NCBI GenBank assembly: GCA_002707025.1
Contig: PALG01000020.1
Location: forward strand, 186,001 to 250,000
From: Flavobacteriaceae bacterium
GTDB taxonomy: Bacteria; Bacteroidota; Bacteroidia; Flavobacteriales; Flavobacteriaceae
DNA: 64,000 nt
Reading direction: 5' to 3'
In this document: positions 1-64,000 of the stretch, piece by piece
Position numbering within the stretch: the stretch's first letter is position 1
Layout: each line of letters opens with the position of its first letter
Notes under the pieces: generated by a model
What the model was told of the DNA's origin: nothing
The model's database searches: none
The model's input: the letters and a program-made list of their open reading frames with translations, nothing else
Translations under genes and position numbers: made by a program

Positions 1-489
1 AAATTGTGTATCGATAATGACTGCTTTCGGATTTCTGATGATGCCTATTTGATTTTTTAAATGGTCCAAATCCACTCCGTTTTTTCCCCCTATGGAGGCA
101 TCAACCATCGCCAAGAGCGAAGTAGGAATATTGACAAAAGGAATACCTCTTTGATACGTACTGGCAACAAATCCTCCAAGGTCTGTAACAACACCACCAC
201 CAATATTTATGAGGATGCTTTGGCGGTCGGCTCCCTTGGCGGAAAGGTCCTGCCATAGATTTTGACAGGTATCAATGGTTTTATGAGCTTCCCCGCTAGG
301 AATGGAAAGTGTTTCAAAAGCGGTAATATTACTTTTGTGTTGGAATACCCCTAGACAATGTTTTTCAGTGTTTTGATCAACTAACACAAATATTTTTGAA
401 GGATTCAACACTTTAAGCAAATCCCGGAAAGCTTCCCAAGCTCCTTGATTGCAATAGACAGAACCACTTTCCTTCGCAATTTTTTTCAT
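1..489 (-). CDS. aroB: 3-dehydroquinate synthase, N-terminal part (cut by window edge)
   Basis: This gene reads leftward from an ATG at 489 and runs off the window, leaving 163 codons. AroB converts DAHP to 3-dehydroquinate, the second step of the shikimate pathway, using NAD and a divalent metal in the cytoplasm. The translation contains the family's glycine-rich NAD-binding stretch (NIGGGVVTDLGGFVAS, about residues 98-113), then IPTSLLAMVDASIGGKNGVD, which is diagnostic of AroB. It is divergent from the proline dehydrogenase gene, with 61 bp between the start codons. aroQ, encoding the next shikimate enzyme, lies 20 kb away at 20872-21288, so the pathway is dispersed here. Confidence 0.95.
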   Translation of the reverse strand, partial: MKKIAKESGSVYCNQGAWEAFRDLLKVLNPSKIFVLVDQNTEKHCLGVFQHKSNITAFETLSIPSGEAHKTIDTCQNLWQDLSAKGADRQSILINIGGGVVTDLGGFVASTYQRGIPFVNIPTSLLAMVDASIGGKNGVDLDHLKNQIGIIRNPKAVIIDTQF

Positions 490-525
490 TCAATTTTTGT
501 TAGAGATTTTCACTTCAAATCTAAC

Positions 526-533
526 TATATTTG
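526..533 (+). promoter_or_regulatory. Bacteroidota-type -7 box upstream of proline dehydrogenase
   Basis: TATATTTG matches the TANNTTTG consensus and ends 17 bp before the ATG at 551. No TTG at the usual 17-23 bp spacing upstream was found, so only the -7 element is supported. Confidence 0.5.
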
Positions 534-550
534 TGATTATAATTTAGTGT

Positions 551-1723
551 ATGCCCACAAAACCTATATTCGATAATACGGAAATAGCTTTTCAGCTTAA
601 AACAGAAGCTCAATTGGAGCGTGCTTATTTTTTATTTAAAATGATAGCCAATGAGCCCTTGGTAAAGATGGGGACTGCTGTTACAAAGTTTGCTTTAACA
701 GTTCACCTGCCAGTTGAAGGCCTTATTAGGTCCACGGTTTTCGATCATTTTTGTGGAGGGGTTAATGAAAAGGATTGTATGCCAGTGGTGGATAGCTTAT
801 TTGAGGCCAATGTGTATTCTGTTTTGGATTACTCGGTGGAAGGGAAGGAAGAGGCAGCTCAATTTGACGCTACTAAGGATAAAGTTTTGGAGCTTACGCG
901 TTTTGCACAGCACAAACCAGCCATGCCATTTTCGGTATTTAAGCCCACCGGACTGGGGAAGTTTAAAATTTGGCAGAAAGTTACAGAGAACCAGTCTTTA
1001 AGTACTTCTGAAGAAGAAGCTTGGCAAATCATACAACAGCGTTACGAAAGCATCTGTGCAGAAGCACATGATAGAAACATAACGTTGCTTATTGATGCAG
1101 AAGAATCATGGATGCAAGACGCGGCCGATCATCTATGTGAGGCCATGATGGAAAAATATAATAAGGAAAAACCGATTGTGTTCAATACGCTTCAGTGCTA
1201 TCGGTGGGACCGTTTAGCGTATTTAAAGAAGATGCATCAGAGCGCTAAAGAGAAGGGGTATAAACTAGGGTTTAAGGTAGTTCGAGGGGCCTATATGGAA
1301 AAGGAGAATGAACGTGCCGACGAGAGAGACTATCAAAGTCCAATATGCCCTAATAAAAAAGCAACCGATGATCATTTCAATGAAGTAGTAGCATACATTT
1401 TGAACAATCTTGATGATATTTCACTCTTTTTAGGATCGCATAATGAACAAAGTTCGTATTTAGCGATGGATTTAATGGAACAGCTAGGAATTAAAAAGAG
1501 TGATCGTAGGGTTTGGTTTGGTCAGCTGTATGGTATGAGTGATCATATTACGTACAATTTGGCAGAAGCCGGTTATAATGTAGCCAAATATATTCCTTTT
1601 GGTCCCGTAAAAGATGTAATGCCCTATTTAATACGAAGGGCAGAAGAAAATACATCGGTAGCAGGACAAACCAGCCGTGAGTTGGAATTGTTAAAGCGGG
1701 AGCGAACCAGGAGAGGGCTTTGA
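551..1723 (+). CDS. Proline dehydrogenase, monofunctional
   Basis: A 390-residue FAD enzyme that oxidises proline to pyrroline-5-carboxylate and passes electrons to the quinone pool. The ProDH TIM-barrel signatures are clear: FKVVRGAYMEKENERA near residue 240, SHNEQSSYLAMDLM near 297, and YIPFGPVKDVMPYLIRRAEEN near 350, which carries the substrate-carboxylate-binding arginines. The length fits the stand-alone bacterial and mitochondrial type, and no P5C dehydrogenase domain follows. The gene is divergent from aroB and followed by about 150 bp without a gene. The start is supported by the -7 box just upstream. Confidence 0.95.
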   Translation: MPTKPIFDNTEIAFQLKTEAQLERAYFLFKMIANEPLVKMGTAVTKFALTVHLPVEGLIRSTVFDHFCGGVNEKDCMPVVDSLFEANVYSVLDYSVEGKEEAAQFDATKDKVLELTRFAQHKPAMPFSVFKPTGLGKFKIWQKVTENQSLSTSEEEAWQIIQQRYESICAEAHDRNITLLIDAEESWMQDAADHLCEAMMEKYNKEKPIVFNTLQCYRWDRLAYLKKMHQSAKEKGYKLGFKVVRGAYMEKENERADERDYQSPICPNKKATDDHFNEVVAYILNNLDDISLFLGSHNEQSSYLAMDLMEQLGIKKSDRRVWFGQLYGMSDHITYNLAEAGYNVAKYIPFGPVKDVMPYLIRRAEENTSVAGQTSRELELLKRERTRRGL

Positions 1724-1874
1724 CAGTTAGGCTTCTCTCTTACAATTTATAAATTTACATCCCATTTTTAAAATTTAAGTTGTTGTTTTACAGTAACTTG
1801 TGTTAAGTGTGTTTTTTTAATTTATTACTACTATAGAAGATTTGCTATCTTGGCTACCACATTTTGGGGAGTAA

Positions 1875-3614
1875 ATGTTCAGAATTGTCTACATAATCGT
1901 TTTGTTGATCCAGGTTCCGTGCCTTATGGCGCAAAGTCCCTCAGAATCTTTGTTGAATTCTCTTGAGTACGAAGAACTATTGACGCTTTTCAATGATTTT
2001 GAAGGCGACTCCTTGGCACAAGAGAAGATTGCCAGAACTTATTTGGAGCGTGCGAAGGTAGATGGGGATACCGTTAAAGTAGCTCGGGGTTATGACCGAT
2101 TGGCCCGTATTTTTCACCCCCAAAAGAATCTCTTATATGCAGATTCCCTTATAGCCTATACGAAAGATTGGGAGCATATTACCTATCCTGGGTTGGGGTA
2201 TATTATCAAGGGGTATGAGTATTTTTTATTAGATGATATTAGAAATGAGTTTTTAAATAACAAAATTGCATATGAACAATCAATAAGAAGTAAGAATTTA
2301 ATACATCAAGTTTTTTTATTAGACAATCTCTCTAAAGCAAGAGTTGAATGGGGAAGCGCTTCAAAAGCACTTGAATTACAGATTTTAAGACACAAAATAT
2401 TAACCTCAAAAGAGTTTTATAAAAACTTTAGAGAATCTACGCGTAAAGAAATTAGAAATAATTTAAAATATCTTTACTCAAAAGAAATAATAGATTCATA
2501 TAGAAATTTTGTAATAATCTATTCAAAAATTGAGGATTATATTTTAGCTAAAAAGTATCTTGACTCTATTAATTTAGAACTAAAAGATTTTAAAGGTTGG
2601 GATTACAATTATTATAAGAACTGGTATTTAGATGCAAAAATGGAAACAAGTTTTTATACAAATAACTTTAATTATTGTGTGTTCTTAGCTGATAGTATTC
2701 TAAAAAATGAAATAGCACATTTTAGATCAAATTACTTTGTAAAGAATGCTTATGTTTATAAAGGGTTGGCTCTCTCAAAAATAAATAAAAACTACAATGG
2801 GATTAAGTTTCTATTAATGGCGGACTCTATTTATAGTTATAAAAATATAAATTCTTCGCTTAAGTCTGATATTTTACTTTTCACAAATTTGAATAGTTTT
2901 TATAAGGAACAAAAAAATCATAAAAATCAAATTAAGTATCTAGATAAGTTGTTGTATCTAGATAGTATTTCCATGGTAAACTATCAATTTATTGAACCTG
3001 AAATCATTAAATCCTTTGATACCCCGGTATTGTTGCAGGAAAAAGAAGCAGCTATTCTTCAACTGCAGCAAGAAAACTCCCTATCTAAAAGATATTTGAT
3101 TTTAGGAGGGGGATTGTTGCTTTTCCTGTTGGCGCTTTCAGCACTGTTATACCGCCAAAAGATACTTTTTAAAAAGCGCTTTAAGGCACTGCTTCAAAAT
3201 AATCCTCAAGAAACTCCTGCTGCCGGGCCTAGTATTTCAGAAGAAATTATAGAAGATATCTTACAGAAGTTGAAAAAGTTTGAGGCGGGAGCACATTTTA
3301 AAAACCCCGAGGTATCCTTAAATTTCTTGGCCAAGAAATTTGGCACTAATTCTACCTACCTCTCTAAGGTGTTGAATGTCTATAAAGAGAAAAACCTATC
3401 ACAGTATTTGAACGATCTTCGGGTAGCGTATGCTATTGAACAAATTAAAGAAGACTCCAATTTCAGAAAATATTCCATAGAAGCCATTGCCAAAGAATGT
3501 GGGTATCGAAATGCTACCTCGTTTTCAAGGGCATTCTATAAAAAAACGGGAATATACCCATCCTTTTTTGTGAATGAATGGAATAAACAGCTTAATGAAA
3601 GGTCGCTTTCGTAA
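1875..3614 (+). CDS. Membrane-anchored TPR-like sensor with AraC-type DNA-binding domain
   Basis: A 579-residue protein in three parts. A signal peptide (residues 1-19, ending in Ala-Gln) leads into a helical, tetratricopeptide-like periplasmic region (about 20-400). One transmembrane helix (about 408-430, GGGLLLFLLALSALLY) follows. The cytoplasmic C-terminus has two helix-turn-helix motifs of the AraC/XylS family (about 465-575; SLNFLAKKFGTNSTYLSKVL, then SIEAIAKECGYRNATSFSRA). This architecture is common in flavobacteria and is thought to regulate genes directly from the membrane. The ligand is unknown. DNA from about 2220 to 2980, coding the middle of the sensor region, is visibly richer in AT than both ends of the gene. 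The last 23 bp overlap the convergent gene at 3592. Confidence 0.85.
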   Translation: MFRIVYIIVLLIQVPCLMAQSPSESLLNSLEYEELLTLFNDFEGDSLAQEKIARTYLERAKVDGDTVKVARGYDRLARIFHPQKNLLYADSLIAYTKDWEHITYPGLGYIIKGYEYFLLDDIRNEFLNNKIAYEQSIRSKNLIHQVFLLDNLSKARVEWGSASKALELQILRHKILTSKEFYKNFRESTRKEIRNNLKYLYSKEIIDSYRNFVIIYSKIEDYILAKKYLDSINLELKDFKGWDYNYYKNWYLDAKMETSFYTNNFNYCVFLADSILKNEIAHFRSNYFVKNAYVYKGLALSKINKNYNGIKFLLMADSIYSYKNINSSLKSDILLFTNLNSFYKEQKNHKNQIKYLDKLLYLDSISMVNYQFIEPEIIKSFDTPVLLQEKEAAILQLQQENSLSKRYLILGGGLLLFLLALSALLYRQKILFKKRFKALLQNNPQETPAAGPSISEEIIEDILQKLKKFEAGAHFKNPEVSLNFLAKKFGTNSTYLSKVLNVYKEKNLSQYLNDLRVAYAIEQIKEDSNFRKYSIEAIAKECGYRNATSFSRAFYKKTGIYPSFFVNEWNKQLNERSLS

Positions 3615-3963
3615 TAGTTGCAATGGAATTGCAATTTTCTATCTCAATTTTTAGTTTCTGCATGTTGACCTTTCCCTGTACCATATAAATTTTACAGCTA
3701 TCCAAAGAGGTATTGCTTTCAGAAAAAAGGACTGTACCTTCAGCTAAAAGTGTCGTGATAACAGAAGTATCTTGTTGGTTATCTTGAAGTACCATCAGGA
3801 CTTCTTGTGAAACAATTCTTTCCTTTTGTCGAATATTCTTAAGGGTCCTTGCGGTAGGGCCATATTCACATGAGGCTCTTTTGCCTCCTAAAAAATAGAA
3901 TAGAATTAATAATCCGACGGTAAAGCCTCCAAAATAGTAGAGTAATCTTCTAACAAGTGACAA
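3592..3963 (-). CDS. Small membrane-anchored protein, DUF4258-like
   Basis: A 123-residue protein with an N-terminal hydrophobic segment (about 7-26, LLYYFGGFTVGLLILFYFLGG) and a soluble remainder. From memory it resembles the flavobacterial DUF4258 family found directly downstream of alanine dehydrogenase; the conserved-looking stretch is LDSCKIYMVQGKVNMQKLKI. It starts 3 bp after the stop of the upstream dehydrogenase gene, so the two are almost certainly cotranscribed. Its 3' end overlaps the convergent AraC-type gene by 23 bp. The function is unknown. Confidence 0.75.
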   Translation of the reverse strand: MSLVRRLLYYFGGFTVGLLILFYFLGGKRASCEYGPTARTLKNIRQKERIVSQEVLMVLQDNQQDTSVITTLLAEGTVLFSESNTSLDSCKIYMVQGKVNMQKLKIEIENCNSIATITKATFH

Positions 3964-3966
3964 ATT

Positions 3967-5172
3967 CTAAAAAATAAGTAAGTTAATATCGCTATGCGGC
4001 ATGTTGAACCAATTTCCAACCGCTTTATTGGTTAAAATTCCTCGGTAAAAATACAATCCATTTTTTAAACCATTGTCAAAACGCACGGCATTTTCAATGC
4101 CACCACATTCCGCTATGTCAAAAAGATAAGGAGTGAAGATGTTGCTAATGGCGATTGATGCGGTTTTTGGGTAGCGAGCTGGAATGTTCGGTACACCGTA
4201 ATGAATGACCCCATGTTTGGTAATGGTAGGTTTGTCATGGGAGGTCATTTCTGAACTTTCAAAACAACCTCCCATATCAATGCTTACATCAATGACCACT
4301 GAGCCCTTTTTCATATTTTCCACCATAGTTTCCGAAACCACAATTGGAGATCGGTTGGTACCTCGGATAGCGCCAATTGCGACGTCACATCTTCTTAATG
4401 CTTTCAATAAATATTTTGGCTGAAGCGTGCAAGTGAAAATAGATTGTCCAGCCTTTAATTGAAGGTTTCTTAGCCGGGTAATTGAGGAATCAAAAACCTT
4501 CACATTCGCCCCCAGCCCCAGGGCCGACCGAACGGCGAACTGGCCTACGGTGCCCGCTCCAATTATCACTACCTCTAAAGGAGGTACTCCGCTAATATTC
4601 CCAAAGAGTTGACCGTTGCTGTCTTCTGCAGTAGCCATGAGTTCTGCTGCAATTAGCACGGAAGCTGTGCCGGCAATTTCACTCAAAGCTTTTACGGCAG
4701 GGTAAGAACCATCCTCGTCTTTAATAAATTCGAAAGCAAGTGCGGTTACTTTCTTTTTGGCAAGGTGCTCAAAGTATTCCTTTTGTTGGGTTTTTAATTG
4801 AAGGGCAGAGATTACCAATGATTTTGGCTGTATCCAATCGATCTCTTGAAGGGTAGGGGGTTCAACCTTAAGAATAATCGCACATCCAAATACTTTTTTA
4901 GTGTCATGGGTAAGTTGTGCACCAGCTTCACTGTAGTCTTGATCTTGAAATCCTGCTTCTTCGCCGGCTCCTTTTTCTATAAGTACTTTGTGGCCTTGGG
5001 CGATCACTGCTGCAACAGCATCTGGGGTTAGGCAAATTCTTTTTTCCTGAAAATGTGTCTCTTTAGGAATTCCGATAAAAAGCTCGCTTTTATGTCGGGT
5101 AATTTCCAGGGTTTCTTCCTGTGGAATTAATTGTGCTTTCGTAAAAGGCGAAGTAGGCTTAGTCTTGGACAT
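3967..5172 (-). CDS. ald: Alanine dehydrogenase-like NAD(P)-binding enzyme
   Basis: A 401-residue member of the alanine dehydrogenase / transhydrogenase alpha-subunit family. The family reaction is reversible conversion of alanine to pyruvate and ammonia with NAD. Seen here: the N-terminal FIGIPKETHFQEKRICLTP, a Rossmann motif IIGAGTVGQFAVRSALGLGA (about 207-226), and VIDVSIDMGGCFE with the expected Asp. The substrate-binding Lys is present at about residue 102 (LKVEPP). The classical catalytic His that follows it (YLHL in Ald proteins) is replaced by Gln at about 125 (SALQLK), so true alanine activity is uncertain. It has an N-terminal extension of about 30 residues and is the first gene of a pair with the DUF4258-like protein. 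Confidence 0.8.
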   Translation of the reverse strand: MSKTKPTSPFTKAQLIPQEETLEITRHKSELFIGIPKETHFQEKRICLTPDAVAAVIAQGHKVLIEKGAGEEAGFQDQDYSEAGAQLTHDTKKVFGCAIILKVEPPTLQEIDWIQPKSLVISALQLKTQQKEYFEHLAKKKVTALAFEFIKDEDGSYPAVKALSEIAGTASVLIAAELMATAEDSNGQLFGNISGVPPLEVVIIGAGTVGQFAVRSALGLGANVKVFDSSITRLRNLQLKAGQSIFTCTLQPKYLLKALRRCDVAIGAIRGTNRSPIVVSETMVENMKKGSVVIDVSIDMGGCFESSEMTSHDKPTITKHGVIHYGVPNIPARYPKTASIAISNIFTPYLFDIAECGGIENAVRFDNGLKNGLYFYRGILTNKAVGNWFNMPHSDINLLIF

Positions 5173-5236
5173 AATTACCTAAGATTGATTAATTATACCA
5201 AGGTACATATAATTTGATAAAAAAATAGTGAATTTT

Positions 5237-5770
5237 TTATTGGAAAAGGTCCTTGAGTTGTTGCCAAAAAGATCTTTTTTGTCTTAGTTCTTCCTCAAAA
5301 GATTTCAAGTCAGTACCTCTAACCTTTGAAAAAAGTTTAGCTCTAATTAGATAAACTGCTGGAACTAGAACCATCATCAGTGGGAATAAATAATATAACT
5401 CTACCTCGTCAACATCCCTGCTTTGATTAATAATACCCCACAATTGAAATGAATACATCGCAATTGGAACTAAAATAATCCAATGCCACCAATGTTTACA
5501 AGTAAAAAACCACATTAATAGAAGATATAGTGGAACAATTTTACTGACTAAAAACCAGACAAATGAATTTATAGAGTGAAAAGAAGTCTCAATTGTAAAA
5601 AAAGAAGTTTCCCAAACTTTAGTATTGTTCGGGAAACTTTCATAATAATAAAATATAAAAGGCGAAATCGCAATTAGAAAAACAACGATTCCACCACCAA
5701 AGAGTTGCTTTTTACCCTTGTCTTGGTGCTTCAATTTTTGTTCCGTCGACTTGTTGGTCGGTTTGTCCAT
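5237..5770 (-). CDS. Unknown multi-pass membrane protein
   Basis: I do not recognise this 177-residue protein. It has a lysine-rich N-terminus and about four hydrophobic segments (near residues 25-42, 72-88, 93-115 and 128-145), and it ends in a charged tail. The frame stays open to a possible ATG at 5824, but that region codes in another frame for the lipoprotein at 5712-5849. I therefore place the start at the double Met (5773 or 5770). Its 5' end then overlaps the last 20 codons of the lipoprotein ORF in a different frame, which suggests translational coupling. The sequence is AT-rich compared with neighbouring core genes. Confidence 0.6.
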   Translation of the reverse strand: MDKPTNKSTEQKLKHQDKGKKQLFGGGIVVFLIAISPFIFYYYESFPNNTKVWETSFFTIETSFHSINSFVWFLVSKIVPLYLLLMWFFTCKHWWHWIILVPIAMYSFQLWGIINQSRDVDEVELYYLFPLMMVLVPAVYLIRAKLFSKVRGTDLKSFEEELRQKRSFWQQLKDLFQ

Positions 5771-5849
5771 CATTGATATTCTCTGGAGTACAAGATACAA
5801 ATAATGCAGCTCCAAATACTGCAACGATTAAAAAGTACTTAAGTTTCAT
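5712..5849 (-). CDS. 45-residue lipoprotein overlapping the downstream membrane protein
   Basis: Reading from the ATG at 5849, the product is a short signal peptide with a lipobox (AALFVSC, Cys 20), then a polar tail ending in APRQG. Tiny lipoproteins of this kind with an acidic tail ending near PxxG recur in flavobacterial genomes; this is from memory and unnamed. The gene has its own good promoter (5880-5912). It overlaps the start of the 5237-5770 gene in another frame by about 60 bp. It is too short for most automatic gene callers. Confidence 0.6.
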   Translation of the reverse strand: MKLKYFLIVAVFGAALFVSCTPENINDGQTDQQVDGTKIEAPRQG

Positions 5850-5879
5850 AATACTAGTTTTTTTGTGAGGTTTATATTA

Positions 5880-5912
5880 CAAACCTATCAAGAAAAAAAA
5901 CAAGTATATCAA
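5880..5912 (-). promoter_or_regulatory. Promoter for the small lipoprotein / membrane protein pair
   Basis: On the minus strand, TTTG (TTG at 5910-5912) is followed after 22 bp by TAGGTTTG (5880-5887). This fits the Bacteroidota pattern TTG-N(17-23)-TANNTTTG. It lies 30 bp before the ATG at 5849. Confidence 0.6.
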
Positions 5913-6022
5913 ATAGTTTAGCCGTATTTTGAAAGGTTAGGCTTTGATGAAATTTTATCACGTTTTTAAGGTGTATAATTCAAAGCGTTTTTTCTGTTAA
6001 AATTTGGCTCGTACCTTTAAAA

Positions 6023-6439
6023 TCAGTGCTTCATGGGCATTATGTTTAAGGATCTTGTTCCGTTTTGGTTTTTATCTAGCTGTATGCCAGTACAATTTTC
6101 TGGCAAAAAACTTACAATCTTTTCAGGCCACTCTACAAATACCCAATGGCCAGAATATAAGTAATCTTCAAGCCCAATATCCAGAGCCTCCACTTCATTT
6201 TCCAGTCGGTAAAAATCAAAATGATAAATTTTACCGCCTTGGGCCTGATACTCATTGACTATCGAAAAAGTTGGGCTGCTAATACTTTCTACAACTCCTA
6301 GCTTTTTCGAAAGTTCTTTAATCAAAGTAGTTTTTCCTACTCCCATCTCACCATAAAAAAGCAGTATTTTAGAATGACAATTCTCTAAAATTTTGTCTGC
6401 TATTTCGGACAAATCTTCAATTGAATAAGTAAACTTCAT
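6023..6439 (-). CDS. tsaE: tRNA threonylcarbamoyladenosine biosynthesis ATPase TsaE
   Basis: A 138-residue P-loop ATPase that works with TsaB and TsaD to make the t6A37 modification on ANN-decoding tRNAs. The Walker A motif is LFYGEMGVGKTTLIKELS (about residues 27-44). The downstream block IYHFDFYRLENEVEALDIGL is characteristic of TsaE. The length is typical. It lies about 93 bp downstream of porX on the same strand and is likely transcribed with it, an arrangement often seen in flavobacteria. Confidence 0.95.
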   Translation of the reverse strand: MKFTYSIEDLSEIADKILENCHSKILLFYGEMGVGKTTLIKELSKKLGVVESISSPTFSIVNEYQAQGGKIYHFDFYRLENEVEALDIGLEDYLYSGHWVFVEWPEKIVSFLPENCTGIQLDKNQNGTRSLNIMPMKH

Positions 6440-6532
6440 GATTCAAGGGCTGAACAAATATAATATTAATTCCGATTATTGGACTAAAAATTCGATAAAA
6501 TTCACATTTGTAGATAAAATCTTACAATAAAA

Positions 6533-8080
6533 CTATTTAGGATCCAATATAGAGAATGGAATTATCATTTCTTCCATTGAAACACCTCCATGTTGGTATG
6601 TGTTTCTATAGTAACTTACATAGTGATTGTAATTATTTGGATAAGCAAAGAATAAATCTCCCCTGGCAAAAATAAACGAGCTACTCATGTTAATCGTGGG
6701 CAGTAAAGCGTCTTTAGGATTTTTAAAGGCAAGTACATCCTTTTCTTCATAAGAGAGACTTCTTCCAGTTTTATACCGAAGGTTGAGGCTGGTATTTTTA
6801 TCGCCTATGACTTTTGATGGGTTTTTTACATTAATTGTTCCATGATCTGTTGTAATGATAAGTCTGAATCCCAATTGGCTGGCTTGTTGTATAATTTCCA
6901 AAAGCGGCGAGTTTTTAAACCAACTTTGCGTTAGGGATCTATACGATTTGTCATTAGAAGCTAATTCTTTAATGACCTCCATCTCGGTTTTGGCATGGGA
7001 AAGCATGTCTACGAAATTATAAACAATGACGGTTAGCTCTTCATTTTTATGTGATTTAAAATTTTCGGAAAGTTTTTTTCCTTGTCGTAGACTGGAAATT
7101 TTATGGTAACTCCAATTCACCTCTTTCCCTAGTCTTTTTAGTTGGGCTTTCAGAAAATCTTCTTCGTGCATGTTTTTCCCTCCTTCATCGGTATCGTTTA
7201 ACCATAGATTGGGATACAGCTTTTCCATCTCACTAGGCATTAGACCGGAAAAAATAGCATTTCTGGCATATTGTGTAGCCGTTGGAAGGATGCTGTAAAA
7301 TAACTCTTCATTTACCTTTTTATAACTACTGGAGAGCATCGGTTCAAAAGCTTTCCACTGGTCATAGCGTAAATTATCGATTACCACCAAAAGGGTAGGC
7401 TTTTTGTCTATGCTTGATAGAACCTTATCCTTAAAGAGCGTATGGGACATGGTAGGCGCTTCTTCATTACCTTGAAACCATGAGGCATAGTTTTTTTCTA
7501 TGAACTTGAAGAATTGGGAGTTGGCTTCCGTTTTTTGAGACTCCAATATCTCCATCATACTATTGTCTTCTATATTTTCTAGTTCTAGCTCCCAGTATAC
7601 TAATTTCTGGTATAGCTCTGCCCAGCCTTCCGCAGAGTTGATCATGGACATATCCATGGCGATTTTCCGGAATTCCTGCTGGTAATTACTAGTGGTTTTT
7701 TGAGATACCAAACGCGAATGGTCCAGGTTTTTCTTTAGACTAAGTAAAATTTGATTTGGATTTACGGGCTTGATAAGGTAATCGGCTATTTTTGAGCCAA
7801 TGGCTTCCTCCATTATGTATTCTTCTTCACTTTTAGTAATCATCACCACAGGTAAGTTGGCCTGTTGTTCTTTTATTTCTGCCAAGGTTTCCAGTCCGGT
7901 AAGTCCTGGCATGTTTTCGTCTAAAAAGACAATGTCAAAAGCATCTTTTTTAATTTCCTCTAAAGCTTCAGAACCACTCTGGGCGGTAGTTACTTTGTAA
8001 TTCTTATTTTCCAAGAAGAGGATGTGGGGTTTCAGCAAGTCTATTTCATCATCCACCCAAAGTACTTTTATCTCGTTCAT
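6533..8080 (-). CDS. porX: Type IX secretion regulator PorX (response regulator with PglZ domain)
   Basis: A 515-residue protein with an N-terminal response-regulator receiver (residues 1-122; acidic cluster at 10-12, phosphoacceptor Asp 54 in VFLDENMPGL, Lys in LIKPVNP). A C-terminal PglZ/alkaline-phosphatase-superfamily domain follows (LLVVIDNLRYDQWK near 230; ITTDHGTINVKNP near 412). This architecture is PorX, which with the kinase PorY controls type IX secretion genes in Bacteroidota. The promoter at 8137-8169 overlaps a perfect inverted repeat shared with the divergent HD-domain gene. porQ, another T9SS gene, lies at 50269. Confidence 0.93.
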   Translation of the reverse strand: MNEIKVLWVDDEIDLLKPHILFLENKNYKVTTAQSGSEALEEIKKDAFDIVFLDENMPGLTGLETLAEIKEQQANLPVVMITKSEEEYIMEEAIGSKIADYLIKPVNPNQILLSLKKNLDHSRLVSQKTTSNYQQEFRKIAMDMSMINSAEGWAELYQKLVYWELELENIEDNSMMEILESQKTEANSQFFKFIEKNYASWFQGNEEAPTMSHTLFKDKVLSSIDKKPTLLVVIDNLRYDQWKAFEPMLSSSYKKVNEELFYSILPTATQYARNAIFSGLMPSEMEKLYPNLWLNDTDEGGKNMHEEDFLKAQLKRLGKEVNWSYHKISSLRQGKKLSENFKSHKNEELTVIVYNFVDMLSHAKTEMEVIKELASNDKSYRSLTQSWFKNSPLLEIIQQASQLGFRLIITTDHGTINVKNPSKVIGDKNTSLNLRYKTGRSLSYEEKDVLAFKNPKDALLPTINMSSSFIFARGDLFFAYPNNYNHYVSYYRNTYQHGGVSMEEMIIPFSILDPK

Positions 8081-8136
8081 ATATGTATATTTGCTAAGAG
8101 TTTTATGTATTTCTTTCGAAGATACTATTATAACAT

Positions 8137-8169
8137 CAAAAATACTTCCGTAGTATTTTTAAATACCAA
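8137..8169 (-). promoter_or_regulatory. Promoter of porX
   Basis: On the minus strand, TTG (8167-8169), a 22-bp spacer and TATTTTTG (8137-8144) fit the Bacteroidota promoter. The -7 box lies 56 bp before the porX ATG and is overlapped by the inverted repeat at 8138-8160. Confidence 0.6.
8138..8160. repeat. Perfect 9-bp inverted repeat in the porX / HD-gene divergent promoter region
   Basis: AAAAATACT (8138-8146) and AGTATTTTT (8152-8160) are exact reverse complements separated by TCCGT. The left arm covers most of the porX -7 box. The position is that of an operator, although a hairpin in a transcript is also possible. Confidence 0.6.
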
Positions 8170-8195
8170 TTATACTACTAATTAAAAGTTAAAAT

Positions 8196-9425
8196 TTGGC
8201 CGTTCAGAATAAATTGAAAATTATCAACGACCCTATTTATGGGTTTATAACCATACCGAGTGATTTGTTGTTTGAAATTTTGCAACACTCCTATTTTCAG
8301 CGTTTGCGTAGAATTACTCAAATGGGATTGTCTTATTTAGTGTATCCTGGGGCTCACCACACCCGTTTCCACCATGCGTTAGGCGCCATGTTTTTGATGC
8401 AGCGCGCCGTACAGGTATTGAAATTTAAGGGGATTGCGATATCCAAAGCAGAAGAGGAAGCCCTCTATTTGGCTATCATGCTGCACGATATTGGCCATGG
8501 ACCTTTTTCGCATGCCATGGAGCATAGTATTGTTGAAGGTGTAAGCCATGAAAGAATTTCCTTGATGTTTATGAGCCACCTAAACCGTGAATTTAACAAT
8601 AAGTTGGATTTGGCCATGACTATTTTTAAGGATGAATATCCCCGAAAATTTTTACACCAACTGGTTTCTGGACAACTAGATATGGATCGCCTGGATTATT
8701 TACGAAGGGATAGTTTTTATACGGGTGTTGCGGAAGGTAATATTAATTCGCAACGATTAATAGCCATGCTGAATGTTAAAGATGATGCACTGGTGGTCGA
8801 AGAAAAGGGAATTTATTCTGTGGAAAAGTTTATCGTAGCCAGACGGCTTATGTATTGGCAGGTATACCTTCATAAAACATCCTTGGTGGCCGAGAATTTG
8901 TTAATGAAGCTCTTTCAAAGGGCCAAACAATTGTTTCGGGAGGGCAAAAACCTTCCTTGTAGTCCCCAGCTTCGTTATTTTTTGAAGGGTTCGGTTGGGG
9001 TGGATGATTTTTCTTCGGAAGTGCTATTGAAATTTTCCAAGCTAGACGATTACGATATCATTTCGGCCCTAAAATTATGGGTAGATGAAGCCGACTTTGT
9101 TATTTCGAGGCTTTCGGCAATGATTTTGGATCGCGACCTATTGAAAATCAAAATCAAGAAAAACCCCTTTGCTCCAGAAAAAGTGGAGCAAAAACTTCAA
9201 AAAGTGATGCAGAAACACAACCTTTCAGAAGAAGAAGCATCTTATTTTGTGTTTACCGGGGAGATTTCCAATCAGGCCTACCACATGGACAAGGATAATA
9301 TTAACCTAATTAGAAAAAATGGCAAAGTGATAGATGTGGCAAAGGCTAGCGATCAATTTAATTTGGAAGCACTTTCCAACGAGGTAATAAAATATTATCT
9401 ATGTTATCCAAAAAAGTCTCATTAG
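8196..9425 (+). CDS. HD-domain phosphohydrolase
   Basis: A 409-residue HD-superfamily protein related to dGTP triphosphohydrolases and YdhJ/SAMHD1-like enzymes. Metal ligands are visible: His in TRFHHALGAMF (about 60-70), the His-Asp pair in IMLHDIGHGPFSHAME (about 92-108), and a distal Asp in DMDRLDYLRRDSFYTG (about 160-176). The substrate cannot be deduced. The start is a TTG at 8196, which keeps the conserved NKLKIINDPIYGFI opening. It is divergent from porX and 38 bp upstream of lpxD, which nonetheless has its own -7 box. Confidence 0.85.
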   Translation: MAVQNKLKIINDPIYGFITIPSDLLFEILQHSYFQRLRRITQMGLSYLVYPGAHHTRFHHALGAMFLMQRAVQVLKFKGIAISKAEEEALYLAIMLHDIGHGPFSHAMEHSIVEGVSHERISLMFMSHLNREFNNKLDLAMTIFKDEYPRKFLHQLVSGQLDMDRLDYLRRDSFYTGVAEGNINSQRLIAMLNVKDDALVVEEKGIYSVEKFIVARRLMYWQVYLHKTSLVAENLLMKLFQRAKQLFREGKNLPCSPQLRYFLKGSVGVDDFSSEVLLKFSKLDDYDIISALKLWVDEADFVISRLSAMILDRDLLKIKIKKNPFAPEKVEQKLQKVMQKHNLSEEEASYFVFTGEISNQAYHMDKDNINLIRKNGKVIDVAKASDQFNLEALSNEVIKYYLCYPKKSH

Positions 9426-9437
9426 GGATGCTTTTTT

Positions 9438-9445
9438 TATATTTG
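9438..9445 (+). promoter_or_regulatory. -7 box upstream of lpxD
   Basis: TATATTTG lies 18 bp before the lpxD ATG and just after the stop of the HD gene. No clear -33 element was seen. Confidence 0.45.
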
Positions 9446-9463
9446 CAGAACTCAACTAAATAA

Positions 9464-10489
9464 ATGGAATTTACAGCCAATCAGATTGCCGGAATTTTGG
9501 AAGGCTCCGTTGAAGGAAATGGGGAAACCACAGTTTCGAAACTTGCAAAAATTGAAGAAGGTACCAAAGGAAGTCTTACATTCCTGGCAAACCCTAAATA
9601 CAAACACTATATCTATACTACAAAAGCTTCTATTACGATAGTAGACCATAATTTTGTGTTGGAAAACCCAATTGAAACCACATTGGTTAGAGTAGAAGAT
9701 GCCTACAAGGCTTTTTCAAAGCTATTGGAGTATTACAATCAGGTAAAGATGAATAAAACAGGAATAGAACAACCGGTTTTTATTTCTGAAAGTGCTCAGT
9801 ATGGAGAGAATATCTATATAGGTGCTTTTTCATATTTAGGTGAAAATGTGCAAATTGGGCAAAATGTAAAGATTTATCCAAATGTATATATTGGGGACAA
9901 TGTTTCTATTGGGGATAATGTAATTGTTTTTGCTGGTGCTAAAATTTATTCTGAAACAGTCATCGGAAACCACTCTGTGATTCATAGTGGGGCTATTATT
10001 GGCGCAGATGGCTTTGGTTTTGCTCCAAATGAAAAAGGAGAATATAGCAAAGTCCCCCAAACGGGAAACGTTATTATTGAGGATTATGTAGACATTGGTG
10101 CAGGAACCACTATTGATAGGGCCACCTTGGGCTCAACGGTTATTAGGAAAGGGGTGAAGTTGGATAATCAAATTCAAATTGCTCATAATGTGGAAATTGG
10201 AAAAAACACGGTCATAGCTGCCCAAACGGGTATTGCCGGATCTACAAAAATCGGTGAAAATTGTATGATTGGCGGGCAAGTAGGTATTGTAGGACATATT
10301 ATTATTGGAAACAATGTGAAGATTCAAGCCCAGAGCGGTATTGGACGGAATGTAAAAGACCATGAAACCCTACAGGGCTCTCCAGCATTAAACTATGGAG
10401 ATTATAATAAGAGTTATGTACATTTTAAGAACCTTCCCAAAATAGTGGAGCGTTTTAATACTATTGAAAAAAATCTAAACAATGACTGA
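9464..10489 (+). CDS. lpxD: UDP-3-O-acylglucosamine N-acyltransferase (LpxD)
   Basis: A 341-residue acyltransferase that adds a 3-hydroxyacyl chain from acyl-ACP to the amino group of UDP-3-O-acylglucosamine in lipid A synthesis. The N-terminal LpxD uridine-binding domain (residues 1-95) is followed by a left-handed beta-helix of hexapeptide repeats such as [13 protein letters not shown]. The catalytic His region is [20 protein letters not shown] (about 240). It begins a tight lpxD / lpxC-fabZ / lpxA block and overlaps the next gene by 8 bp. A second LpxD-like protein is encoded at 14339-15277. Confidence 0.95.
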
Positions 10490-11891
10490 TTGCATGCAAA
10501 AGCAACGCACAATTGGTAAAGAGGTTTCCTTAAAAGGAGTAGGACTTCATACGGGAAAAGAAGTAACCTTGACCTTTAAACCAGCTCCTGAAAATTTCGG
10601 ATATGCCTTTATTCGGGTAGATTTGGAAGGAAACCCCGTAATTGAAGCAGATGCCAACTACGTGGTGAATACCCAAAGGGGAACCAACTTAGAAAAAAGA
10701 GGGGTGAAAATTCAAACCTCCGAACACGTCTTAGCCGCTTTGGTGGGAATGGAAGTGGATAATTGTATCCTAGAGTTAAATGCTTCAGAACCCCCTATTA
10801 TGGATGGCTCTTCCAAATTTTTTGTGGAAGCCATCGAAAAGGCGGGTATCATAGAGCAGGAAGCTTTTAGGGAAGAGTATATCGTAGAAGAAGTGATATC
10901 CTACCTGGATGAAGAAACCGGTAGCGAAATCACCGTAATCCCAGCTGATGAATACCAAGTGACTACCATGGTAGACTTCGGTACCAAGATTTTAGGAACC
11001 CAAAACGCTTCCCTGAAAAAGTTGACAGAGTTTAAGGATGAGATAGCGAGCTCCAGAACCTTTAGTTTTTTACACGAATTGGAAATGTTGCTGGAAAACG
11101 GACTTATTAAAGGAGGGGATTTAAATAATGCCATCGTCTATGTAGATAAGGAACTTTCCGAAAAAACCATGGAAAAACTTCGGGACGCCTTTAAAAAAGA
11201 TAAAATTTCCGTAAAACCGAATGGGATCCTAGACAATCTAACCCTTCATCACCCTAATGAAGCCGCAAGACATAAATTGTTGGATGTGATAGGGGATTTG
11301 GCTTTGGTGGGAACCCGAATTCGCGGAAAAGTGATTGCCAATAAGCCTGGACATTATGTAAACACTCAGTTTGCTAAAAAACTTTCCAAGATCATAAAAA
11401 TTGAAAAACGCAATAAAATTCCAAAGTTTGATATCAACAAAACGCCTATCAAGGATGTGAATCAAATTATGGAAATGCTTCCGCACCGTCCTCCATTTTT
11501 ATTGGTAGATAAAATATTGGAGTTGTCCGATAAGCATGTGGTAGGGCTTAAAAATGTGACTATGAACGAACCGTTTTTCGTTGGGCACTTTCCAGGGGCA
11601 CCAGTTATGCCCGGAGTGCTTATTGTAGAAGCCATGGCCCAGACAGGAGGCATCCTAGCGTTAAGCACGGTGCCCGACCCAGAGAACTACCTCACTTTTT
11701 TTATGAAAATCAATAATGTGAAATTTAAACAGCAGGTCAATCCTGGTGATACTTTAATTTTCAATCTGGAATTGATAACCCCAATCCGTCGTGGGATTGT
11801 TCACATGCAAGGAAATGCTTATGCCAATGATAAGTTGGTTACGGAAGCCGAACTCATGGCGCAAATTGTAAAAACCAAAAACAAAGAATGA
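10482..11891 (+). CDS. lpxC/fabZ: Bifunctional LpxC deacetylase / FabZ dehydratase fusion
   Basis: A 469-residue natural fusion known in Bacteroidota. Residues 1-310 are LpxC, the Zn-dependent UDP-3-O-acyl-GlcNAc deacetylase and committed step of lipid A synthesis. Zinc and catalytic motifs are [12 protein letters not shown] (about 78) and [20 protein letters not shown] (about 255). Residues 325-469 are FabZ, the 3-hydroxyacyl-ACP dehydratase, with [14 protein letters not shown] (catalytic His) and [14 protein letters not shown] (catalytic Glu). The start at 10482 overlaps lpxD by 8 bp; an in-frame ATG at 10494, just before KQRTIGKEV, is an alternative. The 3' end overlaps lpxA by 4 bp (ATGA). 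Confidence 0.96.
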
Positions 11892-12670
11892 ATCAACCGT
11901 TAGCTTATGTGCATCCTGGTGCTAAAATCGCCAAGAATGTTGTGATAGAGCCTTTCACGACAATCCACAATAATGTTGTGATAGGGGAAGGCACTTGGAT
12001 TGGCTCGAATGTGACCATCATGGAAGGCGCTCGAATTGGTAAAAATTGTAATATTTTTCCAGGTTCGGTTATTTCTGCCATTCCCCAAGACTTGAAATTT
12101 CAAGATGAAGAAACCACCGCAGAGATTGGTGATAATACAACTATCCGGGAATATGTAACCATTAATAGGGGTACCGTAGACCGCGGAAAAACGGTAGTGG
12201 GGAACAACTGTTTAATCATGGCTTATTGCCATATTGCACACGATTGTATTGTAGGTAATAACTGTATTTTTTCGAATAACAGTACGTTGGCAGGTCATAT
12301 TACCGTAGGGGATCATGTGGTCTTGGCGGGAATGACTGCCGTACATCAATTTTGTATGATTGGAAACCATGCATTTGTAACAGGCGGTTCGTTGGTGCGT
12401 AAGGATGTCCCCCCTTATGTGAAGGCTGCTAGGGAGCCCTTATCGTATGTAGGGATTAATTCTATTGGGCTACGCCGACGAGGGTATGATACCGAAAAAA
12501 TAAGGGAGATACAGAATATCTACCGAATACTTTATCAAAAAAATTACAATAATTCGCAAGCGGTTCAAATTATTGAAGCTGAAATGGAAGCCACGCCCGA
12601 GCGGGATGAAATCCTTCAGTTTATCAAAAACTCGAAACGCGGAATTATGAAAGGATATTTTCAGAATTAA
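11888..12670 (+). CDS. lpxA: Acyl-ACP:UDP-N-acetylglucosamine O-acyltransferase (LpxA)
   Basis: A 260-residue enzyme for the first step of lipid A synthesis, transferring a 3-hydroxyacyl group to UDP-GlcNAc. The left-handed beta-helix runs from residue 1 to about 190, with YCHIAHDCIVGNNCIFSN carrying the catalytic His. A C-terminal helical domain (LRRRGYDTEKIREIQNIYRI) is typical of LpxA. The ATGA overlap with lpxC-fabZ implies coupled translation. efp follows after 16 bp. Confidence 0.96.
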   Translation: MNQPLAYVHPGAKIAKNVVIEPFTTIHNNVVIGEGTWIGSNVTIMEGARIGKNCNIFPGSVISAIPQDLKFQDEETTAEIGDNTTIREYVTINRGTVDRGKTVVGNNCLIMAYCHIAHDCIVGNNCIFSNNSTLAGHITVGDHVVLAGMTAVHQFCMIGNHAFVTGGSLVRKDVPPYVKAAREPLSYVGINSIGLRRRGYDTEKIREIQNIYRILYQKNYNNSQAVQIIEAEMEATPERDEILQFIKNSKRGIMKGYFQN

Positions 12671-12686
12671 AACTTGAATCAATTAT

Positions 12687-13253
12687 ATGGCAACAACGTC
12701 AGACATTAGAAAAGGATTGTGTATAAAGTACAACCATGATATTTATAAAATCATTGAATTTTTACATGTGAAACCTGGAAAAGGACCAGCATTTGTAAGA
12801 ACCAAATTAAAAAGCGTGACCACGGGGAAAGTGATCGATAATACCTTCTCGGCAGGTCATAAAATTGAAGATGTAAGGGTAGAAACGCATAGTTTTCAGT
12901 ACTTGTACAGTGAAGGGGAGACGTACCACTTTATGAATACCGATGATTATTCACAAATCCAATTACAGGAAAGCGCCTTGGATCGTCCCGATTTAATGAA
13001 GGAAGGAGAAGTCGTGACCATTATTATCAATTCGGAAGATCAAATGCCCTTATCGGTAGAAATGCCTGCCCATGTTATTTTAGAGGTGACCGAAACCGAA
13101 CCTGGAGTGAAGGGAAATACCGCTACCAATGCCACCAAACCCGCTACTGTAGAAACAGGCGCCCGTGTAAATGTTCCTTTGTTTATCAATGAAGGGGACA
13201 AGATTAAAATCGATACCGAAAAAGGAAACTATCAAGAACGGGTAAAAGAATAA
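12687..13253 (+). CDS. efp: Translation elongation factor P
   Basis: A 188-residue EF-P, the ribosome-binding factor that relieves stalling at polyproline. The three beta-barrel domains are complete. The loop KPGKGPAFVRTKLKS places the tip lysine at residue 32, the site modified in many bacteria; whether it is modified here cannot be seen. The C-terminal signature GDKIKIDTEKGNYQERV is present. It is 16 bp after lpxA, and its stop is 2 bp before the next start. Confidence 0.96.
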   Translation: MATTSDIRKGLCIKYNHDIYKIIEFLHVKPGKGPAFVRTKLKSVTTGKVIDNTFSAGHKIEDVRVETHSFQYLYSEGETYHFMNTDDYSQIQLQESALDRPDLMKEGEVVTIIINSEDQMPLSVEMPAHVILEVTETEPGVKGNTATNATKPATVETGARVNVPLFINEGDKIKIDTEKGNYQERVKE

Positions 13254-13255
13254 CT

Positions 13256-14260
13256 ATGCAGAAAGTATTACTGTTGTTTCTTTCGGTTTCTGTTTTACTA
13301 AGTTGTAGCAAAGACGATGGAAATAGTGAAGAGCCCTCTCAAAACGATGTAGCGTTTTCCTCCCTGGTTATTTCTGAAATTACCGGGAATTCAGCCAAAG
13401 TAAGCATAGCGATTGTCTCTTCTTCAGAAACAATTACCGAAAGAGGGGTTGTTTATGGTACTTCCTCAAATCCTACAACAGATGATAACAAGGTCGCCCT
13501 GGGTAGTGGAATAGGGGAGTTTCAATCAACTATTTCAGGGTTGGATTCTGAAACCACTTACTTTGTAAGAGCTTATGCTCTTTCAAGTGACATTGTGACT
13601 TATAGTGATTCAGAATCTTTTGAAACAAGTATTTCTTGCGATGGAATTTTAAATGGGGCTGTAGTATTGAATTCTCAAGAGGATATCAATACAATAGGAA
13701 TGGGAAATTTGTGTGAAATTACTGTTGGAATTATAATAGATGATAATGGTTCGGGTAGTCCGATCACAAATCTAGAGCCACTTCAATCTTTAAAAAAAAT
13801 TGGTTCTTTAAGAATTAACAATTGTAGTATGCTTCCTTCTTTATCTGGACTAGATAATTTAATTGAAATACCAAATGGATTAGGAATCTCCAACTGTAAT
13901 CTTATTTCAAATCTTGACCCACTTTCCTCGCTTTCTGGTGAATTAGGTCACATAACATTTTTAAATAATGACAACTTATCAAGTATCGATGCATTAGCTG
14001 GTATTACTTCTTTAACAAGAGAAGACGGTTCAAAATCTATTTTATTGATGTCTAATAGCTCATTAGTTGATTTAGACGGCTTATCTCAACTTGAGAATGT
14101 AATTAGTGATATCCAAATAGTTGATAACGTCAACCTGTCTGACTTTTGTGGCTTGAATAACCTTTTGATCAATGGAAGCTTTTCTGGGAATTATTTTACA
14201 AACGAAAACGCCTACAACCCTACGTATCAGGATATGCTCGACGGAAACTGTAGTCAATAA
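13256..14260 (+). CDS. Surface lipoprotein with Fn3-like and leucine-rich receptor-L-like region
   Basis: A 334-residue predicted lipoprotein (signal VLLFLSVSVLLSCSK, lipobox Cys 17). Residues about 30-125 look like a fibronectin-type beta-sandwich (ERGVVYGTSSNPT ... SGLDSETTYFVRAYA). Residues about 130-330 carry irregular leucine-rich repeats reminiscent of receptor-L domains (LQSLKKIGSLRINNCSML, LSGLDNLIEIPNGLGISNCN). It has no type IX C-terminal sorting domain. It starts 2 bp after efp, inside an otherwise envelope-biosynthesis operon, and is followed by a strong terminator. The lower-GC middle and free-standing character suggest a lineage-specific insertion. The ligand is unknown. Confidence 0.75.
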   Translation: MQKVLLLFLSVSVLLSCSKDDGNSEEPSQNDVAFSSLVISEITGNSAKVSIAIVSSSETITERGVVYGTSSNPTTDDNKVALGSGIGEFQSTISGLDSETTYFVRAYALSSDIVTYSDSESFETSISCDGILNGAVVLNSQEDINTIGMGNLCEITVGIIIDDNGSGSPITNLEPLQSLKKIGSLRINNCSMLPSLSGLDNLIEIPNGLGISNCNLISNLDPLSSLSGELGHITFLNNDNLSSIDALAGITSLTREDGSKSILLMSNSSLVDLDGLSQLENVISDIQIVDNVNLSDFCGLNNLLINGSFSGNYFTNENAYNPTYQDMLDGNCSQ

Positions 14261-14283
14261 GGTTTCCCAAAATAATAAATCCC

Positions 14284-14315
14284 ATCCCACTCCATATTGC
14301 AGTGGGATTTTTTTA
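14284..14315 (+). terminator. Rho-independent terminator after the lipoprotein gene
   Basis: The stem ATCCCACT (14284-14291) / AGTGGGAT (14301-14308) is perfect and followed by a T run. It separates the lipid A / efp / lipoprotein transcript from the next acyltransferase gene. Confidence 0.8.
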
Positions 14316-14338
14316 TATTTGATAATTAAATTTCAAAA

Positions 14339-15277
14339 GTGAAGTTTCAAAGCCCACAAACCCTTGACAAAATTGCCCAAATCCTTGAGTGTGAATATGT
14401 GGGCGAACCCAAATTTCCCGTCTTGGGAATGAACGAAATCCACGTCGTGCAACCTGGGGACATTGTTTTTGTAGATCATCCCAAATACTACGATAAGGCG
14501 CTGGAGTCCATGGCCACCATTATTTTAATTAATAAAAAGGTTACTTGCCCTCCCGGTAAGGCGTTACTGATTTCTGATGATCCTTTCCGTGACTTCAATA
14601 AGCTCACGAATCATTTTAGGCCTTTTGAGCCAGCCCGTGCCGTGATTGCCGAATCGGCAAAAATAGGGGTGCATACAATCATTCAACCGAATGTATTTAT
14701 TGGGAATAACGTTGTGATCGGAGACGATTGTGTCATACACCCCAATGTGATTATTTATGACAATACCGTGATTGGAAACAATGTCACCATTCATGCGGGA
14801 ACCGTCTTAGGGGCCGATGCTTTTTATTATAAAAATCGTCCCGAAAAGTTTGACAAACTAGTGAGTGGCGGAAACGTGGTCATAAAAGATCATGTGGATA
14901 TTGGAGCACTTTGTACCATCGATAAAGGAGTGAGTGCTTCGACCATTATTGGAGAAGGTACAAAGCTTGACAACCAGGTACATGTAGGGCATGACAGTGT
15001 CATTGGAAAACGTTGTTTAATTGCTTCTCAAGTGGGGATTGCAGGATGTGTACTCATCAAGGATTTTGTGACTATTTGGGGACAGGTAGGGATCACGAGT
15101 GGTATTACCATAGGCGAGAAAGTAGTGATTTCTGCACAAAGCGGCGTTAGTAAATCGCTTCCTGCCAATAAATCCTATTTTGGAACTCCAGCCGATGAAT
15201 TCCGAAAAAAATACAAAGAACTGGCCTCTATTAGGCTTATTCCCGATATTATTGAAAAACTTGACAAATTACAATGA
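14339..15277 (+). CDS. Second LpxD-like left-handed beta-helix acyltransferase
   Basis: A 312-residue paralogue of LpxD with an N-terminal uridine-binding-like domain and a hexapeptide beta-helix. The LpxD-type block KLDNQVHVGHDSVIGKRCL (about 220) keeps the catalytic-type His. The start codon is GTG at 14339. Flavobacterial genomes commonly carry this extra gene after efp, annotated as a UDP-3-O-acylglucosamine N-acyltransferase. Whether it acts on lipid A or another acylated sugar is not known from sequence. It overlaps the next gene by 4 bp (ATGA). Confidence 0.8.
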   Translation: MKFQSPQTLDKIAQILECEYVGEPKFPVLGMNEIHVVQPGDIVFVDHPKYYDKALESMATIILINKKVTCPPGKALLISDDPFRDFNKLTNHFRPFEPARAVIAESAKIGVHTIIQPNVFIGNNVVIGDDCVIHPNVIIYDNTVIGNNVTIHAGTVLGADAFYYKNRPEKFDKLVSGGNVVIKDHVDIGALCTIDKGVSASTIIGEGTKLDNQVHVGHDSVIGKRCLIASQVGIAGCVLIKDFVTIWGQVGITSGITIGEKVVISAQSGVSKSLPANKSYFGTPADEFRKKYKELASIRLIPDIIEKLDKLQ

Positions 15278-15687
15278 GTAAAACAGCTAAAGAGATTGTG
15301 CGTAATTTCTACATATCAGATATTCTTCACGATAATGACGTGCTTCAACAGTATTTTCATAAGGATATTGTACTAATCTGGAACAGTAGTGACGGACTCT
15401 CCATTCTACATTATGATGATTTAAAAGAATTCTTTTCTGAAATACGCAGAACCTACCACGATCTTCGCGTGGAAGTAAGCCACCTGTTAGAGGACGACAA
15501 TCATGTAACCGTTCGCTACAAGTATTATATACGCACTTTGGAAAACCCTGACGAAGAATTGGGAATCGCTCATTTTATTGCCATCTGGGAAGTAAAAGAC
15601 GGTAAAATTTATCGTGGATATCAAGTAAGTCAGCCAGTTACAGACAAAGATGATACTACGGAATCCTATCATAAAGTTAAGGTCTAA
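15274..15687 (+). CDS. NTF2/SnoaL-like small protein
   Basis: A 137-residue protein with the alpha+beta cone pattern of the NTF2-like superfamily: an N-terminal helix (AKEIVRNFYISDILHDND), then strands such as DIVLIWNSSDGLSILHYDDL and IAHFIAIWEVKDGKIYRGYQ. This fold serves both enzymes and ligand-binding proteins, and no catalytic residues can be assigned. The ATGA overlap with the LpxD-like gene indicates coupled translation, and perhaps a shared role with it. Confidence 0.75.
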   Translation: MSKTAKEIVRNFYISDILHDNDVLQQYFHKDIVLIWNSSDGLSILHYDDLKEFFSEIRRTYHDLRVEVSHLLEDDNHVTVRYKYYIRTLENPDEELGIAHFIAIWEVKDGKIYRGYQVSQPVTDKDDTTESYHKVKV

Positions 15688-15715
15688 AAATCTTTCATAA
15701 AAAAAGGTAAAAAGT

Positions 15716-15723
15716 TACCTTTG
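15716..15723 (+). promoter_or_regulatory. -7 box of sucD
   Basis: TACCTTTG matches TANNTTTG, 35 bp before the sucD ATG at 15759. Its position shows that an in-frame TTG at 15726 is unlikely to be the start. Confidence 0.5.
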
Positions 15724-15758
15724 CATTGCAAAATTCAATTTTTAAAAAAAATCACCCA

Positions 15759-16631
15759 ATGAGTGTTTTAGTCAATAAAAATTCAAAAATTATTGTTCAA
15801 GGTTTCACCGGAAGTGAAGGAACTTTTCACGCCGGTCAAATGATTGAATATGGAACGAATGTCGTAGGAGGGGTTACCCCCGGAAAAGGAGGGCAAAGTC
15901 ATCTAGATAAGCCAGTATTCAATACGGTTGCGGAAGCTGTTGAGAAAGTGGGTGCAGATACTAGTATTATTTTTGTACCGCCAGCCTTTGCTGCCGACGC
16001 GATTATGGAAGCAGCAGAAGCGGGAATTAAAGTAATTATTACGATTACCGAAGGAATTCCTGTGGGAGATATGATTAAGGCCTCCAACTATATTAAAAAT
16101 AGGGATTGTACCCTAATTGGCCCTAACTGTCCCGGGGTTATTACCCCAGGAGAAGCAAAAGTTGGGATCATGCCCGGGTTTGTCTTCAAAAAAGGAAAAG
16201 TAGGGATTGTTTCCAAATCGGGAACCCTTACCTATGAAGCCGCAGACCAAGTGGTAAAACAAGGCTTGGGAATTACCACCGCTATTGGTATTGGAGGGGA
16301 TCCTATTATAGGAACCACAACCAAACAAGCTGTGGAAATGCTTATCAATGACCCAGAAACGGAAGCCGTCGTTATGATTGGTGAAATTGGTGGTCAATTG
16401 GAAGCCGATGCGGCCAAATGGTATAAGGAAAGTGGAAGCAAAAAGCCTGTGGTTGGTTTTATTGCAGGCGAAACAGCGCCTGCGGGAAGAACCATGGGGC
16501 ATGCTGGTGCTATTGTAGGTGGAAGCGATGACACCGCACAGGCCAAGAAAAAGATCATGCGCGAATGCGGTATTCACGTAGTGGATTCTCCTGCTGAAAT
16601 AGGAAAAAAAGTAGCCGAAGTATTAGGTTAA
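15759..16631 (+). CDS. sucD: Succinate-CoA ligase (ADP-forming) alpha subunit
   Basis: A 290-residue alpha subunit that, with SucC, converts succinyl-CoA to succinate with substrate-level phosphorylation in the TCA cycle. The CoA-binding Rossmann region begins [18 protein letters not shown]. The active-site His loop is [11 protein letters not shown] (about 255-265). The start was set to ATG 15759 because [16 protein letters not shown] is the usual beginning and the promoter box lies immediately upstream. No sucC is next to it, so the subunits are encoded apart. Confidence 0.96.
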
Positions 16632-16653
16632 CTCTTGTTTATATATGGAAGAG

Positions 16654-16680
16654 GCCTCGTAAATGCGAGGCTTTTTTTTT
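16654..16680 (+). terminator. Terminator after sucD
   Basis: The 6-bp stem GCCTCG (16654-16659) / CGAGGC (16666-16671) is followed by nine Ts. Confidence 0.8.
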
Positions 16681-16703
16681 ATGGCAAAGCCAAAGTGATT
16701 TGT

Positions 16704-16711
16704 TATCTTTG
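16704..16711 (+). promoter_or_regulatory. -7 box of fabG
   Basis: TATCTTTG matches TANNTTTG, 24 bp before the fabG ATG and just downstream of the sucD terminator. Confidence 0.5.
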
Positions 16712-16735
16712 GAAGGCAACTGAAAATTAATATTT

Positions 16736-17482
16736 ATGAAATTACTGGAAGGAAAAACAGCAATCATTACTGGCGGAAGCCGTGGTATTGGTAAAGGAAT
16801 TGTAGAGGTTTTTGCAAAACATGGGGCCAATGTGGCGTTCACCTATAATTCTTCTGCCGAAGCTGCTGAAGCTTTAGTGAAAGAAGCTTCTGAGCAAGGG
16901 GTTACCGTAAAAGCGTATAAAAGCGATGCGGCTAACTTTGAGGATTCCCAAAATTTTGTGGACCAAGTGGTTGCAGATTTTGGAACTATTGATATTTTAA
17001 TCAATAATGCCGGGATTACTAAAGACAATCTTTTGATGCGAATTTCCGAGGAAGATTTTGACAAAGTAATTGAAGTAAATTTAAAGTCGGTATTCAACAT
17101 GACCAAGGCGGTACAGCGAACCATGTTAAAACAGCGCCGAGGATCTATAATTAATATGAGCTCTGTAGTAGGGGTGAAAGGAAATGCAGGACAAACCAAT
17201 TACGCAGCTTCCAAAGCCGGCATTATTGGTTTTACAAAATCGGTGGCATTGGAATTGGGCTCACGGAATATTCGTTGCAATGCGATTGCCCCAGGTTTTA
17301 TAGAAACGGAAATGACCGGAAAACTTGATGAAGCTACCGTTCAAGGCTGGAGGGATGCCATTCCATTGAAGCGCGGGGGAACTCCAGAAGATATCGCCAA
17401 TACCTGTGTGTACCTAGCCAGTGACCTATCGGCTTATGTTACCGGTCAGGTCTTGAATGTGGATGGCGGAATGTTAACTTAG
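16736..17482 (+). CDS. fabG: 3-oxoacyl-ACP reductase FabG
   Basis: A 248-residue short-chain dehydrogenase that reduces 3-oxoacyl-ACP with NADPH in fatty-acid elongation. Motifs are TGGSRGIGKGI (cofactor, 13-23), NNAG (about 87), the catalytic Ser in INMSSVVGVKG, and YAASK (Tyr/Lys). The C-terminal DLSAYVTGQVLNVDGGMLT is the usual FabG ending. The paralogue-rich SDR family makes the exact substrate slightly uncertain, but overall similarity to FabG is strong. It is followed 15 bp later by the membrane protein gene, so the two are probably cotranscribed. Confidence 0.92.
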   Translation: MKLLEGKTAIITGGSRGIGKGIVEVFAKHGANVAFTYNSSAEAAEALVKEASEQGVTVKAYKSDAANFEDSQNFVDQVVADFGTIDILINNAGITKDNLLMRISEEDFDKVIEVNLKSVFNMTKAVQRTMLKQRRGSIINMSSVVGVKGNAGQTNYAASKAGIIGFTKSVALELGSRNIRCNAIAPGFIETEMTGKLDEATVQGWRDAIPLKRGGTPEDIANTCVYLASDLSAYVTGQVLNVDGGMLT

Positions 17483-17497
17483 AATATAGAATCACTT

Positions 17498-19531
17498 TTG
17501 TCTGCAGAAACCATTCTTTACATCGTTATTGCTGCTACTCTGGCTTTTGCCTTGGCAGTTTTTGCATATGGTTACAAGACAAAACTCTCTAAACCGTTGC
17601 GATGGGGCTTGGGTATTTTACGTTTTTTGACCCTTTTTATGGTGTTTCTGTTATTGATTAACCCAAAAATAAAAAACACTACCTACACGGTCGAAAAACC
17701 TAAGTTACCCGTATTGATTGATGCCTCAAGTTCTATGGAAGCCATGGAGGAAAATACATCTGTGGCCTCATTGCTTGCAACACTTCAGGAAGATGAAGAC
17801 TTGAATGCAAAATTTGAGGTTTCTTATTTTCGTTTCGGGGAGACTTTTCAAAAGTTGGATTCTTTATCCTTTACAGAAAAGCAAACCCAAATTGCCAGTG
17901 CCTTGGCTGCAACTGAAGAAATTTTCAAAAACAACGTAGCTCCCACTATTCTTATTACCGATGGAAATCAAACTTTTGGAAAGGATTATGAGTTTTCCAG
18001 TCGAAACTTCAGTAATGCAATTTACCCGGTTATGGTAGGGGATTCCACACAATACGTAGACCTTCGTATTGAACAACTAAATACCAATAAGTATTCTTTT
18101 CTTAAGAATGAATTTCCAGTGGAGGCCATCTTGGTCTATCAAGGGGAAGCTCCTGTAAATACCCGATTTGTGATTCGTCAAGGGGCAGCCGAAGTATATT
18201 CCCAACCTCTTACTTTTTCCAACAATCAAAACTCCCAAACCATATCCTTTACACTTCCTTCCCAATCGGTTGGATTGCAAAGGTATCAAGCGGTTTTAGA
18301 ACCACTTTCAGAAGAAAAAAACACCTCGAATAATGAAAAGGCATTTGCTGTTGAAGTGATCGACCAAGCGACCAAGGTTTTAATTGTAAGCGAATGGGTT
18401 CATCCTGATTTAGGGGCTTTAAAGAAAAGTATCGAATCTAATGAGCAACGCTCTGTAACCATCAAGAAGCCATTGGAGGCCGTTTCTTTGCTTAACGATT
18501 ATCAACTGGTGCTACTGTTTCAGCCTACCCGAAGTTTTTCTTCCGTCATTCAAGAAACTGAAAAATTAAAAAAGAACACAGTCTTTCTAACAGGCCTGCA
18601 AACCGATTGGAACTTTTTAAATAAAGCTCAAACTATTTTCAGTAAGGAATATTCCAATGCTTCTGAAGAAGTGAGCGGCAACCTGAACCTAAACTATGGC
18701 AGTTATGCTGTGGGCGATATTGATTTTTCTGAATATCCTCCATTGCAGACGTCTTTTGGAGAGGTTTCCATCAACACTCCGCATGAAGTGTTATTGCATC
18801 AAGAAATCAACGGTTTTGACACGGGAAGCCCTATGTTGGCTACGATCGAACTAAACGGCAAACGGGATGCTATATGGGATGGGGAAGGTATTTGGAAGTG
18901 GCGTGCCCAGAGTTACTTAACGAACGAAAGTTTTCAGGACTTTGATGATTTTGTTGGAAGGATTGTACAGTATATGGCTTCCAATAAAAGGCGAAGTCGT
19001 TTGGAGGTATCCAATGAAACGTTTTACTATAACCATAGGGCGGTCCTCATTTCGGCGCAGTACTTTGATAAGAACTTTGTTTTTGATAGCCGGGCTCAAC
19101 TTCAGATTACCGTGAAAAATCAAGAAACAGAGGCAATAACTACTTTCCCTATGTTGCTAAAGGATCATTTTTATCAAGTTGATGTGAGTAGTCTACCTGA
19201 AGGGGATTATGATTTTACCATTTCCGTAGTAGGGGAGTCGGTTGCCCGAAGTGGGAGTTTTACTATTTTGGACTATAACGTGGAGCAGCAATTCTTGAAC
19301 ACGAATGTAACAAAGCTTAAGCGTGTTGCGACAAATACCAATGGAAAAGCTTATTTCTTAGGCCAGACCGATGCGTTAATGAACCGTCTTCTTGAAGACG
19401 AATCTTATCGCGCGATACAAAAGAGCCAACAAAAAATTGTACCTTTAATCGATTGGAAATACCTATTGGCATTCATTGCTTTATGGCTTTCTGCCGAATG
19501 GTTTATTAGAAAATATAACGGACTAATCTAA
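17498..19531 (+). CDS. Large membrane protein with MIDAS-like (VWA-like) domain
   Basis: A 677-residue protein starting at TTG 17498, with two N-terminal transmembrane helices (about 5-24 and 37-56). A domain beginning VLIDASSSMEAM carries a DxSxS metal-ion-adhesion motif as in von Willebrand A domains. A long beta-rich extracytoplasmic part follows, and one C-terminal helix (about 651-667) precedes WFIRKYNGLI. The layout recalls the Bat-type aerotolerance membrane proteins, but it is not an obvious member. It lies between fabG and a prohibitin-like gene, so a membrane-quality role is possible (inference). The function is unknown. Confidence 0.75.
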   Translation: MSAETILYIVIAATLAFALAVFAYGYKTKLSKPLRWGLGILRFLTLFMVFLLLINPKIKNTTYTVEKPKLPVLIDASSSMEAMEENTSVASLLATLQEDEDLNAKFEVSYFRFGETFQKLDSLSFTEKQTQIASALAATEEIFKNNVAPTILITDGNQTFGKDYEFSSRNFSNAIYPVMVGDSTQYVDLRIEQLNTNKYSFLKNEFPVEAILVYQGEAPVNTRFVIRQGAAEVYSQPLTFSNNQNSQTISFTLPSQSVGLQRYQAVLEPLSEEKNTSNNEKAFAVEVIDQATKVLIVSEWVHPDLGALKKSIESNEQRSVTIKKPLEAVSLLNDYQLVLLFQPTRSFSSVIQETEKLKKNTVFLTGLQTDWNFLNKAQTIFSKEYSNASEEVSGNLNLNYGSYAVGDIDFSEYPPLQTSFGEVSINTPHEVLLHQEINGFDTGSPMLATIELNGKRDAIWDGEGIWKWRAQSYLTNESFQDFDDFVGRIVQYMASNKRRSRLEVSNETFYYNHRAVLISAQYFDKNFVFDSRAQLQITVKNQETEAITTFPMLLKDHFYQVDVSSLPEGDYDFTISVVGESVARSGSFTILDYNVEQQFLNTNVTKLKRVATNTNGKAYFLGQTDALMNRLLEDESYRAIQKSQQKIVPLIDWKYLLAFIALWLSAEWFIRKYNGLI

Positions 19532-19542
19532 AAATAGATATT

Positions 19543-20358
19543 ATGGACAAGTTTCCTAAAATAGGAGTTCCTATTATTGTACTCATTATTATTTTAATTA
19601 TTGTTTTGGCCAAATCGGCTGTCACCATTGGCTCTGGAGAAGGGGGTGTCTTATATCGAACCTTTGGTGGTGGGGTGGTAACCGATGAACCTCCTTTGGA
19701 GGAAGGATTTCATATCATCGCTCCTTGGAATAAGGTTTTTGTATACGAAGTACGCCAACAAGAAATTTTTGAAAACATGAAAGTGCTTTCCTCCAACGGA
19801 TTGGAAATTCAGATTGACGCCTCTGCTTGGTATCAGCCTATCTACGGGGATTTAGGTAAATTACACCAGCAAAAAGGAGAAGATTACTTACAAAGGGTAA
19901 TTCAGCCAGCCATTCGAAGTGCAGCTCGAAGTGTGGTAGGACGCTACACACCCGAACAATTGTATTCTTCCAAACGGGATGCCATTCAAGAAGAAATATT
20001 TGCGGAAACAAAAAAAATTCTAGACAACCAATACATCCAATTAAATGAAGTTTTGGTACGTGATGTTACCTTGCCTCCCACAATTAAAGATGCAATTGAG
20101 CGTAAATTACGTCAAGAACAAGAAGCTTTGGAATATGAGTTTAGAATTTCAAAAGCACAAAAAGAAGCCGAACGACAAATTATTGAAGCGCAAGGAAAGG
20201 CCGACGCCAATAAAATCCTTAGTGCTTCGCTAACCGATAAGATCCTTCAAGATAAAGGCATTGAGGCCACTTTGGAATTGTCAAAATCTGGAAACTCCAA
20301 AGTAGTGGTAATTGGTTCGGGCGATAGCGGGCTTCCTATAATATTAGGTAATAATTAA
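19543..20358 (+). CDS. Prohibitin-like SPFH/band 7 membrane protein
   Basis: A 271-residue protein with one N-terminal transmembrane helix (about 8-27), an SPFH domain (about 30-200; GEGGVLYRTFGGGV, VYEVRQQEIFENMKVLSSNG) and a coiled-coil C-terminus rich in Glu, Ala and Lys. It is closer to prohibitins than to HflK/HflC. Members assemble membrane rings that bind proteases such as FtsH. It starts 11 bp after the MIDAS protein gene, which suggests a shared operon and membrane site. Confidence 0.88.
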   Translation: MDKFPKIGVPIIVLIIILIIVLAKSAVTIGSGEGGVLYRTFGGGVVTDEPPLEEGFHIIAPWNKVFVYEVRQQEIFENMKVLSSNGLEIQIDASAWYQPIYGDLGKLHQQKGEDYLQRVIQPAIRSAARSVVGRYTPEQLYSSKRDAIQEEIFAETKKILDNQYIQLNEVLVRDVTLPPTIKDAIERKLRQEQEALEYEFRISKAQKEAERQIIEAQGKADANKILSASLTDKILQDKGIEATLELSKSGNSKVVVIGSGDSGLPIILGNN

Positions 20359-20370
20359 TTCAATTTAAAA

Positions 20371-20859
20371 ATGAAAAAAACACTTACACTCTTTTTATTT
20401 CTTTTGGCAGGATATGCCATCAATGCACAAGATTTTGGGATTGGTATTTCTGGGGGATACCTCACTGAACTTGAAGGGGGCGGGGGAAGTCTCGATTTAA
20501 TTTACGAATTTGATGATCATTGGGGGGGTTCTGCTACGACCACTTTTGCCATGGCTGAAGAGGCGCCAATACGAAATAAATGGTTTATGGTCGATTTAAA
20601 CGGAAGGTATAAAGTGATTGATGAATTATATCTTTTGGCAGGGGGAGAGTATATTTCCCTCACGGTTAAAAATACTGGCCTAGGTGGTGGCTCCATTCAA
20701 GGGGAGTCTGAAGTAACCGAAACCGATTTTGGAATCAATCTAGGTTCAGGCTATAAATACAACATTATGGATAATGTAAATGTCTTTGCAGAAGTAAAGT
20801 ACGTCATTATTGAACAAGGCTATCTTCATGCGCGCTTAGGAATTTTATTCGATTTATAA
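20371..20859 (+). CDS. Small outer-membrane beta-barrel protein
   Basis: A 162-residue protein with a cleavable signal peptide (TLFLFLLAGYAINAQ, cut after the Ala at 19). Eight or so amphipathic strands separated by Gly/Asp turns follow, ending in a C-terminal aromatic-hydrophobic strand (LHARLGILFDL), as expected for an eight-stranded barrel. No ligand or enzymatic motif is seen. It is cotranscribed with the prohibitin-like gene (12 bp gap) and aroQ (12 bp gap). Confidence 0.78.
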   Translation: MKKTLTLFLFLLAGYAINAQDFGIGISGGYLTELEGGGGSLDLIYEFDDHWGGSATTTFAMAEEAPIRNKWFMVDLNGRYKVIDELYLLAGGEYISLTVKNTGLGGGSIQGESEVTETDFGINLGSGYKYNIMDNVNVFAEVKYVIIEQGYLHARLGILFDL

Positions 20860-20871
20860 GACACCGATCTC

Positions 20872-21288
20872 ATGAAAATTATTATCATTAATGGCCCTAA
20901 CTTAAATCTTTTGGGGAAAAGGGAGACCCAAATTTATGGGGACCAGTCTTTTGAAGAATTTTTTCTTATGATAAAACAAAAGTTTCCACAGGTTACCTTA
21001 TCTGCTTTTCAATCCAATATCGAAGGGGAGTTAATTGACAAATTACAGGAAGTTGGATTTTCCTATGACGGAATTATTTTAAATGCTGCAGCTTATACCC
21101 ATACTTCCGTAGGAATTGGTGATGCGGTAAAAGCCATTGAAACACCCGTGGTTGAAGTACATATCTCCAATACTCTTTCTAGAGAGGAGTTTCGGCACCA
21201 ATCTTATATAGCTGCTCATGCCAAGGGTATTATTCAAGGCTTTGGTTTACAAAGTTATGAATTAGCGCTGCAAAGCTTCTTAGCATAA
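20872..21288 (+). CDS. aroQ: Type II 3-dehydroquinate dehydratase
   Basis: A 138-residue dodecameric-type enzyme converting 3-dehydroquinate to 3-dehydroshikimate. Diagnostic features are IINGPNLNLLGKRETQIYG at the N-terminus (catalytic Tyr and Arg), SNIEGELIDKLQE, LNAAAYTHTSVGI, and VEVHISNTLSREEFRHQSY with the active-site His. The length is normal. It is the last gene before a bidirectional terminator. Confidence 0.96.
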   Translation: MKIIIINGPNLNLLGKRETQIYGDQSFEEFFLMIKQKFPQVTLSAFQSNIEGELIDKLQEVGFSYDGIILNAAAYTHTSVGIGDAVKAIETPVVEVHISNTLSREEFRHQSYIAAHAKGIIQGFGLQSYELALQSFLA

Positions 21289-21292
21289 AAAA

Positions 21293-21318
21293 AGCCCCAG
21301 ATTCTGGGGCTTTTTTAA
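21293..21318. terminator. Bidirectional terminator between aroQ and lpd
   Basis: AGCCCCAG (21293-21300) / CTGGGGCT (21304-21311) form a perfect stem with A and T runs on either side. It can end both the rightward aroQ transcript and the leftward lpd transcript. Confidence 0.85.
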
Positions 21319-21335
21319 TTTTTAAAGTATGATGA

Positions 21336-22712
21336 TTATAAATGAATCACTTCATCGTAGGCTGCGGCTACAGCTTCCATTACGGCCTCACTCATAGTTG
21401 GGTGAGGGTGTATGGCTTTAAGCACTTCGTGCCCTGTAGTTTCGAGTTTTCGAGCCACAACCGCTTCAGCAATCATATCGGTTACTCCAGCGCCAATCAT
21501 ATGGCAGCCTAACCATTCTCCGTATTTTGCATCAAATATTACTTTCACAAAACCATCCTTGGTTCCGGCGGCACTGGCTTTACCGCTAGCTGAAAAAGGA
21601 AATTTTCCCACTTTAATATCGTAGCCTTTGTCTTTAGCCTGTTGTTCGGTAAGTCCTACGCTAGCTATTTCTGGAGAAGTGTATGTACATCCAGGAATGT
21701 TTCCGTAGTCAATAGCTTCAACGTGCATTCCCGCAATTTTCTCCACACAAGTAATGCCTTCAGCTGAAGCAACGTGGGCTAGGGCAGGGCCTGGTACTAC
21801 ATCACCAATGGCATAATAGCCAGGCATGTTGGTTTGGTACCAGTCGTTTACCATAATTTTACCTTTGTCTGTCACAATTCCTACATCTTCCAATCCAATA
21901 TTTTCAAGGTTTGCGGCTATACCCACTGCGGAAAGGACCACGTCTGCCTCTAAAATTTCTTCTCCCTTTTTGGTCTTTACGGTAGCTTTCACCCCTTTTC
22001 CGGAAGTATCCACGCTTTCCACGGAAGCGTTGGTCATAACGTTAATACCATTCTTTTTAAAGATTTTTTCAAATTGCTTTGAAACTTCTTCGTCTTCCAA
22101 AGGAACCAAATTCGGTAAATATTCCACGATGGTTACCTCGGTTCCCATGCTGTTATAGAAATTGGAGAATTCCACTCCAATGGCCCCACTTCCTACAACA
22201 ATCATCTTCTTAGGCTGTTTTTCCAAGGTCATTGCTTCACGATAGCCTATCACCTTTTTACCATCCTGTTTCAGGTTGGGTAATTCCCTAGATCGCGCTC
22301 CAGTAGCAATGATGATATGATCGGCAGCGTATTCCGTTCCATCAACGGCTACTTTTTTCCCAGGTTTTATTTTTCCGAAGCCTTCAATTACATCAATCTT
22401 ATTTTTTTTCATAAGGAATTGCACTCCTTTGCTCATTCCTTCGGCTACCCCACGACTTCTCTGGACTACCTTCGAAAAGTCCTTATCGAACTCTTTCACC
22501 GATAGGCCATAGTCTTCAGCATGCTTCAAGTAATCAAATACCTGCGCACTTTTCAGTAAAGCTTTGGTGGGGATACATCCCCAATTAAGGCAAACGCCCC
22601 CCAAACTTTCTTTTTCTACAATAGCGGTTTTAAAACCTAGTTGTGAAGCCCTAATAGCGGTAACATAACCACCGGGACCACTTCCTAAGACAATAATATC
22701 ATATTTGCTCAT
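21336..22712 (-). CDS. lpdA: Dihydrolipoyl dehydrogenase
   Basis: A 458-residue FAD disulfide oxidoreductase, the E3 component of 2-oxoacid dehydrogenase complexes. The FAD-binding GSGPGGYVTAIRA, redox-active disulfide GGVCLNWGCIPTKAL, NAD-binding VVGSGAIGVEFSNFY, second FAD motif YAIGDVV, and the catalytic His-Glu in HPHPTMSEAVMEA are all present. It is not adjacent to E1/E2 genes, so it may serve several complexes. It faces aroQ across a bidirectional terminator. Confidence 0.95.
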   Translation of the reverse strand: MSKYDIIVLGSGPGGYVTAIRASQLGFKTAIVEKESLGGVCLNWGCIPTKALLKSAQVFDYLKHAEDYGLSVKEFDKDFSKVVQRSRGVAEGMSKGVQFLMKKNKIDVIEGFGKIKPGKKVAVDGTEYAADHIIIATGARSRELPNLKQDGKKVIGYREAMTLEKQPKKMIVVGSGAIGVEFSNFYNSMGTEVTIVEYLPNLVPLEDEEVSKQFEKIFKKNGINVMTNASVESVDTSGKGVKATVKTKKGEEILEADVVLSAVGIAANLENIGLEDVGIVTDKGKIMVNDWYQTNMPGYYAIGDVVPGPALAHVASAEGITCVEKIAGMHVEAIDYGNIPGCTYTSPEIASVGLTEQQAKDKGYDIKVGKFPFSASGKASAAGTKDGFVKVIFDAKYGEWLGCHMIGAGVTDMIAEAVVARKLETTGHEVLKAIHPHPTMSEAVMEAVAAAYDEVIHL

Positions 22713-22757
22713 GCGATCGATTTAAAATGTAGTCATTGAAGCAGCGAATTTACGAAA

Positions 22758-22804
22758 TAAAAAACCACCAAAAAAGCAAGTTTTATAAAACCCTTCTTGG
22801 TGGT
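22758..22804 (-). terminator. Terminator of the msrB operon
   Basis: A perfect 8-bp stem, ACCACCAA (22764-22771) / TTGGTGGT (22797-22804), has a 25-nt loop. On the minus strand it is followed by a T-rich run. It lies 20 bp after the end of the downstream msrB. Confidence 0.6.
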
Positions 22805-22823
22805 ACTTATTTTATTGAAAAAA

Positions 22824-23216
22824 TTATTTAATAAAATCTACCGATAAGGAATTCACGCAATACCGCTGACCCGTTTCGGTGGGTCCATCATTAAATACAT
22901 GCCCTAGATGACTCCCGCAATTGGCGCAGCGTATTTCGGTACGAATCATTCCGAAGCTTGTATCTTTCACATATTCAATGCGTCCTTCGATGGCATCATC
23001 GAAAGAAGGCCATCCACAGCTACTTTCAAACTTCTGGCCGCTTTCAAACAAAGGGTTTTTACAAGCTCCACACACATAGGTCCCTTCCTCAAAATGGACA
23101 TTGTACTTTCCGGAAAAAGGCTTTTCGGTTCCTTGGGCCCGCAAAATACGATAGCGTTCTTCGCCCAATTCTTCTTTCCATTGGGCTTCTGATTTTTCGA
23201 TGGGATACTTACTCAT
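22824..23216 (-). CDS. msrB: Peptide-methionine (R)-S-oxide reductase, cytosolic form
   Basis: A 130-residue MsrB that reduces methionine-R-sulfoxide in proteins. Two zinc CxxC pairs are seen (VCGACKN and IRCANCGSHLGH), with HVFNDGPTETGQRYCVNSLS carrying the catalytic Cys. I chose the ATG at 23216, which opens MSKYPIEKSEAQW. The frame is open further upstream, but that region codes for the other MsrB. The start overlaps the stop of the upstream msrB by 8 bp. There is no signal peptide, so this copy is cytoplasmic. Confidence 0.93.
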   Translation of the reverse strand: MSKYPIEKSEAQWKEELGEERYRILRAQGTEKPFSGKYNVHFEEGTYVCGACKNPLFESGQKFESSCGWPSFDDAIEGRIEYVKDTSFGMIRTEIRCANCGSHLGHVFNDGPTETGQRYCVNSLSVDFIK

Positions 23217-23691
23217 TTTCGGGGATAAATTTAAGGGCAGCTCCGTTAATACAGTGTCTTTTACCGGTAGTTTTGCGAGGTCCGTCATTAAATACATGAC
23301 CTAAATGGCCGCCACAAACGGCACAATGTTCTTCGGTACGGGTATATCCCAATTTATTATCTGAAGAAAAAGCTACATTCCCTTCAATTTCACGATCAAA
23401 GCTAGGCCAGCCCGTACCACTGTCAAATTTGTGTTCACTTTCAAATAGAGGGGTGCCACAACCTGCACAAACGTAGGTTCCTTCTTTGTAATTTTTATTT
23501 AGTTCGCTACTGAAAGGAGGTTCGGTTGCTTCCTTCCGCAAAACTTGAAACTGAAGCTCGGTAAGTTCTGCTTTCCATTGGGCCTCGGTCTTGGTAACTT
23601 CAAAGTTTTCTTTTTTTTCTTTTTGGTCCTGTGCTTTCGAGTTACAGCTTAATAAGGTAACCCCTAAGAGGACTAAAACAATTTTCTTCAT
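23209..23691 (-). CDS. msrB: Peptide-methionine (R)-S-oxide reductase, lipoprotein form
   Basis: A 160-residue MsrB with a lipoprotein signal (IVLVLLGVTLLSCNSKAQ, lipobox Cys 16) and a charged linker ahead of the catalytic domain. Both zinc pairs (VCAGCGTPL, HCAVCGGHLGH) and the catalytic Cys (GKRHCINGAALKF) are intact. It should repair oxidised methionine in envelope proteins, complementing the cytosolic copy translated from the overlapping downstream gene. The electron donor is not encoded nearby. It lies 4 bp after an upstream lipoprotein gene. Confidence 0.92.
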   Translation of the reverse strand: MKKIVLVLLGVTLLSCNSKAQDQKEKKENFEVTKTEAQWKAELTELQFQVLRKEATEPPFSSELNKNYKEGTYVCAGCGTPLFESEHKFDSGTGWPSFDREIEGNVAFSSDNKLGYTRTEEHCAVCGGHLGHVFNDGPRKTTGKRHCINGAALKFIPENE

Positions 23692-23695
23692 GGTT

Positions 23696-24181
23696 TTAAT
23701 TTCCTAAAAATTCAACTTGAGTGGCATTTTCCAATTGTTCCATGGTGAGATTTGCATCGGCAAATTCAGCGGGCACCACGGCAATACGGAAAGATTGGTC
23801 GTTTTTCCATTCCGAACCTAACGTAGTAAGGTCGAAATTTCCATCCAAGAAGAATTGGACATCAAAAAAGGTATGGTTGAAAGTGTAAAGAAAAGTCCCT
23901 CCATTATCAAAATAAGTAGCCGGTAGGGGAGTCCAGATGTCGGCGCCGTCGAAAGTCCCTTCCCAACGGTACACCAAAATAGCATCACTTTCAAATACTT
24001 CAATATTGGTTGGGATGTTTACTACTTGCTGAAAGCCGTTCGCTCCATTTAAGTTGATTGTCACTTCAAAAACCTGCCCTAAAATATTAATACCAGGTTC
24101 CCCGGGAGGGCCTTCAGGTCCTTCACAAGAGCTAAACATAAGGGATAAGACTAAAACTGGGAGTACAAATAATTTTTTCAT
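23696..24181 (-). CDS. Lipoprotein with short collagen-like Gly-Pro motif
   Basis: A 161-residue lipoprotein (lipobox SSC, Cys 19) with a brief collagen-like stretch, EGPEGPPGEPG (about 20-30), directly after the lipidated Cys, then an all-beta-looking domain rich in aromatic residues. I do not recognise the globular part. Similar GPxG-headed lipoproteins occur widely in Bacteroidota. It is first in an operon with the two msrB genes, which may hint at a role under oxidative stress (inference). Confidence 0.7.
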   Translation of the reverse strand: MKKLFVLPVLVLSLMFSSCEGPEGPPGEPGINILGQVFEVTINLNGANGFQQVVNIPTNIEVFESDAILVYRWEGTFDGADIWTPLPATYFDNGGTFLYTFNHTFFDVQFFLDGNFDLTTLGSEWKNDQSFRIAVVPAEFADANLTMEQLENATQVEFLGN

Positions 24182-24310
24182 AATTCTGTGTTTTAAAAGA
24201 GTAAATCAAAATCCATTCCATAAATTATTAAAAAGAACTATTTACAAAGATGGCATCATATATGTAAATATCTTTATATTTAACATTCAAAAACCATCAA
24301 ATAATTCTCG

Positions 24311-25126
24311 ATGATGAAAAAAATTACCTTCCTATTTGCAACCGTATTGTTTTTGTCTTGTAGTACCAACCCATTTACAGGAAAGAAAACCTTGGCCTTA
24401 GTGCCCAACTCACAATTATTTCCTATGGCTTTTCAGCAGTATAATCAATTTCTGTCGGAAAATAATGTGGTTACAGGTACCCCTGAAGCACAAATGGTGA
24501 CGCGGGTAGGGCAAAAAATTGCAGTAGCGGCAGAGCGTTATTTGAATGCGAACGGATATGCAGGATATTTGAAGAATTATGAATGGGAGTACAATCTTGT
24601 AAATGATCCTACCGTAAATGCTTGGTGCATGCCTGGGGGAAAAATTGTTTTTTACACTGGAATCTTGCCAATAGCCGATGGAGAAGCTGGGATTGCTGCC
24701 ATTATGGGGCATGAGGTTGCACATGCACTGGCCAATCATGGGCAACAGCGTATGAGTGCAGGACAACTTCAGGCTTTAGGGGCCGTGGCAGGGAACCTCG
24801 CCTTAAGTAAGGACCCAAAAAACCAACAGATTTTTAATCAGGCGTATGGCATAGGAAGTACTGTTGGAGTCATGCTACCCTTCAGTAGAAGTCATGAAAG
24901 CGAAGCCGACCAAATAGGTTTGTACCTTATGGCCATTGCAGGGTACGACCCTATTGAAGCAGCCGATTTATGGAGAAGAATGAAAGCTAACTCGGGCGGA
25001 CAGGCTCCTCCAGAGTTTTTGAGTACACACCCTTCCAGCGATACCCGTATCAATAACATTACCAATTGGGCCCCTCAAGCCAAGGCCGAGGCACGAAAAT
25101 TTGGGGTAACGACCTTTAAAAAATAA
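24311..25126 (+). CDS. M48-family metallopeptidase lipoprotein
   Basis: A 271-residue zinc protease with a lipoprotein signal (LFATVLFLSCSTNPFTGKK). The catalytic HEVAH motif sits in IMGHEVAHALANHG (about 136), with the third zinc ligand Glu in SRSHESEADQIGLYLM (about 197). This is the Oma1/BepA-LoiP-like single-domain type of periplasmic quality-control proteases. An adjacent ATG at 24314 could also serve as start. A terminator follows directly. Confidence 0.9.
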   Translation: MMKKITFLFATVLFLSCSTNPFTGKKTLALVPNSQLFPMAFQQYNQFLSENNVVTGTPEAQMVTRVGQKIAVAAERYLNANGYAGYLKNYEWEYNLVNDPTVNAWCMPGGKIVFYTGILPIADGEAGIAAIMGHEVAHALANHGQQRMSAGQLQALGAVAGNLALSKDPKNQQIFNQAYGIGSTVGVMLPFSRSHESEADQIGLYLMAIAGYDPIEAADLWRRMKANSGGQAPPEFLSTHPSSDTRINNITNWAPQAKAEARKFGVTTFKK

Positions 25127-25144
25127 CTAACAAACCAAAAACCA

Positions 25145-25172
25145 AAAGCTGCTTTGAAGGGCAGCTTTTTTT
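25145..25172 (+). terminator. Terminator after the M48 protease gene
   Basis: AAGCTGC (25146-25152) / GCAGCTT (25161-25167) with a T run. It ends only 4 bp before the next ATG, leaving no room for a separate promoter downstream of it. Confidence 0.7.
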
Positions 25173-25176
25173 AAGG

Positions 25177-26487
25177 ATGGCACACTTACCAAAAGGAAGT
25201 AAGAAATTGCTCAATGCTTGGGCTTTTTACGATTGGGCAAACTCTGTGTATAGCCTGGTCATCGCTTCGGCAGTATTTCCCATATTTTATGCGGCATTAT
25301 TCAACAGTGCTGGTATAGAAAGCGTCACCATACTAGGAGGACAGATACGTAGCACCCCTTTAATAAGTTATACAACAGCAGCAGCTTTTTTAGTTGTTTC
25401 GTTTATCGCCCCTTTTCTTTCAGGGATTGCAGATTATATAGGGAATAAAAAGAATTTTATGAAGTTCTTCTGTTACCTAGGGGCGCTCTCTTGTATAGGA
25501 CTGTATTTTTTTAGTTTGGAGCGAATATACCTTAGCTTATTATTTTATTTCTTCGGATTGGTAGGATTTTGGGGAAGTGTGGTTTTCTACAATTCTTACC
25601 TGCCAGATATTGCATTTCCAGAGCAACAAGATCGAATTAGTGCTAAAGGGTATTCCTTAGGGTACATAGGAAGCGTATTACTGCTTGTATTTAATTTGGC
25701 AATGGTGATGTTTCCAGAAACCTTTGGTTTGGCAGAAGGAGGTGCTGGGAGCATGCAAGCCATGCGTATCTCATTTATTACCGTAGGCGTTTGGTGGATT
25801 GCTTTTAGTCAGTATTCCTTTTATCACTTGCCTAAAGGGACTGGCAACAACGCAAAAATACATCGACATGTTTTGTTCAATGGTTTTAAGGAACTTCGCA
25901 CGGTTTATCGATCGCTTTCAGAAAATCAAAAATTAAAACGTTATTTAACAGCGTTCTTCATTTATAGCATGGCGGTACAGACAATCATGCTAGTCGCTAC
26001 TTATTTTGGGGAGAAGGAAATAAATTGGGGAGGTGATGATGAAAAGACCACAGGATTAATCCTCAGTATTTTAATTATTCAATTATTGGCGGTTTTGGGA
26101 GCCTTTTTAACTTCAAGGGCTTCTGCCAAATTTGGAAATATTTATACTTTAATAATCATCAATTTTATCTGGATTGCCATTTGTATATACGCCTATTTTA
26201 TGGAAACTTCTATCCAGTTTTATGCCGCTGCCGGAGTCGTGGGGTTAGTGATGGGAGGAATTCAGGCGCTATCCCGATCTACCTACTCAAAATTTCTGCC
26301 CGAAACACGGGACACCACTTCTTACTTCAGTTTTTATGACGTTTCAGAAAAGATAGGTATTGTGATTGGAATGCTTATTTATGGGTTTATCGATCAAATT
26401 ACAGGGAGTATGCGTAATTCGGTATTATTCCTAATCGTTTTCTTTGGTGTGGGCGTTATTTTGCTGTTTCGAGTCCCAAAGAAATAA
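25177..26487 (+). CDS. MFS transporter, UMF1/Atg22-like
   Basis: A 436-residue integral membrane protein with about 12 transmembrane helices. The opening LLNAWAFYDWANSVYSLVIA and the later GGIQALSRSTYSKFLPE match the UMF1 (Atg22-like) branch of the major facilitator superfamily, in which yeast Atg22 exports amino acids from the vacuole. The bacterial substrate is unknown. The start follows a terminator by 4 bp, so expression probably relies on read-through or on a promoter inside the protease gene. Confidence 0.88.
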   Translation: MAHLPKGSKKLLNAWAFYDWANSVYSLVIASAVFPIFYAALFNSAGIESVTILGGQIRSTPLISYTTAAAFLVVSFIAPFLSGIADYIGNKKNFMKFFCYLGALSCIGLYFFSLERIYLSLLFYFFGLVGFWGSVVFYNSYLPDIAFPEQQDRISAKGYSLGYIGSVLLLVFNLAMVMFPETFGLAEGGAGSMQAMRISFITVGVWWIAFSQYSFYHLPKGTGNNAKIHRHVLFNGFKELRTVYRSLSENQKLKRYLTAFFIYSMAVQTIMLVATYFGEKEINWGGDDEKTTGLILSILIIQLLAVLGAFLTSRASAKFGNIYTLIIINFIWIAICIYAYFMETSIQFYAAAGVVGLVMGGIQALSRSTYSKFLPETRDTTSYFSFYDVSEKIGIVIGMLIYGFIDQITGSMRNSVLFLIVFFGVGVILLFRVPKK

Positions 26488-26507
26488 ACTTTTACACTTT
26501 TTTTACT

Positions 26508-26515
26508 TATGTTTG
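26508..26515 (+). promoter_or_regulatory. -7 box upstream of the three-repeat lipoprotein
   Basis: TATGTTTG matches TANNTTTG. It lies about 120 bp before the chosen ATG and is overlapped by an imperfect palindrome (26511-26538). Confidence 0.45.
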
Positions 26516-26538
26516 CGTTATTGATTATCAATGCAAAC
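26511..26538. repeat. Imperfect palindrome at the lipoprotein promoter
   Basis: GTTTGC (26511-26516) pairs with GCAAAC (26533-26538), and ATTGAT (26520-26525) with ATCAAT (26527-26532). The arms are symmetric apart from a 3-nt bulge. It overlaps the -7 box, so it could be an operator or an early hairpin in the leader. Confidence 0.5.
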
Positions 26539-26634
26539 CTTTTGACTTATGAAATGCCCTACTACTATGTTTACTAATCCTCTTAAGATGTGCAAGGGCA
26601 TTGCATCTTACTCTTTATCAAATATTTTATACAG

Positions 26635-28038
26635 ATGAAAAATAAAATGCTACGGTGGATATTCTTTGTTTTTTTAGGATGTAGCTTTATAGCTTGTGAA
26701 AATGAACCTCTTGAAGGAGAATTTATAGTGGATGATGGAAGTGAGGGTGCTTTCACTGCGGTTGTTGATGGGGAGACTTTCTCCGCTTCAACTACATCGG
26801 CACAAATGAATGACGGTGCGTTAATTATCTCGGGTATTGATGGTGGTGGTAACGTAGTGGCACTTACTTTTGGTGCAGTTGGGGAGTGTACTTACGATTT
26901 ATCCTCTATCAATAGTTTTGGGGTTTTTGCCACCTCGGCAACTCCAGACAACCCATTTTCTTCCGTTGGAATTTCAGGCGGATCGGGTTCTGCAACGATA
27001 ATTGATTTTAATGTAAACGGGCAGACCGTTTCGGGGGCTTTTTCTTTTAATGGAATTCGTGAAGTGACCGACGGAAATGGAAATACTTCCACCGAAGTGG
27101 TCGTAATTACGGAAGGGATTTTTAATTCTATTCCGTTCGAAGTAATAAGTGGAGAACCTACTACCGTGTCTTGTGACGAGATCAATGGTGGCGGGGGCAG
27201 TGGAGGTGACCCCGTATTGGAAGATCCTGAAGACAGCTTTTATGCATTGGTAGATGGTGAAGAGTTTGTGGATATCTCTTTTGTTTCTGAAGTAATTGTG
27301 GTTGGCGGTGAAAATGTTATTAAGGTGCTTGCCACAAATGATATAGGTGCAAAAGTAGAATTTTTTATTCCTGAAAGTTTAGGAGTGGGAACGTTTGAGA
27401 TGCAGCCTATTTTTGATGGAGCTACCTTGGTAGGTTCTTATAGTGATGGGGAGACCTCCGAAAATCTTACCTCAAATCCAGGAACTATCACTTTTACGGA
27501 ATTTAGTGAGATTACAGGGAAATTGAACGCAACCTTTTCCTTTACCGCGACCGATCCATTAGGATCTGATCCAACGGTTGTAGAAATTACGCAAGGAGAA
27601 TTCAATATCGATTACAAACCAGACTCAGGTACTGCAGAAAATGTATTTATAGCAACCATAGACGGTGAAGATTATGTGCCTACTTCCATCGATATTACCA
27701 AACAACCTATTAATGGTGTTTTTGCGGTCAACTTAACAACACAGAACGCAGATACCAATCAAGGTGTATCCTTATCATTTCCTTTGGATATTGAAGTAGG
27801 TAGTTATGCAATGGCTCCTTTTCAAGAAACTGGAAATGAAAAAGTAGGAATCTACAATCCAAATATTGGAAGCTCTATCCTATTTAAGTCGGATGAAAAC
27901 GGCACGTTAACTATTAACAGTTATCAGTATAGCAATGGAGTAGTGGTAGGTAGTTTTAGTTATGTGGCTTCAGACCCGTTGGATAACGATATGACTACTT
28001 ATGAAGTGATAGGATCCTTTGTGATTACCATTCCGTAA
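26635..28038 (+). CDS. Lipoprotein with three related domains (DUF6252-like)
   Basis: A 467-residue lipoprotein (lipobox IAC, about residue 20). Three repeats of roughly 130-150 residues begin with similar motifs: FTAVVDGETF, FYALVDGEEF and FIATIDGEDY. Each ends in a strand pattern with GxFSF/ATFSF and a final TxGxFxI. From memory this resembles DUF6252-like lipoproteins of flavobacteria. The first and second units are separated by a Gly-rich linker, GGGGSGGD. I chose ATG 26635 because it gives a proper signal peptide; the frame is open to 26590. The function is unknown. Confidence 0.75.
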   Translation: MKNKMLRWIFFVFLGCSFIACENEPLEGEFIVDDGSEGAFTAVVDGETFSASTTSAQMNDGALIISGIDGGGNVVALTFGAVGECTYDLSSINSFGVFATSATPDNPFSSVGISGGSGSATIIDFNVNGQTVSGAFSFNGIREVTDGNGNTSTEVVVITEGIFNSIPFEVISGEPTTVSCDEINGGGGSGGDPVLEDPEDSFYALVDGEEFVDISFVSEVIVVGGENVIKVLATNDIGAKVEFFIPESLGVGTFEMQPIFDGATLVGSYSDGETSENLTSNPGTITFTEFSEITGKLNATFSFTATDPLGSDPTVVEITQGEFNIDYKPDSGTAENVFIATIDGEDYVPTSIDITKQPINGVFAVNLTTQNADTNQGVSLSFPLDIEVGSYAMAPFQETGNEKVGIYNPNIGSSILFKSDENGTLTINSYQYSNGVVVGSFSYVASDPLDNDMTTYEVIGSFVITIP

Positions 28039-28070
28039 AGTCCGCCATATAATACGATAAAGTAAAAATA

Positions 28071-28097
28071 AAAAGCCGCAATTAATACGGCTTTTTT
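28071..28097. terminator. Bidirectional terminator
   Basis: AAAAGCCG (28071-28078) / CGGCTTTT (28088-28095) is flanked by A-rich and T-rich runs. It lies between the convergent lipoprotein and permease genes. Confidence 0.75.
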
Positions 28098-28166
28098 CTT
28101 TAATTGGTTTTATAATAAAGACCATCGGTGAAGCAGGATTCTTCTTTTGGATAGATGAAACTTATA

Positions 28167-29393
28167 CTAGATGAAATAATGGAGAAACAACCCTCCTACG
28201 AGCCAAATGCCTGCTAGGTAAGCAATGTATTTTAAAACGATTTCCATAACCTTTCCTTTGGGGGCCATTTCTTTCATGTATTTCAGTTCTTTGAACTTTA
28301 TAAACCCCCACCAAATCAAAAACAGGGAAATCACTACAAATACTAGGTTCAAATAGAGGGTGTAATTTACTTTAAAGTATTCGGTATCCTGAATCTTCAC
28401 TTGAGAAGGGTCGGGTAAAATTTGAAGTCCTTCAAAACCATAGTGCAGTACCAAGGATGTTGAAATAAGTGCGGTAAACAATAAAAAAAGAATAAAAAGC
28501 GACATTTTCCAACCATAGTACTTGGCGTTGATGCGCAATACAGGAAATACTACTAGATCGCTGAAAATAAAAGCCATGACCCCTGCAAAACTAACCCCTT
28601 TGCCAAACAAAAGAGCTGCCAAAGGAATATTTCCCATAGAACCAATAAAAGTGAGAAAAGCTGCAACTGGTCCTACAATCACATGTTCCAGGATTTCCCA
28701 AAAACTGAAATCGGTAGTGCCATTACCGGTATTAATAAATAATGCTTGAAAAAAGCTATCGGGAACAAATGCAGCGACTATTCCTGCAATGGTAAACCCT
28801 ATGGTAACATCTTTCCAAACCATCTTCCATTCCATAACGTATTGTTTGGCCACCTTCGCCCAATTTTTTCCACTTTTTATGCTCTCTAAAAAGGGTGCTT
28901 TGGTCTCTTCATCCATTTCCATACTGCTACTCTCGTCCAGATTTTTTTTTGCTTTTTTGATGAGTTGTGTAGGTCGTATGATACGAATCAACAACCAGCT
29001 AATTAATATGAGTAAGATCCCTCCAATATATTCTCCTACTAAGAACTGCCATCCTAAGAATACTGAAATAATAATTCCCAATTCAATGACCAAATTGGTG
29101 GAAGCCAGCAAAAAAGCCATAGCGGAAACAAAACTAGCTCCTTTTTTAAAGAGTGATTTGGTGGTGGCTAAAGCAGAAAAACTACACGAACTACTTATAA
29201 ATCCAAAAAAGGTGCCTAGAAGAACGCTTCTGGATTCATTCTTGCCCATGGTCTCCTTCATTCTTTTTTCTGTCACAAACACTTGTATCATGCTGCTTAT
29301 CAAGTACCCAAGGCCAAAAGCCCAAAATGCCATCCAAAAAAAACCTGCACTTGTATTGGCAGCTTCTCCCCAGTGTTCTAAAAAAGTGTCCAT
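28167..29393 (-). CDS. Permease of the DUF318/ArsP_1 family
   Basis: A 408-residue membrane protein with about ten transmembrane helices in two halves. The first half carries GFISSSCSFSALATTKSLFKKG, and the second has IGSMGNIPLAALLFGKGVSF, as in the permease family (PF03773). Some members export methylarsenite or other solutes through a conserved Cys; the SSCSF Cys here is such a candidate. It sits 10 bp after a sodium/solute symporter gene and is not next to the ars operon (57.4 kb), so the substrate is open. Confidence 0.82.
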   Translation of the reverse strand: MDTFLEHWGEAANTSAGFFWMAFWAFGLGYLISSMIQVFVTEKRMKETMGKNESRSVLLGTFFGFISSSCSFSALATTKSLFKKGASFVSAMAFLLASTNLVIELGIIISVFLGWQFLVGEYIGGILLILISWLLIRIIRPTQLIKKAKKNLDESSSMEMDEETKAPFLESIKSGKNWAKVAKQYVMEWKMVWKDVTIGFTIAGIVAAFVPDSFFQALFINTGNGTTDFSFWEILEHVIVGPVAAFLTFIGSMGNIPLAALLFGKGVSFAGVMAFIFSDLVVFPVLRINAKYYGWKMSLFILFLLFTALISTSLVLHYGFEGLQILPDPSQVKIQDTEYFKVNYTLYLNLVFVVISLFLIWWGFIKFKELKYMKEMAPKGKVMEIVLKYIAYLAGIWLVGGLFLHYFI

Positions 29394-29403
29394 GATTGTA
29401 ATT

Positions 29404-31080
29404 TTATTGTTCTACCCCTCTGATGCCTTGAATAATTAATGCAAGTGCCATTACAATTGCAGCTCCTAAGACATTAAGCCAGAGATAGGGGAAAATATCC
29501 AGCCACCAAATTACGATGATGATTACTTGAGTAATCACGGCAGCCCAGAATGTCGCTGTTCCCTTTACAAATTTTACAAAGAATGCCAATAGGAATACTC
29601 CCAAAATATTTCCGTAGAAAATGGAACCAATAATGTTTACCAGTTGAATAAGGTTATCAAATAAATTAGCGGTACACGCTATGATAATAGCAATGATACC
29701 CCACATTAGAGTGAACCATCGGGAAGCTGAAACATAGTGTCTTTCAGTTTGCCCGGGGGAATTTCTTCGATATAAATCGATAGAAGTTGTAGATCCCAAA
29801 GCATTGAGTTCACTGGCAGTTGAAGACATGGCGGCACTTAAAATAACTGCTAGTAATAAGCCAATTAAACCCGTAGGGAGTTGTGTAAGGATAAAGTGAA
29901 TAAACACATAATCCTTATCGTTGGTTTCTGCATTGGGATTGGCTTTTTGAATCAATTTTTTAGAGGCCTCCCGTAGATCGTTCTCGGCGTCTTTTAGTGT
30001 CGCAATTTTACTGGTAAATTTGTTTTTATCTTCTTGGTTTTCTGTTCGGGCATATAATAATTGATAGGCTTTTATATCTTTTTGAAGATTGGTTTTTTCA
30101 GCTTCCAGGGTTTGATATTCCTGTGCATAGGGAGAATTCATGACATCTTTTACGGCGGAAGGATTAAAATTTAAAGGAGAGGCATTAAATTGATAAAAAA
30201 CAAAGACCATAACCCCAATAAAAAGGATGAAAAACTGCATGGGAACTTTAAGGAAGCCATTCATAATAAGTCCCATCTGACTTTGTTTTACGGTTCGCCC
30301 GGAAAGGTAGCGCTGTACTTGACTTTGATCGGTACCGAAGTAGGAGAGAGCCAGAAAGCTTCCGCCAATAATTCCACTCCAAAAGGTATAACGATTTTCA
30401 AAATCGAAAGAAAAATCCAAAATGTTCATTTTGCCGTTTGCTCCAGCAATTTCGAGAGATTTTTCCAATGAAATATCCAAAGGCAGGTAATTCAGAATAA
30501 TCAAAAACGCAGCGAACATCCCGCCAAAAATGACGGCCATCTGTTGTTTTTGAGTAATGCTTACGGCCTTGGTTCCACCACTAACAACATATATGATGAC
30601 CAATATCCCAATAATAAGGTTTAAATAAATAAGATTCCAGCCCAAGACTGCCGATAATATAATAGAAGGGGCAAAAATGGTAATTCCTGCGGCCAGCCCT
30701 CTTTGGATTAAAAAAATAATAGCAGTAAGGGTACGTGTTTTTAAATCGAATCGACCTTCCAAGTATTCATAAGCTGTGAATACCTTCATTTTGTGGTATA
30801 GAGGGATAAAAACCAAACTGATGACAATCATGGCAATGGGCAACCCAAAGTAGAATTGCACAAACCCCATTCCATCATGAAAAGCTTGTCCCGGAGTGGA
30901 AAGGAATGTAATGGCACTCGCTTGAGTGGCCATAACGCTTAAACCGATGGTCCACCATTTCGCTTCGTTACCCCCTTTTAAATAATCGGTCACATCTTTA
31001 CTGCCACGGGCTTTGTAGGTTCCGTATAGAACAATAAATGCAAGGGTGCCTAATAATACAATCCAATCAATTTGTGTCAT
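29404..31080 (-). CDS. Sodium:solute symporter family transporter
   Basis: A 558-residue SSF transporter with about 13 transmembrane helices. Family signatures are FLSTPGQAFHDGMGFVQFYF, IIYVVSGGTKAVSITQKQQM, and GTDQSQVQRYLSGRTVKQS. A charged, probably cytoplasmic or periplasmic insert (about 315-390) contains a helical coiled-coil segment (LEAEKTNLQKDIKAYQLL). The solute may be a sugar, given the downstream-acting PIG-L deacetylase in the same operon (inference). A 43-residue membrane ORF abuts its start codon. Confidence 0.9.
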   Translation of the reverse strand: MTQIDWIVLLGTLAFIVLYGTYKARGSKDVTDYLKGGNEAKWWTIGLSVMATQASAITFLSTPGQAFHDGMGFVQFYFGLPIAMIVISLVFIPLYHKMKVFTAYEYLEGRFDLKTRTLTAIIFLIQRGLAAGITIFAPSIILSAVLGWNLIYLNLIIGILVIIYVVSGGTKAVSITQKQQMAVIFGGMFAAFLIILNYLPLDISLEKSLEIAGANGKMNILDFSFDFENRYTFWSGIIGGSFLALSYFGTDQSQVQRYLSGRTVKQSQMGLIMNGFLKVPMQFFILFIGVMVFVFYQFNASPLNFNPSAVKDVMNSPYAQEYQTLEAEKTNLQKDIKAYQLLYARTENQEDKNKFTSKIATLKDAENDLREASKKLIQKANPNAETNDKDYVFIHFILTQLPTGLIGLLLAVILSAAMSSTASELNALGSTTSIDLYRRNSPGQTERHYVSASRWFTLMWGIIAIIIACTANLFDNLIQLVNIIGSIFYGNILGVFLLAFFVKFVKGTATFWAAVITQVIIIVIWWLDIFPYLWLNVLGAAIVMALALIIQGIRGVEQ

Positions 31081-31212
31081 TTAGGCGAATTTTTTCATAA
31101 TGAAATAAAACAAAAGAATATACCCAATATTAAAAAGTAGCACCAAAGTATATTTCCACTTCCAAGTAAAGCGTACTTTATCAACATAAGAATCTTGTGG
31201 GTTTTTTTCCAT
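31081..31212 (-). CDS. 43-residue single-pass membrane protein abutting the SSF transporter
   Basis: Reading from the ATG at 31212, the product has a polar N-terminus (MEKNPQDSYVDKVRFTWKWK), one hydrophobic helix (about 21-38) and a basic tail. Its stop codon (31081-31083) directly precedes the transporter's ATG (31080), and it begins 2 bp after the PIG-L gene. Several SSF transporters are known to be paired with tiny membrane proteins (for example YjcH with ActP and YhdT with PanF). A partner role is therefore inferred, not shown. Confidence 0.6.
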   Translation of the reverse strand: MEKNPQDSYVDKVRFTWKWKYTLVLLFNIGYILLFYFIMKKFA

Positions 31213-31214
31213 AA

Positions 31215-33716
31215 CTATTTTCCTAAAGATAAAATATTTGCAAACAAGCGATAGGCTCCAGCGACTCCAGCAGGTAGTTCCCTAAAAAAACTCAAACCGG
31301 TGTATACGAAATAGCCTTTTCCATAGGTCCCTACCAAAAGAGCTCCTTGACTGTCTTCTTCACCTTTGTCATGCATCCCCAAGATGGGAGTGAGATTTGC
31401 GTCCCATTTATTGGGGAAATACAATCCTCTTTCTTGTACCCAACCTTCAAAGTCTTTTAGCGAAATTTTGTTGGGTCGGTTCAACACAGGATGGTTGGGA
31501 GCTAAAAATTGTACATCAGAATACTCGTCGGTTACACGATCCCGGGAGAGGGTAAGAGGGTATGGGCCAAATTCACTGCTTTTTAGTCCGCGAGAGGTAT
31601 TGTATTGTATTACTAAGGTACCACCTTGTGCAACATATTCGTTAAGGCTTTTTTGAATGTACTCCATTTCTGGAACAGTGTTGTAAGCACGTATGCCTAT
31701 AACGATAGCATCAAAACGTTTCAGGTTTTTCGGAGTCGCTTCAGAAGGCGAGAACGTAGTTACATCATATCCAATTTGCTTTAAACTTTCAGGAATGGCA
31801 TCCCCAGCTCCATTAATATAGCCTATGTTTTGCCCCTTCTTCTGAATAGGAATATGCACTACTTTAGCTTGGGAAGGCAACAATACATTCTGAAAGGGGA
31901 GGTGCTCATAATCTATCGTCACCAATTCTTTATTTATAAAGGTGTCTCCAATATGAAGCAAGGGCTTTAAATATCCTTCACTTTGCTCTTTAGGTGGTGT
32001 CACTTCAAACTGTAAAGTGGTATTACTTCCTTTGATGTCCAATTGAAACGTTTGCTCTTTAGGACTCACCTTCCATCCTTCAGGATATTGAAGGGTAAGA
32101 ATCCCGTTCACGTTATCTCGTCCAGCAGTGATGGTTACCGGAATTGTCTTGCTAGCTTCTTCGGAAAATATAATCACCTTTTCGGCAATCGATGCAGTAG
32201 CCATCGGTAAGACTTCAAAGGGTTGGTACACCTCTCCCTTTACGGGATCATTGTACTTATAAGTGATGTTTTTCGTAATAGGAATCGATACTCCTTCAAT
32301 GGATAAATTGAAGGTTACCGGAAAAGGAGTTTTTCGTTCCGGAAGGCCTATTAATTCAGTATCTGAAACAGTGTACATTCCCAAGGTTCCTTCTTCTTTT
32401 AACCAATAAGGAGAAGAATAGGTAGCTACAGAAAACGTATTGGGGACACTTTCTACAGTATATTTTTTATTAAAAGGAAGGGGGGTGGGTGCAAAAGTTG
32501 TTGGAAACGACACTACCGGAGATGTAACAGAATTTAGTTTCACCTCGCTTTGCGACCTATTTACGGCCTCTACTGAAATGGTCACGTTTCCTTTTGGGGC
32601 AACCGTTTGTTCACTGGCTACGGCCTCTAGAAATAAACCACTGCAATCTATTATTAACTGTGCAAGCTCAGGAAGCTTTCGGTCTTTCCAGTGACTGTTT
32701 GGAAGCTTTTGGAGTATTTGGAAAGCTTCTGCCAATTGCGGTACGTGAACACTGGGTTTTGCGAAATTGAAATTCTTTTCCACTTCATAAAGAATTTCGC
32801 CTACTTTTTCACCTCCTTCCAATCGGGACCAAGTAGTATCAATTCCTTCAAAAAGATGATTCCTGTTCGTTGGCATGGTACCTTTCAGTAGTTCTAGATA
32901 TTCGGTTTCACTTCCTCGGGAACCCGTGCTTCCAAAGCCTTGTGATTTGTGCATGCTTCTACTTAGCGAAGCAATTTCTCCATTGGAAAGCCCTAAACTA
33001 GGGTAGAAGTTCCCTGTTTCTACTTCCAAAAGATTGGTTTTATCTGCTTTTTCGAAGTTTTCACGACTTCCGTAGAACCACCAGGAAGTATTGAAAAAAA
33101 GTCTTTTGGGTTGCCAAGTTCCGTATTCTTTGGCTGTTTGTGGATATTTGGAAGGATCATTCACCCAATCAAAAGCTTCTACACTTAACATTGCCGAAGA
33201 CGTGTGGTGACCATGGGTAGATCCAGGAGAACGATGATCGAATCTATTGATAATGATATCGGGTTTGAATTTTCGGATGGTACGAACCACATCATTCATT
33301 ACCTCTTCCTTATTCCAAATTTTCAATGTTTCATCGGGATGTTTGGAATAGCCAAAATCGTTGGCTCGGGTAAAAAATTGTTGCCCTCCATCAATTTTGC
33401 GTGCTGCCAAGAGCTCTTGTGTCCTAATTACTCCAAGTAGTTCCCTTAATTCTGGACCCACCAAATTTTGCCCTCCATCACCACGGGTTAAGGACAAGTA
33501 GGCAGTTTCTGCATGTACATCGTTGGAAAGATAGGAAATAAGACGGGTGTTTTCATCATCAGGGTGGGCTGCAACGTACAAAGCGGATCCAAGGAAATTT
33601 AATTTTTGTAAGTCATGATATATTTCCGAAGCGTTCGGCTTTTTAGGGGATTGTCCCCAGGTAATAGCAAAACTTAAAAATACGAATAGTAGTGTTACTA
33701 GTTTGCTTCTTTTCAT
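31215..33716 (-). CDS. Secreted PIG-L family deacetylase with C-terminal ThuA/GATase-like region
   Basis: An 833-residue protein with a signal peptide (ending FAITWGQS). The PIG-L/LmbE zinc domain carries AAHPDDENTRLISYLSND (about 59-76) and a second metal motif, STHGHHTSSAML (about 168). A beta-rich middle follows. The C-terminal region (about 650-833; FDAIVIGIRAYNTVPEM, GGTLVIQYNTSRG, GTYGKGYFVYTGLSFFRE) resembles ThuA or class I glutamine-amidotransferase-like folds. Members deacetylate N-acetyl sugars. It forms an operon with the SSF transporter, suggesting uptake and processing of an acetylated compound. Confidence 0.85.
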   Translation of the reverse strand: MKRSKLVTLLFVFLSFAITWGQSPKKPNASEIYHDLQKLNFLGSALYVAAHPDDENTRLISYLSNDVHAETAYLSLTRGDGGQNLVGPELRELLGVIRTQELLAARKIDGGQQFFTRANDFGYSKHPDETLKIWNKEEVMNDVVRTIRKFKPDIIINRFDHRSPGSTHGHHTSSAMLSVEAFDWVNDPSKYPQTAKEYGTWQPKRLFFNTSWWFYGSRENFEKADKTNLLEVETGNFYPSLGLSNGEIASLSRSMHKSQGFGSTGSRGSETEYLELLKGTMPTNRNHLFEGIDTTWSRLEGGEKVGEILYEVEKNFNFAKPSVHVPQLAEAFQILQKLPNSHWKDRKLPELAQLIIDCSGLFLEAVASEQTVAPKGNVTISVEAVNRSQSEVKLNSVTSPVVSFPTTFAPTPLPFNKKYTVESVPNTFSVATYSSPYWLKEEGTLGMYTVSDTELIGLPERKTPFPVTFNLSIEGVSIPITKNITYKYNDPVKGEVYQPFEVLPMATASIAEKVIIFSEEASKTIPVTITAGRDNVNGILTLQYPEGWKVSPKEQTFQLDIKGSNTTLQFEVTPPKEQSEGYLKPLLHIGDTFINKELVTIDYEHLPFQNVLLPSQAKVVHIPIQKKGQNIGYINGAGDAIPESLKQIGYDVTTFSPSEATPKNLKRFDAIVIGIRAYNTVPEMEYIQKSLNEYVAQGGTLVIQYNTSRGLKSSEFGPYPLTLSRDRVTDEYSDVQFLAPNHPVLNRPNKISLKDFEGWVQERGLYFPNKWDANLTPILGMHDKGEEDSQGALLVGTYGKGYFVYTGLSFFRELPAGVAGAYRLFANILSLGK

Positions 33717-33731
33717 TTGAGTGCTTTTCTG

Positions 33732-34289
33732 TTAATCGGTTGTATGGTTAGACAGGTTTTTATCTTCTTCGTTTAAATATTCTTCAACTTCTTCAGGTTT
33801 TATAACACTTACCCCTTTTTGTAACATAAGACTGTTGGGGTAGGTTATTAGTCGGTTGTCTGGTGTTTTCAGCAAAACATGAAATCCTTTAATATCTTCA
33901 ATAATGCCTTGGTAATCGTATTCTTTATCATGTATAATAATGTAATCCCCAATTTTGTATGGGAAGGTAAAAAACATAATGACCCCACTGGTTACATTAC
34001 TTAAAATAGACCAAGAGGCAAACAACGCCACTCCAATTACTGCAAAAACGGAAGAAAGAACCACGCCCACGTCCTGAAACTGTACCCCCCAAATAAGGAT
34101 AAGGCTTAAAACAATTCCAAAAATAACGGCAAAATCAATGTATTTTATGATGAGCCCCGTACGGTGTTCTACTTTTTCCGATTTTCGGGCAAAGCGTTTT
34201 ACCACCGCTACTAAAATCCATCGTAGAATCAAGTGGGCCAAGACAATACTTCCCGATAAAATGATTTCAAAAGAATAAGGTCCTAACAT
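33732..34289 (-). CDS. Short mechanosensitive (MscS-like) channel
   Basis: A 185-residue protein with three transmembrane helices and the MscS pore-lining TM3 plus beta-domain (SNVTSGVIMFFTFPYKIGDY, then DIKGFHVLLKTPDNRLITYPN). It ends soon after the beta-domain with an acidic tail (EEVEEYLNEEDK), so it lacks the C-terminal alpha/beta vestibule of E. coli MscS. Such minimal channels occur in flavobacteria. It lies 2 bp after the lipoprotein gene, with which it is probably cotranscribed. Confidence 0.85.
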   Translation of the reverse strand: MLGPYSFEIILSGSIVLAHLILRWILVAVVKRFARKSEKVEHRTGLIIKYIDFAVIFGIVLSLILIWGVQFQDVGVVLSSVFAVIGVALFASWSILSNVTSGVIMFFTFPYKIGDYIIIHDKEYDYQGIIEDIKGFHVLLKTPDNRLITYPNSLMLQKGVSVIKPEEVEEYLNEEDKNLSNHTTD

Positions 34290-34291
34290 AA

Positions 34292-35200
34292 TTATTTAAG
34301 TAAGAGGGTGTCTCTTAGGTATTCAAATTCAGTGGAGTTTTTCGTCCAATAGTCACTTTTAATTCGTTTCAGTTTTTCTGCAGAAGACTTGAGCCCGTTG
34401 GGATGTATTTCTTCCCATCGCTCAATAGCGTAGGGAAAGGTACTTGTAAAATAAATGGTCAACTCCCGCTTTAAACCTTCATAGGCTAAGGTGTAGGAAG
34501 AAATGGAATCTCCTTGCATTAATTTTCCGTAGGCATTGTGTGCTTTTATTTCTTGATGGCTCATTCTGAAAAATTCAAAACTTGGAATGATGCTTATATC
34601 ACCCGTAGGAAGTTCGTCGGGATTGATGCGGATAAGATTCCAAAGCTCATCTTCCATCCAGGTTTTGGTAAGACTAAGCTTTTGATCTGCCTCTCCTTCA
34701 AAATAGGAGTGTAACTGCACCTCATAATAGGGGTTTTCATTATTTAGCTGAACATATACGTGACCACACCATTCTTGCATGGAATGACTTACCTTCACGG
34801 CATGTGAAGCAAGGGAAACGGGGCTAAAGGTGCTGGTCATCACCGAATACGGATAAATACCTGTGGTGTATTTTTTTGTCTGATTAAGCTTCATTACGGG
34901 TATGTTGTTTTCGGAAGGTCCGTTGGCCTTCACTTGCGCCTTAGGTAAAAAATCCTCTGTCACAAAAATAGAAACCGCATGGCCATCCCGCAGCTCTCCA
35001 TAACGTTCCTGTTTTAGTGAGTAGGATGTTATTTCAGCTTCGCCATTATACCAATAGTCTTTAAACTCTTGAGAAAGTTGCCTCGTGTTTTCGTAATTAT
35101 TTTCCAAAGCTTCGGGAATCAGGTTTTTTTCAGAATTTTCGCAAGCAAAAAGAAAAATGAGAGCAATAAATAAGGAAAGTAATTTTTTGGAATATCCCAT
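34292..35200 (-). CDS. Conserved lipoprotein encoded next to maf
   Basis: A 302-residue lipoprotein with a clear signal (LLSLFIALIFLFACEN, lipobox Cys about 20). I used ATG 35200 rather than the open-frame start at 35245, because only the shorter form has an N-terminal signal peptide. The mature part is rich in aromatic and charged residues, with blocks such as MQEWCGHVYVQLNNENPYYE. Flavobacterial genomes often carry this gene beside maf, where it can inherit the Maf label wrongly; nothing in it resembles Maf. The function is unknown. Confidence 0.75.
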   Translation of the reverse strand: MGYSKKLLSLFIALIFLFACENSEKNLIPEALENNYENTRQLSQEFKDYWYNGEAEITSYSLKQERYGELRDGHAVSIFVTEDFLPKAQVKANGPSENNIPVMKLNQTKKYTTGIYPYSVMTSTFSPVSLASHAVKVSHSMQEWCGHVYVQLNNENPYYEVQLHSYFEGEADQKLSLTKTWMEDELWNLIRINPDELPTGDISIIPSFEFFRMSHQEIKAHNAYGKLMQGDSISSYTLAYEGLKRELTIYFTSTFPYAIERWEEIHPNGLKSSAEKLKRIKSDYWTKNSTEFEYLRDTLLLK

Positions 35201-35231
35201 ACATTGGCTTTTCTGTAAAATTAACATAAAA

Positions 35232-35819
35232 TCAGCGGTTGGCAATTTCCATTAACGTTTTATAAACAAGTCGGGTAGGAAGCCCCATAACATTAAAAAA
35301 ACAACCTTCCAGTTTTTCAATCCCGATGTATCCCAGCCAATCCTGGATCCCATAACTACCAGCCTTATCGAAAGGCTTACAAGTATCTAGGTAATATTCA
35401 ATTTCTGAAAGGGAAAGCTCTTTAAACCATACCTTGGTACTATCGCATACCGTGATTTGTTCCTTTTGAAGGGTAAAACATACCGAAGTAAAAACTTCAT
35501 GCATACTTGCGCTTAAGTTTTGTAGCATGGCAATGGCTTCGTCCCTATCTCTGGGTTTTCCTATGGCTATGCCATCTTTCCAAACAATAGTATCACTGGT
35601 AATTAAAATTTCATTTTCTGAAATATCCTGAAATACCGAAGCTTTCAATTGCGCTAGGTAGTTGGTGATTTCTGAAGCTTTTAAATGAGGGGGGTAAACT
35701 TCTTCCACTTCACGAACATCGATTGTGAATGGGATGTCCAATTCCTTAAAAAAGTAATGTCTTCTAGGAGATCCTGAAGCGAGAATGATGGTGTGGTTTT
35801 CTAGGTGTTTCCGAAGCAT
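35232..35819 (-). CDS. maf: Maf-like nucleoside triphosphate pyrophosphatase
   Basis: A 195-residue Maf/Ham1-fold enzyme that hydrolyses non-canonical or TTP/UTP-type nucleotides. Signatures are ILASGSPRRHYFFKELDIPF at the N-terminus, LITSDTIVWKDG with the catalytic Asp, and CKPFDKAGSYGIQDW near the C-terminus. The stop overlaps nothing downstream; the start shares one base with the end of the UbiA gene. The four-gene run maf, UbiA, KdsC-like and DUF2520 is a typical flavobacterial cluster. Confidence 0.93.
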   Translation of the reverse strand: MLRKHLENHTIILASGSPRRHYFFKELDIPFTIDVREVEEVYPPHLKASEITNYLAQLKASVFQDISENEILITSDTIVWKDGIAIGKPRDRDEAIAMLQNLSASMHEVFTSVCFTLQKEQITVCDSTKVWFKELSLSEIEYYLDTCKPFDKAGSYGIQDWLGYIGIEKLEGCFFNVMGLPTRLVYKTLMEIANR

Positions 35820-36736
35820 TATGCAATTAGAATTTTAATGAATGAAAGAGAGCCTACGCCCAATAACATAATAATTTTCAGTAAAAGAGATGGGAAAAAG
35901 AACTGTTTTGGTTTTTCCGCCTGAAATATTTTGATACAGAAAAAAAGTAAGGGTCCACCAATTAAGAAAATAAAATAAATGAGCGGCCATTGATACTCGT
36001 AAAAGTAATGATAGCAGCTAAGCAGTAACATGAATAGCGCAAAAACACCTAAGGCAAAAACAATTATTTTGGTTCGTGAAATTCCTAATACAATGGCTAG
36101 CGTGTTTTTCCCACCATTTTTGTCACCATTAATATCCTGAATATCCTTTATAATTTCCCGCATAAAATTGAGATAAAATGCACAAACGGCATAATTGAAT
36201 ACCACTCGTGAAAGAGCGAAATATATCGAATTGGAATCTTGTCGAAGTACAGGATAAATATCGAAGAGAACGACGATTAATAGACTAAGTGCCACTAATA
36301 CAGAAATGATCAAATTTCCTATAAGCAGTATGGATTTTAATCCAGTGGCATACCAGTACAAAAGGGCGGCGATCGCAATAAAAATAATGGCTAAACTGGG
36401 TTTCCCAACGATATTGGAAACCCAAAACCCGCTACTTACACCCAATGTTGTTAAAGTAACATATAAGTAATTGGCAGCTTCTTCCGAAAGGGTTTTTCCA
36501 ACAATCACCTTATGAGGGTTGTTAATTGCGTCAATTTTTACATCGTATAAATCATTAATTACATTTCCCCCTGCGGCAATACACACCGAAGAAAAGGTCA
36601 GTAATAAGAAGCCAAAATTATCTAATGCAAGAGGGATCTCGAAAGCTTCAAAAAGGGTGAATTTTATAAGTCCTTGTGCTAAGGCAATCAGCAATAAATT
36701 AACAGGACGAATGATTTTTAAAACGCTCCAAAACAT
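35819..36736 (-). CDS. UbiA-family prenyltransferase, probable geranylgeranylglycerol-phosphate geranylgeranyltransferase
   Basis: A 305-residue integral membrane prenyltransferase with about eight or nine helices. The first Asp motif is GGNVINDLYDVKIDAINNPH (about 57-76) and the second DIQDINGDKNGGKNTLAI (about 200-217). In Bacteroidota, members of this branch are annotated as transferring a geranylgeranyl group to a glycerol-phosphate lipid precursor. The exact acceptor cannot be verified from sequence alone. It overlaps maf by 1 bp and follows the KdsC-like gene by 2 bp. Confidence 0.82.
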   Translation of the reverse strand: MFWSVLKIIRPVNLLLIALAQGLIKFTLFEAFEIPLALDNFGFLLLTFSSVCIAAGGNVINDLYDVKIDAINNPHKVIVGKTLSEEAANYLYVTLTTLGVSSGFWVSNIVGKPSLAIIFIAIAALLYWYATGLKSILLIGNLIISVLVALSLLIVVLFDIYPVLRQDSNSIYFALSRVVFNYAVCAFYLNFMREIIKDIQDINGDKNGGKNTLAIVLGISRTKIIVFALGVFALFMLLLSCYHYFYEYQWPLIYFIFLIGGPLLFFCIKIFQAEKPKQFFFPSLLLKIIMLLGVGSLSFIKILIA

Positions 36737-36738
36737 GG

Positions 36739-37272
36739 TTATCCTTCCTTGGCATCGGCATTTTTTTCAGTAAACCATTTTCCTTGAACTTTCAAAACCT
36801 GTTCAATCACATCCCTTACACAGCCTTTACCCCCCTTTTTGTGTGAGACATATTTCGAAATGCTTTTAATCTCTGGCACCGCATCCTGAGGACAGCAAGG
36901 CAATCCTACCCGTTGCATCACATTGAAATCGGGTAGGTCATCGCCCATGTATAGTACATTTTCAGGCTTTATTTGATGTTTTTCAAAAAATTTTTCCAGG
37001 GTTCCAATTTTATAGTGGGTGCCCAAATGTACTTCGGTAACCCCAAGGCCTTCCAATCGTTTCCGAACTCCCTCGTTAGATCCTCCACTAATGATGCAGA
37101 TATGGTATCCTTTATCCACAGCAGATTTAAGGGCGAATCCATCTTTTACGTTCATGGTACGCAATAAGGCGCCATCGGTATTTACAATAACGCTTCCGTT
37201 GGTAAGTACGCCATCGACATCAAATATGAAGGTGGTAATGTGTTGTAAGTATTCTTTATAGCTTTTTTCCAA
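36739..37272 (-). CDS. KdsC-like HAD phosphatase
   Basis: A 177-residue HAD-IIIA hydrolase of the YrbI/KdsC family. Motif I is IFDVDGVLTNGSV (nucleophile Asp 18 or so), motif II is CIISGGSNEGV, and motif IV is YMGDDLPDFNVM. KdsC removes phosphate from KDO-8-phosphate in LPS core synthesis; relatives act on other sugar-acid phosphates. It lies 2 bp before the UbiA gene. Other KDO genes are not in the window, so the substrate is by family only. Confidence 0.88.
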   Translation of the reverse strand: MEKSYKEYLQHITTFIFDVDGVLTNGSVIVNTDGALLRTMNVKDGFALKSAVDKGYHICIISGGSNEGVRKRLEGLGVTEVHLGTHYKIGTLEKFFEKHQIKPENVLYMGDDLPDFNVMQRVGLPCCPQDAVPEIKSISKYVSHKKGGKGCVRDVIEQVLKVQGKWFTEKNADAKEG

Positions 37273-37282
37273 GAGATGAGGT

Positions 37283-38026
37283 TTAAAATTTAGACTGTAT
37301 GGATTTTGAGAGTAGTTTATATATTTCCTTGTGTTTAGGGTCTTTCAATAATTTTAAATGTGCTTCCATAGTTTGTGTGTCGTGTCTTTTGGCAGGACCG
37401 GTTTGTGCTTCGGAAGGGGACATGGCCTCCAATTTTCTTGCAGTCTCCATGATAAGGGGCCGCAATAAGTTGAAATCTACATGAGCCTCCTTCAAAAAAT
37501 CTTCCGCTAAATGAAACAAATGATTACTGAAATTGTTGACCCATACGGCGCCCAAGTGTAACTCCTGTCTTTTTTCCGTGGAAATTTCCACCACATTTTC
37601 TGAAAGAATATTTCCCAATTCTTGTAATAGCGGCAGGTCTTCCTTGTGTTCCGACTCTATACAAATGGGAATGGTCTTCCAATTCACTTCGGCTTCTTTG
37701 GAAAAAGTTTGCAACGGATAAAAAACCCCTCTACGCTGTTTTTCGGAAATACTATTTAAAGCAGAAGTACCCGAGGTATGAACGACCAATCTGTTTTCAA
37801 AAGGTAGTGAATCTGTAAAAGAAGGAATCGCATTATCCTTGATTGCCACAATATAAATATCGGCTTTTTCGAGTTGGGAAACATCGTTGATAAACTGGGT
37901 ACCGGCTTCTTCGGAAACCTTAAGAGAAGGACTAAAAACCTGCAATACTTTAACAGGTCTTTTTCGAAAAGCCCTGTAAAGATGATGCCCCACATTTCCG
38001 AAGCCAAGTATCGCAATTGAAATCAT
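37283..38026 (-). CDS. Rossmann-fold DUF2520 family protein
   Basis: A 247-residue protein with an N-terminal NAD(P)-binding motif, ISIAILGFGNVGHHLYRAF, and a C-terminal helical DUF2520-like region (LGAVWVNNFSNHLFHLAEDF, ETARKLEAMSPSEAQTGPAKRHD). It resembles F420-dependent or ketopantoate-type reductases in layout. No substrate is known. I moved the start to ATG 38026, since the Rossmann motif begins at once there; the frame is open to 38041. It is first in the four-gene minus-strand cluster and divergent from ccsBA. Confidence 0.85.
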   Translation of the reverse strand: MISIAILGFGNVGHHLYRAFRKRPVKVLQVFSPSLKVSEEAGTQFINDVSQLEKADIYIVAIKDNAIPSFTDSLPFENRLVVHTSGTSALNSISEKQRRGVFYPLQTFSKEAEVNWKTIPICIESEHKEDLPLLQELGNILSENVVEISTEKRQELHLGAVWVNNFSNHLFHLAEDFLKEAHVDFNLLRPLIMETARKLEAMSPSEAQTGPAKRHDTQTMEAHLKLLKDPKHKEIYKLLSKSIQSKF

Positions 38027-38117
38027 ATGGCTAAAATACATAAAGTATCATTGATTTTTGAAATGCAGCCATAAAGAATCAATCCATTTTTAACTATCAA
38101 ACTAGACGAAGATTATG

Positions 38118-38125
38118 TATTTTTG
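38118..38125 (+). promoter_or_regulatory. -7 box of ccsBA
   Basis: TATTTTTG matches TANNTTTG, 16 bp before the ATG at 38142. It overlaps the alternative upstream ATG region (38115), which argues for the downstream start. Confidence 0.5.
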
Positions 38126-38141
38126 CAGCAAAATTCCCAGC

Positions 38142-41100
38142 ATGCAAAAGAAAATTGCCGCAATCCTCTTTTCTACCAGACTTACCGCTATCTTATTTTT
38201 GGTTTTTGCCGCCGCTATGGCCGTAGGAACTTTTATAGACCAAGGGTATGAAAAACCGCCTTCTCCTTACGCTAGGGAGCTTATTTTTAATGCTTGGTGG
38301 TTTGAAGCCATTATGGTCTTTTTTGTGATTAATTTTATTGGGAATATCTCCCGATATAAATTATTGAAAAAAGAAAAATGGGCGACCCTGTTGCTGCATG
38401 TATCTTTTATATTGATCATTATTGGGGCTTTCGTCACTCGCTACATTGGGTACGAAGGAGTGATGCATATTCGCGAAGGCGCAACAGAAAGTAACTTTTT
38501 ATCGGACGACACCTATTTAACCACATTTATTGATGGGGATTACAAAGTTGACGGGGTACAGATGCGTCGCTATTTAACGCCAAGGAAATTACGTCTTTCG
38601 GAACGTTTGGATAACGATTTTTCTATTGAAACCGATTACAACAAACAACCCGTTAGCATACAGTTTAAAAAGTTTATTCCCAATGCAAAAGAAGATTTGG
38701 TTCCTTCTGAAGCGGGAGATGACTATTTCAAAATAGTGGAAGCAGGAGATGGCAATCGCCATGAGCACTGGTTAAAAGTAGGGGAGGTGGCCAATATCCA
38801 TAACTTACTGTTTGCTGTAAACAATGACACTTCAGGAGCTATAAATATTACGGTTACCGATAGCACCTACACTATCGAGAGTCCGTTTGAAGGGACGTTT
38901 ATGCGTATGGCAGATCAATTTCAGGGAACCGTGGCAGCCGATAGCTTACAACCCCTTCAGTTGCGCTCCTTATATCAGTTGGGCGGAACCGCATTCGTAT
39001 TTCCAGAACCTGTTACCAAAGGTCGCTATGAATTGATTTCTGCGGAAAAACCCGAACAAACCGGTTCTAGTGCGTTGGTAGTGGAAGTATCTTCCGAAGG
39101 AGAAACCAAAACCGTAAACCTTTTAGGGGGCAAAGGATTAAGTCCAGAACCTGAAACCGTTGAGGTAGCAGGGCTAAAAGTAAGCTTAGCGTATGGTTCG
39201 AAGGCTTATAAATTACCTTTCAGCATTACGTTAAACGATTTTATTGCCGATAAATACCCTGGTACCGAAAAAGCCTATTCTGCTTTTAAAAGTAAGGTCA
39301 CGGTAAACAATTCGGAAACCGAGTATTTCGACTACGATATTTTTATGAACCATGTGCTGGACCACCAAGGGTATCGCTTCTTTCAAGCGTCTTTCGATCC
39401 CGATGAAAAAGGAACGGTCCTTTCGGTGAATCACGACTGGTGGGGCACTTGGATTACGTACATTGGGTATTTCCTGCTTTATATTGGCTTAATGGCCATT
39501 CTATTTGATCGAAATACTCGTTTTGGAGACTTGAAACGAATGTTGGATAAAGTAAAAGATAAAAAGGCACAGCTTACCACGATGCTCCTATTGCTTCTAT
39601 CTTTTACCGGTTTTTCACAAGAAGGCCAACACGATCTGCAAAAAAGGCGTGCCGATTCCATTATCAAAGCCAATAAGGTAACGCAAGAGCATGCCGACCA
39701 ATTTGGACGTTTGATTATTCAGGATAACGGACGAATGAAACCGGTGAATACATTTTCCAGTGAATTGCTTCGGAAGGTAAGCGGACGGGATGAATTTGAA
39801 GGGATGGATGCCGATCAAGTGTTTTTGTCCATGACCGAATTTCCGAGTCTTTGGTATGGGATTCCGTTGATTAAGTTGGATTGGCGAAATGATAGTATTA
39901 AAACCATACTGAATGTTCCAAAAGATGCCAGCCGTATTTCCTTAATCGACTTATTTGATGAGCTGGGAAACAATAAAATAGATCCTTACATACAAGAAGC
40001 GACTTCCAAAGCCAATCCCAATCAGTTTGAAAAGGATTTCATTAAGCTATATGAGAAATCCTACTTATTGAATGAAGCCCTGGGTGGAGGGATCCTAAAA
40101 GTCTTCCCCATACCTGGAGCCCCCAATAATAAATGGGTTTCCTATCCAGAATTGGAACAGGCAAGCTTTACGGGAATGGATTCCTTGTATGTTAAGAATA
40201 TCCTTCCGCTGTATTTCGATAGTTTACGGAATGCTAGAAATACTGGGGATTATACAAAAGCGGAAGAGTTTTTGGAAAGCATTACCAACTTTCAGAAAAA
40301 ATATGGAAATGACGTCATGATTTCCGAAAAGAAAATAGAGGCAGAAATTATTTATAATAAAGTAGATCTTTTTAACCGTTTGTTCCATTATTACTTGATG
40401 TTTGGTGCACTGATGTTCATTTTTATTGTGTTCCAAATATTTAAGGAAGGAAAGATCATCCATTATCTTATAAAAACCTGTAAAGTGGCTATTTGGGCGC
40501 TTTTTATTTTGATGACGGCAGGTTTAGTGGTTCGGTGGTATTTAAGTGGGCATGCCCCTTGGAGCGATGCCTATGAAAGTGTGATTTATGTAAGTTGGGC
40601 TACTGTGTTTTTTGGATTGGCTTTTGGACGAAAAAGTGACCTTACAGTGGCGGCTACGGCTTTTGTGGCATCTATTTTACTGTGGGTGGCTCATTTAAGT
40701 TGGGTAGATCCCGCCATTGCAAACTTACAGCCCGTATTGGATAGCTACTGGTTAATGATTCATGTGGCGGTAATTGTGGCTAGTTATGGGCCGTTTACCC
40801 TAGGAATGATTTTGGGAACCGTTGCCTTGTTGCTTATGTTGATGACCACGAAAGGGAATCGAAAGAAAATGGAACTTAACATTCGTGAGATCACAATTAT
40901 TAATGAATTGGCCTTAACTGTAGGTTTGGTGATGCTTACCATTGGAAACTTCTTGGGAGGGCAATGGGCCAACGAAAGTTGGGGACGTTACTGGGGCTGG
41001 GATCCAAAAGAGACTTGGGCCCTTATAAGTATTATGATTTATGCTTTTGTGATACATGCCAGATTGGTTCCCGGATTAAGGAGTCGGTGGATTTTTAACG

Positions 41101-41300
41101 TCTTTTCTATCTTTGCCTACGCCAGTATAATGATGACTTATTTTGGAGTGAATTTTTACCTTACGGGATTGCACTCCTATGCTAGTGGCGATGTACCGGT
41201 AACGCCAGGCTTTGTTTGGTATTTGGTGTTGTTTTTTGTAGTACTGAGCATTCTTTCCTTTTTTAGTTTTAGAAAATATTATCCCAAAAAAAAGGGGTGA
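38142..41300 (+). CDS. ccsBA: Fused cytochrome c biogenesis protein ResB-CcsA (system II)
   Basis: A 1052-residue fusion that exports and attaches haem to apocytochrome c. The N-terminal ResB part (about 1-480) has four transmembrane helices and a large periplasmic loop. A second hydrophobic segment resembling a signal (about 490-510, LLLLLSFTGFSQ) starts another periplasmic insert. The C-terminal CcsA part has about eight helices and the WWD-type haem motif WGRYWGWDPKETWALI (about 945-960), plus His residues in flanking helices. The fused form is common in Bacteroidota and epsilonproteobacteria. The start was moved from 38115 to ATG 38142 on promoter evidence. Confidence 0.93.
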   Translation: MQKKIAAILFSTRLTAILFLVFAAAMAVGTFIDQGYEKPPSPYARELIFNAWWFEAIMVFFVINFIGNISRYKLLKKEKWATLLLHVSFILIIIGAFVTRYIGYEGVMHIREGATESNFLSDDTYLTTFIDGDYKVDGVQMRRYLTPRKLRLSERLDNDFSIETDYNKQPVSIQFKKFIPNAKEDLVPSEAGDDYFKIVEAGDGNRHEHWLKVGEVANIHNLLFAVNNDTSGAINITVTDSTYTIESPFEGTFMRMADQFQGTVAADSLQPLQLRSLYQLGGTAFVFPEPVTKGRYELISAEKPEQTGSSALVVEVSSEGETKTVNLLGGKGLSPEPETVEVAGLKVSLAYGSKAYKLPFSITLNDFIADKYPGTEKAYSAFKSKVTVNNSETEYFDYDIFMNHVLDHQGYRFFQASFDPDEKGTVLSVNHDWWGTWITYIGYFLLYIGLMAILFDRNTRFGDLKRMLDKVKDKKAQLTTMLLLLLSFTGFSQEGQHDLQKRRADSIIKANKVTQEHADQFGRLIIQDNGRMKPVNTFSSELLRKVSGRDEFEGMDADQVFLSMTEFPSLWYGIPLIKLDWRNDSIKTILNVPKDASRISLIDLFDELGNNKIDPYIQEATSKANPNQFEKDFIKLYEKSYLLNEALGGGILKVFPIPGAPNNKWVSYPELEQASFTGMDSLYVKNILPLYFDSLRNARNTGDYTKAEEFLESITNFQKKYGNDVMISEKKIEAEIIYNKVDLFNRLFHYYLMFGALMFIFIVFQIFKEGKIIHYLIKTCKVAIWALFILMTAGLVVRWYLSGHAPWSDAYESVIYVSWATVFFGLAFGRKSDLTVAATAFVASILLWVAHLSWVDPAIANLQPVLDSYWLMIHVAVIVASYGPFTLGMILGTVALLLMLMTTKGNRKKMELNIREITIINELALTVGLVMLTIGNFLGGQWANESWGRYWGWDPKETWALISIMIYAFVIHARLVPGLRSRWIFNVFSIFAYASIMMTYFGVNFYLTGLHSYASGDVPVTPGFVWYLVLFFVVLSILSFFSFRKYYPKKKG

Positions 41301-41315
41301 CCTTTAAGTCACCCC
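41286..41315 (-). terminator. Minus-strand terminator lying inside the end of ccsBA
   Basis: GGGGTGAC (41294-41301) / GTCACCCC (41308-41315) form a perfect stem. On the minus strand it is followed by eight Ts, which correspond to the Lys codons at the end of ccsBA. It serves the convergent sensor gene that ends at 41342. Confidence 0.7.
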
Positions 41316-41341
41316 CATCACATTAACTAATTAAGATTAAT

Positions 41342-42649
41342 TTAATTATAAATATAATCGGGTTGTTGTTCTACCAATCTGTAATCTTGCTGGATTTGTT
41401 CACTAATTTCCAGCTTTTGATACAATTCTTTGGTCAATTCTTCCACTTCGGTTTCGTTGGTTTTTAGTTTTCGGGCAATTTTAGCATTGTCTTTTCCTTC
41501 AGAAATATATTGAAGTAACTTTATTTCCAATCCATCGAGATCGTAGTGCATGATAAGGTTTTCCAAGTATACATCTTCGACCAACTTCTCGGTTTTTTGG
41601 CGCGCTGTAAGCGCTTCTTGTCTTTTCAGAAAAATACGCATTTCCACTTGGCGTAACTCGTTTTCCTCTTTAATGGCTTGCATGCGATAAACAATAGCAT
41701 AGGTTAGGATAAGCATTTCGGCAATGGCAGCAGCTTTAATATGGAATGTTTCGGTTGAAAGGAACTCAATACCTAGCGATTTCAAAACAAAAAAGTCGAT
41801 GGAAAACAATAATGGGATAAACGTAGCGACTACGTAAAATTTAGCATAATTCTTTTTACTGAAAAGTCCGATGCCAACGACAAAATAGCCTATCAAAACC
41901 GTAAACAAAGAAATAGTTGCAATTTGGGCATAACTAAGAGTTCCTGTGGACCAATAAAAGGTGGTATTCACCATAGCAAAGCCTAGGAGTCCAAAAGCAA
42001 ACCACTTTATCTTAGGGGCAAATTCTTTTAAATTCAAGTATTTAGAAGCAAATAAAGCTTGGGAAGCAACAAACAAGACGAGTAATGAAGTTTGTACTTG
42101 TTGAACATGAACGGAAGGCTCCAACCCTAACAAATTAAGCAACCCATCGCTAAAGAAAAATAAAACTGCGGTGCTTCCTAATGCGGCAGAGTAGTATAAA
42201 AATGTCTTTTCCTCAAAAAGAAAGAAACAGGCAAGGTTAAGCAAAACCAACATAATCGTGAAACCATAAAACATTCCTTGTGAAAATAAGGAAGAAGGTT
42301 CCAAAGTTGCTTTTTCCGAAAGCGTCGTATTTTGATCTAAAAAAAACGAACCCCCTGCATTGTTGGAAGCAATCATTTTGTAGGAAAATTCTGAATTCTC
42401 GAAAAATAGGTCAGAAATGAATGAATTTGAACCGTATTCAATTTCATCTTCAAAAGGGGAAACAAAGAGGTATGGGTTATACACCGAACTCTCTTTTGAA
42501 AATTCTTCTCCAGATTGCTGGTAAAGTATTGTGTTTTCAATACCTTTCAGGGAAATCCCTTGTGTAGATTTTAGATTTGTAGCGGCTTTGTTTTTGCCAT
42601 AAACCGAGGTGCAAACACCTATTAAAAGAAGCAACAAAAGTCGTTTCAT
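41342..42649 (-). CDS. 7TM receptor-like sensor with C-terminal HTH-like region
   Basis: A 435-residue protein with a signal peptide (LLLLLLIGVCTSVYG), an extracytoplasmic part of about 110 residues, seven closely spaced transmembrane helices (about 120-330), a coiled coil (about 335-375) and a C-terminal segment. That segment reads LDGLEIKLLQYISEGKDNAKIARKLKTNETEVEEL, a LuxR-type helix-turn-helix pattern. It resembles 7TMR-DISM sensors joined directly to a DNA-binding output. The ligand is unknown. The start at ATG 42649 was preferred over an open-frame TTG at 42691. Confidence 0.75.
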   Translation of the reverse strand: MKRLLLLLLIGVCTSVYGKNKAATNLKSTQGISLKGIENTILYQQSGEEFSKESSVYNPYLFVSPFEDEIEYGSNSFISDLFFENSEFSYKMIASNNAGGSFFLDQNTTLSEKATLEPSSLFSQGMFYGFTIMLVLLNLACFFLFEEKTFLYYSAALGSTAVLFFFSDGLLNLLGLEPSVHVQQVQTSLLVLFVASQALFASKYLNLKEFAPKIKWFAFGLLGFAMVNTTFYWSTGTLSYAQIATISLFTVLIGYFVVGIGLFSKKNYAKFYVVATFIPLLFSIDFFVLKSLGIEFLSTETFHIKAAAIAEMLILTYAIVYRMQAIKEENELRQVEMRIFLKRQEALTARQKTEKLVEDVYLENLIMHYDLDGLEIKLLQYISEGKDNAKIARKLKTNETEVEELTKELYQKLEISEQIQQDYRLVEQQPDYIYN

Positions 42650-42743
42650 AAGTAGTTGATTTATCAAATTTGGGTACACCAATATAATCAAAAATTACAT
42701 TTCAACTATCTTTTTTGCATTTAATCGATTTTTTTAACAAAAA

Positions 42744-42767
42744 AAAGCTGTCCCCAAAGACAGCTTT
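42744..42767 (-). terminator. Terminator of fumC
   Basis: AAAGCTGTC (42744-42752) / GACAGCTTT (42759-42767) is a perfect 9-bp stem. On the minus strand it leads into a T run (complement of the As at 42738-42746). Confidence 0.75.
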
Positions 42768-42788
42768 ATATACGAGATATTTACGCTT

Positions 42789-44183
42789 TTAGATGTCGCC
42801 TACCATATCTTCTGGTTTCACCCACTTATCAAACTCTTCTTCCGACAGATATCCTAGATTCACTGCTTCTTCTTTAAGAGTGGTACCATTTTGATGTGCG
42901 GTATTGGCAATTTCTGCGGCTTTATAATAGCCAATCTTAGTATTTAAGGCTGTAACCAACATCAGTGAGTTGTTTAATTGTTTTTTTATAACCTCATGGT
43001 TAGGTTCAATTCCTACAGCGCAGTTTTCATCAAAGCTCATACAAGCGTCACCGATCAATTCCGCAGAATGCAAAATATTTGCCGCCATTACCGGTTTAAA
43101 TACATTTAACTCATAATGTCCTTGCATTCCACCAACGGCAATCGCAACATCGTTCCCCATTACTTGTGCACAAACCATGGTAAGTGCTTCACATTGGGTA
43201 GGATTTACTTTCCCGGGCATGATAGAGGATCCTGGTTCATTGGCTGGAATGATAATCTCCCCAATACCGCTTCTAGGGCCACTGGCCAGCATTCGGATGT
43301 CATTCGCAATTTTGTTTAGGGATACGGCTAGTTGTTTCAAGGCACCGTGGCTTTCTACAATAGCATCATGGGCTGCCAAGGCTTCAAATTTATTTTCCGC
43401 AGAAACAAAAGGAAGCTCCGTAAATTCAGCAATATAGCTAGCTACTTTTTGTGCATAGCCTTTCGGGGTATTGATACCGGTACCTACCGCGGTTCCTCCT
43501 AGAGCCAATTCGGCCAAATGAGGCAGTGTATTTTTAAGGGCTTTTAGGCCATGTTCCAATTGGGAGGCATATCCGCTGAACTCTTGTCCCAAGGTAAGGG
43601 GAGTGGCATCCATTAAATGCGTACGACCAATTTTTACGACATTCTTAAAGGCATCCGACTTTTCCTTTAGGGTTTTGTGCAGTTGTTCCACTCCTGGAAT
43701 GGTAACCTCCACTATTTTTTTATAGGCAGCGATGTGCATACCTGTAGGAAAAGTATCGTTGGATGATTGCGATTTGTTGACATCGTCATTGGGTTGTAAG
43801 GTTTTTTCGCCTTCTCCAATGGTTTTTCCTGCCAGTTGATGTGCCCGATTGGCAATGACTTCGTTTACATTCATATTACTTTGGGTACCACTACCGGTCT
43901 GCCAAATAACAAGCGGGAATTGATCGTCATGCTTTCCTTCTAAAATTTCATTACATACCGCGGCAATCAGTTCTTTTTTTTCTTCGGAAAGAACCCCAAG
44001 CTCACAATTGGTATAGGCAGCTGCTTTTTTAAGATAGGCAAACCCGTAGACAATTTCCAAAGGCATGGAGGCGGGTCTTCCTATTTTGAAATTATTTCTG
44101 GAACGCTCTGTTTGTGCACCCCAAAGTTTCTGGGCAGGTACTTTTACCTCACCCATGGTGTCTTTTTCTATTCGGTAATCCAT
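42789..44183 (-). CDS. fumC: Class II fumarate hydratase
   Basis: A 464-residue iron-independent fumarase converting fumarate and malate in the TCA cycle. Signatures are [19 protein letters not shown] (about 99-117), [15 protein letters not shown] (about 138), [19 protein letters not shown] with the active-site His, and [16 protein letters not shown] (about 317), the fumarase/aspartase signature with the catalytic Ser. The length is standard. It is flanked by its own terminator and transcribed alone. Confidence 0.96.
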
Positions 44184-44325
44184 AATTAATTGTTTAGGCC
44201 TTACAAAGTTACTTTATAATGGAGAAACTAGGAAGTTCGGTAAGGGTTCTTTTCTGAAATTCTGAATTGTTCACATTTTTGTTAAAAACTGCATTTCTGT
44301 CTGAGGGATTTTGAAAAAAAGCCAT

Positions 44326-44333
44326 TATATTTG
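44326..44333 (+). promoter_or_regulatory. -7 box upstream of the 56-residue membrane protein
   Basis: TATATTTG matches TANNTTTG and lies 20 bp before the ATG at 44354. It supports this short ORF as a real gene. Confidence 0.5.
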
Positions 44334-44353
44334 CAAAACTAAATCACGCAATT

Positions 44354-44524
44354 ATGTTTGAATTTGATCAATACCTAGGATTTTTAGCATTCTTAACCAT
44401 TTTAACCATAGGATTTTGGTTGATGATTTTTTTGGTATCCTTTATTCCTTATTGGATTACAGGGGCTTTAATAGAAAATATGAAGTTGAAGCGTGAGGCT
44501 AGAAGAAAAGAAATGGAAGAGTAA
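44354..44524 (+). CDS. 56-residue single-pass membrane protein
   Basis: A short ORF with a hydrophobic helix (about 9-37, LGFLAFLTILTIGFWLMIFL) and a strongly charged C-terminus (LKREARRKEMEE). It has a -7 box 20 bp upstream and a strong bidirectional terminator immediately downstream, so it is a stand-alone transcription unit. I recognise no family. The size and layout recall small membrane regulators or assembly factors. Confidence 0.65.
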   Translation: MFEFDQYLGFLAFLTILTIGFWLMIFLVSFIPYWITGALIENMKLKREARRKEMEE

Positions 44525-44540
44525 TCCCTCTGCAATTATA

Positions 44541-44575
44541 AAAAAAGCCCAATCGTTTCGATTGGGCTTTTTTTA
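44541..44575. terminator. Bidirectional terminator
   Basis: AGCCCAATCG (44546-44555) / CGATTGGGCT (44559-44568) is a perfect 10-bp stem with a TTT loop. Flanking A and T runs let it act on both strands, between the small membrane protein and the convergent GIN-domain operon. Confidence 0.9.
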
Positions 44576-44588
44576 TTCCTTTAACCTT

Positions 44589-45314
44589 TTAATTTGAGGA
44601 AGTAATATCACCAGAACCTGAAGTTTTGGTATCACTCTTGGCTGGATTACCTCTATATTCAATATCCCCAGAGCCATTAACCCGAGCTTTGATACTGCTT
44701 TTGGCAACCACTTTAGCATCTCCGGAACCCGATACATTCACCTCCGTATTTTGGGAGGTTAGGTCAAATCCTCTAAAATCACCACTTCCGGTCACGGAAA
44801 CTTCTAAATTTTGCGTGTCTCCTGAAATCACCAAATCCCCACTACCAGTTACTTTGGCTTCTAGGTTTTGTGTGGCGACATTTAAAACAATGTCTCCCGA
44901 TCCTACAACCCCTACTTCCAATTGGTTAGCTGAGATGACATCTTTGGTGTCAATATCTCCAGAGCCCACTAATTTAATTTCGGAAAGGTCTTGAAAGGGA
45001 ACGGTTACATGAATTCCTTTTTTGGTTCTTATGTTGGCATTTTTCTGAATCTTGATCACTAACTCTCCGTTGTTTGCTGAGATATCCACATATTCATGAA
45101 GGTTCTCATCGGTGGTGATGCTAATGTTTCCTTCTGTTCCTTTTTCTAAATGCACGTCCATAGAACCTACGACTTTAATTTCGTCATAATTCCCTGTAGA
45201 AACAGTAGTAGTGGTTATATTACCGTTTCCGCTTACCCTGTTTCCCCATTGGGCCCAAGACCCTTGAGCTAGTAATAGTAGGGCGATTAAAATTGAGTTG
45301 CTGATTGTTTTCAT
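44589..45314 (-). CDS. Secreted GIN-domain (DUF2807) beta-helix protein
   Basis: A 241-residue protein with a cleavable signal peptide (LIALLLLAQGSWAQ) and a DUF2807 'head GIN' domain, recognisable from repeated VxGSGD turns (LVGSGDIDTK, VVGSGDIVLN, VTGSGDLVIS, VSGSGDAKVV). The repeats form a right-handed parallel beta-helix in solved members. It is probably exported to the periplasm or surface. It is last in an operon with an ECF sigma factor, a membrane regulator and a second adhesin-like protein, so it is likely an output of that circuit. Confidence 0.88.
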   Translation of the reverse strand: MKTISNSILIALLLLAQGSWAQWGNRVSGNGNITTTTVSTGNYDEIKVVGSMDVHLEKGTEGNISITTDENLHEYVDISANNGELVIKIQKNANIRTKKGIHVTVPFQDLSEIKLVGSGDIDTKDVISANQLEVGVVGSGDIVLNVATQNLEAKVTGSGDLVISGDTQNLEVSVTGSGDFRGFDLTSQNTEVNVSGSGDAKVVAKSSIKARVNGSGDIEYRGNPAKSDTKTSGSGDITSSN

Positions 45315-45333
45315 AATGGTTTAAATGAATGGT

Positions 45334-46431
45334 TTATAATTTCCGAAGGGTGACCCCTCCATAGCTTGATTTAATATTGATAGTGCTTGTAGCGTTTTGA
45401 TTTCCGTGATACCCTTCATAGGTTTTACTGGAATAGTCTTTATGGGTTTTCATGACTTCCAAATCTTCTTCGCCGCTTAAATTGGCATAGGATAGGCTCA
45501 CATTGAACTTAAAATTCAAATTCGCATCGTAGCCTAGTTTAATAGAAGCATAATCTGAGTTAATCACTACATCTTTTACCGATGCAGTCATAGTATCTAC
45601 GGCAACAGATCCATAGTCTGTGTTTACATTGAGGCTCCCGGTAAGGGTTTCTATCCTTAGTGGAATGTAATCTCCCTGCCCAACAAGTTTTTCTACTTTA
45701 TTGATGGAAATTTTTCCGTAATCATTATTGTAATTCAGTTCTTTTACCTCTAAAATCTCGGAATGGGAATAATCGGCATTAACCTCTAGATAATCGGCTT
45801 TTTCTATAGTGAAACCTGAGTAATCTGCGTTAATTCGCCCACTTTTCATATATCCAATGGTGGAGTTTTTCGTATAATCGAAATTTAACGAATTGTTTGC
45901 GGCCATGAGCTGCCCAATATTGATCTGTCCATAGTCACAACTAATTTTTGCATTTCCTTCTAATTTGTTCAAATTAATGCTTCCGTAGTCATTGCTAAGG
46001 TCTACACTATTGGTAACTGGCATTTTAATAGTGTAATTCACTTCCATTTTTACATTGTTGTTGTCGTTATTGCTCCACCAACTCCAAGAAGAACTTTTGC
46101 GGTCACGGAAAAGGGTTCGGGCCACTACTTTTGAGCCATTCCCAGAAAATTCTACCTCGATATTGTCCAACTTTTTCTGAACTTTTTCTTCATTGTTTCC
46201 ATTGGTAGTGATCGTTACATCGATAACGATTCGATTTTCGTCCCAACTCACAATATCAATATTTCCGTAGCTATTGTCGACGGTAAGGCTAGCTCCTGCA
46301 TTTACGGAATATTCCTTATGCAACTTTTTTTCTTTGGTGTATTTACCCTTAAATTTAGGGTTTTCATTAGCTAGTAGCGCCATGGGGGCGATAAGTACAG
46401 CTAAAAGTAAAATATTAAATAATCGTTTCAT
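45334..46431 (-). CDS. Secreted beta-strand-repeat protein (DUF4097-like)
   Basis: A 365-residue exported protein (signal ILLLAVLIAPMALLANE) made of repeating short strands with NSYGNIDI / NDYGSINL / CDYGQINI / NTDYGSVAV motifs, spaced roughly 20-40 residues. This resembles DUF4097-type beta-helical proteins, cousins of the GIN domain. Its start overlaps the upstream membrane regulator gene by 17 bp. It shares the operon, and probably the envelope function, with the DUF2807 protein. No enzyme motif is visible. Confidence 0.8.
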   Translation of the reverse strand: MKRLFNILLLAVLIAPMALLANENPKFKGKYTKEKKLHKEYSVNAGASLTVDNSYGNIDIVSWDENRIVIDVTITTNGNNEEKVQKKLDNIEVEFSGNGSKVVARTLFRDRKSSSWSWWSNNDNNNVKMEVNYTIKMPVTNSVDLSNDYGSINLNKLEGNAKISCDYGQINIGQLMAANNSLNFDYTKNSTIGYMKSGRINADYSGFTIEKADYLEVNADYSHSEILEVKELNYNNDYGKISINKVEKLVGQGDYIPLRIETLTGSLNVNTDYGSVAVDTMTASVKDVVINSDYASIKLGYDANLNFKFNVSLSYANLSGEEDLEVMKTHKDYSSKTYEGYHGNQNATSTINIKSSYGGVTLRKL

Positions 46432-46963
46432 TTTTGTTTGCTTTAAGTGTTTTAATTTCTTCTAAAGTGTTGATTACTTGCTGAAGGATTTCTATCCTGC
46501 TTTGGAAATTGGTGATCATCGCTGCAATAACCCGTTTGTCATTGCCACTCTCTACCAAATCCAACTTTAATTGTTCGTAATCCTTTTCGAGCACGTCCAA
46601 ACTAGTAAGGGCGTCTTCCACCAATTTCTTGGTGTCTTCGTCCTCAAAGCTTTTTAAGGTCTCTATTTCCTGATTGATGGTATTAATGAAAAATGACTGC
46701 GCTTGCTCCATTTCTGGAGAAACGCTGGCAAGGTCACTGGGTTTGGAAGATTCCGTAAAGGAAAACCATCCCAATGTGGCCAACAATACCACTGAAGCTG
46801 CGATAGATAATGGTTTCCACCAAGACTTTTTTGACGTAGATAGCTGTTCTTGGGCCTGCAGTTTTTCCAAGAATCGCTTCTCATGTCCTGAAGGAGCGTC
46901 TGCGAGATCAAAATTTCCCTGCAGATTTTCAAAAAGGTTTTCTATAGTGTCGTTTTGCTTCAT
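46415..46963 (-). CDS. Single-pass membrane regulator, probable anti-sigma factor
   Basis: A 182-residue protein with an N-terminal cytoplasmic segment of about 45 residues, one transmembrane helix (about 50-68, LSIAASVVLLATLGWF) and a periplasmic coiled coil. It lacks the HxxxCxxC zinc anti-sigma motif. Position argues for an anti-sigma role: the start overlaps the end of the ECF sigma gene by 4 bp (ATGA on the minus strand), implying coupled translation. Family assignment is inference from context. Confidence 0.7.
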   Translation of the reverse strand: MKQNDTIENLFENLQGNFDLADAPSGHEKRFLEKLQAQEQLSTSKKSWWKPLSIAASVVLLATLGWFSFTESSKPSDLASVSPEMEQAQSFFINTINQEIETLKSFEDEDTKKLVEDALTSLDVLEKDYEQLKLDLVESGNDKRVIAAMITNFQSRIEILQQVINTLEEIKTLKANKNETII

Positions 46964-47505
46964 ACAATTTGTAATTTTTTACGTAAACTTTCTTTGGCTC
47001 TGGAAATCATGGTTCTACAATTCGCATAACTAATTTCAAGAATTTCACAAATCTCTTCATAGTCATAGCCTTCTATAAAATGAAGACTTAAAATGGTTTT
47101 GTAATTGGGATGTATGCCTTCCATCATCGTGAGTACTTCTTCCGCTTTCACAGTGGTATAGTCTTCTGCTTCGGAAAGCGTTTCTTCCGCTTCTTCCTCT
47201 AAACCATATTCCGGAAGCATCGTAAAACGTTGATTTTTTCGATACTGAACAATACTATTATTCACGACAATACGTTTTAGCCATGCTCCAAATGTGGCGG
47301 TTCCCTTAAAGCTATCCAGTTTCTGAAAAGCCGTAATAAAAGACTCTTGCATCACATCTTCGGCTTCGGCCGTATCTTTTACGATTCGTAAAGCCGTATT
47401 GTACATGGCTTTTTGATAGCGGTTGTACACCTCCAATTGGGCCAACTGATTTCCCTTCTGACAAAGAGCGAGTAACGTTTCTATTTTCTGTTCGGTTAGT
47501 GTCAA
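46960..47505 (-). CDS. ECF-type RNA polymerase sigma factor
   Basis: A 181-residue sigma-70-family member with region 2 (KAMYNTALRIVKDTAEAEDV, then FGAWLKRIVVNNSIVQYRK) and region 4 (YKTILSLHFIEGYDYEEICE, then ISYANCRTMISRAKESLRKK). It lacks region 3 and is of the usual ECF length. It heads a four-gene operon with a probable anti-sigma factor and two secreted beta-helix-type proteins. Autoregulation is likely but unproven. It is divergent from lon across a 215-bp gap. Confidence 0.93.
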   Translation of the reverse strand: MTLTEQKIETLLALCQKGNQLAQLEVYNRYQKAMYNTALRIVKDTAEAEDVMQESFITAFQKLDSFKGTATFGAWLKRIVVNNSIVQYRKNQRFTMLPEYGLEEEAEETLSEAEDYTTVKAEEVLTMMEGIHPNYKTILSLHFIEGYDYEEICEILEISYANCRTMISRAKESLRKKLQIV

Positions 47506-47720
47506 AAAAACAACTGTTTATGCTATAGATGGTGTTGGGGAATAATTGTTACAGTTCCTTTGTAAAAAATTTTTGCTTGGCATAACTATTGACCTATACT
47601 AATGAAAAATTGCTGCAAGAAGTTGATTAGTGTAGCTTTTGCAGAAAAAGAACGAATCTAAAATACAAAACAAGGCAATAGCATCATGATTTTTCATGAC
47701 ATATTGTCCCACATCATATT

Positions 47721-50171
47721 ATGGCGAAAACAAAGATTACAAGTTTAGACAGTTTGTCATTACAGGATATTAATGAAGATGCAGAACTAATACCGTTAAT
47801 GACTCCGGAGGATGAAGATGCGATGTCCCGTGAAAAATTGCCCGATACCTTACCTATCTTGCCTTTACGAAACACGGTATTATTTCCTGGAGTAGTGATT
47901 CCAATTACAGCTGGAAGGGATAAATCCATTAAACTCATCAATGAAACCAATAAAGGGGGAAAGGTTGTGGGCGTAGTTTCACAAAAGGTGGAAAATAAAG
48001 AAAACCCCGGTCTTGAGGATATCAACACCATAGGAACGGTCGCACAGATTTTAAAGGTGCTTAAAATGCCCGATGGAAATACCACCGTGATCATTCAAGG
48101 GAAAAAACGATTTGAATTAGCTGAATTGGTAAGCACAGAGCCTTATTTAACGGCCACCATTAAAGAAGTTGCCGAAGCCAGACCCGCGCATGATGATAAG
48201 GAATTTGAAGCGGTGATAGACTCCATTAAGGAACTGGCCACCGATATTATTAAGGACAGTCCCAATATCCCTTCGGAAGCGGCTTTTGCCATTAAAAATA
48301 TTGAGAGTAATTCGTTTCTTATCAATTTTGTGTGCTCCAACCTTAATATTCCTGTGAAGGAAAAACAGAAATTACTGGAAATTAACGATTTGCAGGAACG
48401 CGCTATGGAAACGCTCAAGTATTTGAACGTGGAGCTTCAGAAGCTTTCTTTGCGCATGGACATTCAGTCGAAGGTAGAAAGTGATATTTCCAAACAACAG
48501 CGCGAATACTTCCTTCAGCAGCAAATGAAAACCATCCAGGAAGAATTGGGCGGAACATCCCATGAGGCCGAAATAGAGGAGATGCGCTCCAAAGCGAAAA
48601 CCAAAAAATGGAATGAAAACATAAAAGAACATTTCAATAAAGAGATTTCCAAATTACAACGTATGAATCCGCAGGTAGCGGAATTCAGCATCCAACGCAA
48701 TTACTTGGATTTGTTACTGGACCTCCCTTGGAATGAATTCAGTAAAGATAAATTCGATTTAAAAAGAGCTCGTAAAATTTTAGATCGTGACCATTATGGA
48801 TTGGACGATGTAAAAAAACGAATCATTGAATATCTAGCCGTTTTAAAACTTCGGAATGATATGAAATCGCCAATACTGTGTCTCTACGGACCTCCAGGAG
48901 TTGGGAAAACCTCTTTGGGGAAGTCGGTTGCGGAAGCCTTAGGAAGGGAATACGTTCGCATGTCATTAGGGGGGCTGCGGGATGAAGCTGAAATTAGGGG
49001 GCACCGTAAAACCTACATTGGTGCCATGCCTGGCCGAATTGTTCAAAACATCAAAAAAGCCGGAACTAGTAATCCGGTATTTGTGTTAGATGAAATCGAT
49101 AAGCTTTCGGTAGGGAGCCAAGGCGATCCCTCCTCGGCCATGCTGGAAGTGTTGGACCCCGAACAGAACAATGCTTTCTACGATAACTTTTTGGAATTGG
49201 GCTACGATTTGTCCAAGGTCATGTTTATTGCCACTTCCAATAGTTTGAGTACGATTCAGCCAGCTTTACGTGACCGAATGGAAATTATCAATGTTTCAGG
49301 ATATACCATTGAAGAAAAGGTGGAAATTGCAAAAAGGCACTTGCTTCCGAAGCAATTGAAGGAACACGGGTTAAGTTCGAAGGATTTAAAAATTGGGAAG
49401 CCACAGCTAGAGAAAATAGTGGAGGGCTATACCCGCGAAAGTGGGGTGCGTACGCTGGAAAAGCAAATTGCAAAAATGGTGCGCTATGCTGCCATGAAGA
49501 TTGCCATGGAAGAGGATTACGAGGTTAAAGTAACCAACGAAATTGTTGTTGAAGTTTTGGGTGCCCCAAAAATGGAGCGAGATAAATATGAAAACAACGA
49601 TGTAGCGGGTGTGGTCACAGGCTTGGCTTGGACCCGAGTGGGGGGCGACATCCTTTTTATCGAATCGGCGCTTTCCAAAGGAAAAGGAAACTTAACCATG
49701 ACGGGTAATTTGGGAACAGTGATGAAAGAATCGGCCACGATTGCTTTAGAGTATATTAAATCCAATTCTGAAAAACTGGGAATTCACCCAGAAGTATTCG
49801 AAAAATACAACATTCACATCCACGTCCCAGAGGGGGCTACCCCAAAAGATGGTCCTAGCGCAGGAATTACCATGCTTACCTCTTTGGTTTCCTTGTTTAC
49901 ACAGCGAAAAGTTAAAAAGAGCATTGCGATGACCGGCGAAATTACCCTGCGGGGAAAAGTACTTCCTGTGGGCGGAATCAAGGAAAAGATTTTGGCGGCA
50001 AAACGAGCCCGAATCAAGGAAATTGTATTGTGTGAAGATAATAGAAGGGATATTGCCGAAATTAAAGAAGAGTATCTTAAAGGCCTTACGTTTCATTATG
50101 TAAAAGAAATGAGCGAAGTTTTGGAGGTGGCGATTACCAAACAGAAAGTGAAGAACGCCAAGCAACTTTAA
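47721..50171 (+). CDS. lon: ATP-dependent endopeptidase La
   Basis: An 816-residue Lon protease that degrades damaged and regulatory proteins in the cytoplasm. The N-terminal LAN domain begins [20 protein letters not shown]. The AAA+ module has Walker [15 protein letters not shown] (about 389-402) and Walker [12 protein letters not shown]. The protease domain carries the catalytic Ser in [11 protein letters not shown] (about 710) and Lys in [15 protein letters not shown]. An acidic N-terminal extension of about 40 residues is usual for flavobacterial Lon. The length is normal and no frameshift is seen. Confidence 0.97.
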
Positions 50172-50268
50172 ATCTTGTTTATAATCCAGTAAAGGAAACC
50201 TTTTTTCCTTCCTGAAAATAAATTATCATTGTAGTCGTTTAAATTCCAGAGAAAGCGCAACAGCATTA

Positions 50269-51288
50269 ATGGTTCGAAAGCTTATATTTTTAGGAAGTCT
50301 TATCTTTTTTTCGGCTACCCACGCTCAAGTAGGAGGTAAGTCCACCTACCAGTTTTTGAATCTGGGAATTTCCCCTAGACAAGTTGCTTTGGGCGGGAAA
50401 GTGGTCACCAATTACGACTACGACCCTACGCAAGGGATATTCAATCCTGCGAGTATCAATCCTGAAATGGACAACCAGCTATCCCTTAACTATAATAATT
50501 ATTTGGGGGATGTGAACTACGGAACAGCGGCCTACGCTTATCTATGGGACCGTCGGACCCAAGTTCTACATACTTCGGTTACCTATATTAACTACGGAAG
50601 CTTTGACGGTTACGATGAATTGGGGAACCCAACCGACTCGTTCAGCGGTGGGGAAATAGCATTGTCTTTTGGGCATGCCAGAAATGTTGCCTTTACGAAT
50701 TTTCACATTGGGGGAAATGTAAAGTTTATATCCTCAAAACTTGAACAATATACCTCCTTTGGCGTAGCTGCGGATATTGCCGTGATGTATGTATATGAAG
50801 ATTGGGACCTACACATTACTGCTGTCGCTAGAAATGTAGGGACGCAGCTTACGCCTTACGAAAATACGATTGAAAAACTTCCTTTTGAAGTGATTCTAGG
50901 GATTTCCCAAACCTTGCAAAACATTCCGGTACGGTGGCATTTTACCTTGGAGAACATGCAACGCTGGAATGTGGCATTTGCGAACCCCAACAGGGATGAA
51001 ACCGATTTGGAAGGAAATACCACTTCTGAAAACATTTCCTTTATAGACAATGCTTTTCGGCACATGATTATAGGGGTCGAGCTGTTTCCCGAAAGCGGAT
51101 TTAATATTCGGTTAGGGTACAATTTCAGAAGGGCGGAAGAGCTACGTATCGTAGAACAACGTTCCTTTTCTGGGTTAAGTGCCGGATTTTCCCTAAAATT
51201 GAACAAACTTCGATTAAGCTATGCCTATTCCAAGTACAATTCGGCTGCCGCGACCAGTTTTTTCGGTTTAAATATCAATCTTCAGTAA
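50269..51288 (+). CDS. porQ: Type IX secretion system protein PorQ
   Basis: A 339-residue outer-membrane beta-barrel (signal SLIFFSATHAQ). The opening KSTYQFLNLGISPRQVALGG and following YDPTQGIFNPASINPEM are typical of the PorV/PorQ family, closest to PorQ. PorQ joins the attachment-complex machinery that anchors T9SS cargo at the surface. Its stop codon directly abuts the cmk ATG, the arrangement usual in flavobacteria. T9SS is linked to gliding in this group, but no gliding genes are in the window. Confidence 0.88.
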   Translation: MVRKLIFLGSLIFFSATHAQVGGKSTYQFLNLGISPRQVALGGKVVTNYDYDPTQGIFNPASINPEMDNQLSLNYNNYLGDVNYGTAAYAYLWDRRTQVLHTSVTYINYGSFDGYDELGNPTDSFSGGEIALSFGHARNVAFTNFHIGGNVKFISSKLEQYTSFGVAADIAVMYVYEDWDLHITAVARNVGTQLTPYENTIEKLPFEVILGISQTLQNIPVRWHFTLENMQRWNVAFANPNRDETDLEGNTTSENISFIDNAFRHMIIGVELFPESGFNIRLGYNFRRAEELRIVEQRSFSGLSAGFSLKLNKLRLSYAYSKYNSAAATSFFGLNINLQ

Positions 51289-51981
51289 ATGCATCAAATA
51301 ACCATTGCCATCGACGGACATTCTTCTACCGGAAAAAGTACAGTGGCAAAGCAATTGGCCGACTATTTGGGCTACGTGTATGTAGATACAGGAGCCATGT
51401 ACCGTGCGGTTACTTTGTATGCCCTTCAAAAAGGATTTGTTTCAGAAAACCATTTGGATAAAGAAACACTTATTGCGGCATTGCCCGATATTGAACTTCA
51501 TTTTGAAAAAAATACCGATGGAAAGGCAGAGATCTTCCTAAATGGCACCAACGTAGAAAAAGACATTCGAACTTTAGAGGTTTCAGAATATGTGAGCCCC
51601 ATAGCAACCGTTTCCGAAGTACGAAAAAAATTAGTGGAACAACAGCAAAAAATGGGCGATGCGGGCGGTGTCGTGATGGATGGAAGGGATATTGGCACCG
51701 TGGTATTCCCAGAAGCCGAATTGAAAATATTCATGACCGCATCAGCTGAAGTCCGTGCACAGCGCCGTTATGAAGAGTTATTGGGAAGAGGGGAGGCAGT
51801 TACCTACGAAGAGGTTTTGGAAAATGTTACCGAAAGGGACGAGATCGATTCAAACCGTAAAGATTCCCCATTAAAAATCGCCAAGGGTGCTATTGTAATG
51901 GACAATAGCGAAATGAATTTGGAAGATCAATTTCACACCATCCTTCAATTGGCCAAAGACCGGATTGCCGGTAGGGTATAA
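51289..51981 (+). CDS. cmk: (d)CMP kinase
   Basis: A 230-residue cytidylate kinase phosphorylating CMP and dCMP. The P-loop is IAIDGHSSTGKSTVAKQLA, followed by YVDTGAMYRAVTLYAL, the substrate-binding VVMDGRDIGTVVFPEAELKIF (split here at natural turns), and RDEIDSNRKDSPL. The start codon follows the porQ stop with no gap. The gene ends in a hairpin that also faces leftward transcripts. Confidence 0.95.
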   Translation: MHQITIAIDGHSSTGKSTVAKQLADYLGYVYVDTGAMYRAVTLYALQKGFVSENHLDKETLIAALPDIELHFEKNTDGKAEIFLNGTNVEKDIRTLEVSEYVSPIATVSEVRKKLVEQQQKMGDAGGVVMDGRDIGTVVFPEAELKIFMTASAEVRAQRRYEELLGRGEAVTYEEVLENVTERDEIDSNRKDSPLKIAKGAIVMDNSEMNLEDQFHTILQLAKDRIAGRV

Positions 51982-52010
51982 AAAAACCACTCATTTCGAG
52001 TGTTTTTTGT
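51981..52010. terminator. Bidirectional terminator after cmk
   Basis: CACTC (51988-51992) / GAGTG (51998-52002) with a run of As on the left and Ts on the right. It can terminate cmk rightward and a leftward transcript carrying the small ORFs at 52025-52272. Confidence 0.65.
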
Positions 52011-52024
52011 TTCTTATGGCAAAC

Positions 52025-52159
52025 TTAAATGAACGTAGGCTCGCTAAATTCATTCCAATCTACCTGAAAGTTCGGCGGACAAATCCTTTTGAGTAGGTGT
52101 AAGTCCCTTCGGTTGTTTTCCCGCTTCGTCATACTATGAATTTTTTGAAATCGTTTCAT
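52025..52159 (-). CDS. Candidate 44-residue basic peptide
   Basis: Reading from the ATG at 52159, the ORF gives a Lys/Arg-rich peptide (MKRFQKIHSMTKRENNRRDL, later CPPNFQVDWNEF). It ends 15 bp before a hairpin that works as a terminator in its direction. A second short ORF (52186-52272) lies 26 bp upstream on the same strand. No family or promoter is recognised. It is too short for coding statistics, so it is listed as a candidate. Confidence 0.35.
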   Translation of the reverse strand: MKRFQKIHSMTKRENNRRDLHLLKRICPPNFQVDWNEFSEPTFI

Positions 52160-52185
52160 GTTGGTTCATTTAAGTGTTTTGAAGC

Positions 52186-52272
52186 TTAACGGTACCTCCT
52201 TTTGGCATTCCATGTAAATCCTAAAGATTGTTTTGGCTTTTCAGTTAAGGTGTTACGGTCTAAAGTTCTCAT
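52186..52272 (-). CDS. Candidate 28-residue basic peptide
   Basis: From ATG 52272 the ORF reads MRTLDRNTLTEKPKQSLGFT and ends WNAKRRYR. It is basic and soluble. It precedes the 44-residue ORF on the same strand. The support is position and composition only; it may be a leader peptide or chance. Confidence 0.3.
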   Translation of the reverse strand: MRTLDRNTLTEKPKQSLGFTWNAKRRYR

Positions 52273-52380
52273 AATAGTTCGTTTTTTGATTGATGAATAA
52301 TTGTTTTCAATTGATTGATGTACTAGTAAGACGACGGTAATTATGTTTTGTTACAGTACTATGCATTACAAAGTAGTATT

Positions 52381-52399
52381 TTAACATTTTTTAACATTT
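52381..52399 (+). repeat. Short direct repeat upstream of rpsA
   Basis: TTAACATTT occurs at 52381-52389 and again at 52391-52399, a 10-bp period, in AT-rich DNA about 45 bp upstream of the rpsA promoter. It could be a protein-binding site or an UP-like element. Confidence 0.35.
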
Positions 52400-52443
52400 A
52401 ACCAATTTCTGAGGGGTAGGTGTAATTATAATTCCCAAAGCTT

Positions 52444-52473
52444 TTGATTTTCAAAAGAAAAACAGTACTTTTG
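52444..52473 (+). promoter_or_regulatory. Promoter of rpsA
   Basis: TTG (52444-52446), a 19-bp spacer and TACTTTTG (52466-52473) give a near-ideal Bacteroidota promoter. The start site would be near 52478-52480, leaving a leader of about 150 nt. Confidence 0.7.
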
Positions 52474-52477
52474 CCAC

Positions 52478-52629
52478 CCTTTTTGGCGGCATCATCTGTA
52501 GAGCAAAAAGGAACAAACAAAAAACAACTCATCCTTCTGTGGGACAGCCGCTTTTACTTTTCAGAAAGAACACAGAATACAAACAGCGTTGGCTGGTTAT
52601 TTTAATGAGCCTCGCACTTATTTTTTAAG
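52478..52629 (+). promoter_or_regulatory. Structured 5' leader of rpsA
   Basis: The leader opens with a perfect 8-bp stem, CCTTTTTG (52478-52485) / CAAAAAGG (52504-52511). TTCTGTG (52535-52541) can pair with CACAGAA (52571-52577). GGCT...AGCC may form near the start codon (about 52590-52612). Autoregulation of S1 by its own mRNA leader is known in E. coli, so a similar role is plausible. The structure is read by eye only. Confidence 0.5.
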
Positions 52630-54465
52630 ATGGCTGAAAAAGCACAAAAAGAAGAAGCTGTTGTAGAAGAAACAGCAGTGGAACAACCTAAAAAGGAAGT
52701 TTCTTTAAAAGAGAAAAATCCTGAAAAATTTCTAAAGGAATTTAACTGGCACAACTACGAAGAAGGAATCGATCCTGTTGATGAAGGTCAATTGGAAGAG
52801 TTCGAAAAGCTCGTTGCTGAAAACTTTGTCGATACGTTGGATGACGAAGTAGTAGAAGGGGAAGTAATCCACATTACCGATCGTGATGCTATTATCGACA
52901 TTAATGCCAAAAGTGAGGGAGTAGTTTCCTTAAATGAATTCCGTTACAATCCAGACCTAAAAGTAGGGGACAAGGTAGAAGTATTGATCGACGTTCGTGA
53001 AGATGCTTCCGGACAGTTAATCCTTTCTCACCGTAAGGCCCGAACTATTAAGGCTTGGGATCGCGTAAATCAGGCACATGACGACGGAACCGTAGTGAAT
53101 GGTTTCGTGAAGTGTAGAACTAAAGGAGGTATGATTGTAGATGTCTTCGGAATTGAAGCTTTCCTTCCTGGTTCGCAAATTGACGTGAAACCTATCCGTG
53201 ATTACGATATCTACGTTGGAAAAACCATGGAATTCAAGATTGTGAAAATCAATCACGAATTTAAAAACGTGGTAGTTTCCCACAAAGCGCTTATCGAAGC
53301 CGATATCGAAGAACAGAAAAAAGAAATCATTGGTCAGCTTGAAAAAGGTCAAGTATTGGAAGGTGTCGTGAAAAACATCACTTCTTACGGAGTCTTTGTT
53401 GACCTTGGAGGAGTGGACGGATTGGTACACATTACCGATCTTTCTTGGTCACGTATCAATCACCCTAACGAAATTGTTGAGTTAGATCAGAAATTGAACG
53501 TGGTTATCCTTGATTTTGATGAAGATAAAACACGTATCCAACTTGGATTGAAGCAATTGAAGCCTCATCCATGGGAAGCGCTTGGTGATGAACTAAAAGT
53601 TGGTGATAAAGTAAAAGGTAAAGTAGTGGTTATTGCCGATTACGGTGCCTTTATTGAAGTAGCCGAAGGCGTAGAAGGATTGATCCACGTAAGCGAAATG
53701 TCTTGGTCTACACATTTACGTAGTGCTCAGGATTTTGTAAATGTAGGTGATGAAGTAGAAGCTGTAATCCTTACCTTAGATCGTGAAGAGCGTAAAATGT
53801 CCCTTGGTATTAAGCAATTAACACCAGATCCATGGACCGATATCACCAAAAAATATCCTGTAGGCTCTAAGCACAAAGGAATTGTAAGAAACTTCACCAA
53901 CTTCGGAGTATTCGTAGAATTGGAAGAAGGAATCGACGGTCTAATTTACATTAGCGACCTTTCTTGGACTAAGAAAATCAAGCACCCAAGCGAGTTTACC
54001 AATATTGGTGACAAACTAGAGGTAGTGGTTCTTGAGTTGGATGTGGAAGGACGTAAGTTAAGCTTAGGTCACAAACAAACCACCGACAACCCTTGGGATA
54101 AATACGAAGATGAGTTCGCTGTAGGATCTAAGCACACTGCTGCTATCGATGAGATGGTAGATAAAGGGGCTGTGATCAACTTTAATGACGACATTAGTGC
54201 ATTTGTGCCTAAGCGTCATTTAGAGAAAGAAGATGGTAGTGACCTTAAAAAAGGAGAAGAAGCAGAATTTGTAATCATTGAGTTTAACAAGGATTACAAA
54301 AAAGTAGTGGCTTCTCATGCCTCAATCCATAAAGCGGAAGAAGCTAAAATCGTTCAGCAAGCTGCAAAAAAAGCAGCACAGCAAGCGGAAGAAGCGAAAC
54401 CAACTTTAGGGGATGCGAATTCAAAACTGCAAGAATTGAAAGACAAAATGGACGGGAAAAAATAA
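52630..54465 (+). CDS. rpsA: 30S ribosomal protein S1
   Basis: A 611-residue S1 with six S1/OB repeats (starting near residues 75, 155, 240, 325, 415 and 500). They are recognised by VEGEVIHITDRDAIIDI, VKNITSYGVFVDLGGVDGLV and HITDLSW-type motifs. An acidic, low-complexity N-terminal extension of about 55 residues and a Lys/Ala-rich C-terminus flank them. S1 unwinds and recruits mRNA, although Bacteroidota ribosomes mostly ignore Shine-Dalgarno pairing. It is a single-gene transcript with a structured leader and its own terminator. Confidence 0.97.
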   Translation: MAEKAQKEEAVVEETAVEQPKKEVSLKEKNPEKFLKEFNWHNYEEGIDPVDEGQLEEFEKLVAENFVDTLDDEVVEGEVIHITDRDAIIDINAKSEGVVSLNEFRYNPDLKVGDKVEVLIDVREDASGQLILSHRKARTIKAWDRVNQAHDDGTVVNGFVKCRTKGGMIVDVFGIEAFLPGSQIDVKPIRDYDIYVGKTMEFKIVKINHEFKNVVVSHKALIEADIEEQKKEIIGQLEKGQVLEGVVKNITSYGVFVDLGGVDGLVHITDLSWSRINHPNEIVELDQKLNVVILDFDEDKTRIQLGLKQLKPHPWEALGDELKVGDKVKGKVVVIADYGAFIEVAEGVEGLIHVSEMSWSTHLRSAQDFVNVGDEVEAVILTLDREERKMSLGIKQLTPDPWTDITKKYPVGSKHKGIVRNFTNFGVFVELEEGIDGLIYISDLSWTKKIKHPSEFTNIGDKLEVVVLELDVEGRKLSLGHKQTTDNPWDKYEDEFAVGSKHTAAIDEMVDKGAVINFNDDISAFVPKRHLEKEDGSDLKKGEEAEFVIIEFNKDYKKVVASHASIHKAEEAKIVQQAAKKAAQQAEEAKPTLGDANSKLQELKDKMDGKK

Positions 54466-54490
54466 TCCCATTCCTTTTTGAAATACACGA

Positions 54491-54525
54491 AAAGCCCTTC
54501 CTATTTTTGAAGGGCTTTTTTTATT
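54491..54525 (+). terminator. Terminator of rpsA
   Basis: AAAGCCCTTC (54491-54500) / GAAGGGCTTT (54509-54518) is a perfect 10-bp stem followed by Ts. Confidence 0.9.
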
Positions 54526-54562
54526 ATCTCTATTTCCACTGAAATTATTCAACAAAAACCCT

Positions 54563-54570
54563 TAAATTTG
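54563..54570 (+). promoter_or_regulatory. -7 box of pyrR-pyrB
   Basis: TAAATTTG matches TANNTTTG, 27 bp before the pyrR ATG. The short leader leaves no room for a classical PyrR attenuator. Confidence 0.5.
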
Positions 54571-54597
54571 TATCCTGAATAAGATTCAGAAGATTCT

Positions 54598-55137
54598 ATG
54601 AGCCAAAAAGTGCTATTAAACGCTACTGAGATTAACATTGCTCTTCATCGTTTGGCTTGTCAATTAATTGAAAATCACGATACTTTTGAAGATACTGTCC
54701 TTATAGGCATTCAGCCCAGAGGAGTATTTTTGGCCGAACGTTTAAAAAGACTGTTGCAGGAAGAATATAAAATTCAAAATATCCGGTTAGGCTATTTAGA
54801 CATTACTTTTTATCGGGACGACTTCAGGAGAAGTGATAAGCCGCTTGAGGCCAATAAAACCAAGATCAATTTTATTGTTGAAGATCAAAAGGTAGTTTTT
54901 ATTGACGATGTGTTGTATACGGGTCGAAGCATTCGTTCGGCACTTACCGCAATACAAAGTTTTGGAAGGCCTTTGGAAATAGAGCTCTTAACGCTTATCG
55001 ATAGGCGATTTAGCCGTCATTTGCCCATTCAGCCCGATTATAGGGGAAGACAGGTAGATGCTATAAACAAGGAAAAAGTAAAAGTCTGCTGGAAGGAGAA
55101 CGATGGAGAAGACGCAGTATATTTGATTGAAAAATAA
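54598..55137 (+). CDS. pyrR: PyrR, uracil phosphoribosyltransferase / pyr regulator family
   Basis: A 179-residue phosphoribosyltransferase of the PyrR family. The PRPP-binding motif is VVFIDDVLYTGRSIRSALTA (about 99-118), and the N-terminal IALHRLACQLIENH and LIGIQPRGVFLAERL are also typical. In Firmicutes PyrR binds hairpins in pyr mRNA and has UPRT activity. Here it is encoded one base before the pyrB start codon, supporting a pyrimidine role, but there is no visible attenuator, so the regulatory function is uncertain. Confidence 0.92.
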   Translation: MSQKVLLNATEINIALHRLACQLIENHDTFEDTVLIGIQPRGVFLAERLKRLLQEEYKIQNIRLGYLDITFYRDDFRRSDKPLEANKTKINFIVEDQKVVFIDDVLYTGRSIRSALTAIQSFGRPLEIELLTLIDRRFSRHLPIQPDYRGRQVDAINKEKVKVCWKENDGEDAVYLIEK

Positions 55138-55138
55138 T

Positions 55139-56077
55139 ATGAGCGAACTAAGTGTCAATCACTTACTGGGAATTAAATATATCACCGAAGAGGATATTCA
55201 TTTAATCTTTGAAACAGCCGATCATTTTAAGGAAGTGATCAACCGCCCCATTAAAAAAGTTCCTTCGCTTCGGGACATTACCATTGCCAACCTCTTTTTT
55301 GAAAACAGTACACGTACCCGCCTTTCATTTGAGTTAGCTGAAAAAAGACTTTCTGCCGATGTGGTCAACTTTTCTGCAGCATCTTCTTCCGTAAAGAAAG
55401 GGGAAACCCTCATAGACACTGTAAATAATATCCTCTCCATGAAAGTGGATATGGTTGTAATGCGCCATCCCAATCCTGGAGCCGGCATCTTTTTGTCAAG
55501 ACATATAGATGCGAGCATCGTAAATGCTGGGGACGGTGCCCACGAGCATCCCACGCAAGCCTTATTGGATTGCTTTTCCATTCGGGAACGTTTAGGGGAT
55601 GTAGCCGGAAAGAAAGTGGTCATCGTGGGGGACATCCTTCATTCACGCGTGGCTTTATCGAATATTTTTGCCTTACAAAAATTAGGTGCCGAAGTAAAGG
55701 TTTGTGGCCCTAAGACTTTAATTCCAAAATACATAGAAAATTTAGGAGTAGAGGTAGAAGGGAACCTTCAGAAAGCTTTACAGTGGTGTGATGTGGCCAA
55801 TATGCTTCGGGTGCAAAACGAGCGTATGGATATAAGCTATTTTCCTTCCACAAGGGAATATGCGCAACAATTTGGACTCACCAAAAAAGTATTGGATTCC
55901 TTGGATAAAGAAATCATTGTGATGCACCCAGGACCAATTAATAGGGGCGTAGAAGTTACCAGTGATGTGGCCGACAGCGATCAAGCCATTATTTTGGATC
56001 AAGTACAGAACGGAGTGGCAGTTCGAATGGCTGTTATTTACCTTTTGGCTTCAAAAATTAAGCACCATGAAGATTGA
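55139..56077 (+). CDS. pyrB: Aspartate carbamoyltransferase catalytic subunit
   Basis: A 312-residue enzyme for the committed step of pyrimidine synthesis. The carbamoyl-phosphate motif is FFENSTRTRLSFELAEKRL (about 51-69), and the later MRHPNPGAG, GDGAHEHPTQALLDCF and MHPGPINRGVE are canonical. The start was set to ATG 55139, one base after the pyrR stop; the frame is open to 55127. No regulatory subunit gene pyrI is adjacent. The last 11 bp overlap the next gene. Confidence 0.96.
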   Translation: MSELSVNHLLGIKYITEEDIHLIFETADHFKEVINRPIKKVPSLRDITIANLFFENSTRTRLSFELAEKRLSADVVNFSAASSSVKKGETLIDTVNNILSMKVDMVVMRHPNPGAGIFLSRHIDASIVNAGDGAHEHPTQALLDCFSIRERLGDVAGKKVVIVGDILHSRVALSNIFALQKLGAEVKVCGPKTLIPKYIENLGVEVEGNLQKALQWCDVANMLRVQNERMDISYFPSTREYAQQFGLTKKVLDSLDKEIIVMHPGPINRGVEVTSDVADSDQAIILDQVQNGVAVRMAVIYLLASKIKHHED

Positions 56078-56402
56078 GCAACACGATAATTATGTAGTTT
56101 TGGCAGACGATAGGGGCGCCTATTCCGATTTTGCCCCTTTTGTAAGCGAACAAGTCATTCAGCATTATAAGGGGAAAAATGTCGTAATCGATTTATTGAA
56201 ATACACCCACATCTCCCTCGAAGAACTTCTGGAACTCCTGGAAGTGTCCAATGCGCATCGCTCTCGAAAAAACTCATTTGTTATTATTAACGATGCCATT
56301 AATCCCGATGATATTCCTGCCGAACTAGTTGTTGTTCCTACAGAACAAGAAGCTGCAGATATTATAGAAATGGAAGAAATTGAAAGGGATTTGGGCTTTT
56401 AG
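56067..56402 (+). CDS. STAS-like small protein upstream of rnz
   Basis: A 111-residue acidic protein resembling STAS/SpoIIAA-type anti-sigma antagonists in its beta-alpha pattern (NVVIDLLKYTHISLEELLEL, RKNSFVIINDA). It ends with a Glu-rich tail (QEAADIIEMEEIERDL). The ORF is open far upstream, but that part lies inside pyrB; ATG 56067 is the natural start and overlaps pyrB by 11 bp. It precedes rnz, as in other flavobacteria. The function is unknown. Confidence 0.72.
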   Translation: MKIEQHDNYVVLADDRGAYSDFAPFVSEQVIQHYKGKNVVIDLLKYTHISLEELLELLEVSNAHRSRKNSFVIINDAINPDDIPAELVVVPTEQEAADIIEMEEIERDLGF

Positions 56403-56434
56403 AAGCCTTTCTCCTTTTTCCTAATCTCAAAAAC

Positions 56435-57340
56435 ATGAAATTAACCATCTTGGGTTGCCATTCCGCTACGCCTAGGGCGAATCATAACCCTACTGCGCAG
56501 ATTTTGGAAATGAGAGGCCATATGTTTTTGATAGATTGTGGCGAAGGAACTCAAGTACAATTGCGACGTAATAAGGTTAAATTTGCCCGAATTAAGCATA
56601 TTTTTATCTCACATTTGCATGGGGATCATTTCTTCGGATTGGTAGGATTGATTTCTACCTTCCGATTGCTAGGCAGGGAAGCCGAGCTGCATGTATATGG
56701 ACCTAAAGGAATTAAGGAGGCTATCACCTTACAACTAAAGCTAGGGAATAGCTGGACCAACTTCCCGCTTTTATTTCATGAACTGGAATCCACAGAAGCC
56801 CAGTGTATTTTTGAAGATGACAAGCTTACCGTGACGACCATCCCTTTAGATCATCGCGTATATACCAACGGGTTTTTGTTTCAGGAAAAGCCTGGAGAGC
56901 GAAAACTGGACTATGAGGCAGCTGTAGCAGCAAAAGTAGACCATTCTTATTTTAATAAGTTAAAGCAAGGTTTTGATGTTAAGAACAGGGAAGGGGTGAT
57001 TATCGATTATAAGGATGTCACCACCACTCCAGACCCTACGAAAAGCTATGCCTATTGCAGTGACACCGCTTATTTACCTTCTATTGTTTCTATTATAAAG
57101 GGAGCTACCGTTTTGTACCATGAAGCGACGTTTCTGAAGATGCACGAACATTTATGTGAAAAAACCAAGCACAGTACTGCCTCCCAAGCGGCTGAAATAG
57201 CCAAATTGGCTGAAGTTGAACAATTGGTTCTGGGGCATTTCTCGGGACGATATGGGGATTACGAACTTTTCAGAAGTGAAGCTCAAGTACATTTTCAGAA
57301 TGTTTTATTGGCAGAAGACGGAAAAGTTTTTGAATTTTAA
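56435..57340 (+). CDS. rnz: Ribonuclease Z
   Basis: A 301-residue metallo-beta-lactamase-fold endonuclease that trims tRNA 3' ends. The signature HLHGDHFFGLVGLI (about 61-74) supplies metal ligands. YCSDTAYLP and VLYHEATFL, plus a later His in LVLGHFSGRYGDYELF, complete the site. The opening LTILGCHSATPRANHNPTAQ is characteristic. It is preceded by a STAS-like gene (32-bp gap) and followed by the ars operon on the same strand. Confidence 0.95.
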   Translation: MKLTILGCHSATPRANHNPTAQILEMRGHMFLIDCGEGTQVQLRRNKVKFARIKHIFISHLHGDHFFGLVGLISTFRLLGREAELHVYGPKGIKEAITLQLKLGNSWTNFPLLFHELESTEAQCIFEDDKLTVTTIPLDHRVYTNGFLFQEKPGERKLDYEAAVAAKVDHSYFNKLKQGFDVKNREGVIIDYKDVTTTPDPTKSYAYCSDTAYLPSIVSIIKGATVLYHEATFLKMHEHLCEKTKHSTASQAAEIAKLAEVEQLVLGHFSGRYGDYELFRSEAQVHFQNVLLAEDGKVFEF

Positions 57341-57360
57341 TTTTTTTAAATGAATCATCT

Positions 57361-57376
57361 ATCGTAATATTGCAAT
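57361..57376. promoter_or_regulatory. ArsR operator 1, upstream of arsR
   Basis: ATCGTAATATTGCAAT is a near-palindrome located 14 bp before the arsR ATG. It differs in one base from the copy upstream of the next gene. TAATATTG inside it may also serve as a -7 box. Confidence 0.7.
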
Positions 57377-57390
57377 AAATAAATTAAGCA

Positions 57391-57717
57391 ATGGGCGTTA
57401 CCAAGACAGAAATATTTTCCGAAGCACAAAATCATATTGCGTTATTGGCTAAAGCCTTTGCGCATCCCGCGCGAGTTGCCATTTTGCAGCACTTGTTTAA
57501 ACTCGACACCTGTGTGTGTGGGGATTTAGTGGAGGAAATTGGTTTGGCACAACCTACCATTTCGCAACACTTAAAAGAGCTGAAGCAAATAGGGCTTATC
57601 AAAGGAAATGTAGAGGGAACCAGTATTTGTTATTGTATTGATACAGAAGTATGGTCCCAAATGAAAAATACACTTCAAACGTTTTTAAATCAAGATGTAA
57701 ACTCAAATTGTTGCTAA
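57391..57717 (+). CDS. arsR: ArsR-family metalloregulatory repressor
   Basis: A 108-residue winged-helix repressor with AHPARVAILQHLFKLDTCVCGDL. The CVC pair (Cys 41 and 43) lies at the start of the recognition region, the metal-binding arrangement of arsenite-sensing ArsR. The DNA-recognition helix is LAQPTISQHLKELKQIGL (about 54-71). A C-terminal NCC may add a ligand. It is the first gene of an arsenic operon and sits between two nearly identical palindromes, implying autoregulation. Confidence 0.9.
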   Translation: MGVTKTEIFSEAQNHIALLAKAFAHPARVAILQHLFKLDTCVCGDLVEEIGLAQPTISQHLKELKQIGLIKGNVEGTSICYCIDTEVWSQMKNTLQTFLNQDVNSNCC

Positions 57718-57735
57718 AAAAATTTAGTTCGATTA

Positions 57736-57751
57736 ATCGTAATATTACAAT
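57736..57751. promoter_or_regulatory. ArsR operator 2, between arsR and the DUF6428-like gene
   Basis: ATCGTAATATTACAAT is a 16-bp palindrome with two mismatched pairs at most, 14 bp before the ATG at 57766. It is nearly the same as operator 1, at the same distance from its start codon. Confidence 0.75.
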
Positions 57752-57765
57752 TAAAAAATAGTTAT

Positions 57766-58230
57766 ATGAAACTTTCAGAAATTAAAAAACACCTCTCCGG
57801 CTTAGAGGTCATTGGCTTTAAATTACCCAATGGAAATTTAGTCCCTAGTCACTTTCACGTAACGGAAGTTGGAAAAATTGAAAAAAACTTTATCGATTGT
57901 GGCGGCACCGTCCGTAAGGAAAATGTGATCAACTTTCAACTTTGGGAAGCTCATGATTACGATCATCGGCTGCATCCGGAAAAACTGATTCATATTATTG
58001 AATTATCGGAAAAGATATTGGCGTTGGAAGATCACGAAGTTGAAGTGGAATACCAGGGAAAAACCATTGAAAAATACAATGTTGGTTTTGATGGTACGCA
58101 CTTTTTATTAACCTCTAAGCAAACCGATTGTTTAGCAAAAGACAAATGTGGGGTAGCGGAAGTGAAGCCAAAAGTAAAACTTTCAGAGGTGACAAATGGC
58201 TGCTGTACGCCTGGCAGCGAATGTTGTTAA
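57766..58230 (+). CDS. DUF6428-like protein of the ars operon with Cys-rich tail
   Basis: A 154-residue protein of unknown function; from memory it resembles DUF6428, found in flavobacterial ars operons. The body has conserved-looking HFHVTEVGKIEKNFIDCGG and WEAHDYDHRLHPEKL with several His and Asp. The tail carries six or more Cys (DCLAKDKCG, GCCTPGSECC), a plausible arsenite or metal site. It has its own copy of the operator, 14 bp before its ATG. A chaperone, sensor or sequestration role is inference. Confidence 0.75.
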   Translation: MKLSEIKKHLSGLEVIGFKLPNGNLVPSHFHVTEVGKIEKNFIDCGGTVRKENVINFQLWEAHDYDHRLHPEKLIHIIELSEKILALEDHEVEVEYQGKTIEKYNVGFDGTHFLLTSKQTDCLAKDKCGVAEVKPKVKLSEVTNGCCTPGSECC

Positions 58231-58246
58231 TTTAAACTAAGATCAG

Positions 58247-58864
58247 ATGGATTTATACCCCGCCTTGCAAGAATTTATAAAATCTTTGAACTTTCAGGAA
58301 ATTTCGGAAGAAAGAAAAGCAACACTTCAGCCTTTGATGGATTACCTTACCGAAAAGAGGAACGTTGGAGGCCCTATTCGGTTAAATTTTATTTGCACTC
58401 ACAATTCCCGACGCAGCCATTTGTCACAGGTTTGGGCGCAAACCTTAGCACATTACTATGGAATCCAAAATCTCGTTTGTTATTCTGGTGGAACCGAAGC
58501 GACCGCCCTTTTTCCTAAAGTAACGGAAGTTTTACAGGAGGTTGGATTTAGGGTACAGCAGCTTTCCGAAGGAAATAACCCGATATATGGCATTAAATAT
58601 TCCGAGAATGAACCCGCCATCATAGGCTTTTCCAAAGGGATGGATCATGAGTTTAATCCTGTTTCGGCATTTGCAGCCATCATGACTTGCTCCCAAGCCG
58701 ATGAAGGTTGTCCTTTTGTTCCGGGAGCTGAAAAGCGATTTCCTATTACCTACGAAGACCCCAAAGCTTATGACGGAACCCCACTGCAACATGAAAAATA
58801 CCAAGAGCGGAGCCGACAGATAGCTACCGAATTATGCTATGTTTTTTATAACATTAAAGCTTAA
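58247..58864 (+). CDS. arsC: Arsenate reductase of the low-molecular-weight phosphatase type
   Basis: A 205-residue protein with the phosphatase-like P-loop CTHNSRRS (Cys 50 and Arg 56) in FICTHNSRRSHLSQVWAQ. A later CSQADEGCPFVPGAEKRFP (about 147-165) provides the resolving cysteines and oxyanion site typical of thioredoxin- or glutathione-linked arsenate reductases. It is longer than most LMW-PTPs and has an N-terminal helical extension of about 45 residues. It lies between the DUF6428-like gene and the arsenite exporter, which supports arsenate reduction. Confidence 0.85.
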   Translation: MDLYPALQEFIKSLNFQEISEERKATLQPLMDYLTEKRNVGGPIRLNFICTHNSRRSHLSQVWAQTLAHYYGIQNLVCYSGGTEATALFPKVTEVLQEVGFRVQQLSEGNNPIYGIKYSENEPAIIGFSKGMDHEFNPVSAFAAIMTCSQADEGCPFVPGAEKRFPITYEDPKAYDGTPLQHEKYQERSRQIATELCYVFYNIKA

Positions 58865-58867
58865 AAG

Positions 58868-59911
58868 ATGGGCAGGAAGCGCTTAGGTTTTTTAGATAAA
58901 AACCTTACTTGGTGGATTTTTATAGCTATGGGAATAGGTGTAGGGTTGGGGTATTTTTTTCCTTCCATACCCAATACAATCCACTCTTTTAGTAGCGGCA
59001 GTACGAACATTCCTATAGCTTTAGGCCTTATCGTAATGATGTACCCACCATTGGCTAAGGTTAATTATGCTTTACTTCCTAAGGTTTTCAAGAATGTTAA
59101 AATACTTTCAGTTTCTTTAGTGTTAAATTGGTTAATAGGTCCTTTCCTAATGTTTTTATTGGCCATTCTTTTTTTACGGGATTACCCTGAATACATGATT
59201 GGGCTTATCTTAATTGGTTTGGCTCGTTGCATTGCGATGGTTTTGGTGTGGAATGATTTAGCAGAAGGAAGCGCTGAATACGGGGCGGGTTTAGTGGCCT
59301 TAAATAGTATTTTTCAAGTTTTTGCCTACAGTTTTTATGCTTGGTTCTTTATCACGGTATTGCCTCCATTTTTTGGTTTTGAAGGAGCGATTGTTGAAAT
59401 CTCTATTTATACCATTGCAGAAAGCGTTGCCATATATTTAGGAATACCATTTTTGATGGGGATCTTAAGCCGTTGGCTTTTAATAAAATGGAAAGGAGCG
59501 CTATGGTATACTGAAAAGTTCATTCCTACGATTGCACCCTTAACCTTAATAGCCTTGTTATTTACCATAATTGTCATGTTTTCCTTGAAAGGGGAACTCA
59601 TCGTTGAAATTCCCTTGGATGTGGTCATTATTGCAATCCCCCTTCTTATTTATTTTGCTTTGATGTTTTTTATTGGGTTTTTCTTTACGAAGGCGATGGG
59701 AGCACCTTACAATGAAACCGCTTCAGTAGCATTCACGGCAGCTGGAAACAACTTCGAATTGGCCATAGCTGTTGCGATAGCTGTATTTGGATTAAATTCT
59801 GGACAAGCCTTTGCAGGAGTTATAGGGCCATTGGTTGAAGTACCTGCTTTAATATTATTAGTACGTATTGCTTTTTGGTTGAAGAAGAAATATCCTGTGA
59901 GAAGTAGATAA
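58868..59911 (+). CDS. acr3: ACR3-family arsenite efflux transporter
   Basis: A 347-residue membrane protein with ten transmembrane helices. Family motifs include [19 protein letters not shown], the conserved Cys in [16 protein letters not shown] (about residue 120), and [23 protein letters not shown]3 expels arsenite across the inner membrane using the proton gradient. It starts 3 bp after arsC and closes the operon. Confidence 0.93.
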
Positions 59912-59964
59912 ATTTCTGAAAATATTCTTTAAGATATTTCGTTCTATTTCAAATCAGAAAACCT

Positions 59965-60546
59965 ATGTACCAGCCCGATATTCACATTAAAAAAACTGAA
60001 ATCCTTTCCGATAATTGGTATACCCTAAAAAAGTTAACTTACGATTATCTGAAACAGGATGGAGCATGGGAGGAGCAAGTTCGTGAAGCTTATGATCGAG
60101 GTAATGGAGCCGTAGTTCTTTTATATCATGCTGAAAAAGGAACGGTAGTATTGGTGCGTCAGTTTCGAATGCCCACTTACATAAATGGAAATGATGGCGG
60201 GATGATGATTGAAGCTTGTGCGGGTTTATTGGATGAACGTGATCCGGCCCACTGTATCAAGCGGGAAGTAGAAGAGGAAACCGGGTATCAAATTCAGGAG
60301 GTCACCAAAGTTTTTGAAGCCTATATGTCGCCAGGTTCTGTGACGGAAATTCTACATTTCTATATTGCGGAATATCACGATTCACAAAAGGTAAGTGAGG
60401 GTGGAGGTTTGGATGAGGAGCATGAAAATATTGAAGTATTGGAATTGCCTTTCGAAAAAGCTTTGGAAATGATTGCTACCGGCGAAATAAAAGATGCCAA
60501 GACCATTATGCTGCTTCAGTATGCGCTAATTCAAAAGCTTATGTAG
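59965..60546 (+). CDS. nudK: NUDIX hydrolase, GDP-mannose pyrophosphatase-like
   Basis: A 193-residue NUDIX enzyme. The Nudix box lies in [20 protein letters not shown] (about 92-112), preceded by [15 protein letters not shown]. The overall layout ([32 protein letters not shown]) matches NudK/ADP-ribose-type sugar-nucleotide pyrophosphatases. The precise nucleotide sugar is inferred from family. It lies alone, 53 bp after the ars operon. Confidence 0.85.
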
Positions 60547-60576
60547 CGATAGTGTGTTTAGGTTTAACGCCCCCTT

Positions 60577-60590
60577 TGGAATTAATTCCA
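60577..60590. repeat. 14-bp perfect palindrome upstream of the CarboxypepD_reg-like gene
   Basis: TGGAATTAATTCCA reads identically on both strands. It lies about 80 bp upstream of the -7 box of the following gene. It may be a dimer-protein site or chance in AT-rich DNA. Confidence 0.35.
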
Positions 60591-60668
60591 TGCTAAGTGT
60601 AACTTCCTTTTTACTCAAAGGGATTTCCTATTCCCTCATTGGTGTTTTTACATGACTCAAGCAATGGC

Positions 60669-60676
60669 TAGGTTTG
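60669..60676 (+). promoter_or_regulatory. -7 box of the CarboxypepD_reg-like gene
   Basis: TAGGTTTG matches TANNTTTG, 23 bp before ATG 60700. It lies inside the upstream extension of the frame, which argues for the shorter protein. Confidence 0.5.
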
Positions 60677-60699
60677 AGAGAATCTTTAAAACTTATATC

Positions 60700-61107
60700 A
60701 TGAAAACACGCAAGACCACAACCTCACAAAACTGGATGAAAAGAATTTCTTTTATCACCTTTGCCGTATCCCTTTTTATAGGAACAAGTGCTGTTCAATC
60801 TCAAAATGAAGAACGGATCGTATCTGGTGTCGTTAATTCGGTAGAGGGTCCCATTATGGGAGCCACTGTTGTATTGAAAGGAACTACTGTAGCCATTCCA
60901 ACCAATGCCAATGGCGAATTTGTATTTCCAAGACCCTTAAAGGAAAAGGATGTTTTGGTGGTTAGTTACCTAGGCTATGAAAATGTAGAAGTAACCATAG
61001 GTGCCGAAACTACTTATGTAGAGCCTATCTTTAAGGACAATCCTATTGTAATTTATGGGGCTTTACGTGTTTTAGATGCTTCGGAAGCTACTAAAAATAA
61101 TCCATAG
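60700..61107 (+). CDS. Exported CarboxypepD_reg-like protein
   Basis: A 135-residue exported protein (signal RISFITFAVSLFIGTSAVQSQ). It contains the beta-sandwich domain seen at the N-terminus of TonB-dependent receptors (SGVVNSVEGPIMGATVVLKG, TNANGEFVFPRPLKEKDVL, VVSYLGYENVEVTIG). It has no barrel, so it is a free-standing version. The start was taken at 60700 on the strength of the signal peptide and the -7 box. The transglutaminase-like gene follows after 13 bp. Confidence 0.8.
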   Translation: MKTRKTTTSQNWMKRISFITFAVSLFIGTSAVQSQNEERIVSGVVNSVEGPIMGATVVLKGTTVAIPTNANGEFVFPRPLKEKDVLVVSYLGYENVEVTIGAETTYVEPIFKDNPIVIYGALRVLDASEATKNNP

Positions 61108-61120
61108 GCACTTTTCAGCA

Positions 61121-61798
61121 ATGAAACATTTTATTTTTTTAGGGATCTTCTCCTTTACCATTTTAGTGCAAGCGCAGCGTAGTGATTTCAGTACGATTGA
61201 TTTTCAAAACGCAGATGAAATAGCAAGACGTTACAAAGGAGAAGATCTTTCAAATTTACCCATTTTAAGTCTTCAGCTTACCGCACAATTAAAAACCGAT
61301 GTAGAACGTTTCCGGGTGATTTATAAATGGGTTTGCGAAAACATAAAAGGAAATTACCATTTAACGACAGAAAGTAGCTATAAACAACGAAAACTCCGAA
61401 ATGACTCCATTGCTTTGTTTCGGTGGCACCATTCCTTCAAAAAGGAAGTTTTCACGAAACTTCTTCAGGAAAAAGAAACCTTGTGTACGGGGTATACTTA
61501 TTTAATAAAGGAGATGTCCAATTTGGCAGGATTGGAATGTGAAATCATTAACGGGTTTACCGAAGGTTACCATTTAAAAAAAAGCGGGAAAGAAGTCCCA
61601 AATCACTCATGGAATGCCATTAAATTGAACGGAAAATGGTATTTATGCGATGCTACATGGTCCAGCGGAATTATAGATATGAATGGATATAATTTCATAT
61701 TTCAATACGACGACTCCTTTTTTCTTATGGAGCCTTCCAATTTTGCTAAATCCCATACGCCAATTGAAGAAAAATGGACCCTGCTGGAAGCGAATTAA
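61121..61798 (+). CDS. Exported transglutaminase-like protein
   Basis: A 225-residue secreted protein (signal GIFSFTILVQAQ) with a transglutaminase/protease-like core. The catalytic triad is visible as Cys in ETLCTGYTYLIKEM (about 127), His in PNHSWNAIKLNGKWY and Asp in LCDATWSSGIID. Such domains act as peptidases or cross-linkers in bacteria. The start was taken at ATG 61121, since the upstream frame (to 61076) codes in the preceding gene. It is cotranscribed with the CarboxypepD_reg-like gene. Confidence 0.82.
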   Translation: MKHFIFLGIFSFTILVQAQRSDFSTIDFQNADEIARRYKGEDLSNLPILSLQLTAQLKTDVERFRVIYKWVCENIKGNYHLTTESSYKQRKLRNDSIALFRWHHSFKKEVFTKLLQEKETLCTGYTYLIKEMSNLAGLECEIINGFTEGYHLKKSGKEVPNHSWNAIKLNGKWYLCDATWSSGIIDMNGYNFIFQYDDSFFLMEPSNFAKSHTPIEEKWTLLEAN

Positions 61799-61876
61799 TT
61801 TTTAGATTTTAGCCGTAATATGGTTTCTTATATTTAAAAGTACTTAATTTTATACTTTCTAAAAACGATTGGAGAT

Positions 61877-62188
61877 ATGCAGCCTATTATTCACTACTTT
61901 CTGCACCTAATAGCTCCCTTTTTTATCGCGTATTTTTTTTATCGGCATTCTTGGATAAAAGTGTACCTCATTTTTTTGGCTACCATGTTGGTAGACTTAG
62001 ACCACTTGCTTACCACACCTATTTTTGACCCCAATCGATGCAGTATCAATTTCCATCCATTTCATAGTTATTATGCCATAGGGTTTTATATGGTTTTGGT
62101 GCTTTTGAAGAATCCTTATCGAATTTTTGGGCTAGGACTCCTTTTTCACATGGCTACCGATGCTTTAGATTGTTGGCTATCGTCATGA
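61877..62188 (+). CDS. Small multi-pass membrane protein, DUF6122-like
   Basis: A 103-residue protein with about four hydrophobic segments and clusters of His and Asp: FLHLIAPFFIAYFFYRHSW, MLVDLDHLLTTPIFDPNRC and LFHMATDALDCWLS. This resembles the DUF6122 family (from memory) and related membrane-bound metal-dependent hydrolases with DxDH-type motifs. The function is unknown. It is followed by a 45-residue membrane ORF. Confidence 0.75.
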   Translation: MQPIIHYFLHLIAPFFIAYFFYRHSWIKVYLIFLATMLVDLDHLLTTPIFDPNRCSINFHPFHSYYAIGFYMVLVLLKNPYRIFGLGLLFHMATDALDCWLSS

Positions 62189-62255
62189 TTTCATGAGAAA
62201 TATCATCTATTTGAAAAAGTAATTTTTTGAAATTTGTATTCTGTAATCCTTTTTC

Positions 62256-62393
62256 ATGAGCACAGTTACCCTAATCATCGTTATTTTAATTGTAGTACAC
62301 TTAGTCATTGGTTTTGGATGGTTGGTGTATAAGCTCTCTCCCAGGAAGGAAGACCGGCAAGAAAGAGAGGAGGCTAATAACCATGATATTTAA
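62256..62393 (+). CDS. 45-residue single-pass membrane protein
   Basis: From ATG 62256 the ORF has a hydrophobic helix (about 4-25, VTLIIVILIVVHLVIGFGWL) and a charged tail (SPRKEDRQEREEANNHDI). It sits in the gap between the DUF6122-like gene and pdxH. I recognise no family. Its layout (short N-terminus, one helix, charged tail) is like the 56-residue ORF at 44354. Confidence 0.6.
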   Translation: MSTVTLIIVILIVVHLVIGFGWLVYKLSPRKEDRQEREEANNHDI

Positions 62394-62471
62394 CCGAAAT
62401 TTAAATCCTTTGCTATTTCACTTCCTTTAAAAAACCCGTAACTTGCAATAAACTTTGCAATTCAATTACTT

Positions 62472-63119
62472 ATGTTGCGTGACAATCTTCACGATTATAG
62501 AAGAAATTATAAGCGAGGGGCTCTAACGGAAGATACCCTAGACGAAAATCCCTTTCAGCAATTCCGGAAATGGTTTTATCAAGTACAAGAAGCGGGTGGT
62601 GTAGATGAAGTTAACGCCATGACCCTAAACACTATAGAAGAGGATGGCTTCCCGAGAGGGAGAATAGTCTTGCTTAAAAAATACGATGAAAATGGCTTCT
62701 ATTTTTACACGAATTACGATAGTCAAAAGGGGAAGGCCATAGCTGCGAACCCAAATGTATCCCTATCTTTTTTTTGGCCCAATGCAGAAAGGCAGATAAT
62801 TATTAAAGGAAACGCTAAGAAAACTTCTGAAGCAGATTCAGAAAACTATTTTTCTTCTCGCCCAAAAGGCAGTCAGTTAGGTGCTTTGGTAAGTGATCAA
62901 AGCAGCGTTATTAAAAACCGGGAGGTTTTGGAAAAAGAACTAAGTCTTTTAGAGGAAACATATAAAAACAAGGAAGTCCCTAAGCCAAAAAATTGGGGCG
63001 GCTTTTTGGTACAGCCCATCGAATTCGAATTTTGGCAAGGAAGACCCAACCGCTTACACGATCGAATTCGTTACCGTTTAAACGGCGTCGATTGGCTTAT
63101 TGAAAGATTGGCACCTTAA
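62472..63119 (+). CDS. pdxH: Pyridoxamine 5'-phosphate oxidase
   Basis: A 215-residue FMN enzyme making pyridoxal 5'-phosphate. Signatures are GFPRGRIVLLKKYDENGFYF (about 57-76; FMN-binding), FFWPNAERQIIIKGNAKKTS and the C-terminal FEFWQGRPNRLHDRIRYR (about 180-197), which is diagnostic. The length is normal. It lies 40 bp upstream of sixA, likely in one operon with sixA and ppk1. Confidence 0.95.
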   Translation: MLRDNLHDYRRNYKRGALTEDTLDENPFQQFRKWFYQVQEAGGVDEVNAMTLNTIEEDGFPRGRIVLLKKYDENGFYFYTNYDSQKGKAIAANPNVSLSFFWPNAERQIIIKGNAKKTSEADSENYFSSRPKGSQLGALVSDQSSVIKNREVLEKELSLLEETYKNKEVPKPKNWGGFLVQPIEFEFWQGRPNRLHDRIRYRLNGVDWLIERLAP

Positions 63120-63159
63120 TAGAAAAAGAAGTATTTTACACCACACTAATGAACCAACC

Positions 63160-63648
63160 ATGAAAACACTTTATATGGTACGGCACGCAAAGTCGTCCTG
63201 GAAACACGATGTTATAGACCATAAGCGTCCCCTAAAAAAAAGGGGGCATAACGATGGCGCCTTAATCTCTAAATATGTTTCAGAGAATTTTGACCTACCG
63301 CAACAAATAGTTACCAGTGATGCTGAAAGGGCTTTAACTACAGCAAAGTACTTTAAAGGTGCTTTTCAGATTTCAGAAAAAGACTTTAAGATAACTCACG
63401 AATTATACGATTTTAGTGGTCATAGAGTCATGGAAACCATAAAAGGACTCGATGACAGCTTGGATACCGTAATGATTGTTGGGCATAATCACGCCTTTAC
63501 TTCCATAGCCAACATGTTGGGGAATAAATACATCGACAATGTGCCTACCTGCGGATTTGTAAAATTGCAGTTTAAAGAAACACAATGGAGTAAAATTACC
63601 ACGGGCACTACCGAAAACACTATTTTTCCTCGGGACCTTAAAAAATAA
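63160..63648 (+). CDS. sixA: SixA-like histidine phosphatase
   Basis: A 162-residue member of the histidine phosphatase superfamily. The active-site RHA motif is [20 protein letters not shown] (about 6-25), with [14 protein letters not shown] and [15 protein letters not shown] carrying the second catalytic His. SixA removes phosphate from histidine of phosphorelay proteins in E. coli; the target here is unknown. The start was taken at ATG 63160 because the upstream frame lacks a conserved beginning. Its stop overlaps the ppk1 start by one base (TAATG). Confidence 0.9.
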
Positions 63649-64000
63649 TGAATTTGATATCTAAGTCTAAAAAGAATCACCACGCCTATTTCAATAGGGA
63701 TATAAGTTGGCTTCAGTTTAATGCACGGGTATTGCAGGAGGCAGAAGACCCTACCGTTCCATTATTGGAACGACTTCGTTTTTTAGGGATTTTTTCAAAT
63801 AATCTGGATGAATTCTTTAAAGTACGCTACGCGACCATAAAACGGATTGTGGAAGCTGGTAAAGAAGGCAAAAGTGAATTGGGCGGTGTGGCTGCAAGTG
63901 ATTTAATGGAAAAAATCACACAAACAGTGATTGACCATCAGCAACAAAGTATGAACATCTTGCGGGATATTGAATCCCAATTGGAAAAAGAGGATATTTA
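63648..64000 (+). CDS. ppk1: Polyphosphate kinase 1, N-terminal part (cut by window edge)
   Basis: The first 117 codons of PPK1, which polymerises the gamma-phosphate of ATP into polyphosphate. The N-domain opening [20 protein letters not shown] and following [20 protein letters not shown] are diagnostic. The catalytic domains lie beyond the window. Overlap with sixA by one base suggests translational coupling, and pairing of sixA with ppk1 is common in Bacteroidota. Confidence 0.95.

Follow-up and report, generated by a model that had tools for sequence, protein, structure and literature searches.

A DUF6428 protein with a cysteine tail shared with ArsM and ArsI, and two types of predicted ars operator, in a Flavobacteriaceae ars operon

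Introduction

In other bacteria, the operator of an autoregulated ArsR repressor is an imperfect palindrome which lies over the arsR promoter. A small protein of an ars operon is ArsD of the E. coli plasmid R773, for which the C-terminal vicinal cysteine pairs C112-C113 and C119-C120 have been described (PMC4562236). In case of Bacteroidota, the promoter consensus is given as TTTG/TAnnTTTG (sigma-ABfr), with 4-5 nt from the -7 element to the transcription start (PMC6847099).

In our study, a stretch of 64,000 nucleotides from a Flavobacteriaceae bacterium (the window) was analysed. It holds an ars operon of a known general kind, in which a DUF6428 protein is tied to arsenic by its context and by a shared cysteine tail. 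A literature search for DUF6428 found no paper naming it, and a search with a 15-base string of the site motif also found no paper. Among the papers listed for ars operators, or for ars operons in Bacteroidota, none dealt with the operator reported here, and among those listed for ArsM and ArsI tails none dealt with the tail.

Results

The ars operon

The four genes of the operon lie on the + strand in the order arsR-DUF6428-arsC-like-ACR3. The arsR gene (57391..57717, +) codes for an ArsR/SmtB repressor of 108 aa with a TCVCGDL motif and the C-terminus NCC, and its product passes the cut-offs for the ArsR-type winged helix (PF01022, 43.6 vs 22 bits; NF033788, 69.2 vs 55). The second gene (57766..58230, +) codes for a protein of 154 aa which matches PF20001 (DUF6428) with 218.7 bits against a gathering cut-off of 28.7, over positions 1-155 of the 155 of the profile. 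The ACR3 arsenite efflux transporter (58868..59911, +, 347 aa) is assigned by TIGR00832 (432.8 bits vs an equivalog cut-off of 282.8), and no arsA was present among the operon genes read. An earlier note on this DNA had placed a cysteine-tailed protein between the repressor and the arsenate reductase, and the DUF6428 gene does lie between arsR and the arsC-like gene; residues 144-154 of its protein read NGCCTPGSECC.

The arsC-like gene (58247..58864, +) codes for an LMW-phosphatase-like protein of 205 aa with the motif CTHNSRRS. This protein falls below the equivalog cut-off of the thioredoxin-type arsenate reductase (TIGR02691, 39.6 vs 174.3 bits) and below that of the low-molecular-weight phosphatase family (PF01451, 21.7 vs 23.2). 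Since it misses these curated cut-offs it is called arsC-like only, and its probable role is taken from its place and from the CTHNSRRS motif. In a related locus, a frame of 301 aa (L157:4152-5054) has a GNAT-like start and an ArsC-like end and appears to be a fusion, judged from the frames only; the GNAT and ArsC genes are separate in L150 and L159.

DUF6428 is widespread and mostly follows arsR

Relatives of DUF6428 are found in 154 of the 199 genomes of the same family. The Pfam family PF20001 is present in 96/395 genomes of the phylum and in 0/14 control genomes. Linkage to the repressor was counted in four samples. In the close genus-wide sample, which draws on genomes of different genera, includes the window and takes two or three loci from a few genomes, arsR stands directly upstream of DUF6428 in 69 of 81 loci, giving 69 distinct pairs. 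In the distant set this holds for 33/34 loci, the set being 34 of 36 loci: L159 duplicates L130, and L155, a locus lacking arsR, is not in it (33/35 with L155 included). The count is 15/20 in the far loci, which were hand-picked from the list of PF20001 matches in the phylum genomes, and 67/80 in the named loci (L038-L117), which are the best 80 of 159 relatives and are thus biased to close relatives. Neither arsC nor ACR3 was found in 9/47 close, 6/19 distant and 14/78 named loci with enough downstream sequence read, so that DUF6428 is not tied to efflux.

The cysteine tail is conserved and shared with ArsM and ArsI

The linker and cysteine tail of DUF6428 comprise residues 128-154 (58147..58227, +). 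The protein ends in CC in 81/81 close relatives of the genus-wide sample and in all 36 distant ones (~30% identity), the latter belonging to a 208-protein set that contains duplicate loci. Hence, the absence of the tail from orthologues, which had been named as the finding that would speak against a role for it, was not observed. In a far group from another class the end is shorter, with CKP and then the final CC, and only C...CC is kept. The first tail pair is a single Cys in many DUF6428 relatives, and the core pattern of the tail is therefore C-x5-CC.

A profile of 27 residues was built from 49 DUF6428 tails, no other protein being included. At E 0.01 it gave 91 matches in 84 of the 199 genomes, which were assigned by hand from open-frame length and coordinates to DUF6428 (78), ArsM methyltransferases (12) and ArsI/CadI (1), with no other kind. 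The best E-values, each for a single genome, were 4.9e-11 for ArsM and 1.2e-8 for ArsI/CadI. At sample loci, the identity of ArsM and ArsI is supported by NF008823 and NF041414, both above cut-off. Moreover, when the Cys motif was removed and the linker alone was searched against 3643 open frames, from loci partly chosen for their tails, ArsM and ArsI ranked first after DUF6428, and the 11 best matches outside DUF6428 (E 0.05 or better) were ten ArsM and the ArsI. Other ArsM proteins, including short-tailed ones, scored poorly with this linker profile, which indicates that the linker is common to a part of ArsM only.

Sixteen ArsM proteins of the family match a tailed ArsM at E <1e-110, and all of them end in a C-x5-CC tail; three weaker methyltransferase matches among those listed do not carry it. 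The operator-like site described below lies upstream of 14 of these 16 genes, an arsR-like frame is present at 11, and a second site before arsM was seen at 2. DUF6428 is present in 6/16 genomes with a tailed ArsM vs 148/183 of the others (Fisher p 0.0004, by a test that ignores kinship among genomes), and ArsM thus tends to stand where DUF6428 is missing. We read the sharing of the tail as probable common descent by exchange between neighbouring genes, with close convergence as a less likely course. The suggestion that the 154-aa protein may handle arsenite gains support from this sharing, and it is kept here as a suggestion.

Two further observations were made on ArsM ends. In L283, L286 and L287, from a distant family of the phylum, an ArsM clustered with arsC-like and DUF6428 genes ends in ACEPGSGCC, a tail of the close-DUF6428 type, while the DUF6428 protein there has only CKP...CC. 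In L338, an ArsM-like protein has a different and longer Cys-rich end.

The core of DUF6428

The AlphaFold2 model shows a confident core (residues ~1-120) and a tail which is predicted to be disordered. Among 40 DUF6428 proteins chosen from the close, distant and far groups, F18, H31, T33, E34, D44, C45, G46, Q58, K73, I77, C122, C153 and C154 are invariant in 40/40. Comparison with the PDB gave no chain at E <=0.001 by Foldseek, a best Z of 2.9 by VIA-align, and no relative at E 10 by sequence; as no solved structure matches, the core gives no functional clue. Among viral models, the best match (E 0.0023, TM 0.44) was to a protein of a Rhodococcus phage for which no function is given. This is a lead only; so weak a likeness of fold speaks neither for identity nor for novelty.

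DUF6428 may itself be an enzyme on trivalent arsenicals, with a catalytic core and a tail which only feeds the substrate, and we regard this as a fair rival although it falls short of an even chance. The invariance of H31, T33, E34, D44, C45, Q58 and K73 would suit a catalytic core, and the occurrence of the tail on two enzyme families, together with the tendency of ArsM to occur in genomes that lack DUF6428, points in the same direction. However, the 154-aa protein matches no family other than DUF6428 in Pfam at E 0.1 and none in NCBIfam, and the PDB comparisons gave neither a fold nor a sequence match.

Two sites before successive genes

Operator 1, ATCGTAATATTGCAAT (57361-57376, +), lies before arsR and overlaps its predicted promoter, and operator 2, ATCGTAATATTACAAT (57736-57751, +), lies before DUF6428 and is of a type that is promoterless in relatives. 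As the earlier note had reported, both 16-bp sites end 14 bp before an ATG (57391 for arsR and 57766 for DUF6428). The same note had proposed a genome search for further copies; in the own genome (3.05 Mb), operators 1 and 2 are the only places with <=1 mismatch, and four places have two mismatches. A mismatch-free site, by a pattern that allows A or G at position 12, is present in 145/199 genomes of the family vs 0/199 for the reversed control, so the site is not due to chance. In the genus-wide sample the site precedes arsR in 68/69 arsR-DUF6428 pairs, with <=1 mismatch in 66.

The spacing of 14 bp, part of what had been called an unusually regular doubling, is not conserved. The distance from the arsR site to the ATG is mostly 12-20 bp and is 14 bp in 7/68 pairs of the genus-wide sample; only at the inner site is 14 bp the commonest distance (20/46). 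The distances from site to site are 372-392 bp and track the arsR length without a clear helical phase, and looping between operators 1 and 2 is not favoured. In L142, L315 and G140:C1:742416-742439, two sites, one on each strand, share 8 bp and form the 24-bp palindrome ATCGTAATATTGCAATATTACGAT.

The site hardly varies before arsR, and it also precedes some DUF6428 and ArsM genes that have no arsR next to them. This gives strong comparative support for both sites being ars operators, to which ArsR would bind.

A predicted promoter element in the first site, as a rule lost from the inner one

Operator 1 contains the predicted -7 promoter element TAATATTG (57365..57372, +), which has 5/6 bases of TAnnTTTG, and transcription is predicted to start at ~57377. 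The arsR copies of the site keep at least 5/6 bases of this element in 68/68 cases. In the inner copies, 5/6 or better is reached in 2/46 when the sites are picked by their outer halves and in 3/47 when they are picked by total match, and the inner copy of the window, TAATATTA, keeps 4/6. At the -33 position, TTG with a spacer of 18-21 is found in 39/68 arsR sites vs 0/46 inner sites; the window itself has a T-run there before operator 1, and not TTG.

The inner site was present in 46 of the 69 pairs, whereas 500 rounds of shuffling gave it in 0.62 pairs on average and in 4 at most; here and in the other shuffles, base composition only was kept and not dinucleotides. Picking by outer halves itself favours conserved halves, so the count was repeated by total match (>=12/16), and the same picture was obtained, with 47/69 pairs vs a shuffled mean of 0.88. 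In L020 the inner site ATCGTAATATAACAAT runs into the start codon; this locus was left out of the 46 and counted in the 47. About a third of the genus-wide pairs have no inner site. Where the gap between the genes is <=33 bp, the site is present in 1/14 pairs (L020), and with a larger gap in 46/55. Among the named pairs, many of which come from Flavobacterium and have short gaps, it is present in 16/65 and missing in 49/65.

The two copies also differ in the way they vary. The arsR copies hardly vary at any of the 16 positions (7 outer and 4 central mismatches). The inner copies keep the outer ATCG and CAAT and drift at positions 6, 7, 10 and 11; when they are picked by total match, their mismatches number 7 over the eight outer positions and 100 over the eight central ones. 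In shuffled sequences the order is the reverse, with 603 outer and 432 central mismatches. The central positions are those which hold the -7 element TAnnTTTG. As the first copy keeps this element and the inner copy does not, the first is of the promoter and operator type and the second of the operator type only. We read the inner copy, from this pattern of conservation, as an operator without a promoter, for which no earlier description was found. The idea of equal twins was thus rejected: of the twin ars operators claimed earlier, the doubling holds in 46-47/69 pairs, whereas the equality does not, the inner copy having as a rule lost the promoter bases. An A7T3 tract (57716..57725, +), which starts in the arsR stop codon, is also conserved ahead of the inner site (columns -20 to -11 in the profile of that site).

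Operator 2 might instead be a second arsenite-inducible promoter, giving the structural genes a transcript separate from that of arsR. It precedes a start codon as operator 1 does, with a similar A-rich leader, and four DUF6428 genes with no upstream arsR do have a true promoter-type site (see below). We consider this unlikely, as the rarity of the -7 element in the inner sites, the lack of TTG at -33 in all 46 and the 4/6 match in the window argue against a promoter at the site itself.

DUF6428 genes without arsR alongside

In nine of the 81 close genus-wide loci, the sequence read shows no arsR upstream of DUF6428. Such DUF6428 genes need a promoter of their own and therefore provide an independent check of the site types. 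In three of the nine (L174, L176 and L203) an exact promoter-type site lies 22-78 bp before the DUF6428 start, and in L215, a locus of the distant set with no arsR upstream, an exact promoter-type site lies 17 bp before it, which makes 4/10 such loci of the genus sample. In L203 the promoter-type site is followed in tandem by a palindromic operator-type site. The remaining six (L188, L193, L202, L207, L210 and L212) have no site within 250 bp of DUF6428. The same holds for L155, which is distant and outside the 34-locus set, and no clear site was found within 250 bp in the named loci L056, L063, L086, L087, L089 and L093, also lacking arsR. This brings to 13 the DUF6428 genes for which the sequence read shows no arsR upstream and no site was found within 250 bp.

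Other places in the genome and plasmids

Of the four places with two mismatches in the own genome, two fall within open frames, and for a third there is no start up to 90 nt away. The fourth (L003, C20:66310) precedes an open frame of 300 or more residues by 18 nt. A wider ArsR regulon in this genome is not supported by the placement of these four sites. The genome has a second ArsR-like gene (L149, 31% identity), and the sequence read around it holds no site of this kind.

The sites also occur on plasmids. A Pedobacter plasmid has the site before arsR (0 mismatches) and before DUF6428 (3 mismatches), and an Empedobacter plasmid has it before arsR (1 mismatch) and before DUF6428 (2 mismatches); no close match was found on a Hymenobacter plasmid. 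In the Empedobacter falsenii plasmid p1681-tetX (L383, 19.7 kb), an arsR-DUF6428-phosphatase-ACR3 operon with both sites adjoins a predicted tet(X).

Discussion

The reading that we favour, by a modest margin over an even chance, is an ArsR-controlled operon with two kinds of operator, in which DUF6428 handles As(III) through its tail. When arsenite is absent, ArsR would cover operator 1 including the -7 element, and initiation would be shut. ArsR would also sit on the promoterless operator 2 and would stop leaked transcription after arsR. Such a roadblock would allow a little ArsR to be made still, with DUF6428, the arsC-like protein and ACR3 kept off, and arsenite would free both operators. 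The inner copy thus probably serves to lock the structural genes a second time, and this lock is dispensable, being absent from about one third of the genus-wide pairs and from 49/65 of the named ones. If this is true, the two operator types show how a self-repressed operon can keep its repressor made while its structural genes are held more tightly off.

In our best reading, DUF6428 would bind or process trivalent arsenic through its tail. It would be a soluble arsenic-handling protein, having a folded core with the invariant His31, Glu34, Asp44 and Cys45, and the flexible tail thiols Cys122 and Cys153-Cys154, together with further tail cysteines, may bind As(III). The tail could then present As(III) to the core or pass it on to a partner, and it would be a portable module which is also carried by ArsM and ArsI. 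A tail for redox or metal chemistry in general, unconnected with arsenic in particular, is improbable. Zn, Cd or Cu could be bound by a CC tail, and the family name ArsI/CadI includes cadmium; however, in 199 genomes the tail profile matches only DUF6428, ArsM and ArsI, and DUF6428 mostly follows arsR.

A wider and more tentative proposal is that the tail of ~27 residues, EKPKVKLSEL...C-x-P-x-[SG]-x-CC, serves as a portable thiol tag for the members of an intracellular arsenite relay under the control of ArsR. DUF6428, ArsM and ArsI, which are of unrelated fold, would have acquired the same tail; As(III) might be passed among the tailed proteins and on to ACR3 or to methylation, and ArsR would control the set through the two operator classes.

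The tail of DUF6428 is common to two unrelated arsenic enzymes, which makes a role in arsenic handling directly testable, and for a protein so widespread in the family (154/199 genomes) and found mostly behind arsR, the tail gives a concrete hypothesis of function. Further, the sharing of the tail suggests that arsenic proteins can have a short binding tag in common.

Comparison with known systems

Like ArsD, DUF6428 is a small protein of an ars operon, and the CC-x5-CC spacing of ArsD is seen in C146-C147 and C153-C154 of the protein in the window. Whereas ArsD has the N-terminal C12, C13 and C18, these have no counterpart in DUF6428, in which the first Cys is C45, and DUF6428 matches no ArsD family profile (Pfam, E 0.1). 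DUF6428 was rejected as an ArsD on account of this lack of a family match and of the N-terminal cysteines.

ArsM (NF008823) resembles DUF6428 in the linker and tail, present in 12 proteins, in the same type of site and in its frequent place after arsR; it differs in being a SAM methyltransferase, unrelated to DUF6428. In case of ArsI/CadI (NF041414), one member (L310) has the DUF6428 tail and follows arsR, and no site matching the pattern used was found at this locus. This family differs from DUF6428 in its glyoxalase-type (VOC) fold, assigned by family, and the likeness is seen in a single example.

In comparison to the autoregulated ArsR operators of other bacteria, operator 1 is likewise an imperfect palindrome over the arsR promoter, whereas here a second copy, which we take to be of a promoterless operator type, lies inside the operon.
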